Source: Pirellulales bacterium (GTDB lineage Bacteria > Planctomycetota > Planctomycetia > Pirellulales > PALSA-1355). Taken from it: 64,000 bases of DNA. Both the position numbers and the translations under genes were made by a program. The stretch is taken from contig JALHMI010000009.1 of assembly GCA_022844125.1 (NCBI GenBank), forward strand, positions 1 through 64,000, given 5' to 3'. Numbering within the stretch: position 1 is the stretch's first letter; each line of letters opens with the position of its first letter. This document shows positions 1-64,000 of this stretch, one piece after another. The notes beneath the pieces are model-generated. The model did not search any database and was not told where the DNA came from. It saw only the letters and a program-made list of their open reading frames with translations.

Positions 1-211
1 GGAAGTACTTCAGCCCTTGGACATCCCGCTCGCGAATTGCCGTACCAGATTCAGGCTTCGTTGCACCCATCCACACAGCATGACTTACGAAACTTGATCG
101 CGCAAGTCAAAATAGGAAAGCGCAAACGGCGTGCCGAACAGACGTGGGGACATCACTCGTTATCCGCGCGGAACGAAAATCAGTAGTGCCCCGTTTCGAC
201 ATACCAGCACA
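1..211. other. Left edge; no gene called
   Basis: No gene can be assigned. On the plus strand, frame 1 stays open from the edge to a TAG at 184-186 and frame 2 to a TGA at 95-97, so either could be the C-terminus of a plus-strand gene cut by the window. Neither tail shows a recognisable motif and there is no clear terminator. Confidence 0.3.
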
Positions 212-1642
212 TCACATCAGCAAATCGCGAATCGGCGTGCCGGGGCAGATCGTCAGCGGGCGGCCTTGCGCGTCAGGCAATGTCAGATGCGGTTCGACGC
301 CGAGCAGATGATAGGCCGTGGCCACCAGGTCAACGGGCGCGACAGGGTTCGAAGACGGATAAGCGGCGTGGCGATCGGAAGAGCCGTGCACGTGTCCGCC
401 GCGCACGCCGCCGCCGGCAAGCACGCTGGTGAAGCATCCCGGCCAATGATCGCGGCCATCACGTCCCGCGCCGGCATCGCTGTTGCGCTGACCCACGCGC
501 GGCGTGCGGCCAAACTCGCCCGTCCACACGATGAGCGTTTCGTCGAGCATCCCGCGCTCCGAAAGATCATCGAGCAGCGCGCTGAACGCCTGATCGGCCG
601 GCGGCATCAAGCGATCCTTGAGATCGATGAAGTTGCGGCTGTGCGTGTCCCAATACACGCTGACGTTCTTGATTCCATCGCTGGGCCAGAACACGGTCAC
701 CAGCGGCACGCCGCGTTCGACCAGCCGGCGCGCTTGCAGCACCGACTGACCGTGCGGGTTGAGTCCATAACGCGCGCGCATCTCGACGGGCTCTTGCGAG
801 AGGTCGAATGCTCCGCCGGCCGTGGCCGAGTTCAGGATCTCGAACGCGCGCTCGACGTGATGATCCATCGCGCCAAGCGCGGCGGATTTCGCGTGCGCCT
901 CGAGCTGGCGATTCACATCGGCCAGCAGTTTGCGGCGATTGTCGAGCCGGTCGACGGATATTTCTGCCGGCAACTGGAAGTCTCCCACGCGGTAGTCGGC
1001 CGCCGCGGGATTCGCATCGATCGAAAGTGGATCGAGGGCCGGTCCCAACCAGCCGGCCGATTGGCCGTGGCTCTGTTCGACGAACCGGGGCACGTCGTTC
1101 TCCAGTTTCGGCCGCATCGAGACGAACGGCGGTAGTGGAGCGCGTCCGCGACCGAGCCGGGAGAGCACGGCGCCAATGTGCGGCCAGTCGGCCCGCAGGT
1201 CGGTGGGCGCGGGTGGCTGACCGGTGAGCAGGTAGCTGGTGGCGGTGGTGTGGTTCACGTCGCCGTGCGTTACTGAGCGCACGATGGAAAGCTTGTCCGT
1301 CCGCTGGGCGAGCTGCGGAAAGTGCTCGCAAATGTGGATGCCCGGCACCTTCGTGGAGATGGGGCTGAACTCGCCGCGGATCTCCGCCGGCGCAAGCGGC
1401 TTGAGATCCCAGGTATCCTGCTGTGCGGGTCCGCCCCACATGAAGAGCAGGATGCAGGCTTTGGCCCGGCCGAACGTGCCGGCTGACAGTTCAGGCGTTG
1501 GCAGGTCTGCCGCCAAGGCGCGCCGACGCAACAGGTCCGGCAGCCCAAGGCCCGCGAGGCCAAGTCCGCCAGCGCGCAGCAGATCTCGGCGGTTAGGTAA
1601 GTGCGTTCCGATGCGTGAGGCGTGCGGGACCGGGCGGGGCAT
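212..1642 (-). CDS. DUF1501 family exported protein
   Basis: 476 aa. The N-terminus has a Tat-like twin arginine (NRRDLLRAGG) before an Ala/Leu-rich stretch, so export is likely. The body has the alkaline-phosphatase/sulfatase-like DUF1501 pattern: MWGGPAQQDTWDLKP near residue 68, SVTHGDVNHTT, WTGEFGRTPRV and GRDHWPGCFTSVLAGGG towards the C-terminus. These proteins are very abundant in planctomycetes and usually follow a cytochrome/DUF1549/DUF1553 gene; their biochemical activity is unknown. No partner lies beside this copy, unlike the one at 48323. The ATG at 1642 gives full family length with the twin arginine near residue 18. Confidence 0.92.
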   Translation of the reverse strand: MPRPVPHASRIGTHLPNRRDLLRAGGLGLAGLGLPDLLRRRALAADLPTPELSAGTFGRAKACILLFMWGGPAQQDTWDLKPLAPAEIRGEFSPISTKVPGIHICEHFPQLAQRTDKLSIVRSVTHGDVNHTTATSYLLTGQPPAPTDLRADWPHIGAVLSRLGRGRAPLPPFVSMRPKLENDVPRFVEQSHGQSAGWLGPALDPLSIDANPAAADYRVGDFQLPAEISVDRLDNRRKLLADVNRQLEAHAKSAALGAMDHHVERAFEILNSATAGGAFDLSQEPVEMRARYGLNPHGQSVLQARRLVERGVPLVTVFWPSDGIKNVSVYWDTHSRNFIDLKDRLMPPADQAFSALLDDLSERGMLDETLIVWTGEFGRTPRVGQRNSDAGAGRDGRDHWPGCFTSVLAGGGVRGGHVHGSSDRHAAYPSSNPVAPVDLVATAYHLLGVEPHLTLPDAQGRPLTICPGTPIRDLLM

Positions 1643-2079
1643 GCATCGGATTATAGCCGCTGGGCGGGGATGCGCAATCGCTCTCGAAAACTGGCCACTT
1701 GCGCTCCCGCGCGAAATTTCGGGGATTCGCGGCGCGCGAGTTTTTTTTCGCGGGTTGAATCTTTCCGCCGCGAATTGGGGTACATGCTTCTGTCGCGGAA
1801 CAGACGTACGATTGGGCCCCGATACCGATCAAATGAGGGCCGTTCGGCTCCAGGACATTTCTGGTACAGGCAGGAATTTAATCTCGGCTTCTGAGCACGG
1901 GCCATCCAAGCAAAGACGCTGAGCAGCGAATACAAGGCGACTACCAGGGACGCCCCGGCGCGCGGGTTTGACACCGCCCCGCGCCGGGGTAATTTTATGC
2001 GCTAAGTAGTTGGTGAGCCTGCGCTCACCGATGGGAATGCCGCCCACCCCTTCGGACATCCTCCCCGTCGTAAGGCGCG
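1643..2079. other. Intergenic region with a GC-rich stem-loop
   Basis: 437 bases between two minus-strand genes. Short frames exist but none has family motifs or convincing composition. The one structured element is a perfect 10-bp inverted repeat (1953-1962 with 1980-1989, 17-nt loop), followed on the plus strand by a weak T-rich run. The 1643-1750 part must hold the promoter of the DUF1501 gene, but I cannot point to -35/-10 boxes. Confidence 0.5.
1953..1996 (+). terminator. Stem-loop, possible weak terminator
   Basis: Arms CCCCGGCGCG (1953-1962) and CGCGCCGGGG (1980-1989) pair perfectly and are followed by TAATTTTA. No plus-strand gene ends just upstream, and the minus-strand side lacks a U-tract. 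It may instead be a structured 3' end of the FAD reductase transcript. Confidence 0.3.
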
Positions 2080-3249
2080 CTAGGTAGTTGTTCGAACAGC
2101 TTTAGCTCGGGCGGCGCGATACTCAGGCGCCGTGATTGTTGGGAACGAACCGTTGCCAAAGAAGATACGCCGCGCGACTGCCTGTCCCGCAGTCGAACGC
2201 AACGCACGAAAGCCAAGTTCCAGGATGACGTTCGACGCTGCCAGATCGTAGACGGCGCGCAGGGCTCGGCGAGCGCGGTACCGCTTGCGAAACAGCCGAC
2301 CGTCGTACGCGGCAAGCTGGGAAACATCGCCGCCCGAGTTCAGGAATGCGTGCACGGTTTTGGCGGCGAGTTCTGAAAGCCGCAAACACGGGTCGAGCCC
2401 GCCGGCAGTCAGGGGCGACACGGCGCCGGCTGCATCACCCAGGAGGAGTCCCCGGCGACAGGCTAGCCGCGGCAGCACGCTTCCGACAGGGATCCGGCCG
2501 CCCCGGCGTTCGATGAGCGTGGCTCGGTCGAGCGGAATCAGGTCGGCAACGCTGTCGCGAAACCGATCGAGCGCGGCCGGCGGCTGGAACTTTCGACCAT
2601 AGCCACCCACACCGAGATGCAGCCCCTGGCCGTCGTCAGCCACCCAGGCAATGTAGCCCGGGGCGTAATTGCGGTCGAAGAAGCAGTGCAGGCGCGGCTC
2701 GCCGGTGGGTGTTTCACGGTGGTAGACCTCTTCATAGCCGACGATCCAGCGGCGGTTCTCGCTGAGGCCCAACTCTCGTGCGACGCGCGAGTTGGTGCCG
2801 TCAGCGCCCACGATCATCCGCGTTTGCAATTCGAACTCGCCACTAGCGCCGCGCAGGCGGACGGTCGAGCCGAGCCTGTTTTCGCTCGCGCTGACAAAAC
2901 TTGTGCCGGCAAGCCAATCAGCACCCGCCGCGCGGCAGTCCTTCAGCAGCCGCTCGTAGAGCGGGCCCATTCGGCCAATCCGAAACTCCTCGTGCGGGCT
3001 GCGCAGTTCGACGGTACGCCGACTGGGTGAGTAGATTGTGACGTCGCGAATGGCAGGCCCCATGTGCGCGGCAGGCAAGGCAAAGTCCTCCAGCGAGCGG
3101 CGGACGAAGATGCCCGTGGTATGCACGCCCTCGGCCAGCGATTGCTTGCGATCGACGAGTGCCACTTCGAGGCCATGCCCGGCGAGCAGCCTCGTGCACT
3201 GGAGTCCTGCCAAGCCTGCGCCCACTACGATCGCGTGATAAAGCTTCAT
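2080..3249 (-). CDS. FAD-dependent oxidoreductase, geranylgeranyl-reductase family
   Basis: 389 aa. An N-terminal Rossmann motif (VVGAGLAGLQC, then an acidic end at VDRK) binds FAD. The central GADGTNSRVARELG and C-terminal GLLLGDAAGAVSPLTAGGLDP are the second and third FAD contacts of the geranylgeranyl reductase/PHBH superfamily. Members reduce isoprenoid chains of lipids, quinones or chlorophyll; substrate cannot be read from the sequence. The enzyme looks soluble apart from its hydrophobic FAD-binding N-terminus. It lies 72 bases downstream of the winged-helix regulator on the same strand and probably belongs to the same transcript. Confidence 0.88.
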   Translation of the reverse strand: MKLYHAIVVGAGLAGLQCTRLLAGHGLEVALVDRKQSLAEGVHTTGIFVRRSLEDFALPAAHMGPAIRDVTIYSPSRRTVELRSPHEEFRIGRMGPLYERLLKDCRAAGADWLAGTSFVSASENRLGSTVRLRGASGEFELQTRMIVGADGTNSRVARELGLSENRRWIVGYEEVYHRETPTGEPRLHCFFDRNYAPGYIAWVADDGQGLHLGVGGYGRKFQPPAALDRFRDSVADLIPLDRATLIERRGGRIPVGSVLPRLACRRGLLLGDAAGAVSPLTAGGLDPCLRLSELAAKTVHAFLNSGGDVSQLAAYDGRLFRKRYRARRALRAVYDLAASNVILELGFRALRSTAGQAVARRIFFGNGSFPTITAPEYRAARAKAVRTTT

Positions 3250-3321
3250 GAGAGACTCGCTTTGTATTGCAAAGTTAAGGGGCGCAGGAATCGGTTCGCG
3301 GGGCCAATCATGGAAGGGGTT

Positions 3322-3720
3322 CTAAGCGGGAGAGAATCCCTGACCGAGCGCGCGGCCGGGGATTGCGTCGCGCAGGCGCGAATGCAGGGCGTCGCCCACG
3401 ATTCTTTCGAGCACGCCCAGGTATTCGACGAAGCGACGACGACCTTCGATCGTCAGGCGGCAGAGCGTATGCGAGCGCTTGTTGGCAACTTCCTTGCGTA
3501 CGTCGACCAGGCCCGCCTCCTGGAGGACCTGCAGGTGGCGATTCAAATTGCCATCGGTGAGGGCGCACAGCCGCTTGAGCTCTGAGAACGCCAGCCATTC
3601 GCCATGCGCCACCAGCGAGGAGAGAATCCCCAGCCGAGCTTTCTCATGAATCACGCGCTCCAGCCCTTCGTAGGCAAACGGTGCGGCGGCGTCCGGAGTC
3701 GTAGCGGGGTGATCGCTCAT
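3322..3720 (-). CDS. Winged-helix transcriptional regulator
   Basis: 132 aa. The sequence VIHEKARLGILSSL, then FSELKRLCALTDGNLNRHLQ, LQEAGLVDVRK and a basic wing, matches the MarR/ArsR-like winged-helix proteins of the HTH_27 type, which bind DNA as dimers. The ATG at 3718-3720 overlaps the stop of the upstream membrane-protein gene as ATGA, so translation of the pair is probably coupled. An in-frame extension further upstream would run through that gene and was rejected. Pairing with a small integral membrane protein is common for this regulator type; ligand and targets are unknown. Confidence 0.85.
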   Translation of the reverse strand: MSDHPATTPDAAAPFAYEGLERVIHEKARLGILSSLVAHGEWLAFSELKRLCALTDGNLNRHLQVLQEAGLVDVRKEVANKRSHTLCRLTIEGRRRFVEYLGVLERIVGDALHSRLRDAIPGRALGQGFSPA

Positions 3721-4322
3721 TGACGTCGTTCCAAGGTCCAAAAAAGGATGGCTGCGGCAGAAAATTGGCCGACCGCAAACGGCACGCCCATGCACCAGGG
3801 GGCCAGCGAAAGTCCTTCGCGAGCGCTGATCAACACCAACAGCCCTGTGAGCAGGTAGAAACCGGCCACGGCAAAAATCGGCCGTGGCAAGAGCCTGGCC
3901 GAGGCGAAGATCCCCAAACTGAACAGAATCTGCCACAGGCCAGGAAGCAGCGGGATGCTGTCCGGCGAGCTGCGCACCAGGACGACCGTGAGCAGGATGC
4001 CCGCGATCATCGGCGGCACGAACTGCTCGACCGCCAGGCGCGTGGGCTCCAGGTAGGCCCAGTCGTCCGTCCAGTACATGCGGACGCCCATCTCGACGGC
4101 CACGGCCGCGACGCTGAACAGCGCCATGCCGAACCACAACGTGAGGTAGGGCATGATGTTCGAAGCCGGATCGGCAACCAGAAAGGGCTGCACCAGCGCA
4201 CCGGCCACGGCCAGGGCTCCCGAGACAGCGACCGGCGCCGACCGATAGCCGCGAAACACATCGCTCTTGGCCATCTGCCGCCGAATCTCGGCAATCTGCA
4301 TCAGGGCTTCGCGAAGTTCCAT
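3717..4322 (-). CDS. Six-TM membrane protein of unknown function
   Basis: 201 aa starting at MELREALMQIAEIRRQM. A short amphipathic N-terminus is followed by about six hydrophobic segments (for example VAVSGALAVAGALVQPFLV and LWFGMALFSVAAVAVEM), ending with ILFWTLERRQ. I do not recognise a catalytic motif. It overlaps the winged-helix gene by four bases, so the two probably act together, for example as a membrane sensor with its regulator. A longer in-frame version starting at 4694 would begin with Arg-rich, low-quality sequence and overlap the plus-strand gene at 4468; I prefer the start at 4322. Confidence 0.78.
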   Translation of the reverse strand: MELREALMQIAEIRRQMAKSDVFRGYRSAPVAVSGALAVAGALVQPFLVADPASNIMPYLTLWFGMALFSVAAVAVEMGVRMYWTDDWAYLEPTRLAVEQFVPPMIAGILLTVVLVRSSPDSIPLLPGLWQILFSLGIFASARLLPRPIFAVAGFYLLTGLLVLISAREGLSLAPWCMGVPFAVGQFSAAAILFWTLERRQ

Positions 4323-4467
4323 GGCGCTCGAGGTTTCCAGCGGGACGGGCACGAAACGGGGCACGGCCAACAGATTTAACCTATCCAGACCCGGCCAAAA
4401 AGGCAACGAGGAAAGAGGGCGGGCGGGGTGGAGCAAGCTCGCCCGGGCCGCGGTTAGAATGACCCCC

Positions 4468-4830
4468 ATGCTTGCAGATGCCGCCACCCCCGCCATCCCG
4501 ACTCGTCGCCGGTGGTTCGTCTTCAGCCTGCGTTCGCTGTTCGTTCTGATGCTGCTGGCTGGCGTCCTGGCCACCGTCCTGGTCCGAACTTGGCAGACCA
4601 CGCAGCTTCGGCGCGAGTACCTGGACCATGCGGGCGCCATCAACGGCCATTCGCGAACCATGCAGGGGTATTCGTTCCGCGCGACCCGGCGCACGCCTGG
4701 CGGCCTGCTGTTTGGCGACGGTCGGGTAACCGAGATCTGGCTGTACCCCGGCAGTTACGACGAGGCCTATCTCAGACGCATGCGCGAACTGTTTCCGGAA
4801 TCTGAAATTTCGGACTACAAGAGTGATTGA
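4468..4830 (+). CDS. Small single-TM protein, planctomycete FSLRSL type
   Basis: 120 aa. A basic patch (RRRWFVFSLRSL) leads into one transmembrane helix, FVLMLLAGVLATVLV, then a soluble domain with YSFRATRRTPGGLLFGDG and a C-terminal SEISDYKSD. Small proteins with a RFSLRSLL-type N-terminus are widespread in planctomycetes and have no assigned function. An ATG nine bases upstream (4459) is also possible; neither has a clear ribosome-binding site. It is divergent from the membrane-protein gene and 54 bases upstream of the next plus-strand gene. Confidence 0.6.
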   Translation: MLADAATPAIPTRRRWFVFSLRSLFVLMLLAGVLATVLVRTWQTTQLRREYLDHAGAINGHSRTMQGYSFRATRRTPGGLLFGDGRVTEIWLYPGSYDEAYLRRMRELFPESEISDYKSD

Positions 4831-4884
4831 CCCCATGGCACGAGTGTCACGGTTGATCGCGTAACCACTGCCCCGAGACATCAA

Positions 4885-5850
4885 ATGATCACAACCGATT
4901 TAGACGGTACGAGAGCGCACGTCACACGCCGCGGATTCTCGGGACTGCTGGCGGCAGCCGGCATCGCGGCCCTGGCAGGCGATGTGATTGGTGTTCGTCC
5001 ACCAGACGCGCGGGCAGCCGAGCCGCCGAAATCAAGTGGCCCGGATAGCACGGGCGAACTTCGTGTCATCGCCTACAACATCCTCAAATGCACCGGTTGG
5101 CCGGCCGATGGGGAGCTGGCCAAGCGGGCAGTCGAACGCGGTCAGATCGCCAAGCGGATCGCGCTGGAACTGGCGCTCTACGATCCGCACGTCGTAACTT
5201 TCTCCGAATCACCCGATGAGAAGCTGACGCGCGAGATCGCCGAACAGCTCGGCATGCATCACGTCCGGTTTCCCAGCGGCGAGGACTGGCCTGGCACGTT
5301 GCTCTCGAAGTTTGAGGTGCTCGGGTCGCGCAACGCGCCGGTCGTGAGCGGCACGCAGTCGGCCGATCTGTTTACGCGCCACTGGGGGCGAGCCGTGCTC
5401 AAGCTCCCATCGGGGCAGCCGCTCGTCGTGCACTCCGCGCACCTTTATCCCGGGCAGGATCCGGCGATTCGGCTGCGTGAAATCGATGCAATGCTGGCCG
5501 CGATGCGGAGCGATCTGGAGTCCGGCAAGTCGCTGATTCTGATGGGCGACTTGAATCACACGCCCGATGGTCCAGAATATGCGAAATGGCGCGAAGCGGG
5601 GCTGATTGATACGTTCGCGGCGGCGGACGCGAGCGATGTATCACCGGCGAACCGGGATGGCAAGACGTTTGCGGCCGACCAGCCGCGAGTTCGCATCGAC
5701 TATGTATGGTGCGCCGGCCCACTGACGAAAGCCATCAAGGAATCTCGTTCGTTGTGGGAAGGCGCGTTCCGCACGAACCCGGCCGACATGCTGTCGTTCG
5801 CCCTCAGCGATCATGTCCCCCAGTTTGCGATGTTCTCCCAATCCGAGTGA
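4885..5850 (+). CDS. Exported endonuclease/exonuclease/phosphatase-fold protein
   Basis: 321 aa. A Tat-type signal (TRRGFSGLLAAAGIAALAG) precedes the fold. The family residues appear in order: VIAYNILKC (Asn), FSESPDE (metal-binding Glu), VVHSAHLYPG (His), LMGDLNHTPDG (Asp/Asn), RIDYVW and the terminal LSDHVPQ (Asp/His). This is a metal-dependent phosphodiesterase fold shared by nucleases, sphingomyelinases and inositol phosphatases. The substrate is not evident; export argues for an extracellular polymer or lipid. The sulfatase gene begins five bases after its stop, so co-transcription is very likely. Confidence 0.88.
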   Translation: MITTDLDGTRAHVTRRGFSGLLAAAGIAALAGDVIGVRPPDARAAEPPKSSGPDSTGELRVIAYNILKCTGWPADGELAKRAVERGQIAKRIALELALYDPHVVTFSESPDEKLTREIAEQLGMHHVRFPSGEDWPGTLLSKFEVLGSRNAPVVSGTQSADLFTRHWGRAVLKLPSGQPLVVHSAHLYPGQDPAIRLREIDAMLAAMRSDLESGKSLILMGDLNHTPDGPEYAKWREAGLIDTFAAADASDVSPANRDGKTFAADQPRVRIDYVWCAGPLTKAIKESRSLWEGAFRTNPADMLSFALSDHVPQFAMFSQSE

Positions 5851-5855
5851 GACCG

Positions 5856-7295
5856 ATGACGATCATTGCAACTCGAACGCTGGTTTCAATCCTCTGCTTC
5901 GGGGCCGTGGCGGCATACACTCCGCCTGGGCAGGCGCGCGAGCGTCCGCACATCGTGCTCGTCATGGCGGACGACATGGGCTGGGGCCAAACCGGCTATC
6001 GTGGGCATCCCGTGCTCAAAACGCCGAATCTCGACGCGATGGCCGCCGCGGGTTTGCGGTTCGAGCGGTTCTATGCCGCAAGCGCCGTGTGTTCGCCGAC
6101 CCGGGCCAGCGTGATGACGGGCCGCACGCCCGACCGAACCGGTGTGCTGAGCTTCGGCTACGCGCTCCGGCCGCAGGAGAAGACTATCGCCCAGGCGCTT
6201 GCGGCCGCGGGTTACGTGACCGGGCATTTCGGCAAATGGCACCTGAGCGGCTACAGCGGGCCGGGCGTGCCGGTGCTGGCTGACGATCCGCGAGGTCCTG
6301 GCCGATTCGGATTTGAGGAGTGGCTGTCGGTGACTAACTTTTTCGATCAAGATCCGCAGCTAAGCCGACGCGGTGCGATCGAAAAGTTTCAGGGCGATTC
6401 GTCGGAAGTCATCGTTGGCGAGGCCGTCAAGTTTTTCGAGCGGCATCGAGGCGGCGAGCGCCCCATGTTCGCCGTCGTCTGGTTCGGCACGCCGCATAGC
6501 CCGTTCCGAGCGCTGGACGCAGATCGAGGCCTGTTCGGCGAATTGAATCGAGAGTCTGCCAATCACTATGGCGAGCTCGTCGCGCTCGATCGCTCGATCG
6601 GCACACTTCGCGCGGCGCTGCGTAAGTTAGAAATGGCCGACGATACGATGCTGGTCTTCTGCAGCGATAACGGCGGCTTGCCGCGAATCAAGCCAGCAAC
6701 GACCGGCGGACTTCGCGGGCACAAAAGTTCCGTTTACGAAGGTGGTCTGCGCGTGCCGGCGATCATCGAATGGCCGGCGGTCGTGCGTCCATGTGTAACG
6801 GAGTATCCCGCTTGTACGACGGATATCTTCCCGACGGTGGCAGAGATTGTCGGGCTGAAGGCGGATGTATTCGTGCAGCCCGTGGATGGGACGAGTCTCG
6901 TTCCACTGCTTAACGGCCAAGCGGTGGAACGCTCTACGCCACTCGGTTTTCGCTATGGTGCGAAGGCGGCCTGGATCGACGGGCGCTACAAACTCGTTAT
7001 GACAGATCGAACGAGTGGCAGCTACGAGATGTACGATCTCGCTGCCGATCCGCACGAGGAGCACGATCTTGCCGAGATGCAACCTGAGCGGCTGGCCCAA
7101 TTGCGGAACGCGTTTCTGGCCTGGAACGACAGCGTGGAGCAAAGTTTCGCGGGACGCGATTATCCTGCGGGGCGAGTTGAGCCCGCTGACCCGGAGCCGC
7201 GCCGCTGGCACGAGTCCGAAGAGTATCAGCCGTATTTGCCTGGCTGGCGTGACCGTTGGGAAGTGAAATCCGACCTCGAGCGGCAAAGCCGCTAG
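5856..7295 (+). CDS. Secreted Cys-type sulfatase
   Basis: 479 aa with a signal peptide (TLVSILCFGAVAAYT). The metal site starts at VMADDMGWGQ; the formylglycine site is C79 in AVCSPTRASVMTG; HFGKWHLSG, FGTPHSPF and VFCSDNGG supply further catalytic and metal residues. The C-terminus has the usual YDLAADPHEEHDLAE. It belongs to sulfatase family S1, which in planctomycetes removes sulfate from algal and other polysaccharides outside the cytoplasm. It needs an FGE to convert C79; the candidate is the gene at 12938-14053. An in-frame extension back to 5706 would overlap the preceding gene, so the ATG at 5856 was chosen. Confidence 0.93.
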   Translation: MTIIATRTLVSILCFGAVAAYTPPGQARERPHIVLVMADDMGWGQTGYRGHPVLKTPNLDAMAAAGLRFERFYAASAVCSPTRASVMTGRTPDRTGVLSFGYALRPQEKTIAQALAAAGYVTGHFGKWHLSGYSGPGVPVLADDPRGPGRFGFEEWLSVTNFFDQDPQLSRRGAIEKFQGDSSEVIVGEAVKFFERHRGGERPMFAVVWFGTPHSPFRALDADRGLFGELNRESANHYGELVALDRSIGTLRAALRKLEMADDTMLVFCSDNGGLPRIKPATTGGLRGHKSSVYEGGLRVPAIIEWPAVVRPCVTEYPACTTDIFPTVAEIVGLKADVFVQPVDGTSLVPLLNGQAVERSTPLGFRYGAKAAWIDGRYKLVMTDRTSGSYEMYDLAADPHEEHDLAEMQPERLAQLRNAFLAWNDSVEQSFAGRDYPAGRVEPADPEPRRWHESEEYQPYLPGWRDRWEVKSDLERQSR

Positions 7296-7553
7296 AGTTG
7301 AAGAACCATGTAGCGATCGGCCTCAATTAAGCTCATTTGTTTGCCGCAACGTGGCATGTGCGAGTACAATCCGGGCTGTGGGCGACTGAGCCTCTTCGGG
7401 ACTGACTCCTCAGCGGAGCGCTTCTTACCTGTCCCGGTCTCCCTTTCTTCGAACGGCGTAAGTCGCGCCATTGCCAGGGCGTGCCAGCAGTTGGCTCCTG
7501 ACTTACGTTCGGACGACAGCCCGTTCCACACAAGCGATCGAGAGATTCCCCTC

Positions 7554-7931
7554 ATGCTCAGTTGCCGCAAATGCAAGTGTCAGATCGAGAACCGGTTGGC
7601 TCATCAGTCTTACTATGATCTGGAGCTAGCCATCGCTTCTGAAACCCCGCCGGCCCGGTTGCAACACAAGGTCAGAATGCTCGGGCCCCTGTGTGATGCG
7701 TGCCTGGCCGAATGGCGGGCCGCTCGCCACACGCACTCGTCCACGCCTCCGCCAGAACTCTCGCTGCCGGACAACCGTTCGCGGGCGATTCGCGAACTGG
7801 ATGCGGCTTGCTCGCGATTGGCGGCGCAGACCCATCCCGGACTCAACGGAGATTCGCTGCCACGAGGTGTTGCGAATGCTAAGGATCGCTCGGATCGGCC
7901 GAGGTCAATCGCACTTTCGGCTGGTCCGTGA
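7554..7931 (+). CDS. Small Cys-motif protein of unknown function
   Basis: 125 aa from MLSCRKCKCQIENR. The N-terminal CRKCKC and the later LCDACLAEW could form a zinc site, as in small zinc-ribbon proteins. The rest is not recognised. A longer form from 7341 has poor composition and is less likely. The last 53 bases overlap the convergent gene at 7879-8145, which lowers confidence in one of the two ends. Confidence 0.5.
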   Translation: MLSCRKCKCQIENRLAHQSYYDLELAIASETPPARLQHKVRMLGPLCDACLAEWRAARHTHSSTPPPELSLPDNRSRAIRELDAACSRLAAQTHPGLNGDSLPRGVANAKDRSDRPRSIALSAGP

Positions 7932-8145
7932 GTTGGTAATCGCCTTGCGCGATTCGGGTCACACCGCGGCCGTCCGTCGTCGTCAACACGATGACTCCGG
8001 TGTGTACACGCGTGCGCTGGCGATCATGCACTGCTTCAAAGCGAGTCCAGATTTCGATGGTATGCGATTGGCCTTCCGGTGCGTAGGCCAAGAAGCTTCC
8101 GACGCATTCCAGGCGTGGGCGCTCTCGCGAGGTCTCGTCATCCAT
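7879..8145 (-). CDS. Hypothetical protein, 88 aa
   Basis: Starts at MDDETSRERPRLECVG. It reads as a compact beta-rich domain: FLAYAPEGQSHTIEIWTRFEAVH, TRVHTGVIVLTTTDGRGVTRI and QGDYQLTDQP. No family is recognised. It overlaps the convergent plus-strand gene by 53 bases at its 3' end. The longer in-frame extension upstream is Arg/Cys-rich and implausible. Its minus-strand neighbours at 8204 and 8494 are similarly small, so the three may be one unit. Confidence 0.5.
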   Translation of the reverse strand: MDDETSRERPRLECVGSFLAYAPEGQSHTIEIWTRFEAVHDRQRTRVHTGVIVLTTTDGRGVTRIAQGDYQLTDQPKVRLTSADPSDP

Positions 8146-8203
8146 GAATACTCTCAATCTGAATATGTTGCAAACTTGGCCCCTCAGGCGCCGAACAGGT
8201 TTG

Positions 8204-8428
8204 CTAACGTTTTTCCGCTTTTTGCCACAGGTCCGGATAGGACTCCGCCGCGCGGATTGCCGCCAGCAGGCTGTCGCGGGTACCCTCGAGCGAGTTGTCG
8301 CCATCGCTGATCAGGATCTCGCGCTCGCCGGCCACGGATTCGAAGCCTGAGAGATCGTGATGTCTGCCGAATTTCTCCACAATTGCGTTCTTAACCGCAA
8401 TCGCGGCGTAATCAATGTCGCGAGCCAT
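8204..8428 (-). CDS. Hypothetical protein, 74 aa
   Basis: MARDIDYAAIAVKNAIVEKF opens an alpha-helical small protein that ends in AAIRAAESYPDLWQKAEKR. Composition is balanced and the codons resemble neighbouring genes, so I take it as real, but no domain is recognised and no signal peptide is present. It lies 58 bases upstream of the 88-aa gene and 65 bases downstream of the TPR gene, all on the minus strand. Confidence 0.5.
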   Translation of the reverse strand: MARDIDYAAIAVKNAIVEKFGRHHDLSGFESVAGEREILISDGDNSLEGTRDSLLAAIRAAESYPDLWQKAEKR

Positions 8429-8493
8429 GCAGCCCCTTCTGAAATGCTGGGTCTTGGTCGCAGCGTGTGCGACGCGAATTACTCATTCTCGTA

Positions 8494-8850
8494 TTAATGC
8501 TCGGGCGAAACGTTGCGATCAGCGGCTCGATCCGTGGTGCGCTGCATGCGGAGCAACTTACGGCGAGCCTCGGTCTTCACGTTGGCCGCGGCCTGCGGCA
8601 TGCGGAGCAGTTCTTCCAAATCGCCGATCGCCGCGGCCTCGTGTTGTTGGGCCAGGTGGACGACCGAACGGTTGTAGAGCGCCATCGCGCGCAGATCGCC
8701 TGGCGCTTCGTCCATCTCGATCACGGCGGTGTAGTCAGCCAGGGCCGCCTGGTTGTCGTGCAACTTGGCCTTGAGCATCCCCCGCCGATAGATCAGTCCC
8801 GCCTGGAATTTCTTCGAGCACTTGCCTCGCAGCCATTCAAAGAGATTCAT
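8494..8850 (-). CDS. Short TPR-like protein
   Basis: 118 aa from MNLFEWLRGKCSKKF. Two to three helical hairpins follow, with TPR-like spacing: AGLIYRRGMLKAKLHDNQAALADY and ALYNRSVVHLAQQHEAAAIGDL. TPRs mediate protein-protein contacts; no partner is evident. A start at 8919 would add a Pro/Cys-rich extension without a clear role; the start at 8850 was preferred. Confidence 0.6.
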   Translation of the reverse strand: MNLFEWLRGKCSKKFQAGLIYRRGMLKAKLHDNQAALADYTAVIEMDEAPGDLRAMALYNRSVVHLAQQHEAAAIGDLEELLRMPQAAANVKTEARRKLLRMQRTTDRAADRNVSPEH

Positions 8851-9045
8851 CTCGCCGGCACCAGGGCAAGGGGCGGGAGGACAGCCGAAATCGCGTGGGC
8901 GAATTCGCCGTAACATCATGGAGCCTAATCCTGCCGCTGGCCGCCCACAAGCTCAAGTCGCGGTTATCGCCAAAATCGAGCAAAAAACACGAATCGCGAC
9001 CTCGCTCAGACAGCAACTTGGGGGAGCGATCCATTTGGCGGTCGA

Positions 9046-9969
9046 TTAGTTCCGGGACTGTACGGCGGCCACGCGCATGCCGATGTGATCGGCGCGCCGC
9101 TCTGGTTCGAATCGCAAACGAAATGCGCTGCGGCAGGCCCAGCCGTCGTCGGCCCAGCAGCCGCCGCGGCGGACGCGAGAGATGTCGCCGTGCTCGCTCC
9201 TCGTGGCGCTGCGCTGGGCAGAGTGCAGATCGACATCTTCACCGCGTGGCGGAAATCGCACGTACCAGTCGCGGCAACACTCGAACACGTTGCCGTGCAT
9301 GTCGTGTATGCCCCAGGCATTGGCCGGGTAACTGCCGACCGGCGCCGTGCGCTTAAGCGAGGGGCCTTGCTCGGCGCCGTTGTACGGCTTCCCCTGAAAG
9401 TTCGCCTGCTTGCTGCTCAGCGAGTCGCCGAATGCCGTGGCCGTGGTCGTGCGTGCCCGGCAGGCGTATTCCCATTCGGCCTCGGTCGGCAGGCGAAACT
9501 GCCAAGACGGCGGTAACTCGCCGGACTTGTGGGCAAGTTCCGTAAGCTTGCTGCAGAACAGTTCTGCTTCGGCGAAGTTCATCGAGTAGATCGGATGCGA
9601 GTCCCCCGCGCCAGCGGTCATTTCCGCCGGCATGCCGCGCATCACGCGCCGCCACTCGGCCTGAGTGACTTCATACTTGCCGATCCAGAAGCCCGTGAGG
9701 AATGAGGAAGTGCCGCGGTACTCGTCGGGCCGCCGCTCGGGTTCGGTGCGCGGGCTGCCGATGGTGAAGCTGCCGGCAGGGCACCAGCAAAGGGCGATCC
9801 CTTCCACGGTTTGCTCCTGGCCAGCTCGCTCACCAAAGAACGCGGAGGACGGAGCGTTATCGGTCGGCTTCGGATCATCGGCCAAGCCGGGCGACAAGCT
9901 GATAACGATCAAGCCAGGCGACAAGCTGATAACGATCAAGACTAGGACAACCCCGGTCGTTCGTCGCAT
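9046..9969 (-). CDS. Exported SUMF1-fold protein lacking the FGE cysteine pair
   Basis: 307 aa. A signal peptide containing a duplicated IVISLSPGL (see the repeat at 9884) precedes a SUMF1/FGE-sulfatase domain: GSFTIGSPRTEPERRPDE, GKYEVTQAEWRRVM, FRLPTEAEWEYACRA, NAWGIHDMHGNVFECCRDWY and RRGGCWADDGWACRSAFR. At the active-site region genuine FGEs have GGSxxC....C; here the first position is Asp (RGGCWADDGWAC), so copper-dependent formylglycine formation is not expected. Such proteins serve many roles, including ergothioneine-synthase-like enzymes and surface display folds; this one's role is unknown. Confidence 0.85.
   Translation of the reverse strand: MRRTTGVVLVLIVISLSPGLIVISLSPGLADDPKPTDNAPSSAFFGERAGQEQTVEGIALCWCPAGSFTIGSPRTEPERRPDEYRGTSSFLTGFWIGKYEVTQAEWRRVMRGMPAEMTAGAGDSHPIYSMNFAEAELFCSKLTELAHKSGELPPSWQFRLPTEAEWEYACRARTTTATAFGDSLSSKQANFQGKPYNGAEQGPSLKRTAPVGSYPANAWGIHDMHGNVFECCRDWYVRFPPRGEDVDLHSAQRSATRSEHGDISRVRRGGCWADDGWACRSAFRLRFEPERRADHIGMRVAAVQSRN
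9884..9937. repeat. 27-bp tandem duplication inside a signal peptide
   Basis: Two adjacent 27-base units (9884-9910 and 9911-9937) differ at one position and keep the reading frame. Each encodes nine residues, so the signal peptide of the SUMF1 protein reads IVISLSPGL twice. It looks like a recent slippage or duplication event. Confidence 0.9.
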
Positions 9970-10009
9970 ACGATCCTCCCGCCGGCTAAGTCTGTCGAAC
10001 GGAGTCTAC

Positions 10010-10468
10010 TCACTTCCGCCTGGCCTTCGGCTTCGCCTTTTCCGCCGCCTTGGCCTCGTTCTGCGCTACGCGGTACTTCACAATCTTTTTCACCAGAGCG
10101 ATCGGCAGCGGTCGATCGTGCGGGAACTGCACCGAGCCCTTCGCGCTCTTGTAGCCGGCGATCTCTTCCTGAAACGCCGCGATGCCCGCGCCGCCCGGAT
10201 AGAAGCCGACGTGGTTGGCATAGCCGGCATAGTGCACCAGGTTGCCGTGCAGTTTGAAAGTGGGGATGCCGTAGCCGATCGTCTCGGTCGCGTCCGGAGC
10301 AAGCCTGGCAATCGCCTGCCGCATCTGCTTTAGTCGCGACTGCACTTCCGGCGGGAAGCCTGCGATGTAGGCGTCGACGCTTGTGGCGGTGGACATCCCC
10401 CGCTTCGCCGCGGGCGTCTTGGTGCTTGGCGGTTTAGGGCGTGGCTGAAGACTCCGCTTGGCGGACAT
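10010..10468 (-). CDS. DUF1801 domain protein
   Basis: 152 aa. After a basic N-terminus comes the DUF1801/YdhG-like pattern: VDAYIAGFPPEVQSRLKQMR, ATETIGYGIPTFKLHG, YAGYANHVGFYPG and KGSVQFPHDRPLPIALVKKI, then a Lys/Ala-rich tail. The fold resembles the bacterial frataxin-like iron-chaperone proteins, and many genomes carry several copies of unknown function. An internal Met at about residue 25 (MSTATSV) is an equally plausible start. It is a soluble cytoplasmic protein with no obvious operon partner. Confidence 0.85.
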   Translation of the reverse strand: MSAKRSLQPRPKPPSTKTPAAKRGMSTATSVDAYIAGFPPEVQSRLKQMRQAIARLAPDATETIGYGIPTFKLHGNLVHYAGYANHVGFYPGGAGIAAFQEEIAGYKSAKGSVQFPHDRPLPIALVKKIVKYRVAQNEAKAAEKAKPKARRK

Positions 10469-10632
10469 GCTGTGTTCCCACTGCCAAAGGACAGGATGCT
10501 GCGCGCATTGTCCCGCCGGACGCGCTTCGCGTCAACGTTTTCGGAAGCAGCACATTGCTAAGCTGTTATTGCATCCGGCCGGCCGGCCATCTATCGTTGT
10601 GTCGTGGCGAACACTAGGCGGAGTTTCCAACC

Positions 10633-11358
10633 ATGGCCGGGCCATCAGGGCGGTTGATCGCAATTGGCGATGTGCACGGCTGCGTCCACGCGCTGGACGC
10701 CGTGCTCGAAGCGATTCTGCCCCGGCGTGCCGACACGCTGGTGTTTCTCGGCGACCTGGTCGATCAAGGTCGCGACACGCGCGATGTGATCGAACGCGTG
10801 ATGGCCCTGCCGGCTTCGTGCAACGTGGTGCTCATCGAGGGGAATCACGAGGAGATGATGCTTGCCGCGCGCGAGAGCGAGTCGGCCTTGCGCTACTGGG
10901 AGGTCGTTGGCGGCTATGCCACGATCAATTCTTATCGCTACGCCGGCAAGCTCAGCGACATTCCGCCCGAGCACTGGCGGCTGATCGAGTCCTGCCAGCC
11001 CTATTACGAAACCGACGAGTTCATCTTCACGCACGCGGGCTACTTGCCGGATCTGCCGATGGCTGAGCAGCCCGAGCATCAACTGCGCTGGGCGCTGCTG
11101 GACCCGGCCGACGCCCGGCCGCACTATTCTGGCAAGCGGGTGTTCGTCGGCCATACCGAGCAGCGCAACAGCGAAGTGCTCGACTTGGGTTTCATTTGCG
11201 ACCTGGACACGGCTTGTTACAAGCACGGCTGGCTCTCGGCGATGGACGCCCGCACTGGCCAGCTTTGGCAGGCGAGCCGGTTCGGCATGCTGCGCGATCC
11301 GAACGAAGCCCCGCACCGCGGCAAGGTGCCGGTAGCGGTGGAAGTGGCCGCCGAGTAG
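10633..11358 (+). CDS. Serine/threonine phosphatase-type metallophosphoesterase
   Basis: 241 aa. All five metal motifs of the PPP-like calcineurin superfamily are present in order: GDVHG, FLGDLVDQG, EGNHEE, FTHAG and VFVGHT. Length and spacing match bacterial protein phosphatases of the PrpA/PrpB or symmetrical Ap4A-hydrolase-like group; substrate cannot be decided. It has no signal peptide and starts with an ATG directly after CC. It is convergent with the sulfite-oxidase-like gene, with a stem-loop region between them. Confidence 0.9.
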   Translation: MAGPSGRLIAIGDVHGCVHALDAVLEAILPRRADTLVFLGDLVDQGRDTRDVIERVMALPASCNVVLIEGNHEEMMLAARESESALRYWEVVGGYATINSYRYAGKLSDIPPEHWRLIESCQPYYETDEFIFTHAGYLPDLPMAEQPEHQLRWALLDPADARPHYSGKRVFVGHTEQRNSEVLDLGFICDLDTACYKHGWLSAMDARTGQLWQASRFGMLRDPNEAPHRGKVPVAVEVAAE

Positions 11359-11368
11359 TTCCGCTCTA

Positions 11369-11452
11369 GCCCCCGGCTTTGCCGGTGGGGTTGCCGTGGC
11401 AATCGCTGGCGGCGGCGCTTGTGAAGAGCTCCCACGCAAAAGCCGGGGACTT
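11369..11452. terminator. REP-like hairpin between convergent genes
   Basis: The sequence CCCCCGGCTTTGCCGGTGGGG (written here in parts: CCGGC, TTT, GCCGG, with flanking C and G runs) at 11370-11390 folds into a hairpin. A diverged inverted copy lies near 11431-11450 (CCCACGCAAAAGCCGGGG). A near-identical hairpin sits at 24140-24163, also between convergent genes. It probably acts as a bidirectional transcript end; it lacks a strong U-tract. Confidence 0.45.
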
Positions 11453-11474
11453 GCAGCAAGCGGATCAACTTCGC

Positions 11475-12746
11475 CTACGTCACTTCGAGCGTGAACTGCT
11501 CGGGCGTAATTGATCCACTCTTCCGCAGCGGGCGCGGCAGCGGTTGGGCGTTGCCGTATTCGTCGATCGCGCGGCAGCGGAAGGTGTACTTGCCCGGCGC
11601 CAGGGCAGGGTGCACGCCGGCCCAATGCGCGGCACACAATCGCATCGGCCATTTGAGCGGTTTGCCCGTCTCGGAGTCGAAGCCGAGCATTGGCATCGGC
11701 AGTTTGCCGTCTGCGAACTCGCCGCCCCAATTCTCTGGCGGAGGCAGGATCTCCATGTCGACCCACGGCGCCGTCGTCAGGTAGGGATCGTCCTTGGGGC
11801 GCTGGTAGTCGGCCGGCTCTACGGACACCTGCACCTTGCTCAGCCCGCCGATCCCGCACTGGGCGAAGCCCGTGAGCGCGAGCTCGGTGCCGGCCTTGAT
11901 CTGGCGCGGGGCGCTGAGCGTCGCGGCAAACGTCTTCATCGGGCTGTCGACGTCGTTCCCTTGCTCGGCATAGGTGTCGTTCGAGTGCGGATAGTTCGTC
12001 AGCACCAGGTGCGACAGCCACTTCACGCTCTTGAAGCCATAGTGCTCGGGAACAACCACCCGCACTGGGCCACCGCGCTCGCTGCTGAGCCATTCGCCGT
12101 TAAACTTGTAGCAGAGAATGACCGGCGGCAGGCCGAAGTAGTCTTCCAGCACGCGGCCGACGGGGAGCGAGCTGCGGAAGATCTGCTTTTCGTCGTCGTT
12201 GTGGTAGCCGTAGTAGAACACGCGGCGAAGATCCTCGCGGGGCTCGGCCATCCAGACTACTTCGCGCAGCGGAATGCCTTCCCAGATGCCCATTCCCAGT
12301 GGGCAGCCCAGATTCAGGCAGGTCATCATCTTCGGAAACCGCACGGCGTGCTTCTCGGCCAGCGCCATCAACTGCGGGAAGTCGATCGCATTGCCGTTCT
12401 CCTTGGTCATAGGGTTCCGCAGGCGCACCGGATGATCGGGATCGGGAATCACTTCCAGCTTCCACGAGTCGCGCGTCATGCCGACTTCCTGCTTCTTCTC
12501 GTCCGGCAATTCGTGTGGCACCGGCTCGCCGCGCGAGACGTCGCCGAACAGCTTGTCGGGCGTCAAGTAGGAGCCAAAGCGTTCTGCCTTTTCGGCTTCG
12601 TTCGGAAAGAGCTTTCCTTCACCGCGGGCGGGGATCGCCCAGTGCGTGAGGGCGTTCGTCGCCGCCAGGCCCGCCACGCCGAGCTTCATGAAGTACCGCC
12701 GGGAGAGACGCACGTGTTCTTCTAGGAACGGGTTCGATTCGCGCAT
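11475..12746 (-). CDS. Exported molybdopterin oxidoreductase, sulfite-oxidase fold
   Basis: 423 aa. A Tat signal (LSRRYFMKLGVAGLAATNAL) is expected for a cofactor-loaded protein. The Mo-binding domain includes MMTCLNLGCPLG (C143 is the candidate Mo ligand, C148 nearby) followed by WEGIPLREVVWMAEP, GLPPVILCYKFNGEWLS and RGGPVRVVVPEHYGFKSVKW. From about residue 280 comes the immunoglobulin-like dimerisation domain (LSAPRQIKAGTELALTGFA, APGKYTFRCRAIDEYGNAQ). The family oxidises sulfite or reduces S-/N-oxides in the periplasm. No cytochrome or haem subunit is adjacent. A start at 13046 would add an unlikely stretch before the Tat motif. Confidence 0.88.
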   Translation of the reverse strand: MRESNPFLEEHVRLSRRYFMKLGVAGLAATNALTHWAIPARGEGKLFPNEAEKAERFGSYLTPDKLFGDVSRGEPVPHELPDEKKQEVGMTRDSWKLEVIPDPDHPVRLRNPMTKENGNAIDFPQLMALAEKHAVRFPKMMTCLNLGCPLGMGIWEGIPLREVVWMAEPREDLRRVFYYGYHNDDEKQIFRSSLPVGRVLEDYFGLPPVILCYKFNGEWLSSERGGPVRVVVPEHYGFKSVKWLSHLVLTNYPHSNDTYAEQGNDVDSPMKTFAATLSAPRQIKAGTELALTGFAQCGIGGLSKVQVSVEPADYQRPKDDPYLTTAPWVDMEILPPPENWGGEFADGKLPMPMLGFDSETGKPLKWPMRLCAAHWAGVHPALAPGKYTFRCRAIDEYGNAQPLPRPLRKSGSITPEQFTLEVT

Positions 12747-12937
12747 GATTGCTCGCCTAAAATTGAAGGCCTGAGTTTCGCCAGTCGATTCGACCAGCGC
12801 GACGGGTGCGCAGGTTCTGTCGGCGGGCGGCTGCTGGGAGGCAGAAGTCAGGACCGCGGTACGAGCAAGTATGGCGCAGTCTGGAACGCGACCGCAAGTA
12901 GATTCGGACATGACGAAGTGCCAGTTCAGCCGATCGC

Positions 12938-14053
12938 CTACTTCGTCGACTTCGCGCAGCGAAAGCCGATATGGCTGGCTGCGCTGGTGGGTTCGCCTTT
13001 GCCGCGTCCGCCCGGCAGGTAGCGCACGCAGTACATGTCGCTGCACAGGAACGAGCCGCCGCGCTGCACGCGCTTTGGCAGGCCCGGCTCCTGCGGATCG
13101 AAGCTATCCTCGGGACCGACCGGATTCTTTCCAGTGGGGTGCAGGTACGTATCGGGCCGATACCAGTCGGAGCACCATTCCCAGACGTTGCCGCTCATGT
13201 CGACCAGGCCGTAGCGGTTGGCCGGATACTTGCCGACCGGCGCTGTGCGCACGAAGCCGTCTTGCTGGGCGTTCTCGTTCGGGAAGTTCCCCTGCCAGAT
13301 ATTCGCCTGCCACTTACCGTCCATCAAAAGTTCACCGCCCCAGCAGAACGGCTGCCGATCGAGACCGCCACGCGCGGCAAACTCCCACTCGGCTTCCGTG
13401 GGTAGCCGTTTGCCGGCCCAGTCGGCGTAGGCCTTGGCATCGACCCAGGCGACGTGCACGGCCGGATGATCCTCGCGACCTTCGATGGTGCTGTCGGGTC
13501 CCTCGGGATGTTTCCAGCATGCGCCGGGCACGTACTGCCACCACTGGAAATGATCGCCCAGCGGCACGGCTTCCGTCGGCGGCGTGAATACGATCGAACC
13601 GGCCACGAGCTTCTCGGCCGGCACGCCGGGATAGTCCTCGGCCTTGGGCGCCTTCTCGGCGAAAGTCACATAGCCTGTCGCGTCGACGAACTTCGCGAAC
13701 TCGGCGTTGGTCACTTCGTGTTTATCGAGCCAGAAACCGTCAACCGTCACCAGGTGCTCCGGCTGCGCGTCGGGAAACGTGTTGTCGCCCATCCAATAGC
13801 TGCCGCCGGGAATCCAGGCCATGCCTTCTGGCGCGGGGCCGGGAGCGGGCGCGTCGTTGATCGCCGGCGAGTTGCTGGCCGGTGTGAGCGTGGCAGCGGC
13901 AGGGGAAGTGTCCGGCGTGGCGGGAAAGAATCGCGGCGCGAACACCGCTGCTACGATCAGCACGATGCCGGCAGCGATTAGCCAGCCTTGCCAGGGACGG
14001 GCGCGGCGAGATGGGGAACTGGACTTGCGAGTAGTTTCGGCGGAACCGGCCAT
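12938..14053 (-). CDS. Formylglycine-generating enzyme, membrane anchored
   Basis: 371 aa. A cytoplasmic basic N-terminus and one TM helix (WLIAAGIVLIVAAVFAPRFF) anchor a SUMF1 domain: IPGGSYWMGDNTFPDAQPEH, DKHEVTNAEFAKFV, RLPTEAEWEFAARGG, YGLVDMSGNVWEWCSDWY and GGSFLCSDMYCVRY. C337 and C342 sit where the catalytic pair of human and bacterial FGEs lies, and SAASHIGFRC follows as in those enzymes. It would convert the CxPxR cysteine of sulfatases to formylglycine; two such sulfatases (5856, 30757) are in this window. Alone among the three SUMF1 genes here it has the full pair. Confidence 0.88.
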   Translation of the reverse strand: MAGSAETTRKSSSPSRRARPWQGWLIAAGIVLIVAAVFAPRFFPATPDTSPAAATLTPASNSPAINDAPAPGPAPEGMAWIPGGSYWMGDNTFPDAQPEHLVTVDGFWLDKHEVTNAEFAKFVDATGYVTFAEKAPKAEDYPGVPAEKLVAGSIVFTPPTEAVPLGDHFQWWQYVPGACWKHPEGPDSTIEGREDHPAVHVAWVDAKAYADWAGKRLPTEAEWEFAARGGLDRQPFCWGGELLMDGKWQANIWQGNFPNENAQQDGFVRTAPVGKYPANRYGLVDMSGNVWEWCSDWYRPDTYLHPTGKNPVGPEDSFDPQEPGLPKRVQRGGSFLCSDMYCVRYLPGGRGKGEPTSAASHIGFRCAKSTK

Positions 14054-14249
14054 TCGACATTCAGCGCAGTGACTGGCTAAAAGACAACAGTCTTTCTATC
14101 TATTGCTATCCATTGTCGCCCGCTGGCGGCTTGCCGTCCAGCATGCTTTCGGGCGAGCGATTGTTCTTAGAGCCGCTGCCGCCCCCCGGTATAATGCCCG
14201 AGCGGCGGATGTACGACCACGGCCAGGCTTAATGATGGAGGGCGGCGTC

Positions 14250-15767
<1,518 letters not shown>

Positions 15768-15779
15768 CGAACAACGCAA

Positions 15780-16715
15780 TCAGCGGCGACGCCATTGCCA
15801 GGCAAGGGTCGCGATGATCCCCAGGGCCGCGATGGTGAGCGATGACGGCTCGGGTACGGCCGCAACGCGAAATCCGAGACTGCTGCCGCTGTCGTTGGGG
15901 CTAAAATAACCCCGCGTTGACGACGCTAGGAAGGCACTGATGTCGTTCCACGAGCCGCCGCGAATTGTCCGAAATGAATTGTTCAACGCTTCGTTCCACT
16001 CCCAGACGTTGCCACCTTGATCGAAAGTGCCATAGGGACTCTGCGCGGTGGAGTAAGCGCCTGCCTCGGTCAAGTCTCCGAGCACAAAGGCGTAGTTGGC
16101 GGAGTTGCTGTCGCCCGGCGGTAGTTGAGCATTTGGGGCCGAGTTACTTGATGTCGGATACGCGTAGTAAGAGTTGCTTGCCGGATCATAGTAGGCGGCC
16201 TTGTACCATTCGTTCTCGCTTGGTAGGTACCAGGTGGCGCCAGGGTTTCGCGTGATCGTTGGTCCATTGCCCGGCACGATTGTTCCGCCCGTCAGTGTGT
16301 AGGCTCCACTTTCCGTGTCACCGTTGCCCTGGCCATTGTGCAGCCAGTTCGAGAATCGCAACGCGTCGTACCAACTAACATAGACAACAGGCTTATTCTC
16401 CCGTCCAGCGATTGTCGTATAGGTAAAGCTGCCGTCCGTGCCCGTGCGAGTGATGCCGCCATAGCCATCACTCATGTTGGGATCGTATAACGCCAACGGA
16501 TCGGATGTGGCCTTGGCATTCAGGAATGCAGCATACTGTGCGTTCGTAACTTCAGTGGAACCGATTCGATAGTCGTTAGACACCGAGCCGAACCCTGTTG
16601 AGTCGGGCCCGTTGTTGGCATTTCCTATCGCAACGGTGTCAATCGTGATAGCGCCAGCGGTGACGCTCGACGCAACCCAGGCTCCAATTATCGTGAGTAC
16701 AGCGCGCATGCGCAA
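15780..16715 (-). CDS. PEP-CTERM SUMF1-fold protein
   Basis: 311 aa. Signal peptide (VLTIIGAWVASSVTAGA), then a SUMF1 domain: RIGSTEVTNAQYAAFLNA, GRENKPVVYVSWYDALRFSNW, TWYLPSENEWYKAAYY, GGNVWEWNEAL and RGGSWNDISAFLASSTR. The catalytic cysteines of FGE are absent (GGSWND). The C-terminus AVPEPSSLTIAALGIIATLAWQWRRR, given here for its VPEP motif, hydrophobic helix and Arg cluster, is a PEP-CTERM sorting signal, so the protein is probably processed by an exosortase and placed on the surface. Function unknown; this is a common planctomycete and verrucomicrobial architecture. Confidence 0.9.
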   Translation of the reverse strand: MRMRAVLTIIGAWVASSVTAGAITIDTVAIGNANNGPDSTGFGSVSNDYRIGSTEVTNAQYAAFLNAKATSDPLALYDPNMSDGYGGITRTGTDGSFTYTTIAGRENKPVVYVSWYDALRFSNWLHNGQGNGDTESGAYTLTGGTIVPGNGPTITRNPGATWYLPSENEWYKAAYYDPASNSYYAYPTSSNSAPNAQLPPGDSNSANYAFVLGDLTEAGAYSTAQSPYGTFDQGGNVWEWNEALNNSFRTIRGGSWNDISAFLASSTRGYFSPNDSGSSLGFRVAAVPEPSSLTIAALGIIATLAWQWRRR

Positions 16716-16873
16716 TTTCTCCGGCGTGTGACAGGTGAGAAGTCACCCAAGAATTAGGCGACTCAGAGATGGCGAGTGATCGCAGTAGCCGGCTACCGAA
16801 AAGTGGAGCGGAGAGGCATCGAGAAATACAGTATGGTTGCCGGATGGGCCGTCATCAACCGGGGCCATGCAAA

Positions 16874-16890
16874 CTTGGCCGCAGGCCAAG
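16874..16890 (-). terminator. Hairpin downstream of the MlrC gene
   Basis: CTTGGCC (16874-16880) and GGCCAAG (16884-16890) form a 7-bp stem with a 3-nt loop, 34 bases past the MlrC stop on the minus strand, followed by only three Us. A weak terminator at best. Confidence 0.3.
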
Positions 16891-16923
16891 GCATGAGCGT
16901 GGAAACCTTCCGCTCGCGTATTT

Positions 16924-18390
16924 CTAGATTGCTTCCAGCGGAAACAGCGGTTTCCGCCGACGTTGGTAGTTGAGCTGTGAGAGGTCGGCCGTGGCAATCC
17001 CCGGCGTGTTCACGCGAATCATCGTTGGGCAGACCGACTTGTAGGCGGCCACCGGAGCGTGCACGCCCTTGGCCACGATCGCCTTGAAGCTCTTCGGATC
17101 GAGCCCGCAACTGGTGAGCTGCCCCAGGCTGAATGGGGCGACACGCTCGGTCGTGAGCATCACGGTTTGCCCCCCGGGTAGTTCTACCACGGCGGTGCGG
17201 CCCATTGAGTACCCGGTGCGGCCGCCGTGCCGGGCTTCACTCTCCGTGAACTTGCCATCGAACAGGCCCAGTACTTTAGCGTTCGAGGTGATGGGCGCGC
17301 CGGCTTCCTTGGGACCTTTGCCGCCGATGGTCAAGGAAACGTTCTTGCCCTTGCCGGCCTTTTCCGCCGCTTCGACCGCGGCCGGATCGTGCAGGCAGAC
17401 AAACGCCGACTTCACGCCCGCGTCGATGAGCGCCTTGAGCAGCACGGTGCCATCGCCCGGCGCTCCGCCGCCAACGTTGTCTCCCATGTCCAGGAGGCAG
17501 GTGGGCGTCATACCACGCGCGGCCTGAGCGACGGCTGCTTCGACCTCGATGAGTTGTCCCACAAAAGCACTGCGCCGATGTCGCAGGTACTCGGCGAAGT
17601 CGTCCGCCAGCGCCCGGGCCAGATCCGGATCGTCGTCAGTGACCACGAGCACACTGGTTCCCATCTCGCGGACGTCGGCGTAGGGGAACCCCAGCATCAG
17701 GCTGGCCGAGAGCACGCGGCGATCGGCCATCAGGTCGCCGAGTGCTTCGTAACACTCACGGCACGGGGAGCTGCTCGTGTTCTGTCGCTCGATGTTGATC
17801 GCCAGCGGCGGATAGGCGGCCGCCTGCGTGGGGCGGCACTTGCCCTTGAGCATGCGCGACAGAAGCTTGGCAGCTTCGATCCCGCGATCGCGCTGATCGA
17901 GATGCGGATTCGTGCGGTAGGCCACCAGCGCGTTCGCTGCCCGGACCATCGTTTCGGTCAGGTTGGCGTGCAGGTCGAGCGTCCCGACAATGGGGAGTCG
18001 CGGGCTGACGCGTGATCGCAGTTCGCGGAGCCACGCGCCGTCCATGTCCGGAGCGTTCTCGGCCACACCGGCGCCGTGCGGTGCGACCAGGAGGCCGTCC
18101 AGTTCGCCGGCCGCCTTGAGTTCATCACTCATGCGCGCGAGCAACTTCTCGAGGGTGCGAGCGGCAACCACACCGCCGGGCAGAGCCCAGGCCAGAAAAA
18201 TCGGCACGGCTTCGATCTGTTCGTCGGCCAGTCCCGCCAAGAAGCCGCCCACCTCGTGGTGCGAGTCGGCATAGGCTTCGCAGATCGCCTGACCACTGAG
18301 CAAAGCTCCTTGTTCGAAGTGATCGAGCGTCGTCAGGCCGGGTGCAAAGGTATTCGACTCGTGCTGCAAGGCGATGATGCCGACCCGCAT
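16924..18390 (-). CDS. M81 family metallopeptidase (MlrC-like)
   Basis: 488 aa. The full MlrC pattern is present: IIALQHESNTFAPG at the start, LVAPHGAGVAEN, VGTLDLHANLTETMV, an N-terminal DUF1485 half and a C-terminal half with LLDMGDNVGGGAPGDGT and GRTGYSMGRTAVV. The founding enzyme opens linear microcystin peptides and uses zinc; most relatives act on unknown substrates. No signal peptide. It starts two bases after the stop of the RraA gene, so they form an operon; a shared role in degrading a small carbonyl or peptide compound is an inference. Confidence 0.92.
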   Translation of the reverse strand: MRVGIIALQHESNTFAPGLTTLDHFEQGALLSGQAICEAYADSHHEVGGFLAGLADEQIEAVPIFLAWALPGGVVAARTLEKLLARMSDELKAAGELDGLLVAPHGAGVAENAPDMDGAWLRELRSRVSPRLPIVGTLDLHANLTETMVRAANALVAYRTNPHLDQRDRGIEAAKLLSRMLKGKCRPTQAAAYPPLAINIERQNTSSSPCRECYEALGDLMADRRVLSASLMLGFPYADVREMGTSVLVVTDDDPDLARALADDFAEYLRHRRSAFVGQLIEVEAAVAQAARGMTPTCLLDMGDNVGGGAPGDGTVLLKALIDAGVKSAFVCLHDPAAVEAAEKAGKGKNVSLTIGGKGPKEAGAPITSNAKVLGLFDGKFTESEARHGGRTGYSMGRTAVVELPGGQTVMLTTERVAPFSLGQLTSCGLDPKSFKAIVAKGVHAPVAAYKSVCPTMIRVNTPGIATADLSQLNYQRRRKPLFPLEAI

Positions 18391-18392
18391 GT

Positions 18393-19049
18393 TCAGAGGA
18401 CTCCGTATTTTTTGAAGACGTCGGCGGCTTTGCTGCCGGCGCGGATTTCGTTGCGAACGACGTTTTCGGCTGTCACCTTGTCCCAGGCCCTGGCCAGCGC
18501 CTCTTGTTCGACTTCGCGTGGGATGACCGCGGCGCCGTCGGCATCCGCAATCACGAGGTCACCTGGCCGAATCGAGACTCCGCCAATCTCAACCGGCACA
18601 TCCACCGCAGTCACCCGCTGCCGATGCAAACTATCGAGCGGCGAGGTTCCGCGGGCAAACACCAGAAACCCCATTGCGTCCATCGCGGCCACGTCGCGCA
18701 CGGCCCCATCGATGAGCGCGCCGGCACAACCGCGATTGCGGGCCGCAGTCGAAAGCAGCTCGCCCCAGATGCCCGAACGCATGGAGCCCGCGGCCGCGGC
18801 GACGATCACGTCGTCGCGCCGGCATTCGTCGACTGCGACCAGCTCGAGCTCGTACGGCCGGTCGTCGTGCTCGCAGTCTTCCCACTGGGTCGTTTTCGCA
18901 CGCCCGAGCAGAACGCCCATCCCGCTTCGCCGCGACAGCGCAGCGGCAAACGCCTGACTGCGCAGTCCGAGCGCATCAAGCACGTCGGTGACCACGGCCG
19001 TGTAGAGCACGGTGCGAAGGCTGACGATGTCGAGCGGGATGGCGGTCAT
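18393..19049 (-). CDS. RraA-family protein (4-hydroxy-4-methyl-2-oxoglutarate aldolase-like)
   Basis: 218 aa. The RraA/HMG-aldolase fold is shown by VVTDVLDALGLRSQAF, SGIWGELLSTAARNRG, GALIDGAVRDVAAM and PGDLVIADADGAAVIP. In aldolase members the GxGxxxGEL-type loop and the Arg-Asp of GAVRD bind the keto acid and a divalent metal; both are present here, with SGIWGEL replacing the usual loop. The family also includes the RNase E inhibitor. Context with MlrC favours a metabolic enzyme over an RNase regulator. First gene of a two-gene unit. Confidence 0.87.
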   Translation of the reverse strand: MTAIPLDIVSLRTVLYTAVVTDVLDALGLRSQAFAAALSRRSGMGVLLGRAKTTQWEDCEHDDRPYELELVAVDECRRDDVIVAAAAGSMRSGIWGELLSTAARNRGCAGALIDGAVRDVAAMDAMGFLVFARGTSPLDSLHRQRVTAVDVPVEIGGVSIRPGDLVIADADGAAVIPREVEQEALARAWDKVTAENVVRNEIRAGSKAADVFKKYGVL

Positions 19050-19368
19050 GGCGCGCGGAAAGCGAGGTCATTCACGGGTTCGGCCCAACAAGAAGCCGGC
19101 GCGAATCCGCCAGAGTTCGCGCTTGCGATCAGTACGCCGGCAGTATACACGCCGCGCCGGCCGATTGCACCTGGGGTGGTGAGGACCAAAAGAATCCGGC
19201 CAAAATTTCGCCGTCGTTACGGCTGTGAGGGCCGTAGCGTCTATCCGGTCGCGGAAACCGCTGCCCACGTTGCGCGCTGTCCGGCCTTGCGCTCCCTGGC
19301 ATGGCCTATGTTTTCCGTGGGGCAGACGCCTCGGGCAAGTTGAGACTCTCAATTTTTGCAGGTGGGCA
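19050..19368. other. Divergent intergenic region
   Basis: 319 bases between the divergent RraA and PilZ genes. It must contain both promoters, but I found no confident boxes or inverted repeats. An in-frame extension of the PilZ gene to 19225 lies here; it is Pro/Arg-rich and was not accepted. Confidence 0.4.
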
Positions 19369-19740
19369 ATGACGATGCGGGCAGAAGACAAACCGACCCT
19401 GATCTCGCCGGGCAAGGCGATCTTTCAATTGATCGTCGAAGCCAAGGCGGCTTTGAAACTGGACCGCCGGGCGGAGGTGCGCTATGCGTTCTTCCGCCCC
19501 GTGTCCATCGAGCTGGACGACGGTCACCGATACTCGGCGTTTACCCGCGAGATTTCGGAGACCGGCATCGGCTTGATTCACAATATGGACGTTCCGGAAG
19601 GCGAAGTCGAAATCAGCATCCGCAGTGACTGCGGCTACTCGATTCGCGTTCGCACTCGAATCGTGTGGTGCCAGGCATGTGGCGAAGGCTGGTACATCAG
19701 TGGCGGCCGATTTGTCGGAATCGCCTCGATTGGTCGTTAG
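19369..19740 (+). CDS. PilZ domain protein
   Basis: 123 aa. LDRRAEVRYAFFRPVSIEL carries the RxxxR c-di-GMP motif (R-A-E-V-R after R), and FTREISETGIGLIHN supplies the second motif, with Glu instead of Asp/Asn in (D/N)xSxxG. Beta-barrel strands follow (VEISIRSDCGYSIRVRTRIVW). PilZ proteins bind cyclic di-GMP and transmit it to motility, secretion or polysaccharide machinery. The protein is a single domain without TM segments. It is followed by a long stem-loop with a U-tract. Confidence 0.85.
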   Translation: MTMRAEDKPTLISPGKAIFQLIVEAKAALKLDRRAEVRYAFFRPVSIELDDGHRYSAFTREISETGIGLIHNMDVPEGEVEISIRSDCGYSIRVRTRIVWCQACGEGWYISGGRFVGIASIGR

Positions 19741-20073
19741 GCCGACGACTTCCCGACGAAACGCATGCTAGAAGAATGGTGAGACAAAGAACTTGGCGAG
19801 GCAGCGGAGGCTCCGCCGAGCAGAGAGACCTCTTGGCGACGGTGGCCCGGTCCGCTCTTTTCGTCGATCGCGGCGGCTGTCCCCACGGGGATCGTGCAGG
19901 ACCGCAGCGCTCGACGAAAGGGTCGGACCGGGCTCCTCGCTTTTTATACCGGACCGCAGGCAACAAACCGCCGGCTTCGCCAGTTGCCGCCGGGCAGTTT
20001 CCTCGCGATGATCAAAGGAATGCGAATCCTCACCTCAAACACGAGCTCGCGGTTCCAACCAGGAGTGAAACCC
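19741..20073. other. Intergenic region with a long stem-loop
   Basis: 333 bases between the PilZ and cytochrome genes. Apart from the large inverted repeat at 19845-19933 and a short GC hairpin near 19803-19816, I see no coding frame with family features. The cytochrome promoter must lie after 19946. Confidence 0.5.
19845..19945 (+). terminator. Long stem-loop followed by U5
   Basis: GCCCGGTCCG (19845-19854) pairs with CGGACCGGGC (19924-19933); TTCGTCGA (19860-19867) pairs with TCGACGAA (19911-19918). The five bases between the arms pair with one mismatch and two G-U wobbles, giving a nearly continuous 23-bp stem around a 43-nt apical region with its own TCCCC/GGGGA hairpin. TTTTT follows at 19941-19945 after seven bases. 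It could terminate the PilZ transcript or be the core of a structured RNA or degenerate inverted-repeat element. Confidence 0.55.
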
Positions 20074-20610
20074 ATGTTCCGATCCCGCAGACTGTTGGCC
20101 GTCTTTTTCTTCTGTGGTCTCATCTGCGGCGCCGCCTTGTGGAGCGTGTTCGACGGCAGCATGCATCCGATGGCTCGGGCGGCCGATGAAAAGCCGGCCG
20201 CAGCCGCCCCTTCGGACGCCGAACAATTACGGGCCGAGATGGCGATGTTCATGGCGGACTATCACACCTCGAACCTGTGGTTCGCGGCGCGCAGCGAAAA
20301 CTGGCCGCTGGCCGCTTACTACTGGGATAAGGTCACCGTGCATCTGAACAGCGCGACCGCCGGCGATCCGACGAAACAGGCCGATCTGGCCGCGATAAAG
20401 GCTGCCCTCGACCGTTCGCCGGTGGCCAGCATCGACCAGGCGATCGACAAGAAGGATCTTCGCGCGTTCGGCGAGGCGTATCGCAACCTGTTGCAGGGTT
20501 GCTTCAACTGCCACAAGGTCGCCGGCATGGATTACCTGCGCCCGCGTTTCCCGGTGCCCCCGTCGAGCGCCATCATCAACGTCGATCCGAAGGCGGAATG
20601 GCCCAAGTAG
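20074..20610 (+). CDS. Exported monohaem cytochrome c-like protein
   Basis: 178 aa. A signal/anchor (RRLLAVFFFCGLICGAALW) is followed by an Ala/Pro-rich spacer, a helical region with FMADYHTSNLWFAARSENWPLAAYYW, and one haem site C143-x-x-C146-H147 (GCFNCHK) near the C-terminus. Only one CxxCH is present. The helix-then-haem arrangement resembles cytochrome c'-like domains, where the haem site also lies near the C-terminus. Its electron partner is unknown; there is no oxidase next to it. Start chosen at MFRSRR, which directly precedes the hydrophobic segment. Confidence 0.75.
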   Translation: MFRSRRLLAVFFFCGLICGAALWSVFDGSMHPMARAADEKPAAAAPSDAEQLRAEMAMFMADYHTSNLWFAARSENWPLAAYYWDKVTVHLNSATAGDPTKQADLAAIKAALDRSPVASIDQAIDKKDLRAFGEAYRNLLQGCFNCHKVAGMDYLRPRFPVPPSSAIINVDPKAEWPK

Positions 20611-20744
20611 CCCGTGCCTCAAGGCGTGTTGCCGCTTGAGGCTGGTGGCCGGCGACCTGCCGAAGCGGTCCGCCATCGCTTTTTCTTGGAGCGGCAACCC
20701 AAGTCGCGGCTTGCAGCGATCCGTCGCGTTGCTAAAATGAACAT

Positions 20745-20756
20745 TGAATCGATTCA
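20745..20756. promoter_or_regulatory. Palindrome upstream of the P450-TetR pair
   Basis: TGAATCGATTCA is a perfect 12-bp palindrome 45 bases before the P450 start, inside an AT-richer stretch with further TTCAT/TGAAC half-sites. It is a reasonable operator for the TetR protein encoded by the second gene of this unit; binding is inferred. Confidence 0.45.
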
Positions 20757-20801
20757 TTCAGTATTCATTTTCGCTTGGTCGATTGCGGAGGGCTGACAAA
20801 G

Positions 20802-22181
20802 ATGGCCGCGGTTGCAACCGAACTCCCTCGTACGGCAAACACTTGGCCCGAGCTGCGGGGCCACTGGCTCGGCGGCTGCCTGCGGCAGATCCAGCGTGAG
20901 CCGCTGGCACTCTATCAGAATGCCTGGCGCGAGCACGGCGACTTCATCAAGTTTCGCGCTATCCCCGGCTTCTACATGTATTTGATCGCACATCCGGCCG
21001 CGATCGAGTACGTGCTCCACGGCAACATGAAGAACTATCGCAAGCCGGATACGTTCAACCACTCGGTCAAGCTATTGACGGGCCGGGGGATCCTCACCAG
21101 CGAAGGCGAACTCTGGCGGCGGCAGCGGCGGCTGATGCAGCCCGCGTTCGCGAGGAACTCCGTCGGTTCGCTGGGTGGTCACATGACGAGCGCCGTGAGC
21201 AAGCTCGTTGACCAGTGGAACCGCGAGCCGGACGGGCGCACGATCGACGTGCTGGAAGAGACAATGCGGCTCGGTTTGCGAATTGCGAGCATGGCCCTGA
21301 TGGGAACGGACATCAGCGGCGACGCCGATTCGATTGGCCATGCCTACCGAGTTACGTTTGAGTACGTGAGCCTGAAGATGAACGGCGCGATGATGTTCAC
21401 GCCGCCCTGGATGCCGACCGCGAGGAACCGCGAGTTCCGCGCCGCCAAGGCGTTGCTGGATCAGGTGGTGATGGAGTTGATCGCCCGACGCCGCGCGAGC
21501 CCTTCCACGGGCGACGTGCTGGGCCGGCTGGTTGAAGCCACGGACGAAGAATCCGGTCAGCGGATGAGCGATGAGCAGCTGCGCGACGAAGTGATCACGC
21601 TGCTCACGGCGGGTCACGAAACCGGCGGCGCCGCGCTTTCCTGGGCGCTTTATCTGCTCGGCAAACATCCCGCAGTGCAGGAGCAGTTGCACGACGAAGT
21701 GCAAGCCGTGCTCGGCAATCGGCCGGCCGAGGTCAATGATCTGCCGAAGCTGCCGCTGGCCACGGCCGTGTTCGAGGAATCGATGCGGCTTTATCCGCCG
21801 GCCTGGGGCATGCCCCGCGAAACGCTCGAGGCCGACGAGATCTGCGGCTACCCGGTGCCGGCCAAGAGTACGCTGATGATCTCGCAATTGCTGGCGCACC
21901 GGCATCCCGAATTCTGGAGCGAGCCCGATCGTTTTGATCCTGGACGATTCCTGGGAGAGGCCCCGCGCGAGCGCGCGAAGTACGCGTACTTCCCCTTCGG
22001 CGGCGGCCAGCGGGTGTGCATCGGCAACCACATGGCGATGCTGCAAGGGCCGCTGTCGCTGGCCACGCTCGTCGACCGCTTCCAGTTCGTTCTCGATGAG
22101 TCGCACGAGGTGGTTCCCGACCCGACGTTCACGCTGCGGCCGAAATATGGGGTGAAAATGGCCGTGAGGCGGCGCTCATGA
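20802..22181 (+). CDS. Cytochrome P450
   Basis: 459 aa. Diagnostic motifs appear in order: I-helix LLTAGHETGGAAL (oxygen-activating A/G-x-x-T), the K-helix ExxR in FEESMRLYPP, the PERF-like DRFDPGRFL, and the haem loop FPFGGGQRVCIGNHMA with ligand C406. There is no N-terminal anchor, so it is soluble and needs external ferredoxin or flavodoxin reductase partners, which are not nearby. GGAG upstream of the ATG supports this start. It overlaps the TetR gene by four bases (ATGA). Substrate unknown; closest in style to CYP enzymes acting on fatty acids or terpenoids. Confidence 0.93.
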   Translation: MAAVATELPRTANTWPELRGHWLGGCLRQIQREPLALYQNAWREHGDFIKFRAIPGFYMYLIAHPAAIEYVLHGNMKNYRKPDTFNHSVKLLTGRGILTSEGELWRRQRRLMQPAFARNSVGSLGGHMTSAVSKLVDQWNREPDGRTIDVLEETMRLGLRIASMALMGTDISGDADSIGHAYRVTFEYVSLKMNGAMMFTPPWMPTARNREFRAAKALLDQVVMELIARRRASPSTGDVLGRLVEATDEESGQRMSDEQLRDEVITLLTAGHETGGAALSWALYLLGKHPAVQEQLHDEVQAVLGNRPAEVNDLPKLPLATAVFEESMRLYPPAWGMPRETLEADEICGYPVPAKSTLMISQLLAHRHPEFWSEPDRFDPGRFLGEAPRERAKYAYFPFGGGQRVCIGNHMAMLQGPLSLATLVDRFQFVLDESHEVVPDPTFTLRPKYGVKMAVRRRS

Positions 22182-22807
22182 AGCGGCACGCCAAGCACGA
22201 GAAGATCGTCGAGGCGGCGGCGGCTCGCTTCCGCTACTACGGCACCCGCAAAACCACGATGCAGGAGATCGCCGAGGATGCCGGCATGGCGGTCGGCACG
22301 CTATATCTCTACTTCAATAACAAGGACGCGCTCGTGGCCGCGTGTGCCGAGGAGTTCGCCGCCCGGCACCAGCAGCAAGCCGAGCAGATTCTGTCGTCAG
22401 ATTTAGGGCCCGAGGCCAAGCTCCGGGCCTACGTCGTGGCGCGATTCCGGCAGTCGGAAGAAACCCGCACCGCGTCGCCACATGCCGCGGAGATCACCAA
22501 GGCCGTGCTCCGCGTGAAGCCCGACCGGATTCGCGAAGAAGGCCAGATGATGCTGGCGGTTGTCGGGCGAATCCTGGCGGAAGGTAATGCTCAGGGGGTG
22601 TTTCAGGTCGCCGACCCGGATCGCGACGCCAAGGTGTTTCTCTATTCGCTCGTGGGGTTCTTCCCCAGTGCGCTCCTCAAACCGACGGTGGAGCCACTCA
22701 AGTCGGATCTGCTTGAGATCATCGACTGGTTTCTTGGCGTGTGGCGCGCCACTGCTCAGGCGAAAGCGAACACTCGCACGCCGAAGCAACGTGCCCGTGC
22801 CAAGTAG
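22178..22807 (+). CDS. TetR family regulator
   Basis: 209 aa. The N-terminal HTH is clear: KIVEAAAARFRYYGTRKTTMQEIAEDAGMAVG (residues about 8-40) followed by TLYLYFNNKDALVAAC. The remainder is the ligand-binding helical domain, ending in a basic tail (TPKQRARAK). Translational overlap with the P450 gene suggests that it senses a substrate or product of that enzyme and represses the pair, possibly through the palindrome at 20745. Confidence 0.9.
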   Translation: MKRHAKHEKIVEAAAARFRYYGTRKTTMQEIAEDAGMAVGTLYLYFNNKDALVAACAEEFAARHQQQAEQILSSDLGPEAKLRAYVVARFRQSEETRTASPHAAEITKAVLRVKPDRIREEGQMMLAVVGRILAEGNAQGVFQVADPDRDAKVFLYSLVGFFPSALLKPTVEPLKSDLLEIIDWFLGVWRATAQAKANTRTPKQRARAK

Positions 22808-22905
22808 TCCTGCTCGCTTGATTCGTTCCTGCCGAACCTTAAATTCGCCGAATGTGTCTGGCAGGTGCGTGAGACGTTCCGCTTCTGCCGACGAAAGGGC
22901 ACCGC

Positions 22906-23700
22906 ATGGCGAATTCCGTTCCGTTGTTTCTGGTCGATGCGTTTGCCCACCGGCCGTTCACGGGCAATCCGGCGGCGGTATGCCTGCTCGACTCCTGGCC
23001 GGACGATACGTGGCTGCAGTCGGTGGCGATGGAGATGAACCAGGCGGAGACGGCGTTTCTGGTGCGCGAGTGGGAGGCCTTTCGACTCCGCTGGTTCACG
23101 CCGGCATTGGAAGTCGACCTCTGTGGTCACGCGACGCTGGCCAGCGCGCGGGTCTTGTGGGATCAGCAACTGGCCGAGACAGGAGCGCCGATCGAGTTTC
23201 TTACGCGCAGTGGATCGCTCTTCGCGCGACTCACCGGCGAGGAGATCGAGCTCAACTTTCCGCTCACGCCTCAGCAGGAGGCGGCAGCCCCCGCGGGATT
23301 GCTCGAATCGCTCGGGGCGAAGGAGAGCTACGTCGGCCGCAACGTCGATTACCTGGTGGAAGTCGCCGGTGAAGCGGAACTCCGTGTGCTCACTCCCGAC
23401 TTTCGGTCGCTGGCAGGCGTGGAATGCCGTGGAGTGATCGTCACGGCCCGCTCTGCCGATCCGCAGTTTGATTTCGTGTCGCGGTTCTTTGCTCCGCGGG
23501 CCGGTATCGACGAAGATCCGGTGACGGGCAGCGCGCACTGCACGCTGGCTCACTATTGGGGGCAGAAGCTGGGTAAGAACGTGCTGCGTGCGTTTCAGGC
23601 TTCGCGCCGGGGCGGTGTCGTGGGAGTCGAAATTCAAGGCTACCGCGTGCTGCTTCGCGGACCGGCGACGATTGTCGTCCGCGGCGAACTGATCGGTTAG
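22906..23700 (+). CDS. PhzF-family isomerase/epimerase
   Basis: 264 aa. Two similar diaminopimelate-epimerase-type halves are visible. The N-terminal half has VDAFAHRPFTGNPAAVCLL and MNQAETAFL, where the Glu aligns with the catalytic acid of PhzF; LRWFTPALEVDLCGHATLAS follows. The second half has ARSADPQFDFVSRFFAPRAGIDEDPVTGSAHCTL. Members isomerise small cyclic acids; most, like this one, are outside phenazine clusters and of unknown substrate. The cupin gene begins 42 bases downstream and may be co-transcribed. Confidence 0.9.
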   Translation: MANSVPLFLVDAFAHRPFTGNPAAVCLLDSWPDDTWLQSVAMEMNQAETAFLVREWEAFRLRWFTPALEVDLCGHATLASARVLWDQQLAETGAPIEFLTRSGSLFARLTGEEIELNFPLTPQQEAAAPAGLLESLGAKESYVGRNVDYLVEVAGEAELRVLTPDFRSLAGVECRGVIVTARSADPQFDFVSRFFAPRAGIDEDPVTGSAHCTLAHYWGQKLGKNVLRAFQASRRGGVVGVEIQGYRVLLRGPATIVVRGELIG

Positions 23701-23742
23701 AATGTCGCCTCGCCATCTACCATATCCATTCGAGGCCCTGTC

Positions 23743-24105
23743 ATGGCTCGCCTGATCGAAGTCCCCACCAAGATCGAAGCTGCCGGCACGCCGCCAAAGC
23801 TGATCGAAGAATTCATCGGCCGCGTGAACTCCGGCACGAGCACCGTGAGCATCGCCAAGATGACCAGTCCCAGTGGCTGGAGCGAGCCGGCACAAACACC
23901 CGAGTTCGACGAATACACGGTCGTGCTGCGCGGCAAGCTGCACGTGAAACTCAAGAATGGCGAGTTCGACGTCGCGGCCGGTCAGGCGATCAGCATCTCC
24001 TGCGGCGAGTGGGTGCAGTACAGCACACCAGGGGCCGAAGGGGCAGAGTACATCGCGGTTTGCATTCCGGCCTTCTCACCGGCGACCGTGCATCGGGAAG
24101 TGTGA
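23743..24105 (+). CDS. Cupin-fold protein without the usual His ligands
   Basis: 120 aa, a single small beta-barrel. The first cupin motif would be G-x5-HxH-x3-4-E-x6-G; here it reads SGWSEPAQTPEFDEYTVVLRG, so the histidines are replaced while the Glu and Gly remain. The second motif (ISISCGEWVQYSTPG) also lacks its His. A metal enzyme is therefore doubtful, and a binding or regulatory role more likely. Follows PhzF on the same strand. Confidence 0.8.
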   Translation: MARLIEVPTKIEAAGTPPKLIEEFIGRVNSGTSTVSIAKMTSPSGWSEPAQTPEFDEYTVVLRGKLHVKLKNGEFDVAAGQAISISCGEWVQYSTPGAEGAEYIAVCIPAFSPATVHREV

Positions 24106-24138
24106 CGTGCAGCAGCGCGACAAGTGCGTCGCGTGCCG

Positions 24139-24163
24139 CAGCCCCCGGCTTTGCCGGGCGGGT
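24139..24163. terminator. REP-like hairpin between convergent genes
   Basis: CCCGGC-TTT-GCCGGG flanked by extra C and G runs forms a tight hairpin between the convergent cupin and esterase genes. It matches the element at 11370-11390 over about 17 bases. It probably ends one or both transcripts. Confidence 0.45.
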
Positions 24164-24169
24164 TCTTCG

Positions 24170-25417
24170 TCAACGCTTCAAGTGCTTGTCCGCGAAGTCC
24201 AGGTAGAACAGCCAGTCGTAATCCGTCAGCGCGTGTTTCCCCGTTCGGATGTGATAGCCCACATAGTCGCCCACGGACTTGTTCAGCGGCGGCTGTTCGC
24301 TCGTGCCGAGACCTGCCAGCCCGAACAGCTTGTACACCGGCTCGGCATTAAGCGCCGCCAGAAACTCTCCCTTCGGATCGGCCCAGCCGTCGTCGACGGC
24401 GCTGGCCACATACACCGGCCGCGGAGCGCTCAAAGCCACCAGCTCGTGTTGATCGATCGGCAGGCTGTCTTCATTGTTGTTATAGGACTTGAAGTTGCCG
24501 CAGAACCAGTGCGGAAACACCGTGTTGATCCGGGCAACGGTTTCGCCGAACTTCCGCCGCGAGAGGGCCGCGCCACCGCAGCCCGAGTCGTTCGAGATCA
24601 CCAGGGCGAACCGCTCGTCTTCCGCGCCTGCCCACAGCGCCGTCTTGCCGCGGCGCGAATGGCCAATCACGGCCACGCGTCTGGCGTCGATCGCCGGATC
24701 GGTTTCCAGGTAGTCGAGTGCGCGGCTGAGGCCCCAGGCCCAGGTGGCGATCGCTCCAGGCTCTTCCGCAGCGGGATCGCCTTTGCGGCCAGGATAGAGA
24801 AACTCGAGCACCCCGTCGCGATGTTTCTCCTTGTCGTCCGGACAAAAGTTCGCCGGATCGAGCGAGACCACGGCGTAGCCGCGATCGAGGATCGTCTCCA
24901 GCAGCTTCATCCCCGGCAGCTTCACGCCCACATCATCCGGCAGCGGTCGGCCGGGATTCAAATCTTTCAGCGTCGGCTCGATCAGCAAGACACCCGCGAA
25001 GGCCGGCACCGGGCCCTTGGCATCTTTCGGCGTGATCAGAACAAATTTGAGCAGCTCCATCCTCCTGCCTGATTTGCTGGGCGCCAAAACCCGCACATCC
25101 TTGCGCAAGCCTTTGCCGTTCAGTTCCGCCGGAGTCGACTCGCGAACTTCGTACCGGATGCCCTCGGGCTTCCTCGGGCGCTGGCCATAAACCTGAGAGC
25201 GAAACAGTTCCAGAAGTTCCGGCCGCCGCTCGGCCTTCCACATGTCGCTGCTCGTCACCGTGCGACCGTCCGGCATTTTGAGCGGGTCGGGAAGCTTGTA
25301 CTCGGGAACCTTGGATTCGTCGTAGTTGAACTCGCCGTCGGCCGCCTCGGCGTCTGTGCCGATCGCAAGCGCACAACAGAACAGCAATCCGCTAACGAGC
25401 CAAAGTACTTGAGTCAT
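24170..25417 (-). CDS. Exported CE15-type glucuronoyl esterase/acyl esterase
   Basis: 415 aa with a signal peptide (VLWLVSGLLFCCALAIG). An alpha/beta-hydrolase fold is shown by VAVIGHSRRGKTALWAG, the G-x-S-R-x-G-K nucleophile elbow typical of carbohydrate esterase family 15, then VISNDSGCGGAALSRRK and the late FPHWFCGNF with the candidate catalytic His. An acidic residue at SNDSG replaces the Glu seen in fungal enzymes. CE15 enzymes cut ester bonds between glucuronic acid and lignin alcohols; bacterial relatives vary. The secreted location fits polysaccharide breakdown with the GH5 and sulfatases nearby. Confidence 0.83.
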   Translation of the reverse strand: MTQVLWLVSGLLFCCALAIGTDAEAADGEFNYDESKVPEYKLPDPLKMPDGRTVTSSDMWKAERRPELLELFRSQVYGQRPRKPEGIRYEVRESTPAELNGKGLRKDVRVLAPSKSGRRMELLKFVLITPKDAKGPVPAFAGVLLIEPTLKDLNPGRPLPDDVGVKLPGMKLLETILDRGYAVVSLDPANFCPDDKEKHRDGVLEFLYPGRKGDPAAEEPGAIATWAWGLSRALDYLETDPAIDARRVAVIGHSRRGKTALWAGAEDERFALVISNDSGCGGAALSRRKFGETVARINTVFPHWFCGNFKSYNNNEDSLPIDQHELVALSAPRPVYVASAVDDGWADPKGEFLAALNAEPVYKLFGLAGLGTSEQPPLNKSVGDYVGYHIRTGKHALTDYDWLFYLDFADKHLKR

Positions 25418-25527
25418 GATGATTTTTTGCCGCGTGCAGGGGGCCTGTCGGTGGGTGAGCTACGGTTATAATGTGGCCGCTGGCGAACCAGGATGCAAGT
25501 TTACCCAGGCGGCAAATCGAGGCGATC

Positions 25528-26283
25528 ATGATCGAAATCGAACAACGCGGCAACGTGGCCATTATCCGAATCGTGCGTGGCAAAGGGAACGCACTGAACC
25601 TCGAACTGCTCGAGGCGTTCGACAAATGCCTGACGACGCTGGATGCGAGCGAATCCAAGGCCGTGGTCATAACGGGGCAGGGGAGTGTTTTCGGCGCGGG
25701 CGTTGATCTGCCGGAACTGGTTGGTGGGGGCGAAGCGTACGTCAACAAGTTCGTACCGCTGCTCTCGGATGTCTTTGAGCGACTGTCGAAGTTCCGCAAG
25801 CCGATGATCGCCGCGGTCAACGGGCATGCCATTGCCGGCGGAGGCATTCTGGTGCTCGCCTGTGATCAGCGGATCATGGCTCGCGGCAAAGCGCGGATCG
25901 GGCTAACCGAGATGCAAGTCGGTGTGCCGTTTCCGGCCTGGGCCCTGGAGATTGCCCGCTTCGCGACGCCGCCGGAGCATTTTCAAACGCTAATCATGAC
26001 GGGCCGTACCTGGAACGCCGAGGAAGCGCTCGCTCGCGGGCTGGTTGACGAAGTCGTCGACGCCGATCAACTGGAAGCCCGAGCGCTCGAAGTCGCCGAG
26101 GAACTCGGCGCGCTGCTGCCCGAGACATTTGCGGCCAGCAAGCTCGCCGTGCGGCGGCCACTGTTCGAGGCCGTGGCCGCCAGCGCCGCGAACGAAGCCG
26201 CGGTGCAGCGGGCCTGGACGTCGCCCGCGGTTGCCGAGCGGATGCGCTCTTTTATTGAGAAGAACATCGGTCGAAAGGGTTAG
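25528..26283 (+). CDS. Enoyl-CoA hydratase/isomerase family protein
   Basis: 251 aa crotonase fold. Oxyanion-hole segments are VITGQGSVFGAGVDLPEL and VNGHAIAGGGILVLACDQRI; GLTEMQVGVPFPAWALEI and AEEALARGLVDEVVDA follow. The two catalytic acids of classical hydratases are not clearly both present, so isomerase or hydrolase chemistry on a CoA ester is also possible. The ATG at 25528 begins the fold correctly. The DUF6807 gene starts six bases after its stop. Confidence 0.9.
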   Translation: MIEIEQRGNVAIIRIVRGKGNALNLELLEAFDKCLTTLDASESKAVVITGQGSVFGAGVDLPELVGGGEAYVNKFVPLLSDVFERLSKFRKPMIAAVNGHAIAGGGILVLACDQRIMARGKARIGLTEMQVGVPFPAWALEIARFATPPEHFQTLIMTGRTWNAEEALARGLVDEVVDADQLEARALEVAEELGALLPETFAASKLAVRRPLFEAVAASAANEAAVQRAWTSPAVAERMRSFIEKNIGRKG

Positions 26284-26289
26284 TCAGCC

Positions 26290-27228
26290 ATGCGATGCCT
26301 GCTGCGCGTATTCGTCTGCTGTAGTGCTTTGGTCACTGCTCACGGATCTGCATTGGCAGAACATCCGCAAGTTGGCTTCAAGAAGACCGACGGCGCCGTC
26401 AGCATTCTGGTCGACGAAAAACCGGTTGCGACGTACGTCTACCAAGATCGCGAAATCCTCCGTCCTTACATCAAGGACGTCCGCACGATCAGTGGCGTCC
26501 AGGTCACACGTAACCTGCCGCCGGTTGAAGGTGTCGACGCCACGGATCACCCCACGATGCATCCGGGCGTCTGGCTGGCTTTCGGCGACCTAGGCGGCGC
26601 TGACTTCTGGCGCAATCGTGCCCGCGTGGAGCATGTCGACTTTGCCGTGGAGCCCACGGCCGAGATGGATGGCGGCGAGTTCACCGTCCACAACCGTTAC
26701 GTTTCAGGCGAACGATTGGTTTGCAACGAAACTTGCAGGATCGCCGTTTGGGCGCTCGCCAAAGAGCTCGTGCTGGTGTGGGATTCGGAGTTTTCGGCGC
26801 CCACGGAGTTCTACTTTGGCGATCAGGAGGAGATGGGTCTGGGCGTCCGCGTGGCGACGCCGCTAGCCGTGAAGAATGGTGGGACGCTCACCAATAGCGA
26901 AGGGCGGCACGGCGAAAAGGAGATCTGGGGCCGCGTGGCCAAATGGTGCGACGCCAGCGGCACGATCGACGGAAAGAGAGTCGGCGTGCTGGTGCTGCCC
27001 GATCCGTTGAACTTTCGCAAGTCGTGGTTTCATGCGCGCGACTATGGTCTGATTGTGGCGAATCCCTTCGGCTTGCAGGCGTTCACCCGCTCGGTGGATC
27101 CTGGTCGTGTAATCGTGCCTGCCGGTGAGAAACTGCGCCTGCGATTTGCCGTGGTCGTGCACGAAGGGGATGTTGCCCTCGAAACCGCGGCTAGCAGCGC
27201 CACGACCGAACTCAACGCCAGCCGGTGA
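26290..27228 (+). CDS. Exported DUF6807 (PmoA-like) protein
   Basis: 312 aa with signal peptide (LLRVFVCCSALVTAHGSALA). The family pattern DEKPVATYVYQDREILRPYIKDV, TDHPTMHPGVWLAFGDLGGADFW and the conserved WFHARDYGLIVANPFG are all present. DUF6807/PmoA proteins are beta-sandwich proteins, abundant in planctomycetes, often near sugar-processing genes; activity is unknown. It sits six bases after the crotonase gene. Confidence 0.85.
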   Translation: MRCLLRVFVCCSALVTAHGSALAEHPQVGFKKTDGAVSILVDEKPVATYVYQDREILRPYIKDVRTISGVQVTRNLPPVEGVDATDHPTMHPGVWLAFGDLGGADFWRNRARVEHVDFAVEPTAEMDGGEFTVHNRYVSGERLVCNETCRIAVWALAKELVLVWDSEFSAPTEFYFGDQEEMGLGVRVATPLAVKNGGTLTNSEGRHGEKEIWGRVAKWCDASGTIDGKRVGVLVLPDPLNFRKSWFHARDYGLIVANPFGLQAFTRSVDPGRVIVPAGEKLRLRFAVVVHEGDVALETAASSATTELNASR

Positions 27229-27311
27229 ACCCGTGGCTGCGAACCCGTGGTGTCGCGGGCGTGTCTGAGCAGGATCGCCGTTGCCGCCGCCGCTCCACAA
27301 GGAATTCGGGG

Positions 27312-27932
27312 ATGTATACGCCCGCAGCGTTTCGACAGGACGATCAGGATGAGTTGTTCGCCCTGATCGAGCGGCACAGTTTCGCCGTGCTCGTCTCGCA
27401 ACGGTCGGACGAGCTCGTCGCTTCGCATCTTCCGCTGCTGGTGGATCGCACGGCTGGCCCAAGTGGTCACTTGCGGGGACACATGGCCCGGGCAAATCCG
27501 CAATGGCGCGAACTTGCCGGACACGAGGTGCTCGCGATCTTCAGCGGTCCGCATGCCTACGTTTCGCCGACCTGGTACGGCGCGTCGCCGATGGTGCCCA
27601 CCTGGAACTACCTGGCCGTACATGCTTACGGCCAGTTCGAACTCATCGAGGACGAATGCGCGCTGCTTACGCTACTCAAGGACACCGCCACGAAGTACGA
27701 ATCGCCGCAACCGCAGCCCTGGAGTTTTGCGAACGACGATCCTTATGTGCAGAAGCTGCTCAAGGGGATCGTCGGATTTCGGATTGAGATCAGCCGCCTC
27801 GAAGGCAAATGGAAGCTCGGCCAGAATCACTCAGCAAAAGTCCGCGCCAGTGCCGCCGAGCAACTAGTGTTGCAAGATAATCCAAATGCACAGGCCATTG
27901 GCCGGTTGATGCTGGCGCATCAACGTTTGTAG
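27312..27932 (+). CDS. PaiB-type FMN-binding protein
   Basis: 206 aa. MYTPAAFRQDDQDELFALI, SHLPLLVDRT, HMARANPQWRELAGHEVLAIFSGPHAYVSPTWY and VPTWNYLAVHAYG are the hallmark segments of the PaiB family, which folds as a split-barrel flavin-reductase-like protein. In Bacillus PaiB is linked to sporulation and protease control; elsewhere it is simply an FMN-binding protein. Convergent with the GH5 gene, with an inverted repeat filling the gap. Confidence 0.9.
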   Translation: MYTPAAFRQDDQDELFALIERHSFAVLVSQRSDELVASHLPLLVDRTAGPSGHLRGHMARANPQWRELAGHEVLAIFSGPHAYVSPTWYGASPMVPTWNYLAVHAYGQFELIEDECALLTLLKDTATKYESPQPQPWSFANDDPYVQKLLKGIVGFRIEISRLEGKWKLGQNHSAKVRASAAEQLVLQDNPNAQAIGRLMLAHQRL

Positions 27933-28016
27933 ACACAGATGAAGCACCGAGAATTGACGAGCATTCGAGATTCTCTCCGCCGCCCCGCCTGTCTCTTCAT
28001 GCGTGTTCATCTGTGT
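27933..28016. repeat. Inverted repeat filling a convergent gap
   Basis: ACACAGATGAA (27933-27943) and TTCATCTGTGT (28006-28016) are perfect 11-bp inverted arms starting exactly after the PaiB stop and ending at the GH5 stop. The right arm continues into a repetitive TCTGTGTTTATCTGTGGTTC-like tract that codes for the GH5 C-terminus. Similar CACAGATGAACACAGAT phrases are known to be dispersed in many bacterial genomes. Confidence 0.6.
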
Positions 28017-29183
28017 TTATCTGTGGTTCTCTTTATCTGCGTTCTCTGTTTCGGTCTCGGCCAGACGCGAGAAAGTCTCCAGCCAGTCCGCGGTAATCGC
28101 GCCGGCGATGGTCTTCGCGGTCCGGCACTCGGCCGCGGTTTGCCCCCAGTAGAAACTGATCCAGCCGGCGACGTCGTTATTCGCTTCGATCAACTTCTTC
28201 AGTTCCGCCGCGGAACACTTCAGCGGAAACGTTTCTTCGACAACCACGGGCTTGCCGATCTGAAACCCGGCCAGTGTTTCCCGAGCCTGCTCAAGCTGGC
28301 CCCGCTCCGGATACACGTGCACGGCGATGAAGTCGAGCTTGTCCGCAACCTTCCCGGGCACGAAGCCCGACGTCAGGCCGGGCCGATCGAGACTCCAGTT
28401 GACCAACCCGACCGTTATCAGATGCCGCTCGTCATGCCGACGAATCGCCGTCACCAAGGTTTCGATCCACTCTCGCGCGACATCGGTTCGCTCGCGGCCG
28501 GCCAGATCGAGCGTGATGAACTGCACGAAGTGCTTGCCTGCGAATGCCGGGCCGAGCCAGTCGTCGCGCTTGCCTCCGCCCGATACGACCGGTTCGTTCA
28601 TCAGGTCGTAGCAGAAGATCGCGGGGCTCTTGGAACACGTCGCCGCGATTGCTTCCCAGAACGCGGCCTGGGCCTGCCAGCGATCCTGCTCCGAGAGCTC
28701 GTCGTACCACGGCGGCACGTCTGCCTTGTGATAGCAGGCCAGTCCGGTCAGATTGAGATACACTCCCGTCTGTTCGGCGAGCGCGACCAGCCGCGCCAGT
28801 TGTTTTAGCGCGTCGGGGTTCGGCTCCGTCGGCGAGCGCATGAAGCGGCCGAACTGCAAATGAATTCGCACGACATTCGCGCCGAGCGCCTTGATCTCGG
28901 CAAAGTCGGCCTCGACCGTGGGCCACTCGTCTGTCCAGTAGTCTTCGAGTAACCGGCCCTGCCCGTCGTGATCGTAGTTGACGCCCCACACGCGATACGG
29001 CTTGCCGGAATCAGCGAGAACAAAGCCGCGACCATCAGACGAAACGCGGATCGCGGGCAACTCGGCAGCAAGACCGCTGGAAGCGATCAGGATGGTCAGC
29101 ACCGCGAGCGCGAGACGCGTTGCTGCGCGCCGCGGCCGGAGCGGAAGTTCGAGACGCGTCGTCGGTGAAGGATTCGCTGGCAT
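28017..29183 (-). CDS. Exported GH5-like glycoside hydrolase
   Basis: 388 aa. Signal peptide (ATRLALAVLTILIASSGLAA) then a TIM barrel: YRVWGVNYDHDGQGRLLEDYW, FAEIKALGANVVRIHLQF, FCYDLMNEPVVSG with the acid/base Glu, DFIAVHVYPERG and GKPVVVEETFPLK with the nucleophile Glu. These match clan A cellulase/mannanase-like GH5 enzymes, probably acting on beta-mannan or beta-glucan. The last residues (ETETENADKENHR) derive from a repeat tract and are unlikely to be functional. An ATG 15 bases upstream (29198) is an alternative start. Confidence 0.85.
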   Translation of the reverse strand: MPANPSPTTRLELPLRPRRAATRLALAVLTILIASSGLAAELPAIRVSSDGRGFVLADSGKPYRVWGVNYDHDGQGRLLEDYWTDEWPTVEADFAEIKALGANVVRIHLQFGRFMRSPTEPNPDALKQLARLVALAEQTGVYLNLTGLACYHKADVPPWYDELSEQDRWQAQAAFWEAIAATCSKSPAIFCYDLMNEPVVSGGGKRDDWLGPAFAGKHFVQFITLDLAGRERTDVAREWIETLVTAIRRHDERHLITVGLVNWSLDRPGLTSGFVPGKVADKLDFIAVHVYPERGQLEQARETLAGFQIGKPVVVEETFPLKCSAAELKKLIEANNDVAGWISFYWGQTAAECRTAKTIAGAITADWLETFSRLAETETENADKENHR

Positions 29184-29267
29184 GGCGGTTCTCAGCATAG
29201 CAGAATGCAGCGTCGCGGCGCACTCGCCGCGACGAACGACCTGCGAAAACAGGGGGCGAGTGAGATC

Positions 29268-30638
29268 ATGACCGCGAGCAACCATGCCGACGCACCTCGT
29301 AGTGGGCGGTTCGCGTACCTCGCCGCGCTGTGGTTCGGAAAGGCCGAGGTCGGCCAGGTGGCTTACGTCGTCAGCGGAGTGGGGCTGATGGCCTGCAAGT
29401 ACGTCGTTGAAACGCTGGTCGTCTGGACCGCGACGGGTTACGTCATGCGCCCTTGGGATTTCGTTAATCCCATGATTTCCGAGCGAGCTCGACTCGTGCA
29501 GGGCGCGGGCGACTGGCTGCCGTGGGCCTGGATTCTCTGGACACTTCCGTTGCTGTTCATCGCGGTCTCAATGAGCGTTCGCCGGGCGGTCGATGCGGAC
29601 CGTTCGCCGTGGTTGGGAATGACGGTGCTTGTCCCACTGCTGAATCTGCCCATGATGCTCGCGCTGTCGCTCCTCCCCAACCGTGCGGATGAAAGCGATG
29701 CGGGTGGCGAAGATCGCTCCGCCGACCTGGTTCGCTCTGGAAACATGGTCACCAGCATCGCCATGGGGCTCGTGGCTGGCAGCGTGATGCTGGTGACCAG
29801 CGTCTACTTGCTGCAGGACTACGGTGCGGCGCTGTTCCTGGGAACGCCGCTGGTGATGGGCGCGATTGCATCATATCTGGAATGCCGGCGTCACGAGCGC
29901 GCCTGGAGCGAAGCGATTGGCATCGGTGTCGCCACGGTCGGTCTGGCTGCGGTCGCGCTTTTACTGTTTGCATTGGAAGGGGTAATCTGCATCGCGATGG
30001 CGTTGCCGCTGATCGTTCCGCTGGGAGCCATCGGCGGGCTGTTTGGAAAACTCATGGCCGACATCAGTCGCAAGCCGACGCGCGGTTGGGTCGGCGCGGT
30101 TCTCGTCTTGCCGCTGATTGCGGCCGGAGAGGCGAGCCTGTCGAGGAACGAGTTGCGCTCGGTCGTCTCCGCCATCGAGATCGATGCTCCGCCGGAAGTT
30201 GTCTGGCAAAACGTGCTGTCGTTTGCGGAGTTGCCGCGACAGCGGGAATGGTTTTTCAGGCTGGGGATTTCCTGCCCCGAACGGGCCCGGATCGAAGGGA
30301 CGGGTATTGGCGCCGTGCGCTACTGCGAGTTCACGACGGGCGCATTCGTCGAGCCGATCACCGTGTGGGACGAACCTCGCCGGCTGGCGTTCGACGTGAC
30401 GGAGCAGCCAGAGCCGATGTTCGAACTGAGTCCCTACCGTCACGTTCATCCGCCGCATCTGGACGGCGCGCTGCGGAGCGAACGGGGAGAATTTCGGCTG
30501 GTTCCGCTGGCCGGCGGGCGAACCCGGCTGGAAGGACGCACCTGGTACCGCGTGGATATTCACCCACAGTGTTACTGGTGCGCGCTCTCAGATGTGATCA
30601 TCGGCCGGATTCATGGGAGGGTGTTGCGCCACATCTAG
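29268..30638 (+). CDS. Polytopic membrane protein fused to an SRPBCC domain
   Basis: 456 aa. The first ~310 residues hold about seven TM segments, beginning with a DUF805-like stretch (YVVSGVGLMACKYVVETLVVW). From about 320 an SRPBCC/polyketide-cyclase-like lipid-binding domain follows: VVSAIEIDAPPEVVWQNVLSF, GTGIGAVRYCEFTTGAFVEPITVWDEPRRLAFDV and RTRLEGRTWYRV. Such cavities bind hydrophobic ligands. The combination suggests handling of a lipid or quinone at the membrane, but no function is assigned. Divergent from the GH5 gene. Confidence 0.78.
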   Translation: MTASNHADAPRSGRFAYLAALWFGKAEVGQVAYVVSGVGLMACKYVVETLVVWTATGYVMRPWDFVNPMISERARLVQGAGDWLPWAWILWTLPLLFIAVSMSVRRAVDADRSPWLGMTVLVPLLNLPMMLALSLLPNRADESDAGGEDRSADLVRSGNMVTSIAMGLVAGSVMLVTSVYLLQDYGAALFLGTPLVMGAIASYLECRRHERAWSEAIGIGVATVGLAAVALLLFALEGVICIAMALPLIVPLGAIGGLFGKLMADISRKPTRGWVGAVLVLPLIAAGEASLSRNELRSVVSAIEIDAPPEVVWQNVLSFAELPRQREWFFRLGISCPERARIEGTGIGAVRYCEFTTGAFVEPITVWDEPRRLAFDVTEQPEPMFELSPYRHVHPPHLDGALRSERGEFRLVPLAGGRTRLEGRTWYRVDIHPQCYWCALSDVIIGRIHGRVLRHI

Positions 30639-30756
30639 GTCCTCTCGGAGACTGGCGAAGGTCAGGACGCCGCTCAGGCGAATCGCTCCACGGACTGACA
30701 ATCGATCGTGCGTGCGCTTACAATGGGCCAGTCACATCCATTGAGAGCGGGCCACC

Positions 30757-33039
30757 ATGAAAATCCCCAGTGCACTATCGCCCCGATTGCCGTTCATCGT
30801 TGTTGCGCTGACTGCTTGTGCCTGGTTGGCAGGGCATTGCAAGGTGGCCCACGCCGCCGACAAGCCCAACGTGGTGTTCATTCTGGCCGACGATCTCGGC
30901 TGGACTGACCTCGGCTGCCAGGGTTCGAAGTACTACGAAACGCCAAACATCGATAAGCTCGCCGCCGGTGGCATCCGCTTCACGAGCGGTTACACTTGCG
31001 GGCCAAACTGCCAGCCCACGCGCGCCGCGGTGATGTCAGGCCAGTACGGTCCCCGCACCGGCATCTACACCGTCGGCAACATCGACCGCTTCCATTGGCA
31101 GAGCCGCTCGCTGCGGCCGGTGGACAATGCCGAGCACGTGCCGGCGGATCGCGTACTGCTCGGCGCGGCCATCCAGCGTGCGGGCTATGCGACCGGCATG
31201 TTCGGCAAGTGGCACCTCGGCAACGACGCCATGAATCATCCTGCGAAGCGCGGCTTCGACGAGGCGCTCGTCTCCGCAGGCCAGCACTTCAACTTCAAGA
31301 CGAACCCGCCGATCGAACATGAGAAGGACACGTACCTGGCGGACTTCCTCACCGATCATGCGGTCGACTTCATCAAGCGACACAAAGACAAGCCGTTCTT
31401 TCTCTATCTGCCACACTTCGGCGTGCATAGCCCGCACCACGCCAAGCAGGAGACGATCGCCCGCTTTCGCGACAAGGCGAAGGCCGGCTCGCGCGAGAAG
31501 GGGGGACACTACGATCCGGTCTATGCCGCGATGATCGCCAGCGTCGACGAAAGTGTCGGCCGAGTCGTGGCCACGCTTGAGGAACTCGGCCTCGCGAAGA
31601 ATACGCTGGTCATATTTTCCAGCGACAACGGCGGCGTCGGCGGTTACGAACGTTGGGGCATCAACGGCGGTTCGATCACGGACAATGCTCCACTGCACGG
31701 CGGCAAAGGCATGCTCTACGAAGGGGGCGTCCGCGTGCCGTACATCTTCCGCTGGCCGGGCGTGATTCCTGCTGGTGAAACCTGCGACGAGCCGATCAAC
31801 AGTGTTGATCTCTATCCGACCTTGCTCGAAGTCACCGGCGCGTCCAGCCCGCCGCAACAACTCGACGGCCAGAGCTATCTCTCCGTGCTGAAGAGCGGCG
31901 GCAAGGAGTCACTCGATCGCGAGGCGATCTACTGGCACTTTCCGGGCTATCTCGGCGCTGGTGGCGACACCTGGCGGACCACCCCGGCAGGCGCCATTCG
32001 CGCAGGCGACTGGAAACTGCATGAGTTCTTTGAAGATGGACGCGTCGAACTTTACAACCTGCGCGACGACATCGGTGAAACGAAAAACCTGGTCGCCGAG
32101 AATCCCGAGAAGGCCGCTGAACTGAAGGCGAAACTTGTCGCGTGGAGAAATGACATTGGTGCTCCGATGCCGACCAAGAACACGCCGGCGGACTCCGCCG
32201 CTGAGCAACCGGGCCGTAAAAAAACCCAGAACAAGGGGCGCGGCATGGGTCAAGGCAAACGCCGCAAAGCTGCCGAGGAAACAAAAACTTCCGCAGTCGA
32301 TTCGAGCGGCGCGTTCCACGCGGTCGCTTGCGAAGGAACCTACCCCGGCCACTTGCAGGGCGTCTGCACTAATGATCGCGGTGCCATCTATTGGTCGTTC
32401 ACGACCGTGTTGGTGAAGACTGGCGCCGACGGCAAGGTGCAGAAACAGATCGACGTGGCGTCACATCACGGCGATCTGTGCTTTCACGAGGGCAAACTGT
32501 ACGTCGCGGTTAACCTTGGGCAGTTCAACCTGCCTGCCGGCAAAGCCGATTCGTGGATCTATGTCTACGACGCTGAGACGCTCGCCGAACTCTCGCGGCA
32601 TGAAGTCCAGCAAGTCGTCCACGGGGCCGGCGGAATTGCGCATCACGCCGGGCGGTTCTGGGTCGTGGGCGGACTGCCGATCGGTAGCAAGGAGAACTAC
32701 GTCTACGAATTCGACGAGCAGCTTGCATTCCAGCAGCGGCACGTCCTCGATAGCGGCTATACGCTGATGGGCATTCAGACCGCGACCTTCGCCGATGGCC
32801 ACTTCTGGTTCGGCTGCTACGGTTCGCCGCGGATGCTGCTCAAGACCGACGAAAATCTGAAGCTGGTTGGCAAGTGGCAGTTCGACGCTTCGCTCGGGAT
32901 CGCCCCCATCGGTGACGGCAAGTTTCTCGTCGCCGGCGGCATCCGCCATCCGGACAAGCGTTACGGCGGCGCGGTCAGCGTGGCCGTGCCGGACGAGAAT
33001 CTCGGCTTGAAAATCGTTGAAACGCTGCCGGCTCAGTAG
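30757..33039 (+). CDS. Secreted sulfatase with C-terminal propeller-like domain
   Basis: 760 aa, far longer than the usual ~480. Signal peptide, then a complete S1 sulfatase: VFILADDLGWTDLGC, formylglycine site C85 (NCQPTRAAVMSG), MFGKWHLGND, LPHFGVHSPHH, FSSDNGGVGGY and DDIGETKNLV at the normal C-terminus. A basic low-complexity linker (about 474-515, NKGRGMGQGKRRK) leads to a ~245-residue repeat domain (HLQGVCTNDRGAIYWSF, GIAHHAGRFWVVGGLP, FADGHFWFGCYGSP) that reads like a five- to six-bladed beta-propeller. The propeller may bind substrate or be an independent enzyme domain. Confidence 0.9.
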   Translation: MKIPSALSPRLPFIVVALTACAWLAGHCKVAHAADKPNVVFILADDLGWTDLGCQGSKYYETPNIDKLAAGGIRFTSGYTCGPNCQPTRAAVMSGQYGPRTGIYTVGNIDRFHWQSRSLRPVDNAEHVPADRVLLGAAIQRAGYATGMFGKWHLGNDAMNHPAKRGFDEALVSAGQHFNFKTNPPIEHEKDTYLADFLTDHAVDFIKRHKDKPFFLYLPHFGVHSPHHAKQETIARFRDKAKAGSREKGGHYDPVYAAMIASVDESVGRVVATLEELGLAKNTLVIFSSDNGGVGGYERWGINGGSITDNAPLHGGKGMLYEGGVRVPYIFRWPGVIPAGETCDEPINSVDLYPTLLEVTGASSPPQQLDGQSYLSVLKSGGKESLDREAIYWHFPGYLGAGGDTWRTTPAGAIRAGDWKLHEFFEDGRVELYNLRDDIGETKNLVAENPEKAAELKAKLVAWRNDIGAPMPTKNTPADSAAEQPGRKKTQNKGRGMGQGKRRKAAEETKTSAVDSSGAFHAVACEGTYPGHLQGVCTNDRGAIYWSFTTVLVKTGADGKVQKQIDVASHHGDLCFHEGKLYVAVNLGQFNLPAGKADSWIYVYDAETLAELSRHEVQQVVHGAGGIAHHAGRFWVVGGLPIGSKENYVYEFDEQLAFQQRHVLDSGYTLMGIQTATFADGHFWFGCYGSPRMLLKTDENLKLVGKWQFDASLGIAPIGDGKFLVAGGIRHPDKRYGGAVSVAVPDENLGLKIVETLPAQ

Positions 33040-33177
33040 ACGCCCCCTGCGAGCGAGTGTGGGCTCCACTGTCAGCGCTCAACAAGCACTCTCCCCCGCG
33101 CACGTGCGGACGTGCTAAGTTTAGGTAGCCAAGGGTCTACCCCGTCTGGCACGTTTCAAGCGGCGAAGGGGGATGTC

Positions 33178-34641
33178 TTGCAACTCGAACTCCAACTGAC
33201 CAATGACGAGCGAGTGCTTCCGAGTGTGCGCGCATTCGCCCATGAAACGCTCCGGCAAGTGCCGCTCTCGCCAGGGGACGCCGCGGGATTGGAGAAACTT
33301 GTCGTGGGTGCCGTCGAAGACGCCGTGGCACACGCTTATCGACCGGGCGAAGAGGGCGCGATCAAGCTCTCGATCAACGACACGCACGGCCGGCTGGAGC
33401 TCCTGGTGCGAGATTTCGGCCTGCCGCAGGACGTGGCGGATCTCGAGCGACGCTTGCACGCTGAAGACGACTCGGCCGATCGGCTGTTCGGTTGCCCGGC
33501 GAGCGCGATCAACGAAGTCCACTGGCTGGCGTTCGGGCCCGAGGGGAAGGCCCTGCAGGTGCGCAAGTGGTTGCACGATAAGTCCATCACCGAGCACACC
33601 GAGGCGGCCAACCTGGCGCCGTTTGTCGAGAGCGCTCCGCTCGCGCCGCAGCAGCAGTACACGGTACGCCGGATGCAGCCCAGCGAGGCGGTGCAGGTCT
33701 CGCAGCTCATGTATCGCACCTACGGTGGTACCTACTTTAACCCGGACGTCTACTACCCCGAGCGTGTGGCGGCTCACAACGCCAATGGCTCGGTGATCTC
33801 GTTCGTCGCGGTGGCGGAGGACGGCTATGTCGCGGGTCACATCGCGCTAGAGCTTAACCAGCCGGGCCGCGTGGCCGAGTCGGGACAAGCGGCGGTCGAT
33901 CCCGCGCATCGCGGCCGGGGACTTCTGGAGCGGATGAAGGAACTCGCGCTCGAAGTGGCCACGCAGCGCAACCTGATCGGCTGGTATGCGGATGCGGTGG
34001 CCGTGCACGAACTTACGCAGAAGTCGAACGTCAACCACGGCGGCAAGCTGACGGGCGTGGAACTGGGCATCTCACCCAAAACCGAGAAGTTTCGCGGGTT
34101 TGGCGAGCAAACGCAGCGTGTGACCTGCCTGTTGTATTTCCATTGGCTCAAACCGCCTACCGAGCGCACGGTGTGTCTGCCACCACGGCATCGCGATCTG
34201 GTCGAGTTGATTTATCGGCGACTCGAATGTCCGGTGAAGTTTACGGACGGTGTGCCTCCCACGGGGCACGGCACGCTCGCAGTGAAGGCAGATCCTGGGG
34301 CCGGCACAGCATTCATCCGGGCCGACGCGCTGGGGGCGGACACGGTGCACGCCGTCCGACATGCCAAGCGCGAACTCGTCGAGCGTTCGCATGCACAGGT
34401 CGTGTTTGTCGAATTGCCACTGGATGACCCCGGCACTGCCGAGGTCGTCGCAGGGCTAGCCGCCTTCGGCTTTGGCTTCGCCGGCATTGCTCCGCACTTT
34501 TCGCAGCGTGGCGATCTGGTGCGGCTCGTGTATCTGGTCGAGCCGCTCGCACGCGAGCCGATCAAGACCTACGACGCCGACGCCGCGCAGCTGGTGGACT
34601 ATGTTCTCGCCGAGCAGGACCGCGTGCGCGCGGGGTTGTAG
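33178..34641 (+). CDS. HATPase (anti-sigma type) fused to GNAT acetyltransferase
   Basis: About 487 aa. Residues 1-140 resemble RsbW-type ATP-binding domains: LEKLVVGAVEDAVAHAYRPG, with Asp where the N-box Asn normally sits, and LELLVRDFGLPQDV. From about 150 a GNAT domain follows (YTVRRMQPSEAVQVSQLMYRTYG, AAVDPAHRGRGLLERMKELALE with the acetyl-CoA loop), then a second half ending in ALREP-type sequence. The TTG at 33178 is chosen because AAGGGGGA lies six bases upstream; a GTG at 33112 lacks a site. Planctomycete members exist, but the role (serine kinase, anti-sigma or acetyltransferase) is unknown. Confidence 0.82.
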   Translation: MQLELQLTNDERVLPSVRAFAHETLRQVPLSPGDAAGLEKLVVGAVEDAVAHAYRPGEEGAIKLSINDTHGRLELLVRDFGLPQDVADLERRLHAEDDSADRLFGCPASAINEVHWLAFGPEGKALQVRKWLHDKSITEHTEAANLAPFVESAPLAPQQQYTVRRMQPSEAVQVSQLMYRTYGGTYFNPDVYYPERVAAHNANGSVISFVAVAEDGYVAGHIALELNQPGRVAESGQAAVDPAHRGRGLLERMKELALEVATQRNLIGWYADAVAVHELTQKSNVNHGGKLTGVELGISPKTEKFRGFGEQTQRVTCLLYFHWLKPPTERTVCLPPRHRDLVELIYRRLECPVKFTDGVPPTGHGTLAVKADPGAGTAFIRADALGADTVHAVRHAKRELVERSHAQVVFVELPLDDPGTAEVVAGLAAFGFGFAGIAPHFSQRGDLVRLVYLVEPLAREPIKTYDADAAQLVDYVLAEQDRVRAGL

Positions 34642-34664
34642 CCGCAAACAACCGGAGACTTGGC

Positions 34665-35183
34665 ATGTGTCCGTTTCGCAGACGCCCCGCAGTGCGGTTG
34701 CCTGACTGGTCGTATGAGCCTGTGATTGGACCGCGCAGCGTACGTTTCGCGGCTGGCCATTGGTATGTGACCGATGGGGGTATTTCCGGTGAAACCGCCG
34801 TTCTGATCGGCGAGTGTGGCGAGCATGAGGGCGAGGTGAGCGTCGAACTGGATTCAGCGGGCCTCGACATCACCACGCTTCGCTATCGTAGTGAAAGCGC
34901 GCCGGCCTTCCACGAAATCGTGATTGACTCCGGAGCCATCGTGATTGCCTGCGAGGATCGGTTCAAATCGGCGAGTCTGACCTCGCGTGCCGCCTGTGCC
35001 GCGCTGCTCGATAAGGCAGCGCCGCCAACCGCCGATTGTTTTGCGGTTAGCATTGTGGCGCAGGGGCTGAGCGTCGGGATCGTTATCTGGCCGGAGTTCG
35101 GCGATGGCGTTTACCTGCTAAACCACCAGCGAAACAACGGCGAGCACCTGCTGAGAATCCACGCCGAGCATGAGGACTCGTGA
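34665..35183 (+). CDS. Hypothetical protein, 172 aa
   Basis: Starts at MCPFRRRPAV after a GGAGA ribosome site, 23 bases past the HATPase-GNAT stop, so it is probably co-transcribed. It reads as a soluble beta-rich protein (SVRFAAGHWYVTDGGISGE, FHEIVIDSGAIVIACED, VSIVAQGLSVGIVIWPEF). No family is recognised and no cysteine or membrane motif stands out. Confidence 0.65.
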   Translation: MCPFRRRPAVRLPDWSYEPVIGPRSVRFAAGHWYVTDGGISGETAVLIGECGEHEGEVSVELDSAGLDITTLRYRSESAPAFHEIVIDSGAIVIACEDRFKSASLTSRAACAALLDKAAPPTADCFAVSIVAQGLSVGIVIWPEFGDGVYLLNHQRNNGEHLLRIHAEHEDS

Positions 35184-35296
35184 AGGTGTCGGCGCACCGC
35201 CGAAAAGACCCTTGCGTCGCGGCTTCCGGGCGACTACTTATAGGGTTGCTTCCTGCCTAGTATCCCGCCGGCGCGTTCGATTTCGGAGTTTTCCCC

Positions 35297-36949
35297 ATGC
35301 TCGCATTCCTGGCCGCGCTCGCGCTTGCCGCAGCGCCTGCCGATGATACGTTCCTCGCCTGGGTCGTCGAACCGGTCGCTGTTGCCGTTCTACCGGCATC
35401 GACCGCCGCGGAACTCGACGACGACGAGCTCGCCGCGCTCGCCGACGGCCAGCCCACGCTCCCCTTTGCCGAAGCAACGACCGGCTTGCGCACGCCGGAT
35501 GGCGACACCTGGGTCGGCTCGCCTTACGGCCTGCAATTGCTCGCCCGCGATGCCACCCGCTGGAAAGTGTTTCACTCGCAGCGCTGGCTGCCGAGCGACG
35601 ACGTGCGGCAGCTCTCGCTGGCTGGCAATGGTTCGTTGTATGTGCGCATCAGCGGCGGGGTTGTAAAACTGCGGCGAGAGCAGACCTCGCTCGAAGCCAA
35701 GATGAATGCCATCGACGCAACGCTGCAAAAGCATCACGTGCGCGGTGGCTTTGTCTCGGAAGTCAGTCTGCCGACCCCCGGCGACCTGTCGAGCGCGCGG
35801 ATGCAGGAATCGAATGACAACGACGGACTGTGGACCTGCATGTATCTGGCCGGCGAGGCGTTTCGCTATGCCGCGACCGGCGATCCCCAGGCGAAGCAGA
35901 ATGCACGCCGCTCGCTGGATGCGATTATGTTTCTCGAACGCGTTTCGACGATACCCGGCTTTGTCGCCCGTAGCGTGATTCCCCGCGAAAGCGATCCCAA
36001 GCGGCACGGTGGCGAGTGGCATCCGTCGGCCGACGGCAAGTGGTGGTGGAAGGCGGACACCTCAAGCGACGAGGTTGTGGGGCATTACTTCGCCTATCAC
36101 GTGTACTACAACGTTTGCGCCGACGAGGCCGAACGCGCTGAGATTCGCCCCTACGTCGAGCGGGTCACCGATCACATTCTCGATCATGGACTGCATTACG
36201 TTGGCCCGCCGGGCAAGCCCACGACCTGGGGAGTCTGGTCGCCCGAAGGTTTGAACCACGACCTGCGGCGGATTGGCGACCGCGGGCTGAATTCGCTGGA
36301 GATCATTTCGCACCTAAAGGTGGCCGAGCAGATCGTGGGCAAGCCGCGCTACACGGCCAAGCTTAAGGAGCTCATTGCCGAGCATGGCTATGCGACCAAC
36401 ACGGTACTGCAGAAGCAGGTCTGGCCGCCGCATCTGGTGAACCACAGCGACGACGAACTGGCGTTCCTGTCGTACTATCCGCTCGTCGTGCTGGAACGCG
36501 ACGTCCACCTGCGAAAGGTCTATCTGGCGAGCATCCGTCGCTCATGGCTGATCGAGCGCCCCGAGCACAGTCCGCTGTTCAATTACATTTATGCAGCAGC
36601 CTTGCAGGCCAACACCTGGACCGATCCGACGAAGCGACCACCGCAGGCATTTGTCGCACCCGACGAGTACGATGCGGCCGAATCGCTCGAGTGGTTCCGC
36701 GATGTGCCAGCGGATACAGTTGTGTGGACCGTAAAAAACTCGCACCGCCGCGACATCGAGCTCGTAGGGAACAACCGCGAACGTCGCCCGCGGGCTGAAA
36801 CGGTGCTGCCAGCAAGCGAGCGGCGCGTGATGCGTTGGAACGGCGATCCGTACACTTTGGATGGCGGTTCAGGGGGGCGCGAACGAGATGATGGGCACGC
36901 GATTTTGCTGCCCTACTGGATGGGTCGATTTCACCGCTTCCTTGACTGA
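35297..36949 (+). CDS. Exported protein with propeller fragment and alpha/alpha barrel
   Basis: 550 aa. Short signal (MLAFLAALALAAAPAD). Residues ~70-130 look like one or two blades of a two-component-regulator-type propeller (DTWVGSPYGLQLLARD, LAGNGSLYVRISGGVVKL). From ~150 the sequence is a helical barrel resembling six-hairpin glycosidases: NDNDGLWTCMYLAGEAFRYAATGD, YFAYHVYYNVCADEAER, WGVWSPEGLNHDLRRIGDRGLNSLEIISHLKVAEQ. It is probably a carbohydrate-active or polysaccharide-binding protein; catalytic residues cannot be named. Confidence 0.78.
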   Translation: MLAFLAALALAAAPADDTFLAWVVEPVAVAVLPASTAAELDDDELAALADGQPTLPFAEATTGLRTPDGDTWVGSPYGLQLLARDATRWKVFHSQRWLPSDDVRQLSLAGNGSLYVRISGGVVKLRREQTSLEAKMNAIDATLQKHHVRGGFVSEVSLPTPGDLSSARMQESNDNDGLWTCMYLAGEAFRYAATGDPQAKQNARRSLDAIMFLERVSTIPGFVARSVIPRESDPKRHGGEWHPSADGKWWWKADTSSDEVVGHYFAYHVYYNVCADEAERAEIRPYVERVTDHILDHGLHYVGPPGKPTTWGVWSPEGLNHDLRRIGDRGLNSLEIISHLKVAEQIVGKPRYTAKLKELIAEHGYATNTVLQKQVWPPHLVNHSDDELAFLSYYPLVVLERDVHLRKVYLASIRRSWLIERPEHSPLFNYIYAAALQANTWTDPTKRPPQAFVAPDEYDAAESLEWFRDVPADTVVWTVKNSHRRDIELVGNNRERRPRAETVLPASERRVMRWNGDPYTLDGGSGGRERDDGHAILLPYWMGRFHRFLD

Positions 36950-37110
36950 CATGAGTGGGACAGGTTCGCCCACTGGCGTGCTGGCGTGCCCACCCCCATT
37001 GGCTTTTCGAGGTGCGAGATTTTCGCGTCCGCACAAGTTTAGGGTTCGGCCATCGCTCTGGCCGATAGTCTAGTGTGGAGATGGGCGATTGCCGTCCATT
37101 GCTCTCAAGG

Positions 37111-37148
37111 CCCGCTCGCGTTGCTGCCCCGCGCCGAGCGGGTTTTTT
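37111..37148 (+). terminator. Intrinsic terminator
   Basis: CCCGCTCG (37111-37118) and CGAGCGGG (37135-37142) form an 8-bp GC-rich stem with a 16-nt loop, followed directly by TTTTTT (37143-37148). It lies 160 bases beyond the stop of the 550-aa gene. A second hairpin (CGGCCA/TGGCCG near 37047-37064) precedes it, so the piece could also be the 3' end of a small RNA. Confidence 0.75.
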
Positions 37149-37203
37149 CTTGCGCCGCTGTCAAAGATCCCCTATTCGCCCAGCTTAACTTACTTCGACT
37201 TGT

Positions 37204-37213
37204 CTTAATTAAG
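37204..37213. promoter_or_regulatory. AT-rich palindrome upstream of the MarR gene
   Basis: CTTAATTAAG is a perfect 10-bp palindrome 22 bases before the MarR start, inside the only strongly AT-rich stretch of the area (37180-37232). That fits an autoregulatory MarR operator overlapping the promoter of the efflux unit. Binding is inferred. Confidence 0.5.
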
Positions 37214-37234
37214 GCGGATTAATAATATAGGGGC

Positions 37235-37726
37235 ATGAATCATCTTGCCCCCGTCCGCGGCCGTCCTGCGGCTGCTTCTGAGAATCACCCTGCCGTGCAG
37301 GCCCAGGCCCGGGCCATGGACACGATTTTCAAGGCCGTTGGCCGGCGGATCCTGGTCCACGACGACGCGGCGCTGGATATTCCGCTGCGCCAGTTCCGCG
37401 TCTGTGCCGCGCTGTTTGAAGGCCCGCGTTCGATGAAGGAACTTAGCGTCGAACTTGGGGTTTCACAAAGTGCGATCACCCAGATCGCCGACCGCCTGGA
37501 AGCCGCCGGCCTAGTGACGCGCGGAGCCGTGGGCGAAGACCGTCGCGTGAGGAACCTGGAACTCACCCCCCTTGCACGAAAGCTGCTTCGCGAACGCGAG
37601 GAGCAGCGAATCAACCGGGTTCAGGAAATCCTGGAGCAGCTTTCCGCATCCGATCGGGAATTGCTGCTCGAGTCCCTGGGGCGATTTGGGGCCGCGGCCC
37701 AAGAGTTGGACGGCGCGAACGATTAA
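37235..37726 (+). CDS. MarR family regulator
   Basis: 163 aa. MarR winged helix: QFRVCAALFEGPRSMKELSVELGVSQSAITQIADRLEAAGLVTR, then a wing with GEDRRVRNLELTPLARKLL, and terminal dimerisation helices. MarR proteins commonly repress multidrug efflux genes and release DNA on binding phenolic ligands. The MacA-like gene starts 29 bases after its stop, so it is the first gene of the efflux unit and probably its controller, through the AT-rich palindrome at 37204. Confidence 0.9.
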   Translation: MNHLAPVRGRPAAASENHPAVQAQARAMDTIFKAVGRRILVHDDAALDIPLRQFRVCAALFEGPRSMKELSVELGVSQSAITQIADRLEAAGLVTRGAVGEDRRVRNLELTPLARKLLREREEQRINRVQEILEQLSASDRELLLESLGRFGAAAQELDGAND

Positions 37727-37755
37727 CGAGTTAGCCACGTAAACTGCTTACCATT

Positions 37756-39177
37756 ATGCGTACCACGATCATCATTCTGCTGCTCGCTGCCATTGGCGGC
37801 GGGGCTTTTTATTACACCCAGTACCTGCGCGCCGAGACGGCGCCCAACCTCCGCACCGCCGAGGTCGAGCGCGGCGAGTTGCTGGTCACGATCAGCGCCA
37901 CCGGCACGCTCGAGCCTGAAGAAGTGGTCGACGTCGGCGCCCAGGTGATGGGGCGAATTCACAAGTTGGGGCTCGATCCTCGCGGTGAAACCGATCCCAA
38001 GTACCAGGGAAAGCACATTGACTACAACAGTGCCGTAAAAGAGGGAGATCTGCTGGCGCAGATCGATCCCGCGCTGTTTCAGGCCACGTACGATCAGGCA
38101 CTTGCCTCCCAAGCGCGTGCCGATGCTGATCTGATGCAGGCGCGGGCCAAGCTCACGCAAACGAAAGCGGAGTGGGAGCGAGCGCAACGGCTCCGCGACG
38201 TGAAGTTGCAAAGCGGTTCGTCACTGGCAAGGCTGGGTGGGCAGATGCCGGCCCCCGCCACGATCATCGGTATCTCCGATGCTGACTACATCATGGCCAA
38301 GGCAAACTACGAAATTGCCGAGGCCAATGTGAACGTCACCAAAGCCGCGGTCGACCAGGCGAAAGCGACGGTCTTCTCGGCCAAAACCAACCTCGATTAC
38401 ACCACGATCAAGTCACCTGTCGACGGCACGATCATCGACCGCCGCGTGAACATCGGCCAGACGGTGGTCGCCAGCCTCAACGCCCCGAGCTTGTTCCTCA
38501 TCGCCCAGGATCTGCGGCGGATGGAAATCTGGACCGCCGTGAATGAAGCCGACATCGGACAGCTCAGGATCGGCCAGCCAGTACACTTTACGGTCGACGC
38601 GTTTCCCGGCGAGAAGTTTCGCGGCGAGATTGCCGAGATTCGCCTGAACGCCGAAATGACGAACAACGTCGTGGTGTACCGCGTGATTGTTTCGACGGCC
38701 AACGACGATCTGAAACTGCTGCCCTACCTGTCGGCCCGCGTGGAGTTCGAGATCAATCGCCGGCCGGACGTGTTGTTGATTCCGAACGCGGCGATGCGCT
38801 ATACGCCGCGTCCCGAACTAATGACCACGGCTCCCGCTCCCAAGGCCGAGAATTCGGAAGTCGCCGACGTGGCCAAACCCGAGACGGAAGTCCTCACCGC
38901 GGATTCCACGGATTCGAACGAAGCGGCATCGAAGGAAACTGCATCGAAAGACCCGGATGGCGGCACGTCCGAACGCCGCGTCTGGGTTCGCCAGGGTAAC
39001 AAAGTCTATCCGGTCGACGTGTTGGTTGGACTGACAGACGGTGTGCAGTCGGAGGTCATTGGCGGCGAACTGCGGCCCGGCATGGAGGTGGTGCTGGGCG
39101 AAGAGATCGCCGAGGTCGTGACTGAAACCACCAATCCGCTTGCTCCGCCTCGCTTCCGAGGTAAGGGCAAAAAGTAG
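37756..39177 (+). CDS. macA: Periplasmic adaptor of an ABC efflux pump (MacA-like)
   Basis: 473 aa HlyD/MacA family. One N-terminal TM anchor (TTIIILLLAAIGGGAFYY), lipoyl halves at VTISATGTLEPEEVVDVGAQV and YTTIKSPVDGTIIDRRVNIGQTV, a coiled-coil hairpin between them (ASQARADADLMQARAKLTQTKAEWERAQ), and a beta-barrel with VHFTVDAFPGEKFRGEI. An unusual Thr/Ser/Glu/Asp-rich insertion near 360-410 splits the membrane-proximal domain. It would couple the MacB-type ATPase to the outer-membrane channel. Short spacings (29 and 28 bases) show an operon. Confidence 0.9.
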   Translation: MRTTIIILLLAAIGGGAFYYTQYLRAETAPNLRTAEVERGELLVTISATGTLEPEEVVDVGAQVMGRIHKLGLDPRGETDPKYQGKHIDYNSAVKEGDLLAQIDPALFQATYDQALASQARADADLMQARAKLTQTKAEWERAQRLRDVKLQSGSSLARLGGQMPAPATIIGISDADYIMAKANYEIAEANVNVTKAAVDQAKATVFSAKTNLDYTTIKSPVDGTIIDRRVNIGQTVVASLNAPSLFLIAQDLRRMEIWTAVNEADIGQLRIGQPVHFTVDAFPGEKFRGEIAEIRLNAEMTNNVVVYRVIVSTANDDLKLLPYLSARVEFEINRRPDVLLIPNAAMRYTPRPELMTTAPAPKAENSEVADVAKPETEVLTADSTDSNEAASKETASKDPDGGTSERRVWVRQGNKVYPVDVLVGLTDGVQSEVIGGELRPGMEVVLGEEIAEVVTETTNPLAPPRFRGKGKK

Positions 39178-39205
39178 ACCAAAAAACAGCTCGAGCCGCA
39201 TCCGC

Positions 39206-41794
<2,589 letters not shown>

Positions 41795-41815
41795 TTCACC
41801 CTACTGCTAGCAGGC

Positions 41816-42007
41816 TCAGTTCGCCGGAAACGACGCACTCAGTGCGCTCCTGCGCGTTAAGCTGTAACGCGCTTGCCGGTTTTGCCACACGAGGCGCTTA
41901 AAACGCACCTCGAGGGTCGGATCGCGACGATAATACCAGCGGCGCACGGTGTCATCGCCCAGCGGCGGCCCGTGGCGCCTCACATCTCGCTTCACGTCCG
42001 AATCCAT
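41816..42007 (-). CDS. Possible small protein, 63 aa
   Basis: MDSDVKRDVRRHGPPLGDD followed by VRRWYYRRDPTLEVRFKRLVW. Codon third positions are GC-rich and the sequence is basic and aromatic, so it could be a real small gene antisense to the gap between macB and the TolC-like gene. No homolog is recognised and no ribosome site is convincing. Confidence 0.25.
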   Translation of the reverse strand: MDSDVKRDVRRHGPPLGDDTVRRWYYRRDPTLEVRFKRLVWQNRQARYSLTRRSALSASFPAN

Positions 42008-42092
42008 TTAGTTCCCTCCCCTTCGTCGCGAATCGACGTCTGGCCATGGCCCGTCCTGGGCCCAGCGGCTTTGCGTCCGCGGGATCAACGGA

Positions 42093-43886
42093 ATGCTCCT
42101 CTTGCGACTACGACTCGCCGCTCTGGCGCTGGCTGTATTATGCGCGTTCGCTTCGTGCGGCTGCACGAGCATGCGCGACTACGTGTCCAACGGCTTCAAG
42201 GTCGGTCCGCAGTACGAAACTCCCACCGCGCCGGTTGCACCGCGGTGGATTGACGAGAACGATATCCGCCTGCGGACCGAAGAGGGGGACCTCTCGGCCT
42301 GGTGGGCCGCGTTCGACGACCCGATGCTGAACAACATCATGGTCGATGCCTATCAACAGAACCTCACCCTGCGCGAAGCGGGCTTCCGCATTCTGTCGGC
42401 CCGCGCGCAGTACGGCATCGCCGTCGGCAGTCTCTTTCCGCAACAACAGGGCGCGAGTGGCGGCTACGTGCGCCGGGCCGTGCAGAACATCTACTCCGAA
42501 TCCTGGGACCTGGGCTTCAACCTGGCCTGGGAGCTCGACTTTTGGGGTCGCTACCGCCGGGCAATTCTTGCCTCCGAGGCGGCTCTCGACGCTTCGGTCT
42601 TCAACTATGACGACGTCCTCGTCACGCTGCTTGGTGATGTGGCCAGTACCTACATTCAAATTCGCACGATCCAGCGACGGATTGAATTGCTGGAGAACGT
42701 CATCGCGGTGCAGGAAGACGTTTACGACTTCATCGACCTGCGCCTTCGCGAAGGCTTTGCCAATGTGACGGAACTCGACCGCGCTCAGGCAGAGAGCGAC
42801 TTGAAGCAAAGCCAGGCCCAGATCGCGCAGTTCAGGATCGACCTCCGCACCAGCGAGAATGCACTGTGCGCGCTGCTGGGGCGGCCGTCGGTCGATCTCG
42901 AGCCCTGGTTGAACTCGGGACCGAGCCGCGGCATTCCGATTCCGCCCGACTACGTGATCGTGGGCATCCCCGCCGATCTTTTGCGACGCCGTCCCGACGT
43001 GCGCCGCGCCGAGCGTGACGCCGCGTTCCAAGCCGAACAGATCGGCATCGCCACGACCGACCTTTATCCGGCCTTTACGATCACCGGATCGCTGGGCTGG
43101 CAGAACGGACAGCTCGACCAGCTCATCATGCCCGGCTCGTTTACCGGTGCGGTTGGCCCGCAGTTTCAGTGGAATCTGCTCAACTACGGCCGCCTGCTGA
43201 ACAACATCCGCCTGCAGGACGCTCGCTTTAATGAACTTGTCGCCTTCTATCAGAACACGGTGGTTAACGCGAGCGCCGAGGCCGAGAACGGCATCGTCAC
43301 GTTCCTCAGGGCTCAGGATCGAGCCCGCCTGCTCGGCGAATCGGTGAACGCGTCCTATCGCGCTCTGGCGGTCACGGTCGCTCAGTATGAAGAAGGCGCA
43401 GGGCAGGGCCTCGGCGACTTCAACCGATACGCCGTGATTCTGCAGTCGCTCATCACGCAGCAGGATCAGTGGGCCCAGTCACAGGGCCAGATCGGCCAAG
43501 GCATGATCCAGACGTACCGTGCGCTGGGCGGCGGCTGGGAAATTCGCCTCGGCGAGAATGTGAACGTGTTCCGCAATCTACCGCCGGTGGTGAACATCCC
43601 CGCCTTCCAGCAGGAAGAAGTTCCGCCGCCGGCTGCCGTGGCCGAACCGGTGCCCGAGATCGTCGACCCGGCCGAGGCGGGCGTCATTCCCGCCGATCAG
43701 CTTCCGGCCGGAGCCGAAGGCGGCGGCGCTCTCGAACCGGCGCCAGTCCCTCCCGCGCCGGCCGGCGCGCTGCCGCTGCCCGAAGCAGGCGCCGCTCCTT
43801 CTGAGGAATTGCCGCCGGCAGCCACCGTTCCCGGGCAGCAGAGCGCGGTCGTGCAGACGAGTTCGACTCGTCGACGCACCCGCTAG
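42093..43886 (+). CDS. TolC/NodT-family outer-membrane efflux protein
   Basis: 597 aa. A lipoprotein-like leader ends at CAFASCGC. Then the NodT pattern: PVAPRWIDENDIRL, LSAWWAAFDDPMLNNIMVDAYQQNLTLREAGFRI, LAWELDFWGRYRRAILASEAALDASVFNYDD in the first repeat and IPADLLRRRPDVRRAERDAAFQAEQIGIATTDLYPAFTITGSLGW in the second. The C-terminus is an unusual ~110-residue Pro/Ala/Glu-rich tail. It completes the tripartite pump with the MacA and MacB genes, though 298 bases separate it from macB. Confidence 0.9.
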   Translation: MLLLRLRLAALALAVLCAFASCGCTSMRDYVSNGFKVGPQYETPTAPVAPRWIDENDIRLRTEEGDLSAWWAAFDDPMLNNIMVDAYQQNLTLREAGFRILSARAQYGIAVGSLFPQQQGASGGYVRRAVQNIYSESWDLGFNLAWELDFWGRYRRAILASEAALDASVFNYDDVLVTLLGDVASTYIQIRTIQRRIELLENVIAVQEDVYDFIDLRLREGFANVTELDRAQAESDLKQSQAQIAQFRIDLRTSENALCALLGRPSVDLEPWLNSGPSRGIPIPPDYVIVGIPADLLRRRPDVRRAERDAAFQAEQIGIATTDLYPAFTITGSLGWQNGQLDQLIMPGSFTGAVGPQFQWNLLNYGRLLNNIRLQDARFNELVAFYQNTVVNASAEAENGIVTFLRAQDRARLLGESVNASYRALAVTVAQYEEGAGQGLGDFNRYAVILQSLITQQDQWAQSQGQIGQGMIQTYRALGGGWEIRLGENVNVFRNLPPVVNIPAFQQEEVPPPAAVAEPVPEIVDPAEAGVIPADQLPAGAEGGGALEPAPVPPAPAGALPLPEAGAAPSEELPPAATVPGQQSAVVQTSSTRRRTR

Positions 43887-44015
43887 CGCACCTGGCCTGG
43901 GTTCAGCCTCCCCGCTCACTTGAGCCAACCTGCTGGGGTGGTTAAGGTGAGCTTTCCACGGGCAGTGTCCGATCTGCGGCGCTCTCCGAATCCTTTCACA
44001 GCAAGGTAGGGACGC

Positions 44016-45551
44016 ATGCACGCGACAGGCAATCTTGGGAGATTTCATCAGGCGACGCGATCCGTTCTGGCCGGCCTGTTGATGAGCAGCGCTGGCGCCG
44101 TCGCGGCCCTGGAAGCGGACCCGATTCCAAATTCTGTCGTCAAGGTGCACGTCACGCAGCGCGGCCCCTCGCCGTTACGCCCCTGGTCGAAGAACGAAGC
44201 GCGGGAATCGTCGGGAAGCGGCTTCATCATCGAGGGCAAGCGAATCATCACGAACGCGCACGTGGTGCAGTATGCCAGCCAGATCTACGTGCAGGTCAGC
44301 GGGTCGTCCGAACGGCTGCCGGCCAAGGCACTGTTCGTGGCGCCGCCCATCGATCTGGCCGTGCTGACGGTGGACAACGAGGCGTTCTTCGCCGATCATC
44401 CGGCGCTTGAAGTCGAACCTGCCATCGCACGCGAGAAGACCGCCGTCAACGTCTATGGCTTTCCGATGGGAGGCGATCAGCTTTCCATCACCGAGGGCAT
44501 CGTTTCGCGAGTCGATTTCTCGCCTTACTTCTATGACGAAATGGGAGTTCGCATCCAGATAGACGCCGCGATCAATCCAGGCAACAGCGGTGGCCCTGCC
44601 ATTGCCGGCGGGAAGGTGGTCGGCATCGCCTTCTCGGGAATGAACCGTTCGACGGGAGCGGACAACATCGGCTACCTGATTGCCACCGAAGAACTGCTGA
44701 CGGTGCTCCGCGATTTCGAAGACGGTAAGTACGACGGCAAACCCAAGCTCTGGCATGAAGTCCAGACGACCGAGAACGACACGCTCCGCTCGTGGCTCAA
44801 GCTGTCTGCCGATGTGGGTGGAGCCATGATCACCCGCTGCGGCGACGATACCGGCGTGCTGCAAGTCGGCGACGTCATCACGCACGTCGGCCCGCATTCA
44901 GTTGAGCGCGATGGCTATGTGCGCCTCAGCGGCGAACTGCCGTTCGTGTATCAGTACTACGTGGAAAAACTCGCTAAGGATGGCACCGTGTCGCTCAAGA
45001 TCGTGCGCGACGGCGCCGCGCAGGAAGTGGCCGCGCCGGTGGCTGCTCGCCGCCAGCGATTGATTCCTTATTTGGAAAACACGTATCCTGAGTACTTCAT
45101 CATTGGGCCGCTGGTGTTCTCGGCGCCTTCTCAGGAGCTTGTCTTCGCACGCGAGTCGGCGCAATGGATCGGCTCCCTGCTGATTATGGGAAGCCCGCTG
45201 ATTTCACGCATGTCTGATGGCCCCGCCTTCGAAGGCGAACAACTCGTGTATGTGCCGAGCCCCTTCCTGCCGCATGCCGTCACCAAGAGCTATTCAGCCC
45301 CGACGTTGCGCGTGCTCAAGGCCGTGAACCACGAGCCGGTGCGCAATCTGAAACATCTCGTCGCGCTGATTCGCGACAGCCAGGACGAGTATCTCGAATT
45401 CGAGTTCATCGGACGCTCGACGGAGCGGCTCGTGTTTCGCCGTGCGGAACTGCTCGGCGTCACCGAAGAGATCCTCAGCGACGCGGGCATTCGCAACCAG
45501 TATTCCGACTCGCTGCGAGCGGTCTGGGAACAAAAGGCAGCGGCCAACTGA
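44016..45551 (+). CDS. Deg-like trypsin-fold serine protease
   Basis: 511 aa. Signal-like N-terminus (RSVLAGLLMSSAGAVAALEA). Catalytic triad segments: IITNAHVV (His), PPIDLAVL (Asp) and INPGNSGGPAIAGGKVVGIAFSG (Ser), with the DegP-type YGFPMGGDQLSITEGIVSR. A PDZ-like region follows (GVLQVGDVITHVGPHSVERDGYVRL) and an extended C-terminal domain that resembles plant/chlamydial DEG proteins rather than Escherichia DegP. It would degrade or refold proteins outside the cytoplasm. AAGGTAGG precedes the ATG. Confidence 0.9.
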   Translation: MHATGNLGRFHQATRSVLAGLLMSSAGAVAALEADPIPNSVVKVHVTQRGPSPLRPWSKNEARESSGSGFIIEGKRIITNAHVVQYASQIYVQVSGSSERLPAKALFVAPPIDLAVLTVDNEAFFADHPALEVEPAIAREKTAVNVYGFPMGGDQLSITEGIVSRVDFSPYFYDEMGVRIQIDAAINPGNSGGPAIAGGKVVGIAFSGMNRSTGADNIGYLIATEELLTVLRDFEDGKYDGKPKLWHEVQTTENDTLRSWLKLSADVGGAMITRCGDDTGVLQVGDVITHVGPHSVERDGYVRLSGELPFVYQYYVEKLAKDGTVSLKIVRDGAAQEVAAPVAARRQRLIPYLENTYPEYFIIGPLVFSAPSQELVFARESAQWIGSLLIMGSPLISRMSDGPAFEGEQLVYVPSPFLPHAVTKSYSAPTLRVLKAVNHEPVRNLKHLVALIRDSQDEYLEFEFIGRSTERLVFRRAELLGVTEEILSDAGIRNQYSDSLRAVWEQKAAAN

Positions 45552-45661
45552 GCTCGACGGCCGGATCGTCGTGGCAAGGTTGAGTGGCGTGCCGACGTGC
45601 AGTACAATCGGACTCACTCGACTGGCGTCCCTCCTTCCGCTTCCTGCCTCGCGGCCCCGCC

Positions 45662-48292
45662 ATGCGTCGAAACCTGCCCTTGCTGTTGTCTTGTGCGTGT
45701 CTGCTATTGCCGGCGGGGCGAGTGTGCGCCGCGACGCCAGATGCTTCACACTCGCTCTCATTCGAAGCTGACGTTCGCCCGATCCTGAAGGCCCACTGTT
45801 GGCACTGTCACGGTGAAGAGGACGAGCTGGCTGGTGGACTCGATACTCGGTTAGCGCGATTGCTGAAGAGCGGCGGCGATTCGGGCGCGGCCATCGTGCC
45901 CGGCGACAGCGGCGCGAGCCTGCTCCACCAGCGGATCGCCGCCGGCGAAATGCCGCCCGAGGGCAAGCAGCTTCCGCCCGAGGCCCTCTCCACGATTGCC
46001 CGTTGGATCGATGCCGGCGCGCGAACGGCCCGAGCAGAACCCGAGTCTTTGCCCAGGGGGGACGTGTTCAGCGAAGAGGAGCGTTCGCACTGGTCGTTCC
46101 AGCCAATTCAGCGGGCGCCGCTGCCTGTCGTGCAGCAAGCCGACCTCGTGCGGCAGCCTGTCGACGCCTTCCTGCTCGCGCGGCTCGAAGCGGAGAAGCT
46201 CTCCTTTGCCCCCGAGGCTCAGCGGCTCACGCTGCTCCGCCGCTTGCACTACGACTTGACCGGCCTGCCGCCGACGCCCGAGGAGGTCGCACGATTTCTC
46301 GCCGATCCGGCGGAGGACGCCTACCAACAGCTCGTCGACCGACTGCTCGCTTCGCCGGCATTTGGCGAACGCTGGGCGCGGCACTGGCTCGACGTCGCTG
46401 GCTATGCCGACAGCGACGGCTACGATCAGACCGATCGCGAGCGACCCTGGGCGTACAAGTACCGCGACTACGTGATCCGCGCGTTCAACAGCGACAAACC
46501 CTGGAACACGTTCATCGTCGAGCAACTCGCGGGGGACGAATTGCTCACGCCGCCGTATCGCAATCTATCGGCCGACGAGGCCGATCGCCTGATCGCGACC
46601 GGCTTTCTGCGAATGGGGCCCGACGGTACCACTTCGGCCGCTGATCAGAACCAGGCTCGCAATGACGTGGTGGCCGAGACGATCAAGATCGTTTCCACGT
46701 CGCTGCTGGGGCTATCTGTCGGTTGCGCCCAGTGTCACGCACATCGCTACGATCCGATCTCGCACGAAGACTACCACCGGATGCGCGCCCTGTTCGAGCC
46801 GGCATACGACTGGAAGAAATGGCGCACGCCGAACGATCGCCTGGTTTCGCTTTGGTCCGATGAAGTGCGGGCTCAGGCCGCCGCGGTCGACGCCGAGCTG
46901 AAAGACATTAACACGCGTCGCGATGCGGAACTCGATGCGCTCGTGAAACAGACCTTCGACACCGAACTCGCCAAGTTGCCGCCGGAGCTTCAGCCGCGGG
47001 CCAAAGCTGCTCGCGAGAAGCCGGAGAAAGACCGCACGCCCGAGGAGCAGCAGCTTGTCAAGGAGTATCCGTTCCTGAATGTCGATCGCGGCTCGGTGTA
47101 TCTGTATCTGCCGGATCGGCAGACGGGCTTCAACAAGAAGTGGGATGAGCTGACCGCAACGACCAAAGCCAAACGTCCGGCCGATGACCTGGTGCAGTGC
47201 CTGTTCGAAGAGCCGGGCCACACGCCCGCCACCCATCTCTTCGCGCGCGGCGACTTCAATAACCCGAAAGCCGAAATTGCCCCCGGCGAACTCGCGGTGC
47301 TGAACTCCGCAGGTTGGAGCCTTGCGCCTGATGATCCCGCGCTGCCGACTTCGGGCCGCCGGCTCGCCTACGCCCGGCATCTGACCAGCGGCGAGCATCC
47401 GCTTGTGGCGCGCGTGCTCGTGAATCGCGTCTGGCTGCATGTCTTTGGTCGCGGACTGGTCGCGACGCCGGGAGACTTTGGCGTGCAAGGCGCGCGGCCT
47501 TCGCATCCGGAGTTACTCGATTGGCTCGCGGATGAGTTCATGCACTGCGGCTGGCGCGTCAAGCCACTGGTGCGCATGCTCGTTACTTCGCGCGCGTATC
47601 GTCAGGCCAGCACGCGGCGTGCGGAGGTCGAGTCGCTCGATCCCGAGAATACGCTGCTCGCACGGATGAGCGTCCGCCGGCTGGAGGCTGAATCGATCCG
47701 CGACTGGCTGCTGGCCACCAGCGGCAGGCTGACTTCCACGATGCACGGCAAGCCGGTGCCGGTGATGCCGGACGACGTGGGGCAGGTGGTCGTAGGCATC
47801 GACACGCGTGATTCGGCGGGTCGTCCCTCGGGCAAGGTCGTGCCGCTGGGAGAGGATGAGTATCGCCGCAGCATCTATGTACAGGTCCGCCGCTCCCTGC
47901 CGCTGGGGATGCTCGAACCGTTCGATCTGCCGGTGATGACGCCCAACTGCGAACAGCGCAGTAGTTCGACGGTCGCACCGCAATCGCTGCTGATGATGAA
48001 CAGCGAACTGGTAGTGTCCCAGGCCACGGCCCTTGCGGAACGCATCCGACAGGAAGCGGGCGAGGGCGCTGCGGGACAGGTCCGCCGGCTGTGGCTGTTG
48101 GCGTACGCTCGACCCGCGACCGACGCGGAGCTGACCGCCGCCCTGGAGTTCCTTTACGAGCAAACCGCGGCGCTGGCCGAACAAGCCGCGGCCGAAAAGG
48201 TCGACGACAAGCAGTCTCCACCCGGAAAGACGGCGCTCGCCCAACTGGCCCATGCGCTTCTCAGCTCCAACGAGTTTCTGTACGTGGATTAG
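45662..48292 (+). CDS. PSCyt1/DUF1549/DUF1553 planctomycete protein
   Basis: 876 aa. Signal peptide, then a PSCyt1 cytochrome c-like domain with one haem motif ([22 protein letters not shown]). DUF1549 follows ([48 protein letters not shown]). A second Cys-x2-Cys-His-type site is [24 protein letters not shown]1553 ends the protein ([40 protein letters not shown] and [11 protein letters not shown]). Lineage-specific and very abundant in planctomycetes; thought to be periplasmic, role unknown. The DUF1501 partner starts 30 bases downstream. Confidence 0.93.
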
Positions 48293-48322
48293 CCGACAAG
48301 AATCGGACGAAAGCATTTGATC

Positions 48323-49762
48323 ATGTCGCACTACACTCGCCGCCACTTCCTCGAGCAGCAGGCCTTTGGACTGAGTGGACTCGCGCTCACCTGGCTGCTG
48401 GGGCAGGAAGCTAGCGCCGCGCCGAACAAGCCGGAACTCGAACCGCGCACGTTCGACGTGAAGCCCAAGCGGCCCGCCCATCCGCCGCAAGCGACGGCCA
48501 TGATCTCGATGTTCATGCAGGGTGGGCCCAGCCATCACGATATGTTCGATCCCAAGCCGGAGCTCACTAAACGGCACCTGCAGACGTACACCGGCGACAT
48601 TCAATACGACAATGCCGCCGAGGCGAGCGCCAAACTGTTCGCCAGCCCCTGGAAGTTCGCGCCGCGCGGCCAGTGCGGCATGGAACTGAGTGAGCTCGTG
48701 CCTCACCTGGGCGAGATCGCGGATGACATCACGCTGATCCGCTCGATGCACACCGGCGTCAACAACCACGGCCAGTCGATAAACGCCCTGAACACCGGCA
48801 ACTTTCAAAGTGGCCGACCGGCGCTCGGCACCTGGATCACCTATGCCTTGGGTAGCGAAAGTCAGAATCTGCCGGCCTTCGTCGTGCTCAGCGATCCGAC
48901 GGGTCTACCGGTGCTGGGCGTCGACAATTGGGCCAGCGCCTGGCTGCCGTCGCTCTATCAAGGCACCGTCGTGCGCCCACATGAGCCGCGGATTTTGAAC
49001 CTCGACCCGCCGCAGTCGCTGCGCGGCCCGGCCCAGCGCAGGTTTCTCGGCTATCTCGACAAGCTCAACCGCGAACACCTTGAGCGGCATCCGGGCGAAC
49101 AAGACCTGGCCGCGCGGATCCACAGCTACGAGTTGGCCGCCCGGATGCAAACGGCCGCCAAGGAGGCCCTCGACATCTCGGGCGAGACCGAGGCCACGCA
49201 CAAGCTCTACGGCATCGATCAAGACGAGACACGCGACTACGGCACGCGCTGCCTGATTGCCCGGCGGCTGGTAGAACGCGGCGTGCGGTTCGTGCAGATC
49301 CACACAGGCAACCAGACCTGGGACCATCACGGCGGCATCGAAAAAGGATTGCCGAACGTTTGCCGCAAGACCGACCAGCCTGCGGCCGCGCTGGTCAAGG
49401 ATCTCAAACAGCGCGGGATGCTCGACACCACGCTCGTGCATTGGGGCGGCGAGATGGGCCGCTTGCCGGTAATCCAGAATGAGAAGAACATCGGCCGCGA
49501 CCACAACACGCACGGCTTCAGCATGTGGCTCGCCGGGGGCGGCGTGAAGGCCGGCCTGGCTTACGGCGCGACCGACGAGCTGGGACACAAGGCCGTCGAG
49601 AACGTTGTCACGCATCACGACTACCACGCCACGCTGTTGCACTTGATGGGCATCGCCCCCGAGCAAGTCACTTTCCCGCGCCCCGGTACACCCGGCAGCC
49701 TGCTCGATGGCGCCGACGGGAAGATCGTATGGGACATCCTGCGCCGCGGTCCGTCGGCGTAG
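48323..49762 (+). CDS. DUF1501 protein, partner of the PSD1 gene
   Basis: 479 aa from MSHYTRRHFLEQQAFG, a Tat-type start; a TTG six bases upstream is less likely. Motifs: MISMFMQGGPSHHDMFDPKP, SMHTGVNNHGQSINALNTGNF, FVVLSDPTGLPVLGVDNW, WDHHGGIEKGLP, VHWGGEMGRLPVIQ and GRDHNTHGFSMWLAGGGVKAG. It is the second gene of the classic planctomycete PSD1-DUF1501 operon. Convergent with the Gly-rich gene, 23 bases away. Confidence 0.93.
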   Translation: MSHYTRRHFLEQQAFGLSGLALTWLLGQEASAAPNKPELEPRTFDVKPKRPAHPPQATAMISMFMQGGPSHHDMFDPKPELTKRHLQTYTGDIQYDNAAEASAKLFASPWKFAPRGQCGMELSELVPHLGEIADDITLIRSMHTGVNNHGQSINALNTGNFQSGRPALGTWITYALGSESQNLPAFVVLSDPTGLPVLGVDNWASAWLPSLYQGTVVRPHEPRILNLDPPQSLRGPAQRRFLGYLDKLNREHLERHPGEQDLAARIHSYELAARMQTAAKEALDISGETEATHKLYGIDQDETRDYGTRCLIARRLVERGVRFVQIHTGNQTWDHHGGIEKGLPNVCRKTDQPAAALVKDLKQRGMLDTTLVHWGGEMGRLPVIQNEKNIGRDHNTHGFSMWLAGGGVKAGLAYGATDELGHKAVENVVTHHDYHATLLHLMGIAPEQVTFPRPGTPGSLLDGADGKIVWDILRRGPSA

Positions 49763-49785
49763 AGGCCGAGCAGGCATCCCGTCGT

Positions 49786-51153
49786 CTATTGCTGAGCTGC
49801 TGGCGACTGCGCCGGGGGCTGATCGTCCGGCTGCGGCATGCGAATCAGGCTCATCTGGTGCGTGCTGCCGTCCGCGTTAAGCACCAGGACCGGAGTTACA
49901 TCCTTGGTCAGGTTCGCGATCCCAGCTTCGTAGACCGGTGTCTTGTCCGTCCCGATGGTCCAGGCGGTTCGCTGCGATTGCTTGTCGACCGAGCCGGAGA
50001 CAGGCTCCATGTCATCGGTCTTGGTGTTGTGATAGTTACCGCGAATGATGCCTTGGGGATCGACCGCGAGTTGGAAGATGTCGTCCGACTTAGTCTGGCC
50101 GTCTTCAACGATCGCAAACACGCCGAGCGGCAACCACTTCGCGTCTGCGGCCGGCTCTGCGGTCTGACCAGCGTCGGCAATCGTCGATGCTTGGTTTGCA
50201 TATTCCTGCGAGCTGCCGGTACTGTCACCATTGACGTACACCGAGTCACCTTGAACCACGACGTTGCCGCCGTAGTCGTATGCGGCGGGGACAGCGGCCA
50301 GGCCAAGCCCACGTGCCAGCCCGGCATAGCCCGGGTGTGTATAGAGCGAGGTCGAGACCACGTGCGTGGGTTGCCAGGCATTCGGGTAGGCGGCAAAGGC
50401 GGCCACGTTGTAATTCTGGTAGCCGACAGCCCCGCCGCGGAAGGCCGTGCCTTGAGCGGCCATGTTGTCCACGCTCGCGTAACGGGTTCCGGTTCGCCCT
50501 GCGGCATAAGCTCCGGCGTCGTCGAAGTTGCCGGCGCCGGGTCGTCCCACACCACCGACGCCGACACCCGGCTGACCCGCGCCGCCGACGCCTTGACCAG
50601 GTCGCCCCACACCACCGACGCCGACGCCCGGTTGACCCGCGCCGCCGACGCCTTGAACAGGTCGCCCCACACCACCGACGCCAACACCCGGCTGACCCGC
50701 GCCGGTGCCTTGGCCGGGGCGTCCAGCACCACCGGCACCGGCTCCTGGTCTGCCGGCTCCAGCATCTTCACCTGGGCGTCCGACACCGCCTGCAGCTTGG
50801 CCTGGGCGTCCGGCACCGCCTGCACCTTCGCCGGGGCGACCAGAGCTACCGGCTTCGCCGCCTGGCCTGCCGACATTTCCACGGCCTGCGCCGTGAGCTC
50901 CTATCGAGCCCTCTCCTCCACCGGCCGATCGTCCAGATGAGAGGCCTCCTCCGAATCCGCCACCGCCTTGGCGTTCTCCGCCGCCACGTTGGCTACCATA
51001 CTCGCCACTGCGCTCACCGCCACCGCCACGCTGTCCACCCTCGCCACGGGCACCGCCACTACCGCTACGGCCGCCACCGCGCGCGAAGACGACAGACTCG
51101 GGCAGCAATAGCGTGAGCACCACGAAGAGAGTGGCAAGGTACCTAGGACGCAT
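49786..51153 (-). CDS. Secreted Gly/Arg-rich repeat protein
   Basis: 455 aa. Signal peptide (YLATLFVVLTLLLPESVVFA), then ~190 residues of RGGG and GRPGxG repeats, including three copies of a 20-residue unit (GAGQPGVGVGGVGRP..). The second half is a normal globular domain (GYQNYNVAAFAAYPNAWQP, LGLAAVPAAYDYGGNVVVQGDSVYVNG, PLGVFAIVEDGQTKSDDIFQLAVDPQGIIRG). Collagen-like Gly-Pro tracts suggest an extended surface or matrix structure. The C-terminal domain is found in other planctomycete proteins, role unknown. Confidence 0.85.
   Translation of the reverse strand: MRPRYLATLFVVLTLLLPESVVFARGGGRSGSGGARGEGGQRGGGGERSGEYGSQRGGGERQGGGGFGGGLSSGRSAGGGEGSIGAHGAGRGNVGRPGGEAGSSGRPGEGAGGAGRPGQAAGGVGRPGEDAGAGRPGAGAGGAGRPGQGTGAGQPGVGVGGVGRPVQGVGGAGQPGVGVGGVGRPGQGVGGAGQPGVGVGGVGRPGAGNFDDAGAYAAGRTGTRYASVDNMAAQGTAFRGGAVGYQNYNVAAFAAYPNAWQPTHVVSTSLYTHPGYAGLARGLGLAAVPAAYDYGGNVVVQGDSVYVNGDSTGSSQEYANQASTIADAGQTAEPAADAKWLPLGVFAIVEDGQTKSDDIFQLAVDPQGIIRGNYHNTKTDDMEPVSGSVDKQSQRTAWTIGTDKTPVYEAGIANLTKDVTPVLVLNADGSTHQMSLIRMPQPDDQPPAQSPAAQQ
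50541..50703 (-). repeat. 60-bp minisatellite in the Gly-rich gene
   Basis: About 2.7 copies of a 60-base unit (period exactly 60: 50541, 50601, 50661) differing at only a few positions. Each encodes 20 residues of the Gly-rich tract. In-frame copy number could vary between strains. Confidence 0.9.
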
Positions 51154-51210
51154 GACTTGTGCTCCGAAAACTGTGTGGACGAATAGCGCAGGAAGGTTGA
51201 GAACGCGTGC

Positions 51211-52200
51211 CTACGGTTGAGGCACAACTCGCGACACTTTCACCGGCGCGAGGTCGGGCAAGTCGACATCGTCAAGCGTCCGAGAAACCGATTGCCAAGT
51301 GAACACATCGGCGCTGATCCGACGCAAGGTATTGGTTTCGACAAGCGTTTCGCCATTAGCCTTCGTTCCTACGGCGCTGATCACCCAGTGGTCGCCGTCG
51401 GATGTCCAATCGGCTTCGCCAACGCCGCCACCTGATTCGAACGTCCAGGAGCGGATGCCTCCTGTCTCCGGATCGACGCCGATCATCTGCGTTCCGCCAA
51501 CGGTTTGTTTCTCTCCCTGGAATGTGAAGCGGACATGGATGAACTTCTTGTTCGGGTCCCAGGTATAGGTCGTGTGAATTTGGGCGCCGGAGCCGTCCAC
51601 GGACTTCCACTCGCCGATCAACCAGGCCAGGTCATCGATCGTTGGCTCGCTATCGTCGGTCTCGCGCAGCTGGGCCAGGCGCCAGTCTCCCTGGTCGCGT
51701 ACCAGCAGAGCGCTGTAGCGTGCCCGCTTGAGCGGCTCGGCGGGGCCGCGGCGAACCGCGACGGTTCCCTCGGCGATCGCGACGTCGCTGGATAGAAAAC
51801 GCAGCGACTCCCGTTGCATCTCGGCGGTGGGATCGGGTGCAGCCGCGAAGAACGATGCGAAACTCGACTCCAACGCATCGCGTCCCAGAATTACCAACCC
51901 ACTGCCATTCTGGTACTCGCCTTCGGCGGTCCAATGTGCTGCGAGGGCTTTGGCGTCGGCGGTCTGGAATGCCTTGGCAAATGAAGCCAGCGCCGTGGCG
52001 ATTGCCGCGCGGTCGTCCTGGTGAGCATCCACGGGGGCAGGATTGGCGACCGCCACCGGCTCGGCTGGAGCCTGCGCTTTCTGCTGACCCCGTGCGGACG
52101 CAAGCCAGAAGTCGGACGCAGGCAGCACGCAGACCGCCAACAGCAACATCCAGGGTAACGCGACACCGCGAACTCGATCGCCGGCGATAGCTGACCACAT
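51211..52200 (-). CDS. Exported SgcJ/EcaC-type NTF2-fold protein
   Basis: 329 aa. Signal peptide (WMLLLAVCVLPASDFWLASA), then an NTF2-like domain: IATALASFAKAFQTADAKALAAHWTAEGEYQN, LRFLSSDVAIAEGTVAVRR. The C-terminal half (LAWLIGEWKSVDGSGAQIHTTYTWDPN, FIHVRFTFQGEKQTVGGTQMIGVDPETG) is a beta-barrel-like domain of the DUF1579 type. The fold binds small molecules; no catalytic residue can be named. It lies 57 bases upstream of the Gly-rich gene on the same strand and may share its transcript. Confidence 0.83.
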   Translation of the reverse strand: MWSAIAGDRVRGVALPWMLLLAVCVLPASDFWLASARGQQKAQAPAEPVAVANPAPVDAHQDDRAAIATALASFAKAFQTADAKALAAHWTAEGEYQNGSGLVILGRDALESSFASFFAAAPDPTAEMQRESLRFLSSDVAIAEGTVAVRRGPAEPLKRARYSALLVRDQGDWRLAQLRETDDSEPTIDDLAWLIGEWKSVDGSGAQIHTTYTWDPNKKFIHVRFTFQGEKQTVGGTQMIGVDPETGGIRSWTFESGGGVGEADWTSDGDHWVISAVGTKANGETLVETNTLRRISADVFTWQSVSRTLDDVDLPDLAPVKVSRVVPQP

Positions 52201-52508
52201 AGTACTTGGACCCTCGAGAAGTGGGGCGAGTTAGTGCAGTTGCAGTCGGATGACCTCCGACCAAGTTCAAGATCTGTCAGTGCGCGCGATGGGCATCCTC
52301 AAGGCGAGCGCGCAAGTATGGCACGCGGACTGGCTCGTACAGGAAAGTGGTCTTCTTGCCGGTGCGAAATCGCACGTATTCGGTGAAATCGCGGCCAAAA
52401 TGAAGATGCTTGCCAAAGTGTATCGTCGGAACCACGATGCATATGGACACGATGCCGCCGAGGGGCGGGCGATCTTGAAATGCGATTTCATCATCGGTAG
52501 CCGCGTCG
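52201..52508. other. Intergenic or weakly coding region
   Basis: 308 bases between two minus-strand genes. A plus-strand frame (from 52250) and a minus-strand frame (52277-52522) are both open with reasonable composition, so at most one is real. The minus-strand one is listed separately at low confidence. Confidence 0.4.
52277..52450 (-). CDS. Possible small protein or gene remnant
   Basis: A minus-strand frame is open from 52522 to a stop at 52277-52279. It has no ATG; a GTG at 52450 would give 57 aa (SICIVVPTIHFGKHLHFG, then FTEYVRFRTGKKTTFLYEP). The codons favour GC-ending forms and the sequence looks protein-like. It could be a small gene or the C-terminus of a decayed one. No family recognised. 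Confidence 0.25.
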   Translation of the reverse strand: MSICIVVPTIHFGKHLHFGRDFTEYVRFRTGKKTTFLYEPVRVPYLRARLEDAHRAH

Positions 52509-52757
52509 CTACAGGTAATCCTTCACTGCCACTCGCTCGCCGCCGAGCTCGACGATGTCGTCCGGCGAGAGCTTTTTCCGCCGGCGGGTTTCCACCAGGC
52601 CGTTGACCTTCACTTCGCCGCCTTGAATCAGCAGCTTGGCCTGCCCGCCGGTGCTCACCAGGCCGCACAGCTTCAGGAACTGGTCTAGGCACAGCGGCGG
52701 TGCGTTGTCGATCGGTGAATGTTCGGACGGCGGGTGCGATGGTTCGTCGGTGGCCAT
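52509..52757 (-). CDS. Small S4-domain RNA-binding protein
   Basis: 82 aa. After a Pro/Ser/Glu N-terminus comes the S4 motif: PLCLDQFLKLCGLVSTGGQAKLLIQGGEVKVNGLVETRRRKKLSPDDIVELGG. This matches YbcJ/YaaA-type single S4 proteins, which bind structured RNA, probably rRNA. The ATG at 52757 is preferred to an upstream GTG-type start at 52775 because the latter falls inside the U-tract of a strong terminator. Only 16 bases separate that U-tract from the start codon. Confidence 0.85.
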   Translation of the reverse strand: MATDEPSHPPSEHSPIDNAPPLCLDQFLKLCGLVSTGGQAKLLIQGGEVKVNGLVETRRRKKLSPDDIVELGGERVAVKDYL

Positions 52758-52773
52758 GGTTCGCCAGGATACC

Positions 52774-52815
52774 AAAAAAGATGGCAGCGCTCGCCATCGG
52801 TTGGCGAGCGCTGCC
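52774..52815 (-). terminator. Strong intrinsic terminator of the copper-monooxygenase unit
   Basis: GGCAGCGCTCGCCA (52783-52796) and TGGCGAGCGCTGCC (52802-52815) form a perfect 14-bp stem with a 5-nt loop. On the minus strand it is followed by AT, C and six Us (52779-52774). It lies about 60 bases after the stop of the gene at 52877 and immediately before the S4 gene. Confidence 0.88.
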
Positions 52816-52876
52816 GCGAAAACATGCCTGGGCCACGGGATGCGTGACTTCGTTCTAATTTTTTGTCCGGCAATGG

Positions 52877-54691
52877 CTACTCCGCGCCGCCAGTCTTCGT
52901 CTCGCTTGGGTCGAGGTCCGTCCGCTTTTTGATTGTCGAGTAGAAGCCGAACATCATCTCTTCGAACGTCTGCTCACCCCAGTTCACTTCCCTGTTCGGG
53001 TCGGGGTTTCCCGGGTTGTCGGCCGAGTTGTCGTAGAACGCCGTGCAGATCATCCGGGCGCCCTTGGGAATCACACGCGGCTCTTTGAGCATGTACCAGA
53101 GCTGCCAGTTGAAGTCGTAGCGGGGCACATCCAGCAGCACTTCGGTCGTGCCGTCCGGATTCTGCAACTCGTACTTGAACGACTTGCCGCGGACGTGCAT
53201 GTGGGGGTTCATGCCCAGCAGCAGCGTGTCCTTGAGGAACAGCTTCCGCGCGATCACCTTGTGGTTCGGATCGTTCGGTGGGATCTCGAGCTGCATCTGT
53301 CCACAGGCTCCGCCCATCACCTCGTGGGTCACGGTCTTCGGATCGGCGTAAACGAAGCCGACATAGCTGCGGTCCTTCGTGGCCGTTCCGTTCGGCGTGT
53401 AGTGGTTCTGGAACACGAGCACCGAGCCGGCCTTGGCGCGAATGGCCGTGCCCGTGGGGAACCGGCGCGGCGTCATGCCCGGGGCATAAGCCATCTGCGG
53501 AGCGCCGAAGGGTTGTCCGCCCGGCTCCTGGATGAACACGATCACGTGATGCACGACCTTGGGATCGCCGGCCTTGACTTCCGCCTGCTGGATCCACTTG
53601 TCTTCCTTCCAGCCGGGATCGACTGTGTAATACTGATAGTCGACGACCCCTTCAGCCGGAATCTCGAACTCCTTTTCGCTCTGATAGAAGACGTCGTCGG
53701 GCGTCGTGATGCCCCAGCCTTCGGCATATGTCAGCGGCTCGGGAAGCTGCTTCGGATCTCCCTCGGGGCAACCATTTGCCACCCAGGCGTCAACGGTCGC
53801 CAGCTCTTCCTCGGTAAGCGAGGGGTTGTTCTTGAACTGGTCGTGCTCCTTGGCGGCGAACCAGGGGGGCATCCGCTGCTCGTGCACGACTTCCTGGATC
53901 ATTTCGGCCCAGCCGACCACTTCGTCGTACTCGGTCAGCGCGAAAGGCGCAAGCTGCCCTTCGCGGTGGCACTCGACGCAGCGGTCCCGCATGATCCGGG
54001 CAATCTGATTGGAATACGTCACGTCGCCCGTCGGTTCGGATCGATGCACGCGGCCGATCAAGCAGCCGAGGGCTTCCGTTTCAGGAACGCTCACTTCCTT
54101 GCCGGCCAGGACTTCCTCCACCGCCACAGCCAGGTCTTTTCGCACAGCCTCGGCCTTCTGATAGCCGATGCCGTACTGATCGTCGACCCGGCCCGTGTAG
54201 CGAATCACGCGATTGCCGTCGAGGACGAACATCTCGGGGGTGCGCTCGGCGCCAAAGGCGTCCGCAATCTTGTTGCCCGGATCCTTCAGCACGGGGAACG
54301 GCACGTTGTGCTTCTTGGCGTGGGTGTTCACCTCAGTGATCGAATCCTGCTGGTTCGAATTGATCGCCAGGAAGCCGACTCCCTGCGTTTCGAGCTGCGC
54401 CGCCAGCTGCGAGAGCCGCGGCATATACAGGTTGGCGAGCGGGCACTCGGTGCCGAGGAACGCTACGACGATCGCCTTCTTGTCTTTCAGGTCGTCCAGC
54501 GAGCGCTCGGTGCCGTAGGAATCACTCAGCGTAAAGTTTTCGATCTTTCGCCCGATTCGAGATCCCTTTGAATCCTTTGCGGCGTCCGGGGTCGCGGCCG
54601 CGGCCAACGACACGCCAACACTGAACGTCAGGCCAGCGATGGCCAGAGGCCCGAACCATCGGGTTGCAAACTGATGCAGGAGCGGGGTCAT
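52877..54691 (-). CDS. Peroxiredoxin-like/cytochrome c/copper type II monooxygenase fusion (A)
   Basis: 604 aa, signal peptide at the start. Residues ~50-195: AhpC/Prx-like fold with a single GTEC83PLA cysteine. Residues ~215-310: haem site C238-V-E-C241-H242. Residues ~340-575: PHM-like copper domains with H381/H382 (VVHHV), H430 (QNHYTPNG), H497/H499 (PHMHVRG) and M547 (GARMICT), the same ligand order as the CuH and CuM sites of peptidylglycine monooxygenase. It would be periplasmic, perhaps passing electrons from haem to copper to hydroxylate or oxidise a small substrate. Paralog of the adjacent gene; both share layout along the whole length. Confidence 0.88.
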   Translation of the reverse strand: MTPLLHQFATRWFGPLAIAGLTFSVGVSLAAAATPDAAKDSKGSRIGRKIENFTLSDSYGTERSLDDLKDKKAIVVAFLGTECPLANLYMPRLSQLAAQLETQGVGFLAINSNQQDSITEVNTHAKKHNVPFPVLKDPGNKIADAFGAERTPEMFVLDGNRVIRYTGRVDDQYGIGYQKAEAVRKDLAVAVEEVLAGKEVSVPETEALGCLIGRVHRSEPTGDVTYSNQIARIMRDRCVECHREGQLAPFALTEYDEVVGWAEMIQEVVHEQRMPPWFAAKEHDQFKNNPSLTEEELATVDAWVANGCPEGDPKQLPEPLTYAEGWGITTPDDVFYQSEKEFEIPAEGVVDYQYYTVDPGWKEDKWIQQAEVKAGDPKVVHHVIVFIQEPGGQPFGAPQMAYAPGMTPRRFPTGTAIRAKAGSVLVFQNHYTPNGTATKDRSYVGFVYADPKTVTHEVMGGACGQMQLEIPPNDPNHKVIARKLFLKDTLLLGMNPHMHVRGKSFKYELQNPDGTTEVLLDVPRYDFNWQLWYMLKEPRVIPKGARMICTAFYDNSADNPGNPDPNREVNWGEQTFEEMMFGFYSTIKKRTDLDPSETKTGGAE

Positions 54692-54796
54692 CGCACAAAC
54701 CTCCCTAAAGGTTTCTTGACCGAGCGGTTGCCGTCTAGTGGTTTTCGCCGCTCGTGAGTTTACTGGGTGTACCTGTCGAATGCACACGTAAGAGCG

Positions 54797-56635
54797 TCAC
54801 GGTTTCTCGGTGGGTGCCGCGGGTTTGTCGCCGGCGGCCAGCTTGCCGGTCAGGTCCTGATCTGCCAGGCAGATCTCGAACCAGCCGTAGCACATCTCCT
54901 CCCAGGTCTGCGGACCGTACCGCACTTCCTTGGTGGGATCCGGATTATTCAAGTTGTCGGCCGAGTTATCGAAATGCGCCACGCATTGCATTTTGGTTCC
55001 CTTGGGGACGCGCTTCGGCTCGTCGAAGATGTACGTGGTCTGCCAGCCGAAGTCGTACTGCGGAACGTCGAGCACGACTTCCTCGCGCCCGTCGGGGTAA
55101 ATCAGCTTGTAGTTGAAGTCCTTGCCGCGCACATGCATGTGCGGTGAAACCGACCACAGCAGCGAGTCGTGCTGGAACACGTATTCCGAGTCGACCCGAT
55201 GATTCGGGGCGCCCGCGGGAATCACGAAGTCGTGCGTGCCCGAGTGCTGGACGGCGATCTCGCGCTTCACGGTCTTGGGATCGGCAAACTTGATGCCGAC
55301 GTAGCTTTGATCGCTCTGGGCCTTGCCGTTCGGCGTGTAGTGCATCTGGAACATCAGCTTGGAGCCAGCCGGGATGAATCGCGCGGTTCCCTCGGGCAGC
55401 ACCGGCGGACGAAGACCCGGCGCGAACGACGCGAACCAATCGAGCTGCGTCTTCGGCAAGTCGGCGCTGAAGTACTTCGAAACGCCTCGGGGCGGCATCA
55501 CATACATCACGATGTGATGCACCACGGCAGGATTGCCCGGCCGAGGTTCCATCGCCGTGACCCACTTGTCTTCAGTCCAGCCTGGATCGACGATGAACAT
55601 TTTGTAGTCGACGGTGCCTTCGGCCGGCACGTCGAACGGTTTGGGCATCGAAACCACCTGGTCGGGCTCAGGCATCATCCAGCCTTTGGGGAACTCGGGC
55701 TGCGGCGGAAGCTGCGACTTGTCGCCTTCCGGCGCACCAGCCGCGACCCAGCGGGCGATCAGGTCCTTATCCTCGTCGCTCAGCCGCGCGTCGTTCGAAA
55801 ACTTGCCGTGCGCGGGATTCGCATGCCAGGGAGGCATCCGCTGTTCGGCCACCACCTCGGCGATCATCTCGGCCCAACCGGCGGCGTCTTCATAGCTGGT
55901 GAGTGAGAACGGCGCGATCTGGCCCTCGCGATGGCAGAACACACAGTTCGCGTTGAAGATCTTCGCGATGTCCTTCGAGTAGGTCACATCGCTGCTCGCG
56001 TCCGCTTGTTTCACGCGGCCGATCAGGCACCCGCTCGGCTCGGTGACGGTGACGCTGACTGCGCTGCCCGCCAGCATTTCGTCCAGCGCGATCGACAGAT
56101 CCTGCCGGCGAGCGTCCGGCAACTGGTAGCTTAAGCTCTTGCCGGCCGGCGTGGTTTGGAGGCCATACTGATCGTCGATCCGACCGACATAGCGAACCTT
56201 GCGATCGCCGTCGAGCACGAACACGATCGGCAGTCGCTCCGCGCCAAGGCGATCGGCCAGCACGTTGCCCACGTCCTTCAGAATCGGATACGTAACGCCG
56301 TGCTGCCGGGCGAACGCCCGCAGTTCCGTGACGTTGTCGTGCACATTCGAGCTGACGCCCAGAATTGTCACACCCTTGTCGGCATAGCGTTCGGCGATCG
56401 CCTCGAGCCTGGGGGCATAAAGTCTGGCCAGCGGACACTCGGTGCCCAGGAAGGCCAGTACCACTGCCTTGCTTCCGGAATAGTCCGCCAGACGGTGCTC
56501 CGCGCCATGGATATCTGTGAGCGAGATGTCGTCGACCGTCGTGCCGGGCGCTACCGGAGCCGCATTGGCCAACGCGGCCTCCAGCACCAGCGCGCAAACC
56601 GCCGCGCACATGGCCGCTTTGAAAGTAGCTCGCAT
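54797..56635 (-). CDS. Peroxiredoxin-like/cytochrome c/copper type II monooxygenase fusion (B)
   Basis: 612 aa. Signal peptide (AVCALVLEAALANA). Same three-part layout as the downstream copy: Prx-like half with C67 in GTECPLA, haem site C231-x-x-C234-H235, and copper ligands H373/H374, H432, H499/H501 and M549. The two proteins differ most after the haem domain and at the C-terminus. The start MRATFKAAM was preferred over one near 56716 that begins upstream of the signal. It lies 77 bases after the TetR gene and 105 bases before copy A, so the three are probably one transcription unit. Confidence 0.88.
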   Translation of the reverse strand: MRATFKAAMCAAVCALVLEAALANAAPVAPGTTVDDISLTDIHGAEHRLADYSGSKAVVLAFLGTECPLARLYAPRLEAIAERYADKGVTILGVSSNVHDNVTELRAFARQHGVTYPILKDVGNVLADRLGAERLPIVFVLDGDRKVRYVGRIDDQYGLQTTPAGKSLSYQLPDARRQDLSIALDEMLAGSAVSVTVTEPSGCLIGRVKQADASSDVTYSKDIAKIFNANCVFCHREGQIAPFSLTSYEDAAGWAEMIAEVVAEQRMPPWHANPAHGKFSNDARLSDEDKDLIARWVAAGAPEGDKSQLPPQPEFPKGWMMPEPDQVVSMPKPFDVPAEGTVDYKMFIVDPGWTEDKWVTAMEPRPGNPAVVHHIVMYVMPPRGVSKYFSADLPKTQLDWFASFAPGLRPPVLPEGTARFIPAGSKLMFQMHYTPNGKAQSDQSYVGIKFADPKTVKREIAVQHSGTHDFVIPAGAPNHRVDSEYVFQHDSLLWSVSPHMHVRGKDFNYKLIYPDGREEVVLDVPQYDFGWQTTYIFDEPKRVPKGTKMQCVAHFDNSADNLNNPDPTKEVRYGPQTWEEMCYGWFEICLADQDLTGKLAAGDKPAAPTEKP

Positions 56636-56712
56636 CGTCGTAACTCCTGGCTTGGCGGTGGGGGGACGATCGTGGCGAAGCAGGTACTTACTCAAAAGAA
56701 AAACTGTGAAGC

Positions 56713-57432
56713 TCAAACGCGTGGAAAAAGTCCGGCTAGTTGCTCGTGCAGTGCCGCCGGGTCGTAATGTCGGGCGATGGCCTCATCCGTCAGTCCCACG
56801 GCCCGCAGCGAGAATAGCACGGCCTGATCGGCCAGCTCGCGCGGCGTGCCGCGATAAGCGAACGCCGGCCGCTCGGGCAAATGGCTCAGCCGCAGCGCCA
56901 TGCCAAGCTGCTGGACGAAACGGAAACGAACCGCCGGCTCGACGTCGAGCGGCGCGATGTCGCCCGCAGCGGCCGCGGCGAGGTAGCTCGCGGTGACATA
57001 GTCCATCCAACTGGCGGCGGTGTCGGTCAAAATCGTGCGGGCGTGTGCACCATCGGCCAGCAGACTTTGTAACACGAGCCGCGCGGCGCCTTGTTCTTGG
57101 TCCTGTCGCCCCGGAAAGCCAAACAGCGTGAACTCAATCGTGGCGTAGGTCAGCAGCACGAACGACTTCGTCCCGGGTTCAAGCGTAGCGAATCGCGCGA
57201 TGGTGAAGCTGGAAAACTCGCGAGCGGTCTTCAGCGCCTCGTCATAGAGGGCCTGCTTGCTGGGGAAGTGTTTGTAGAGCAGTGCTTCGGAAACGCCGGC
57301 CGCGTCGGCAATGTCGCGAATCGACACCCCGTGCAATCCGCCTTGCGCGATAATCGGAGCGGCCGCGCGCAAGATGTCCGCCTTGCGTTCGTCGGCCGAC
57401 ATGCGGCGCGAAGGTTTGGATCCAGAAGCCAT
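56713..57432 (-). CDS. TetR family regulator
   Basis: 239 aa. HTH: RKADILRAAAPIIAQGGLHGVSIRDIADAAGVSEALLYKHFPSKQALYDEAL; the rest is the TetR_C ligand domain with SFVLLTYATIEFTLFGFPG. An internal Met at residue 11 is an alternative start. A 24-bp palindrome 19 bases upstream is its likely operator, so it probably represses itself and the two fusion genes that follow. Confidence 0.9.
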   Translation of the reverse strand: MASGSKPSRRMSADERKADILRAAAPIIAQGGLHGVSIRDIADAAGVSEALLYKHFPSKQALYDEALKTAREFSSFTIARFATLEPGTKSFVLLTYATIEFTLFGFPGRQDQEQGAARLVLQSLLADGAHARTILTDTAASWMDYVTASYLAAAAAGDIAPLDVEPAVRFRFVQQLGMALRLSHLPERPAFAYRGTPRELADQAVLFSLRAVGLTDEAIARHYDPAALHEQLAGLFPRV

Positions 57433-57450
57433 GAAAGCCGCCGAGAAGTT

Positions 57451-57474
57451 CGGTAAGTTAACGTTTACTTACCG
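57451..57474. promoter_or_regulatory. 24-bp palindromic operator of the TetR gene
   Basis: Arms CGGTAAGT (57451-57458) and ACTTACCG (57467-57474) enclose TAACGTTT; only one symmetric base pair in the 24 fails. Size, symmetry and place (19 bases before the TetR start) are typical of TetR/AcrR operators. Binding is inferred. Confidence 0.75.
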
Positions 57475-57564
57475 CGGCATTATGCCAGCCTGCCCTCGCG
57501 GGGTCAAGCTTTCTGCCCCGCCGACTGGCCAGCCCGATGGATGCCGCTGGAACTCGCAGAACGG

Positions 57565-57612
57565 CCGGTCTGTTACGGCACGACGATCCCGGTCTGTTAC
57601 GGCACGACGATC
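57565..57612. repeat. 24-bp tandem duplication across a stop codon
   Basis: Two identical adjacent 24-base units (57565-57588 and 57589-57612). The right unit holds the last codons IVVP and the stop of the methyltransferase-DsrE gene (minus strand); the left unit repeats them just after the stop. Confidence 0.9.
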
Positions 57613-58799
57613 GTGGTGTAACCGTCAGCCTGCTTGTTCATCACCGTCGTCAGGGCCGAGGTCGAGATGGGAATCTCCGCTGCGATGTCCGCATCCGCAT
57701 AGCCGTGATTCGCCATCGCCTGCCCGCAGACCGAAACTTCCACGCCCGCGGCCTGCAGCGCCCGGATCAGCGGCAAGTTCGGGTTCTTCTCCGGCCCGAA
57801 CTTCGTCTGGTAGGCTGCGTCGCCCAGCACCGTGCCGGTCGCTTCGCCGTGCAGCACGATCGCAATCGTGATGTCAGACCCCTTGAGGCCCGCCGCCCCA
57901 TAAAGATTCAACAGCCGCGCCACCCGCTCGAGCGACTTGTTAAGCTCTTCTGGCTTTCCGCCGAGCGTGGCATCGATCACGACTCTCGCGCCGGCCCGGG
58001 GCGGCTCGATCGTTCCCGAGCGCGGCGCGACTCCGCCGTAGCCCGCGATGATTGGAAACACGCGCTGCGTCCCCGATGCCTTCGAGTCCGTTGCCGGCTT
58101 TATGTCGGCCTTCTCAAACACAACGAAGTAGTTTTCTTTCAAGAGATCGGCGTTCTCGCTGACCTTGCGAAATCCGGCCGCGATGATCTCCGACTCGAAC
58201 ACGTGCTGGCCGGCGCGCACGTGATCGAGCACCCAGTCGGTGCTGCGCCCGGGCTCGCGGCGAAAATCGATCAGCACCACGCGTCCACCCGGCTTCAGGG
58301 CCCTGTGCAGCGAGGTCATCGTCTTGTGCGGAAACTCGAAGTGATGGTACGTATCGCAAATGAACGCCAGGTCGACCGACGCCGGGGGCAGGCCCGTCGA
58401 GTCGACGCTCGCGAGCACGGTCTCGACGTTTTTCAGCCCCACCTCACGCGCCGACTTCTCGATGTGATCGAGAAAGTTCTGGGCAATGTCGACCGCCAGG
58501 ACCTTGCCCTCGGGCCCAACCGCTTCGGCAAACAGCCGCGTGAACAACCCCGTGCCCGCGCCGATGTCGGCCACGGCCATGCCGGGTTTGATCTCGCAGG
58601 CGGCGACGATCTCTTTGCGGCGCGAGTAAACCTCGCGACTTTCGACCTCAAATCGCTCGGTGAATTCTTTCGCGTCCGGGTTGCGGAAGGCGTCGTTGAT
58701 GCCTGGCTTGACGCTGGTTTCCTGGGCCATCGTCGTTGCCGCAGCGAAAAAGAAACCTAGTGTGGCGAAAGCCACCCGGAGAAAGGTGCGAAGTGTCAT
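57597..58799 (-). CDS. Exported SAM methyltransferase fused to a DsrE-like domain
   Basis: 400 aa. Signal peptide-like N-terminus (LRVAFATLGFFFAAATTMAQ). Residues ~60-235: class I methyltransferase with VADIGAGTGLFTRLFAEAVG, VLAVDIAQNFLDHIE, FICDTYHHFEFPHKTM and KPGGRVVLIDF. Residues ~250-400: DsrE/YchN-type domain (RVVIDATLGGKPEELNKSLERVARLLNLYG, ITIAIVLHG, VEVSVC358GQAMANHGY); the Cys is where DsrE sulfurtransferases carry persulfide. It follows SQR by 60 bases on the same strand. SAM is not known outside the cytoplasm, so the signal is puzzling. Confidence 0.85.
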   Translation of the reverse strand: MTLRTFLRVAFATLGFFFAAATTMAQETSVKPGINDAFRNPDAKEFTERFEVESREVYSRRKEIVAACEIKPGMAVADIGAGTGLFTRLFAEAVGPEGKVLAVDIAQNFLDHIEKSAREVGLKNVETVLASVDSTGLPPASVDLAFICDTYHHFEFPHKTMTSLHRALKPGGRVVLIDFRREPGRSTDWVLDHVRAGQHVFESEIIAAGFRKVSENADLLKENYFVVFEKADIKPATDSKASGTQRVFPIIAGYGGVAPRSGTIEPPRAGARVVIDATLGGKPEELNKSLERVARLLNLYGAAGLKGSDITIAIVLHGEATGTVLGDAAYQTKFGPEKNPNLPLIRALQAAGVEVSVCGQAMANHGYADADIAAEIPISTSALTTVMNKQADGYTTIVVP

Positions 58800-58859
58800 G
58801 CGAGGTCGCCTGTCTGGGATTGGGAGCAGGTTGAACGAGGTACCTGATTATCAGCGAGG

Positions 58860-60053
58860 TCAGGCTCGCCCCTTGAGCATTCCGTGCCAATACAACAGCG
58901 GCAGCAAATAGCGCTTCACCAGCCACATGCTCCACCGCTCGCGCGACTGATCGATCGGAAACGTCTCTTGCGGTTGCTTGTCGTAGTCGAACTCGGCCAT
59001 GACCAGTTTACCGTAGCCGGTCACCAGCGGACACGAAGTATATCCGTCGTAAGTCGCGTCGGGCACCTGGCCCGCGATCGCGGCGCGCAGGTTTTTCACC
59101 AGCACGGGCGCTTGCTTACGAATCGCGGCCCCGGTCTTCGAAGTGGGGAGGTTGCTGCAGTCTCCGAGGGCAAACACATTCGCATATCGCCTGTGACGCA
59201 GCGTCTGCCGATCGACGTCGATCCAGCCTTGCTCGTCGGCCAGAGGACTTGCGGCCAGGAACGTCGGCGGTCCCATCGGCGGCGTCACGTGCAACAGGTC
59301 ATACGGCAGGGTGATGCGTTCGCCCGATTCCAGGCTCTTGAACACGGCTTCGTGCTTTTCGGGGAGGATCTCGACCAGTTCGTGCTGAAAGCGGCAGTCG
59401 ATCGCCTTCCGTGCGATCACTTTCTCGAGCGTTTTGCGGTATCGCTCGACTGCAAAGATGTTCGGCAAGGCCGACATGTAAATCACGTTCGCCTTCTCGC
59501 GTACGCCAGCCTTGCGAAAATGCTCGTCCGCTAGGTACATGATTTTCTGCGGCGCTCCGCCGCATTTCACGGCGCCCGAGGGGTTGGTGAAGATCGCGTT
59601 GCCCCCTTTGAATTCGCGAATCGCCTGCCAGGTGAAGTCGACCGTGCCGAACGAATAGTTGCTGCACACGCCGCCCTTGCCGAGCGACTCGCGCAGCCCG
59701 GGGATCTTGTCCCAGAAGATCTGCAAGCCGGCCGCGACGATCAGCCAGTCGTAGGTGATCGTCTTTCCGTCACGGGTGCGAATCGTGTTTTCGGCGGGCA
59801 GAAACACGGCCGCCGCATCGCGGATCCACTGCACGCCGCGCGGCATCACCGCTGCCTCGCTCCGCTCGGTTATCTGCTTGGGCGCGACACCGGCTCCGAC
59901 CAGCGTCCACAGTGGCTGGTAGTAGTGCTTGTCCGACGGCTCGAGCACCGCGATGTCGAGTCGCTTGCCCCAAAGCCTCGCCAGCCGAGCCGCAACGGTA
60001 ATGCCGGCCGTTCCTCCACCAACGATCACAACCTGGTGATGAATCGCTTCCAT
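58860..60053 (-). CDS. sqr: Sulfide:quinone oxidoreductase (human SQRDL type)
   Basis: 397 aa. FAD-binding VVIVGGGTAGITVAARLAR and a second nucleotide motif VFALGDCSNLPTSKTGAAIRKQ. The redox cysteines are C164 (AVKCGGAPQKIMYL) and C341 (YTSCPLVTGYGKLVMAEFDY); both segments are very close to those around Cys201 and Cys379 of human SQRDL, so this is a type II SQR. It oxidises sulfide, puts electrons into quinone and transfers sulfane sulfur to an acceptor thiol. The C-terminal LVKRYLLPLLYWHGMLKG gives membrane contact. Part of the sulfide operon. Confidence 0.93.
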   Translation of the reverse strand: MEAIHHQVVIVGGGTAGITVAARLARLWGKRLDIAVLEPSDKHYYQPLWTLVGAGVAPKQITERSEAAVMPRGVQWIRDAAAVFLPAENTIRTRDGKTITYDWLIVAAGLQIFWDKIPGLRESLGKGGVCSNYSFGTVDFTWQAIREFKGGNAIFTNPSGAVKCGGAPQKIMYLADEHFRKAGVREKANVIYMSALPNIFAVERYRKTLEKVIARKAIDCRFQHELVEILPEKHEAVFKSLESGERITLPYDLLHVTPPMGPPTFLAASPLADEQGWIDVDRQTLRHRRYANVFALGDCSNLPTSKTGAAIRKQAPVLVKNLRAAIAGQVPDATYDGYTSCPLVTGYGKLVMAEFDYDKQPQETFPIDQSRERWSMWLVKRYLLPLLYWHGMLKGRA

Positions 60054-60086
60054 GATGCTGATCTTGCCTGTCGAGAAGTTGAATGC

Positions 60087-60920
60087 TCAGAAGTAAACGT
60101 TTCGCAGGATCACGTACACGGCCACCGCAACGATCGCCACCGCGAACACGCGGGCCAGCATCGGCCCGGACAGCCGTTTCCCCAGTTGCTGGCCGGCGAA
60201 GAGGCCCGCCACGCCGCCGACGATGAACAGCAGCGTCATCGTCGGATCGATCTCCCGCCCAGCCGTGAGATGCGCGGTCACGCCCGAGACACTCACCAGC
60301 GCGATCACCATCAACGAGGTGCCGACGGCATGGTGCAACGACATTCCGCTAAACAACACCAGCGCCGGCACGATCACGAAGCCGCCACCGACGCCAAATA
60401 GTCCCGAGAGCACGCCCGTGGCCAGCCCGACGCAGACCAGCAGCAGTCCGCAGCGCGAGGTGAGCACCAGCCGCCCGGCCGCGTCGCGCTGACATGTCGC
60501 CGGACTGACATCCCCATTTGAGCAGGTTGCCGCATCGGTCTTTTGGCGAGTCGTGCCGCGCCACATCCGTACCGCGACATACAACATCAGTCCGGCAAAC
60601 GCGAGTAGCAGGACGGAGGCCGGGAGTTGTCCCGAGATCCAACTGCCGATCGGCGCGCCAAGCATACCGGCCATCGCGAAGATCAGTCCGGTTTGCAGTT
60701 CCACTTCGCCCAATCGCCAGCGATGCAGAAAGCCGGCAAACGACGTCGCTCCCACCGCGGCCAACGAGATGCCTACCGCCTGCGCGGCTGGCACACGGAG
60801 CCCATAAACCAGCAGCGGCACGGCAAAGATCGCGCCTCCGCCGCCAGTCAGTCCCAGCGAGAGCCCGACAATCCCGCCGCAGGCAATGGCGAGCATCAAG
60901 ATGGAGGAGGGATCGCTCAT
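60087..60920 (-). CDS. TauE/SafE-family sulfite exporter-like permease
   Basis: 277 aa from MSDPSSILML; an ATG 15 bases upstream is possible. About eight TM helices in two halves, each opening with the family signature: GLSLGLTGGGGAIFAVPLLVYG and GVLSGLFGVGGGFVIVPALVL. TauE/SafE proteins export sulfite, sulfoacetate or related C-S anions. Between SQR (33 bases downstream) and the dioxygenase gene (101 bases upstream), it would remove the sulfite produced. The middle loop is long and contains two cysteines. Confidence 0.9.
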   Translation of the reverse strand: MSDPSSILMLAIACGGIVGLSLGLTGGGGAIFAVPLLVYGLRVPAAQAVGISLAAVGATSFAGFLHRWRLGEVELQTGLIFAMAGMLGAPIGSWISGQLPASVLLLAFAGLMLYVAVRMWRGTTRQKTDAATCSNGDVSPATCQRDAAGRLVLTSRCGLLLVCVGLATGVLSGLFGVGGGFVIVPALVLFSGMSLHHAVGTSLMVIALVSVSGVTAHLTAGREIDPTMTLLFIVGGVAGLFAGQQLGKRLSGPMLARVFAVAIVAVAVYVILRNVYF

Positions 60921-61021
60921 GTTGGCTAACTGCAATGAAAGCTTCCGCCGGAAACCGGCGAGCCGTCGTGCTCTTGGGGAACATGACGACTGCCGCTCTC
61001 CAGGGACGCGCCGTTATTCTT

Positions 61022-62443
61022 TCATACTGTGGCCCGCGCGGGCCCTTGCACGACGCTCAGGCCGGCCTTCTTCCAGGCTTCGATGCCGCCCTGCATGTTG
61101 ATCACGTCGAAGCCCGCTCGCTGCAGCACGCTGGCCGCGATGGCCGAGCGTCCGCCGCTACGGCACTGCACGACCAGCGGTCGGTCGCGCTCGAGCGTGT
61201 GGAGCGATCGCAAGAGCGTACCTAGAAAGCAATGTTCGGTGCCATCGATATGCTCTTCCGCAAACTCCGTGGCTGAGCGAACGTCCACCAGCTGCACGCG
61301 ATCGCTCTCGATCGCTTCGCGCAACTCGGCCGGGGTCTCGGAACCGTAGGTCTCTTTGCGTAGCCGTAGTCCCCGCACTTCGTCGGCGTCGAAATATCCC
61401 GCCACGTTGTCGATGCCGATCGAACGCAGGCCGCGCAGGTTCGCGTCCAGCGCGGCGGTCGTCGTCAGCAGGTACAGCGGCTGGGTGTAGTCCACGAAGA
61501 AGCCGGCCCACTGCACGAGCGCTCCGCTCGGCACGTTGACGCTTCCGGCCACGTGCCCCGCGGCGAAGTCCCCGCTGCTCGTGGTGTCGATCACCATCTG
61601 CCGCTGGGCCAGGTCGGTGACTTGCCGCGGATCGAGGGCCGCGACGGTTGGCAACTCGCGCACCAAGGCCGGACCTTCCTTGTTCACTCGTTTCATGACG
61701 GCGAAGTAAAACGGCGTTTCCGGCTGATCCGCCAGGATATAGTTGACGAACTCCTGCTCGTCGTCGTATTGCAGAGCCGGATTGAATAGTTTTTCGTAGC
61801 CGACCGTGGAAGAGGGGATCGCTCCCAGGCCTTTGCCGCAGGCGCTCCCCGCTCCGTGAGCCGGCCAGATCTGCAAGTGATCGGGCAGTTCGCGGAACTT
61901 TCGCATCGAGTGAAACAGTTGGCGAGCGCCTTTCTCTGCACTCCCCACGAGGCCCGCCGCCGTTTCCAGCAGATCGGGCCGACCGATTGAACCGACGAAT
62001 ACGAAGTCGCCGGTGAAGATGCCCATCGGCTCGGTGGCGCCGCCCCCCTCGTCGGTCAGCATGAACGAGATGTGTTCGGGCGTGTGTCCCGGCGTATGCA
62101 CCACTTCGAGCTTGACGTTTCCCACGCGAAACGTGTCGCCATCGTGCACGAGCTGAACGTCATGCTGGTCGGCGAACAGGTACTTCCATTCGGCAGGGCC
62201 TTCGTCTGAGAGATACAGCTTCGCCCCGACCCGATCCGCCAGTTCGCGCGAGCCGGACACAAAGTCGGCATGGATGTGAGTTTCCGCCGCACCGACGATC
62301 CGCAGTCCCTCGACCGAGGCGGCTTCCAGATAGGGCTCAATGTTGCGGCCCGGGTCGATTACCAGCGCCTCGCCGCTTCGCTGGCAGCCAACCAGGTAGG
62401 ACGCATGGGCGAGCGATTTGTCGTAGAAGTATTTCAGTAGCAT
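61022..62443 (-). CDS. Persulfide dioxygenase-rhodanese fusion
   Basis: 473 aa. N-terminal metallo-beta-lactamase fold of the ETHE1/PDO type: GAAETHIHADFVSGSRELA, VHTPGHTPEHISF and GDFVFVGSIGRPDL; the Phe after HAD fits mono-iron enzymes of this group. Two rhodanese domains follow: the first (SGDFAAGHVAGSVNVPSG, LLTTTAALD) has lost its cysteine, the second keeps it in VVQCRSGGRSAIAA. It would oxidise glutathione- or other persulfides to sulfite and make thiosulfate with the rhodanese. Soluble, no signal. Central gene of the sulfide operon. Confidence 0.9.
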   Translation of the reverse strand: MLLKYFYDKSLAHASYLVGCQRSGEALVIDPGRNIEPYLEAASVEGLRIVGAAETHIHADFVSGSRELADRVGAKLYLSDEGPAEWKYLFADQHDVQLVHDGDTFRVGNVKLEVVHTPGHTPEHISFMLTDEGGGATEPMGIFTGDFVFVGSIGRPDLLETAAGLVGSAEKGARQLFHSMRKFRELPDHLQIWPAHGAGSACGKGLGAIPSSTVGYEKLFNPALQYDDEQEFVNYILADQPETPFYFAVMKRVNKEGPALVRELPTVAALDPRQVTDLAQRQMVIDTTSSGDFAAGHVAGSVNVPSGALVQWAGFFVDYTQPLYLLTTTAALDANLRGLRSIGIDNVAGYFDADEVRGLRLRKETYGSETPAELREAIESDRVQLVDVRSATEFAEEHIDGTEHCFLGTLLRSLHTLERDRPLVVQCRSGGRSAIAASVLQRAGFDVINMQGGIEAWKKAGLSVVQGPARATV

Positions 62444-62499
62444 CGCAGCACCTGTCAGTGGGGTTGAATCAATTCATTGAATGGATCGCTGGCCAGCCA

Positions 62500-63078
62500 T
62501 CAGCCGCAGCACTTGGGAGCTCCGCCACTCGGAGAGTTCGCCGCGCTGCAAGTTTTCGGAGCCTGGTTCCACGGCATCCGCGCGAGCATCAGGGCCATGC
62601 CGCAGGTGTCGGTCACGCCGGCAAACACGAGGCCGCCACCGACCGCCGCGGCCCCCAAGGCAAAATAGGGATGGACCAGGACGGCCAGGACGCCGAACGT
62701 AGCCACCAGTGTTCCGGCTGCAATGCGAACCTGTCGCTCGAGCGAGATCGACTTCTGTCCTCGCTTCACCGGCAGACCGGCCTGCTCCCAGGCCTGCGTA
62801 CCACCTTCCACATTGACGACGTTGGCCACGCCGGCGGCCGTGAGCTTCTGGCAAGCCTGGCTGGCCCGACTTCCCGAGCGGCAAATGACGTACAGCGGTT
62901 CGCTGACGTGCCGGCCAGTGAATTGCGCGGGTTCCAACTCAGTGAGCGGCAGGTTTCGGGCGAAGCTGACGTGAACCTCGCCAAATTCGGCCGGCGTGCG
63001 GACGTCGATCAACTCGACCGGTGTGCCGGCGGTCAGTTTGTCGTGCAACTGCTGGGGCGAAATCGTGGTGACGGACAT
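62500..63078 (-). CDS. YgaP-like membrane rhodanese
   Basis: 192 aa. Rhodanese domain with active cysteine in VICRSGSRASQACQKL, then a DUF2892 two-TM region almost identical in plan to Escherichia YgaP: ERQVRIAAGTLVATFGVLAVLVHPYFALGAAAVGGGLVFAGVTDTCG (quoted here only as two TM helices ending in GVTDTCG), then MALMLARMPWN and a Cys-rich tail (TCSAAN, KCCG). It moves sulfane sulfur, possibly cyanide or thiosulfate sulfur, at the membrane. GAGGAGA precedes the start at 63078. First structural gene of the sulfide unit. Confidence 0.9.
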   Translation of the reverse strand: MSVTTISPQQLHDKLTAGTPVELIDVRTPAEFGEVHVSFARNLPLTELEPAQFTGRHVSEPLYVICRSGSRASQACQKLTAAGVANVVNVEGGTQAWEQAGLPVKRGQKSISLERQVRIAAGTLVATFGVLAVLVHPYFALGAAAVGGGLVFAGVTDTCGMALMLARMPWNQAPKTCSAANSPSGGAPKCCG

Positions 63079-63170
63079 GACTAGGTTCTCCTCGTTGGGA
63101 AATCCGTTCTGCGTTTGAGCACGGGCGACCTTGCCCGCACGTTGTGTGCTTTCCTTAAAACGTCGAAATG

Positions 63171-63184
63171 TCGGAATTGTTCTA
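63171..63184. promoter_or_regulatory. Degenerate copy of the ArsR-gene operator
   Basis: TCGGAATTGTTCTA matches 10 of 14 positions of the perfect palindrome at 63571, in the gap before the YgaP-like gene. It is a candidate second binding site for the regulator. Confidence 0.4.
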
Positions 63185-63220
63185 TGTGTGTGTTCAAAAA
63201 AATTTGGCGGCGAGAAGCTG

Positions 63221-63538
63221 CTACCGAGCGCCGGCGACGCCGAAGCGATCCTCGACGCAGCGGAGGATGTTTTTCAGGTGCGGTTCCACGACGCGGTAGT
63301 ACACCTTGCGGCCTTCCTTCTCGCTGGCCAGAAAGCCGCAGCGCTGCATCAGCCGCAAATGCTCCGACGCCATCGCGCTCGGCAGATCGCAGGCCTCGGC
63401 CAGCTCACCGACCGCGAAGTCGCCTTGCAACAGCATCTGCACCATCCGCAGGCGATGCGGATGCGCCAGCGTCTTGAGGCACTCGGCTGCCTGCCCGAGG
63501 GCCTCCAGATCGGTGAGTTTTAGCTTCGTCGTGGCCAT
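63221..63538 (-). CDS. ArsR-family regulator, BigR/SqrR-like
   Basis: 105 aa. HTH: LKTLAHPHRLRMVQMLLQGDFAVGELAEACDLPSAMASEHLRLMQRCGFLASEKEGRKVYYRV. Cysteines are C20, C50, C67 and C94; C50 (in the ELAEAC segment before the recognition helix) and C94 (near the C-terminus) are placed like the two sensing cysteines of BigR/SqrR, which form a tetrasulfide bridge with sulfane sulfur and leave DNA. First gene upstream of the sulfide unit, same strand. It would derepress the unit when sulfide or persulfide accumulates. Confidence 0.87.
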   Translation of the reverse strand: MATTKLKLTDLEALGQAAECLKTLAHPHRLRMVQMLLQGDFAVGELAEACDLPSAMASEHLRLMQRCGFLASEKEGRKVYYRVVEPHLKNILRCVEDRFGVAGAR

Positions 63539-63570
63539 GTTCCCTTTACGTCCTTCTACTACTCATTATA

Positions 63571-63584
63571 TCGGAATATTCCGA
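63571..63584. promoter_or_regulatory. Operator palindrome upstream of the ArsR gene
   Basis: TCGGAATATTCCGA is a perfect 14-bp palindrome 33 bases before the ArsR start, within an AT-rich promoter-like stretch. Inverted GGAAT/ATTCC half-sites fit ArsR proteins of the BigR group, and it also faces the divergent oxidase gene. Confidence 0.65.
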
Positions 63585-63771
63585 CCTGTCAAGTAGTTCA
63601 ATTCCAGATTCTGCTCGCCGGCGGGCCATCCTGAACGGCGGAGAAGCGGTGGGACAGGCCTCTCGGCGGCCATTCTGCTGCGTTTCGAGCCAGGCGCGGC
63701 ATTTGCAATCACGGACTGCGACATGCCGCCCGGTTGATCGATGTACCAGCAACCTGAGCTCATCGACTCGC

Positions 63772-64000
63772 ATGCTGAATCTGATTACCTATTTTTACTC
63801 TGCTCCGTTCGTCCCAGGGATCCTCCTGGCCGATGTCTGGCATGGCAAACATTCCGCCCTCGAACCGGCCGGAACCGCCGCCTCAGAAATCGCCACGTTG
63901 TTTTGGGCTATGGCTGTTGGGGCGGCCGTCATCTGGCTGTCGATGATCGTTCTCGGCGTCTACTGCTTCCGCACACACCAGGGGATGCACCCGCCGCGGC
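63772..64000 (+). CDS. Cytochrome c oxidase subunit II, N-terminal part
   Basis: Partial, running off the right edge after 76 codons. The frame starts MLNLITYFYSAPFVPGILL, continues HSALEPAGTAASEIATLFWAM and a TM helix VGAAVIWLSMIVLGVYCF, matching the N-terminal region of coxB products (leader, then ALxPAG..A..I..L.W, then TM1). The CuA domain would follow outside the window. It is divergent from the ArsR gene with 233 bases between. The start codon is the first in-frame ATG; no strong ribosome site is visible. Confidence 0.78.
   Translation, partial: MLNLITYFYSAPFVPGILLADVWHGKHSALEPAGTAASEIATLFWAMAVGAAVIWLSMIVLGVYCFRTHQGMHPPR

Follow-up and report, generated by a model that had tools for sequence, protein, structure and literature searches.

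The window, the whole stretch of 64,000 nucleotides analysed here, carries a TetR gene (TetR1) followed by two genes for predicted copper enzymes, in an arrangement that reads as an ordinary TetR autorepression module, most likely controlling both copper fusions as a single operon. The fusion cargo is unusual, and so is the placing of two TetR lineages before such fusions. On the minus strand the order is TTGACC, 17 bases, CATAAT, 4 bases, the operator, 18 bases, TetR1, 77 bases, fusion 1, 105 bases, fusion 2, 61 bases, and a 14-bp hairpin followed by ATCTTTTTTG. Coordinates are given in Table 1.

Table 1. Features of the TetR1 locus, by position in the window (L009 is the locus of the TetR1 ortholog).
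Feature	Position	Strand	Basis or remark
-35-like hexamer TTGACC	57502..57507	-	promoter scan, TTGACC-17-CATAAT, 10/12 matches
-10-like hexamer CATAAT	57479..57484	-	promoter scan; 4 bases before operator
Predicted operator O1, 24 bp	57451..57474	.	GTAAGT-N8-ACTTAC core, over expected transcription start
TetR regulator TetR1, 239 aa	56713..57432	-	Pfam TetR_N 5.9e-17; model matches TetR structures
Possible worn second operator, half-site TTGAGTAAGTACC	56676..56695	-	after TetR stop; matrix 4.5, fourth best in window
Fusion 1: redoxin, CxxCH, PHM/DBH-like domain, 612 aa	54797..56635	-	start codon inferred
Fusion 2: same make-up by homology, 604 aa	52877..54691	-	start codon inferred; ortholog of L009 fusion
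Terminator, 14-bp stem then ATCTTTTTTG	52783..52815	-	61 bases after fusion 2; terminator scan

The inverted repeat before TetR1, CGGTAAGTAAACGTTAACTTACCG, has 12-nt arms without a spacer, 11 of whose 12 pairs match, and reads CGGTAAGTTAACGTTTACTTACCG on the plus strand; its core follows the plan GTAAGT-N8-ACTTAC. An earlier note on this DNA had described a 24-bp repeat with a single mismatched pair, 19 bases before a TetR gene that leads into two fusions. The mismatched pair is present and both fusions lie downstream on the same strand, and the gap between the repeat and the TetR1 ATG (57432) is 18 bases (57433-57450), not 19. Nowhere else in the window is there a spacerless 24-bp palindrome with fewer than two mismatches. 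A palindrome of this kind somewhere in 64 kb is unremarkable, because 60 first-order Markov shuffles of the window yield 0.42 comparable ones on average (maximum 3); by our own arithmetic, the chance of one within 100 bases before one given gene is about 5e-4. The palindrome is predicted to be a TetR-type operator at the gene's own promoter. Taken alone it is a weak argument, and what makes the case for this putative operator strong is its conservation with the TetR family. The sole clear ortholog of TetR1 found is 71% identical and belongs to a Planctomycetota MAG (record QQVE01000039.1; L009 and G002:C33 are this one record and were counted once). There, GTGAGTAAACGCTAACTTAC stands before TetR and one fusion behind it.

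The comparison set consisted of 16 fusion-less relatives (L010, L111-L114, L141-L151), in each of which the 100 bases before TetR were searched for the best match to GTAAGT-N8-ACTTAC. At least 9 of the 12 core positions matched in 12 of the 16, and for each of these no more than 3.6% of 500 shuffles scored as high; the best upstream site in L144-L147 had 7/12 matches, no good site by the core measure. A matrix was built from the sites of the 12 relatives, with the window and L009 excluded and L144-L147 omitted (<9/12). The window operator scored 28.4 and that of L009 26.3, within the range of the training sites (20.5-32.6, or 18.6-31.8 when each was left out), and the next best place in the window scored 5.7. 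Since the 6-8-6 core had been chosen after viewing the window and six relatives, this matrix test is strong but not blind. The O1-type operator, as predicted here, is a trait of the TetR family. Upstream of TetR in L114, L148 and L150, the half-sites are also readable with a 4-base spacer instead of 8, as if overlapping registers might be used.

The palindrome lies between the end of the methyltransferase-DsrE gene (57597) and TetR1, and its RNA folds with its flanks at -13.9 kcal/mol (z -3.0), as would suit a terminator of that upstream gene. However, no T run follows it, it is absent from the terminator scan output and, without the left flank, it folds no better than shuffles (z -0.01); the terminator reading was therefore rejected. 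The ortholog, moreover, keeps the core despite different upstream genes. Likewise, the palindrome tracks the TetR family and not the upstream gene. A role as terminator or as another protein's site is very improbable.

The promoter scan of 52500-58900 returned 2 sites against a shuffle mean of 0.9 and is therefore weak by itself. Position at the operator speaks for the promoter-like site before TetR1, as does a similar layout in the ortholog, where TTGATG-N17-CACAAT, read by eye and below the scan threshold, precedes the operator. A repressor bound at O1 would block the promoter-like TTGACC-N17-CATAAT. At the other end, fusion 2 is followed by a hairpin with a folding energy of -31.9 kcal/mol (z -6.2), the longest-stemmed of 6 terminator-like sites in the terminator scan, for which the shuffle mean was 6.0. 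With a strong terminator behind fusion 2 and no clear promoter behind TetR1, the predicted reading is that TetR1, fusion 1 and fusion 2 likely form one repressed operon. The terminator scan found no terminator-like site between the upstream gene and the TetR1 promoter, so read-through from the upstream gene is possible.

TetR1 might instead repress itself alone, with the fusions transcribed from their own promoter (in 56636-56712 or before fusion 2) and constitutive or otherwise controlled. The 77-base gap is long for one operon and is T-rich near TetR1; the promoter scan also lists a weak promoter-like site at 54972-54944, which could be a promoter of fusion 2 alone. An ancestral separate control point is further suggested by a second site after TetR, with a matrix score above 10, in 10 of the 16 fusion-less relatives (nine at offsets 13-40, one at 130); downstream genes there may therefore have own-promoter control. 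Against this, the gap holds no promoter-like site at the scan threshold, the terminator scan shows no terminator-like site of note behind TetR1 on the same strand, and just 44 bases separate TetR and fusion in the ortholog. We consider separate control of the fusions unlikely. The candidate second site in the window, TTGAGTAAGTACCTGCTTCG at offset 19, matches the O2 of the relatives in position, and its first 13 bases are identical to the first 13 of the L141 site, itself weak (6.3). Its score is reached by three of 63,981 window places besides O1, the candidate included, and the chance of such a site in the TetR1-fusion 1 gap is about 0.003 by our own arithmetic. It may be the remnant of a second operator, of which no more than half a site is left. 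The ortholog has no second operator after TetR. In L144-L146, a second operator-like site just behind the TetR stop overlaps the beginning of the outer-membrane efflux gene that follows, and in L147 a perfect core site occurs only 3' of TetR, before a PQQ_2 protein, with none upstream of TetR.

We think it probable that TetR1 is the autorepressor of a TetR1-fusion 1-fusion 2 transcript and is released by an effector. A TetR dimer bound to the palindrome, which covers the start of the gene's own promoter, would keep the transcript low. A small intracellular effector would release TetR from the operator, and the fusions would then be made until transcription ends at the hairpin after fusion 2. 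The TetR fold and HTH, the operator, its overlap with a promoter-like site, the family conservation, the gene order, the terminator and the fusion domains are read from the sequence; binding, repression rather than activation, one transcript across the 77-base gap and release by a ligand are what we infer.

Many TetR proteins act on other genes, and TetR1 could control a wider gene set elsewhere with the fusions as passengers. The search for the palindrome that had been proposed to define a regulon turned up no other good copy in the genome: allowing up to 3 mismatches, the 20-base core matched O1 alone. A core-only search with 1 mismatch matched 20 places, fewer than its reversed control (25), and the other 19 had matrix scores of at most 10.1. 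The 14 fixed bases with 2 mismatches gave 8 places against 18 for the control; within 3-kb stretches around the other 7, the matrix maximum was 12.9, reached at one place and below the minimum of the left-out true sites (18.6). TetR and fusion 2, moreover, are still paired at ~70% protein identity. With fewer core copies than in the reversed control and low matrix scores, a wider TetR1 regulon was rejected, and the chance that the fusions are passengers seems to us slight.

TetR1 matches Pfam PF00440 (TetR_N) with an E-value of 5.9e-17 and 61.6 bits against a cut-off of 24. Its model (pLDDT 78.6) has the all-helical TetR fold, with Foldseek probability 1.00 to TetR entries and a VIA Z of up to 15.6 against TetR structures, and the best 50 matches in each listing are TetR proteins throughout. 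None of the 18 NCBIfam subfamilies listed (RutR, BetI, AcrR, KstR etc.) reaches its cut-off (best 47.7 bits vs 250). Assigning a ligand class from structure was abandoned: the model's listed matches mix GusR, KstR2, AmtR, NalD, IcaR, AvaR1, SmeT and others, and no ligand class stands out among them at tied scores. The earlier note had read the locus as an inducible response to a hydrophobic substrate. That interpretation agrees with a predicted TetR-type operator at the TetR gene's own promoter, with same-strand fusions behind the gene and with a strong terminator after the second of them; the hydrophobic substrate is unsupported beyond plausibility, because the TetR1 model matches TetR proteins of unlike ligands at tied scores. 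The pump-linked relatives described below hint that the effector may be of a xenobiotic type, and it need not be the substrate of the downstream enzymes.

Both fusions match AhpC/TSA by Pfam and contain CxxCH in their translations; fusion 1 also has weak haem and cytochrome matches below the Pfam cut-offs. The model of fusion 1, built with 19 sequences (pLDDT 79.3), matched PHM (E 3.2e-14) and DBH (E 4.6e-13) with probability 1.00 in Foldseek, as well as redoxin proteins. As modelled, the C-terminal half of fusion 1 adopts the fold common to PHM and dopamine beta-hydroxylase, with CxxCH between the redoxin and PHM-like domains. All 19 fusions compared share H373, H374, H432, H499, H501 and M581, and these HH, H, HxH and M positions may correspond to the copper ligands of PHM (three His, then two His and one Met). 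The fusions differ from PHM and DBH in that this domain stands behind a redoxin domain and CxxCH, and identity to the PHM/DBH chains listed is 14-19%. Pfam gave no Cu monooxygenase family for either fusion at E-values up to 0.001, and a profile search of solved structures matched the redoxin part alone (57 of 57 matches). The literature within reach of our search, outside which most subscription papers lie, yielded nothing on redoxin/PHM-like fusions.

Such fusions are found in 111 of 146 relatives at E 1e-60. Many fusion relatives (L083-L093, L116-L118) are ~760-800 aa long and carry ~170 extra C-terminal residues that are absent from the window's two. Fusion 2 has the L009 fusion as its sister (69-70% identity by BLASTP, SH-aLRT 100), and fusion 1 groups with other paralogs, apart from this pair; TetR-fusion 2 is therefore the older pair. 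It has been kept in two genera at ~70% protein identity. Fusion 1 would either have joined it in one lineage or have disappeared from the other. As partners of TetR1 the two fusions thus part company, fusion 2 being the conserved partner and fusion 1 a separate paralog.

A TetR profile run over 37 fusion loci (L081-L110 and L116-L122, L081 being the window) matched 6: the window, and L087, L088, L090, L091 and L116, which belong to another lineage, TetR2. This lineage gave 20 matches in 14 of 146 relatives, including one in the window's own genome (G000:C5:286863-287543; L116, L152; the other loci are L153-L171). In 18 of the 20 loci the gene directly behind TetR2, on the same strand, is a fusion; L163, one of the 18, has only the first part of the fusion in its stretch, and L160 and L171 show none. 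As in the window, TetR2 directly precedes a copper fusion and its palindromic site often follows a promoter-like TTGAC. Unlike in the window, the putative operator is AGAATNAGAATTCTNGTTC, and TetR2 has no significant similarity to TetR1 (E 0.065). Sites with at least 14/17 matches to AGAATNAGAATTCTNGTTC, a consensus read from five loci later included in its own count, precede TetR2 in 12 of 20 loci; five of the remaining 8, which fall below this measure, show the related AGAATCAGATTCT by eye. In two loci (L116:1079-1609, L153:2403-2891), a gene matching the first third of the fusion profile, the redoxin part, lies upstream of TetR2 on the same strand. The window's own genome has 13 fusions at E 1e-100, two behind TetR1, one behind TetR2 (C5), and 10 with no TetR match within the fetched stretches. 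The TetR searches around fusions were confined to these stretches (~1.5 kb flanks for L081-L110), and the TetR absences are therefore local. Two TetR lineages before one enzyme type suggest that some fusions answer to specific chemicals. The TetR switch offers a handle on these fusions of no known role, and TetR effectors can be screened in vitro.

TetR1 was found in 6 of 146 relatives at 1e-15. Profile searches at 1e-25 recovered it from 8 genomes in a phylum sample of 392 and from 10 in an order sample of 396, and each of these counts includes the own genome; G001 and G003, of the same family, lack it in the search of the relatives' genomes. Across 7 aligned TetRs the recognition-helix region is largely invariant. 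Export genes follow TetR in 11 of the 16 fusion-less relatives (Pfam; same strand, within ~0.6 kb), namely OEP (L010, L144, L146), HlyD (L112, L113, L114, L148, L151), FtsX (L141, L142) and an ABC ATPase (L149), with further HlyD, MacB and RND genes downstream in several. L145 was outside the Pfam scan and is outside this count; its downstream start resembles that of L146 by eye. Non-export neighbours are an unknown gene in L143, a PQQ_2 protein in L147, and an unclear gene followed by DoxX_2 in L150; in L111, no ORF of 130 aa stands on the same strand within 1.3 kb, and an RND gene lies ~2 kb upstream. These pump-linked relatives (tripartite/ABC export) have the operator core in common with the window and TetRs 33-39% identical to TetR1 where aligned. 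They differ in the export genes behind TetR, whereas the window has copper fusions directly downstream, no export genes and at best half a second operator. Among TetR1 relatives, copper fusions follow TetR only in the window and one sister genome (L009).

In a TetR tree of 30 rows, the window and L009 form a clade with support 100/100. Deeper down, the branches are poorly separated, with L010, L151, L147 and some outgroup rows in one common fork, so that the tree supports neither a single group of all 18 TetR1 proteins nor a place for the fusion-linked pair within the pump-linked ones; the argument for a take-over from pump regulation is drawn from neighbours and operators only. We tentatively suggest, as a doubtful possibility, that the window TetR was taken over from an export-pump regulator and that two unrelated TetR lineages became attached to the expanded fusions in planctomycetes. 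If so, copper-dependent oxidation outside the cytoplasm would now answer to a chemical signal that once switched on export. The fusions would be monooxygenases with an inducible role in detoxification or catabolism, and the TetR effectors would lead directly to their substrates.

RamR, which acts in multidrug-efflux control, offers a comparison of operator plans, not of proteins. The RamR operator of Klebsiella and Salmonella is atgagtg-N6-cactcat (PMC4310594); as in the window, a TetR-type repressor gene lies beside a promoter-overlapping inverted repeat of 6-8-6 plan, ATGAGT-N8-ACTCAT. RamR differs in being another protein that represses romA-ramA, whereas the window TetR precedes predicted copper enzymes.

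The genes upstream of TetR1 on the same strand (57597-63538) form a sulfide-oxidation-like cluster of an ArsR/SmtB regulator, a rhodanese, an MBL-rhodanese, TauE, a sulfide:quinone-reductase-like protein and the methyltransferase-DsrE fusion. Across the 3' end of the methyltransferase-DsrE gene (~57565-57611), a unit of ~24 bases, CCGGTCTGTTACGGCACGACGAT, stands in tandem. On the other side, at 49786-51153 of the minus strand, a 455-aa ORF without a Pfam match encodes a glycine-rich, repetitive protein.
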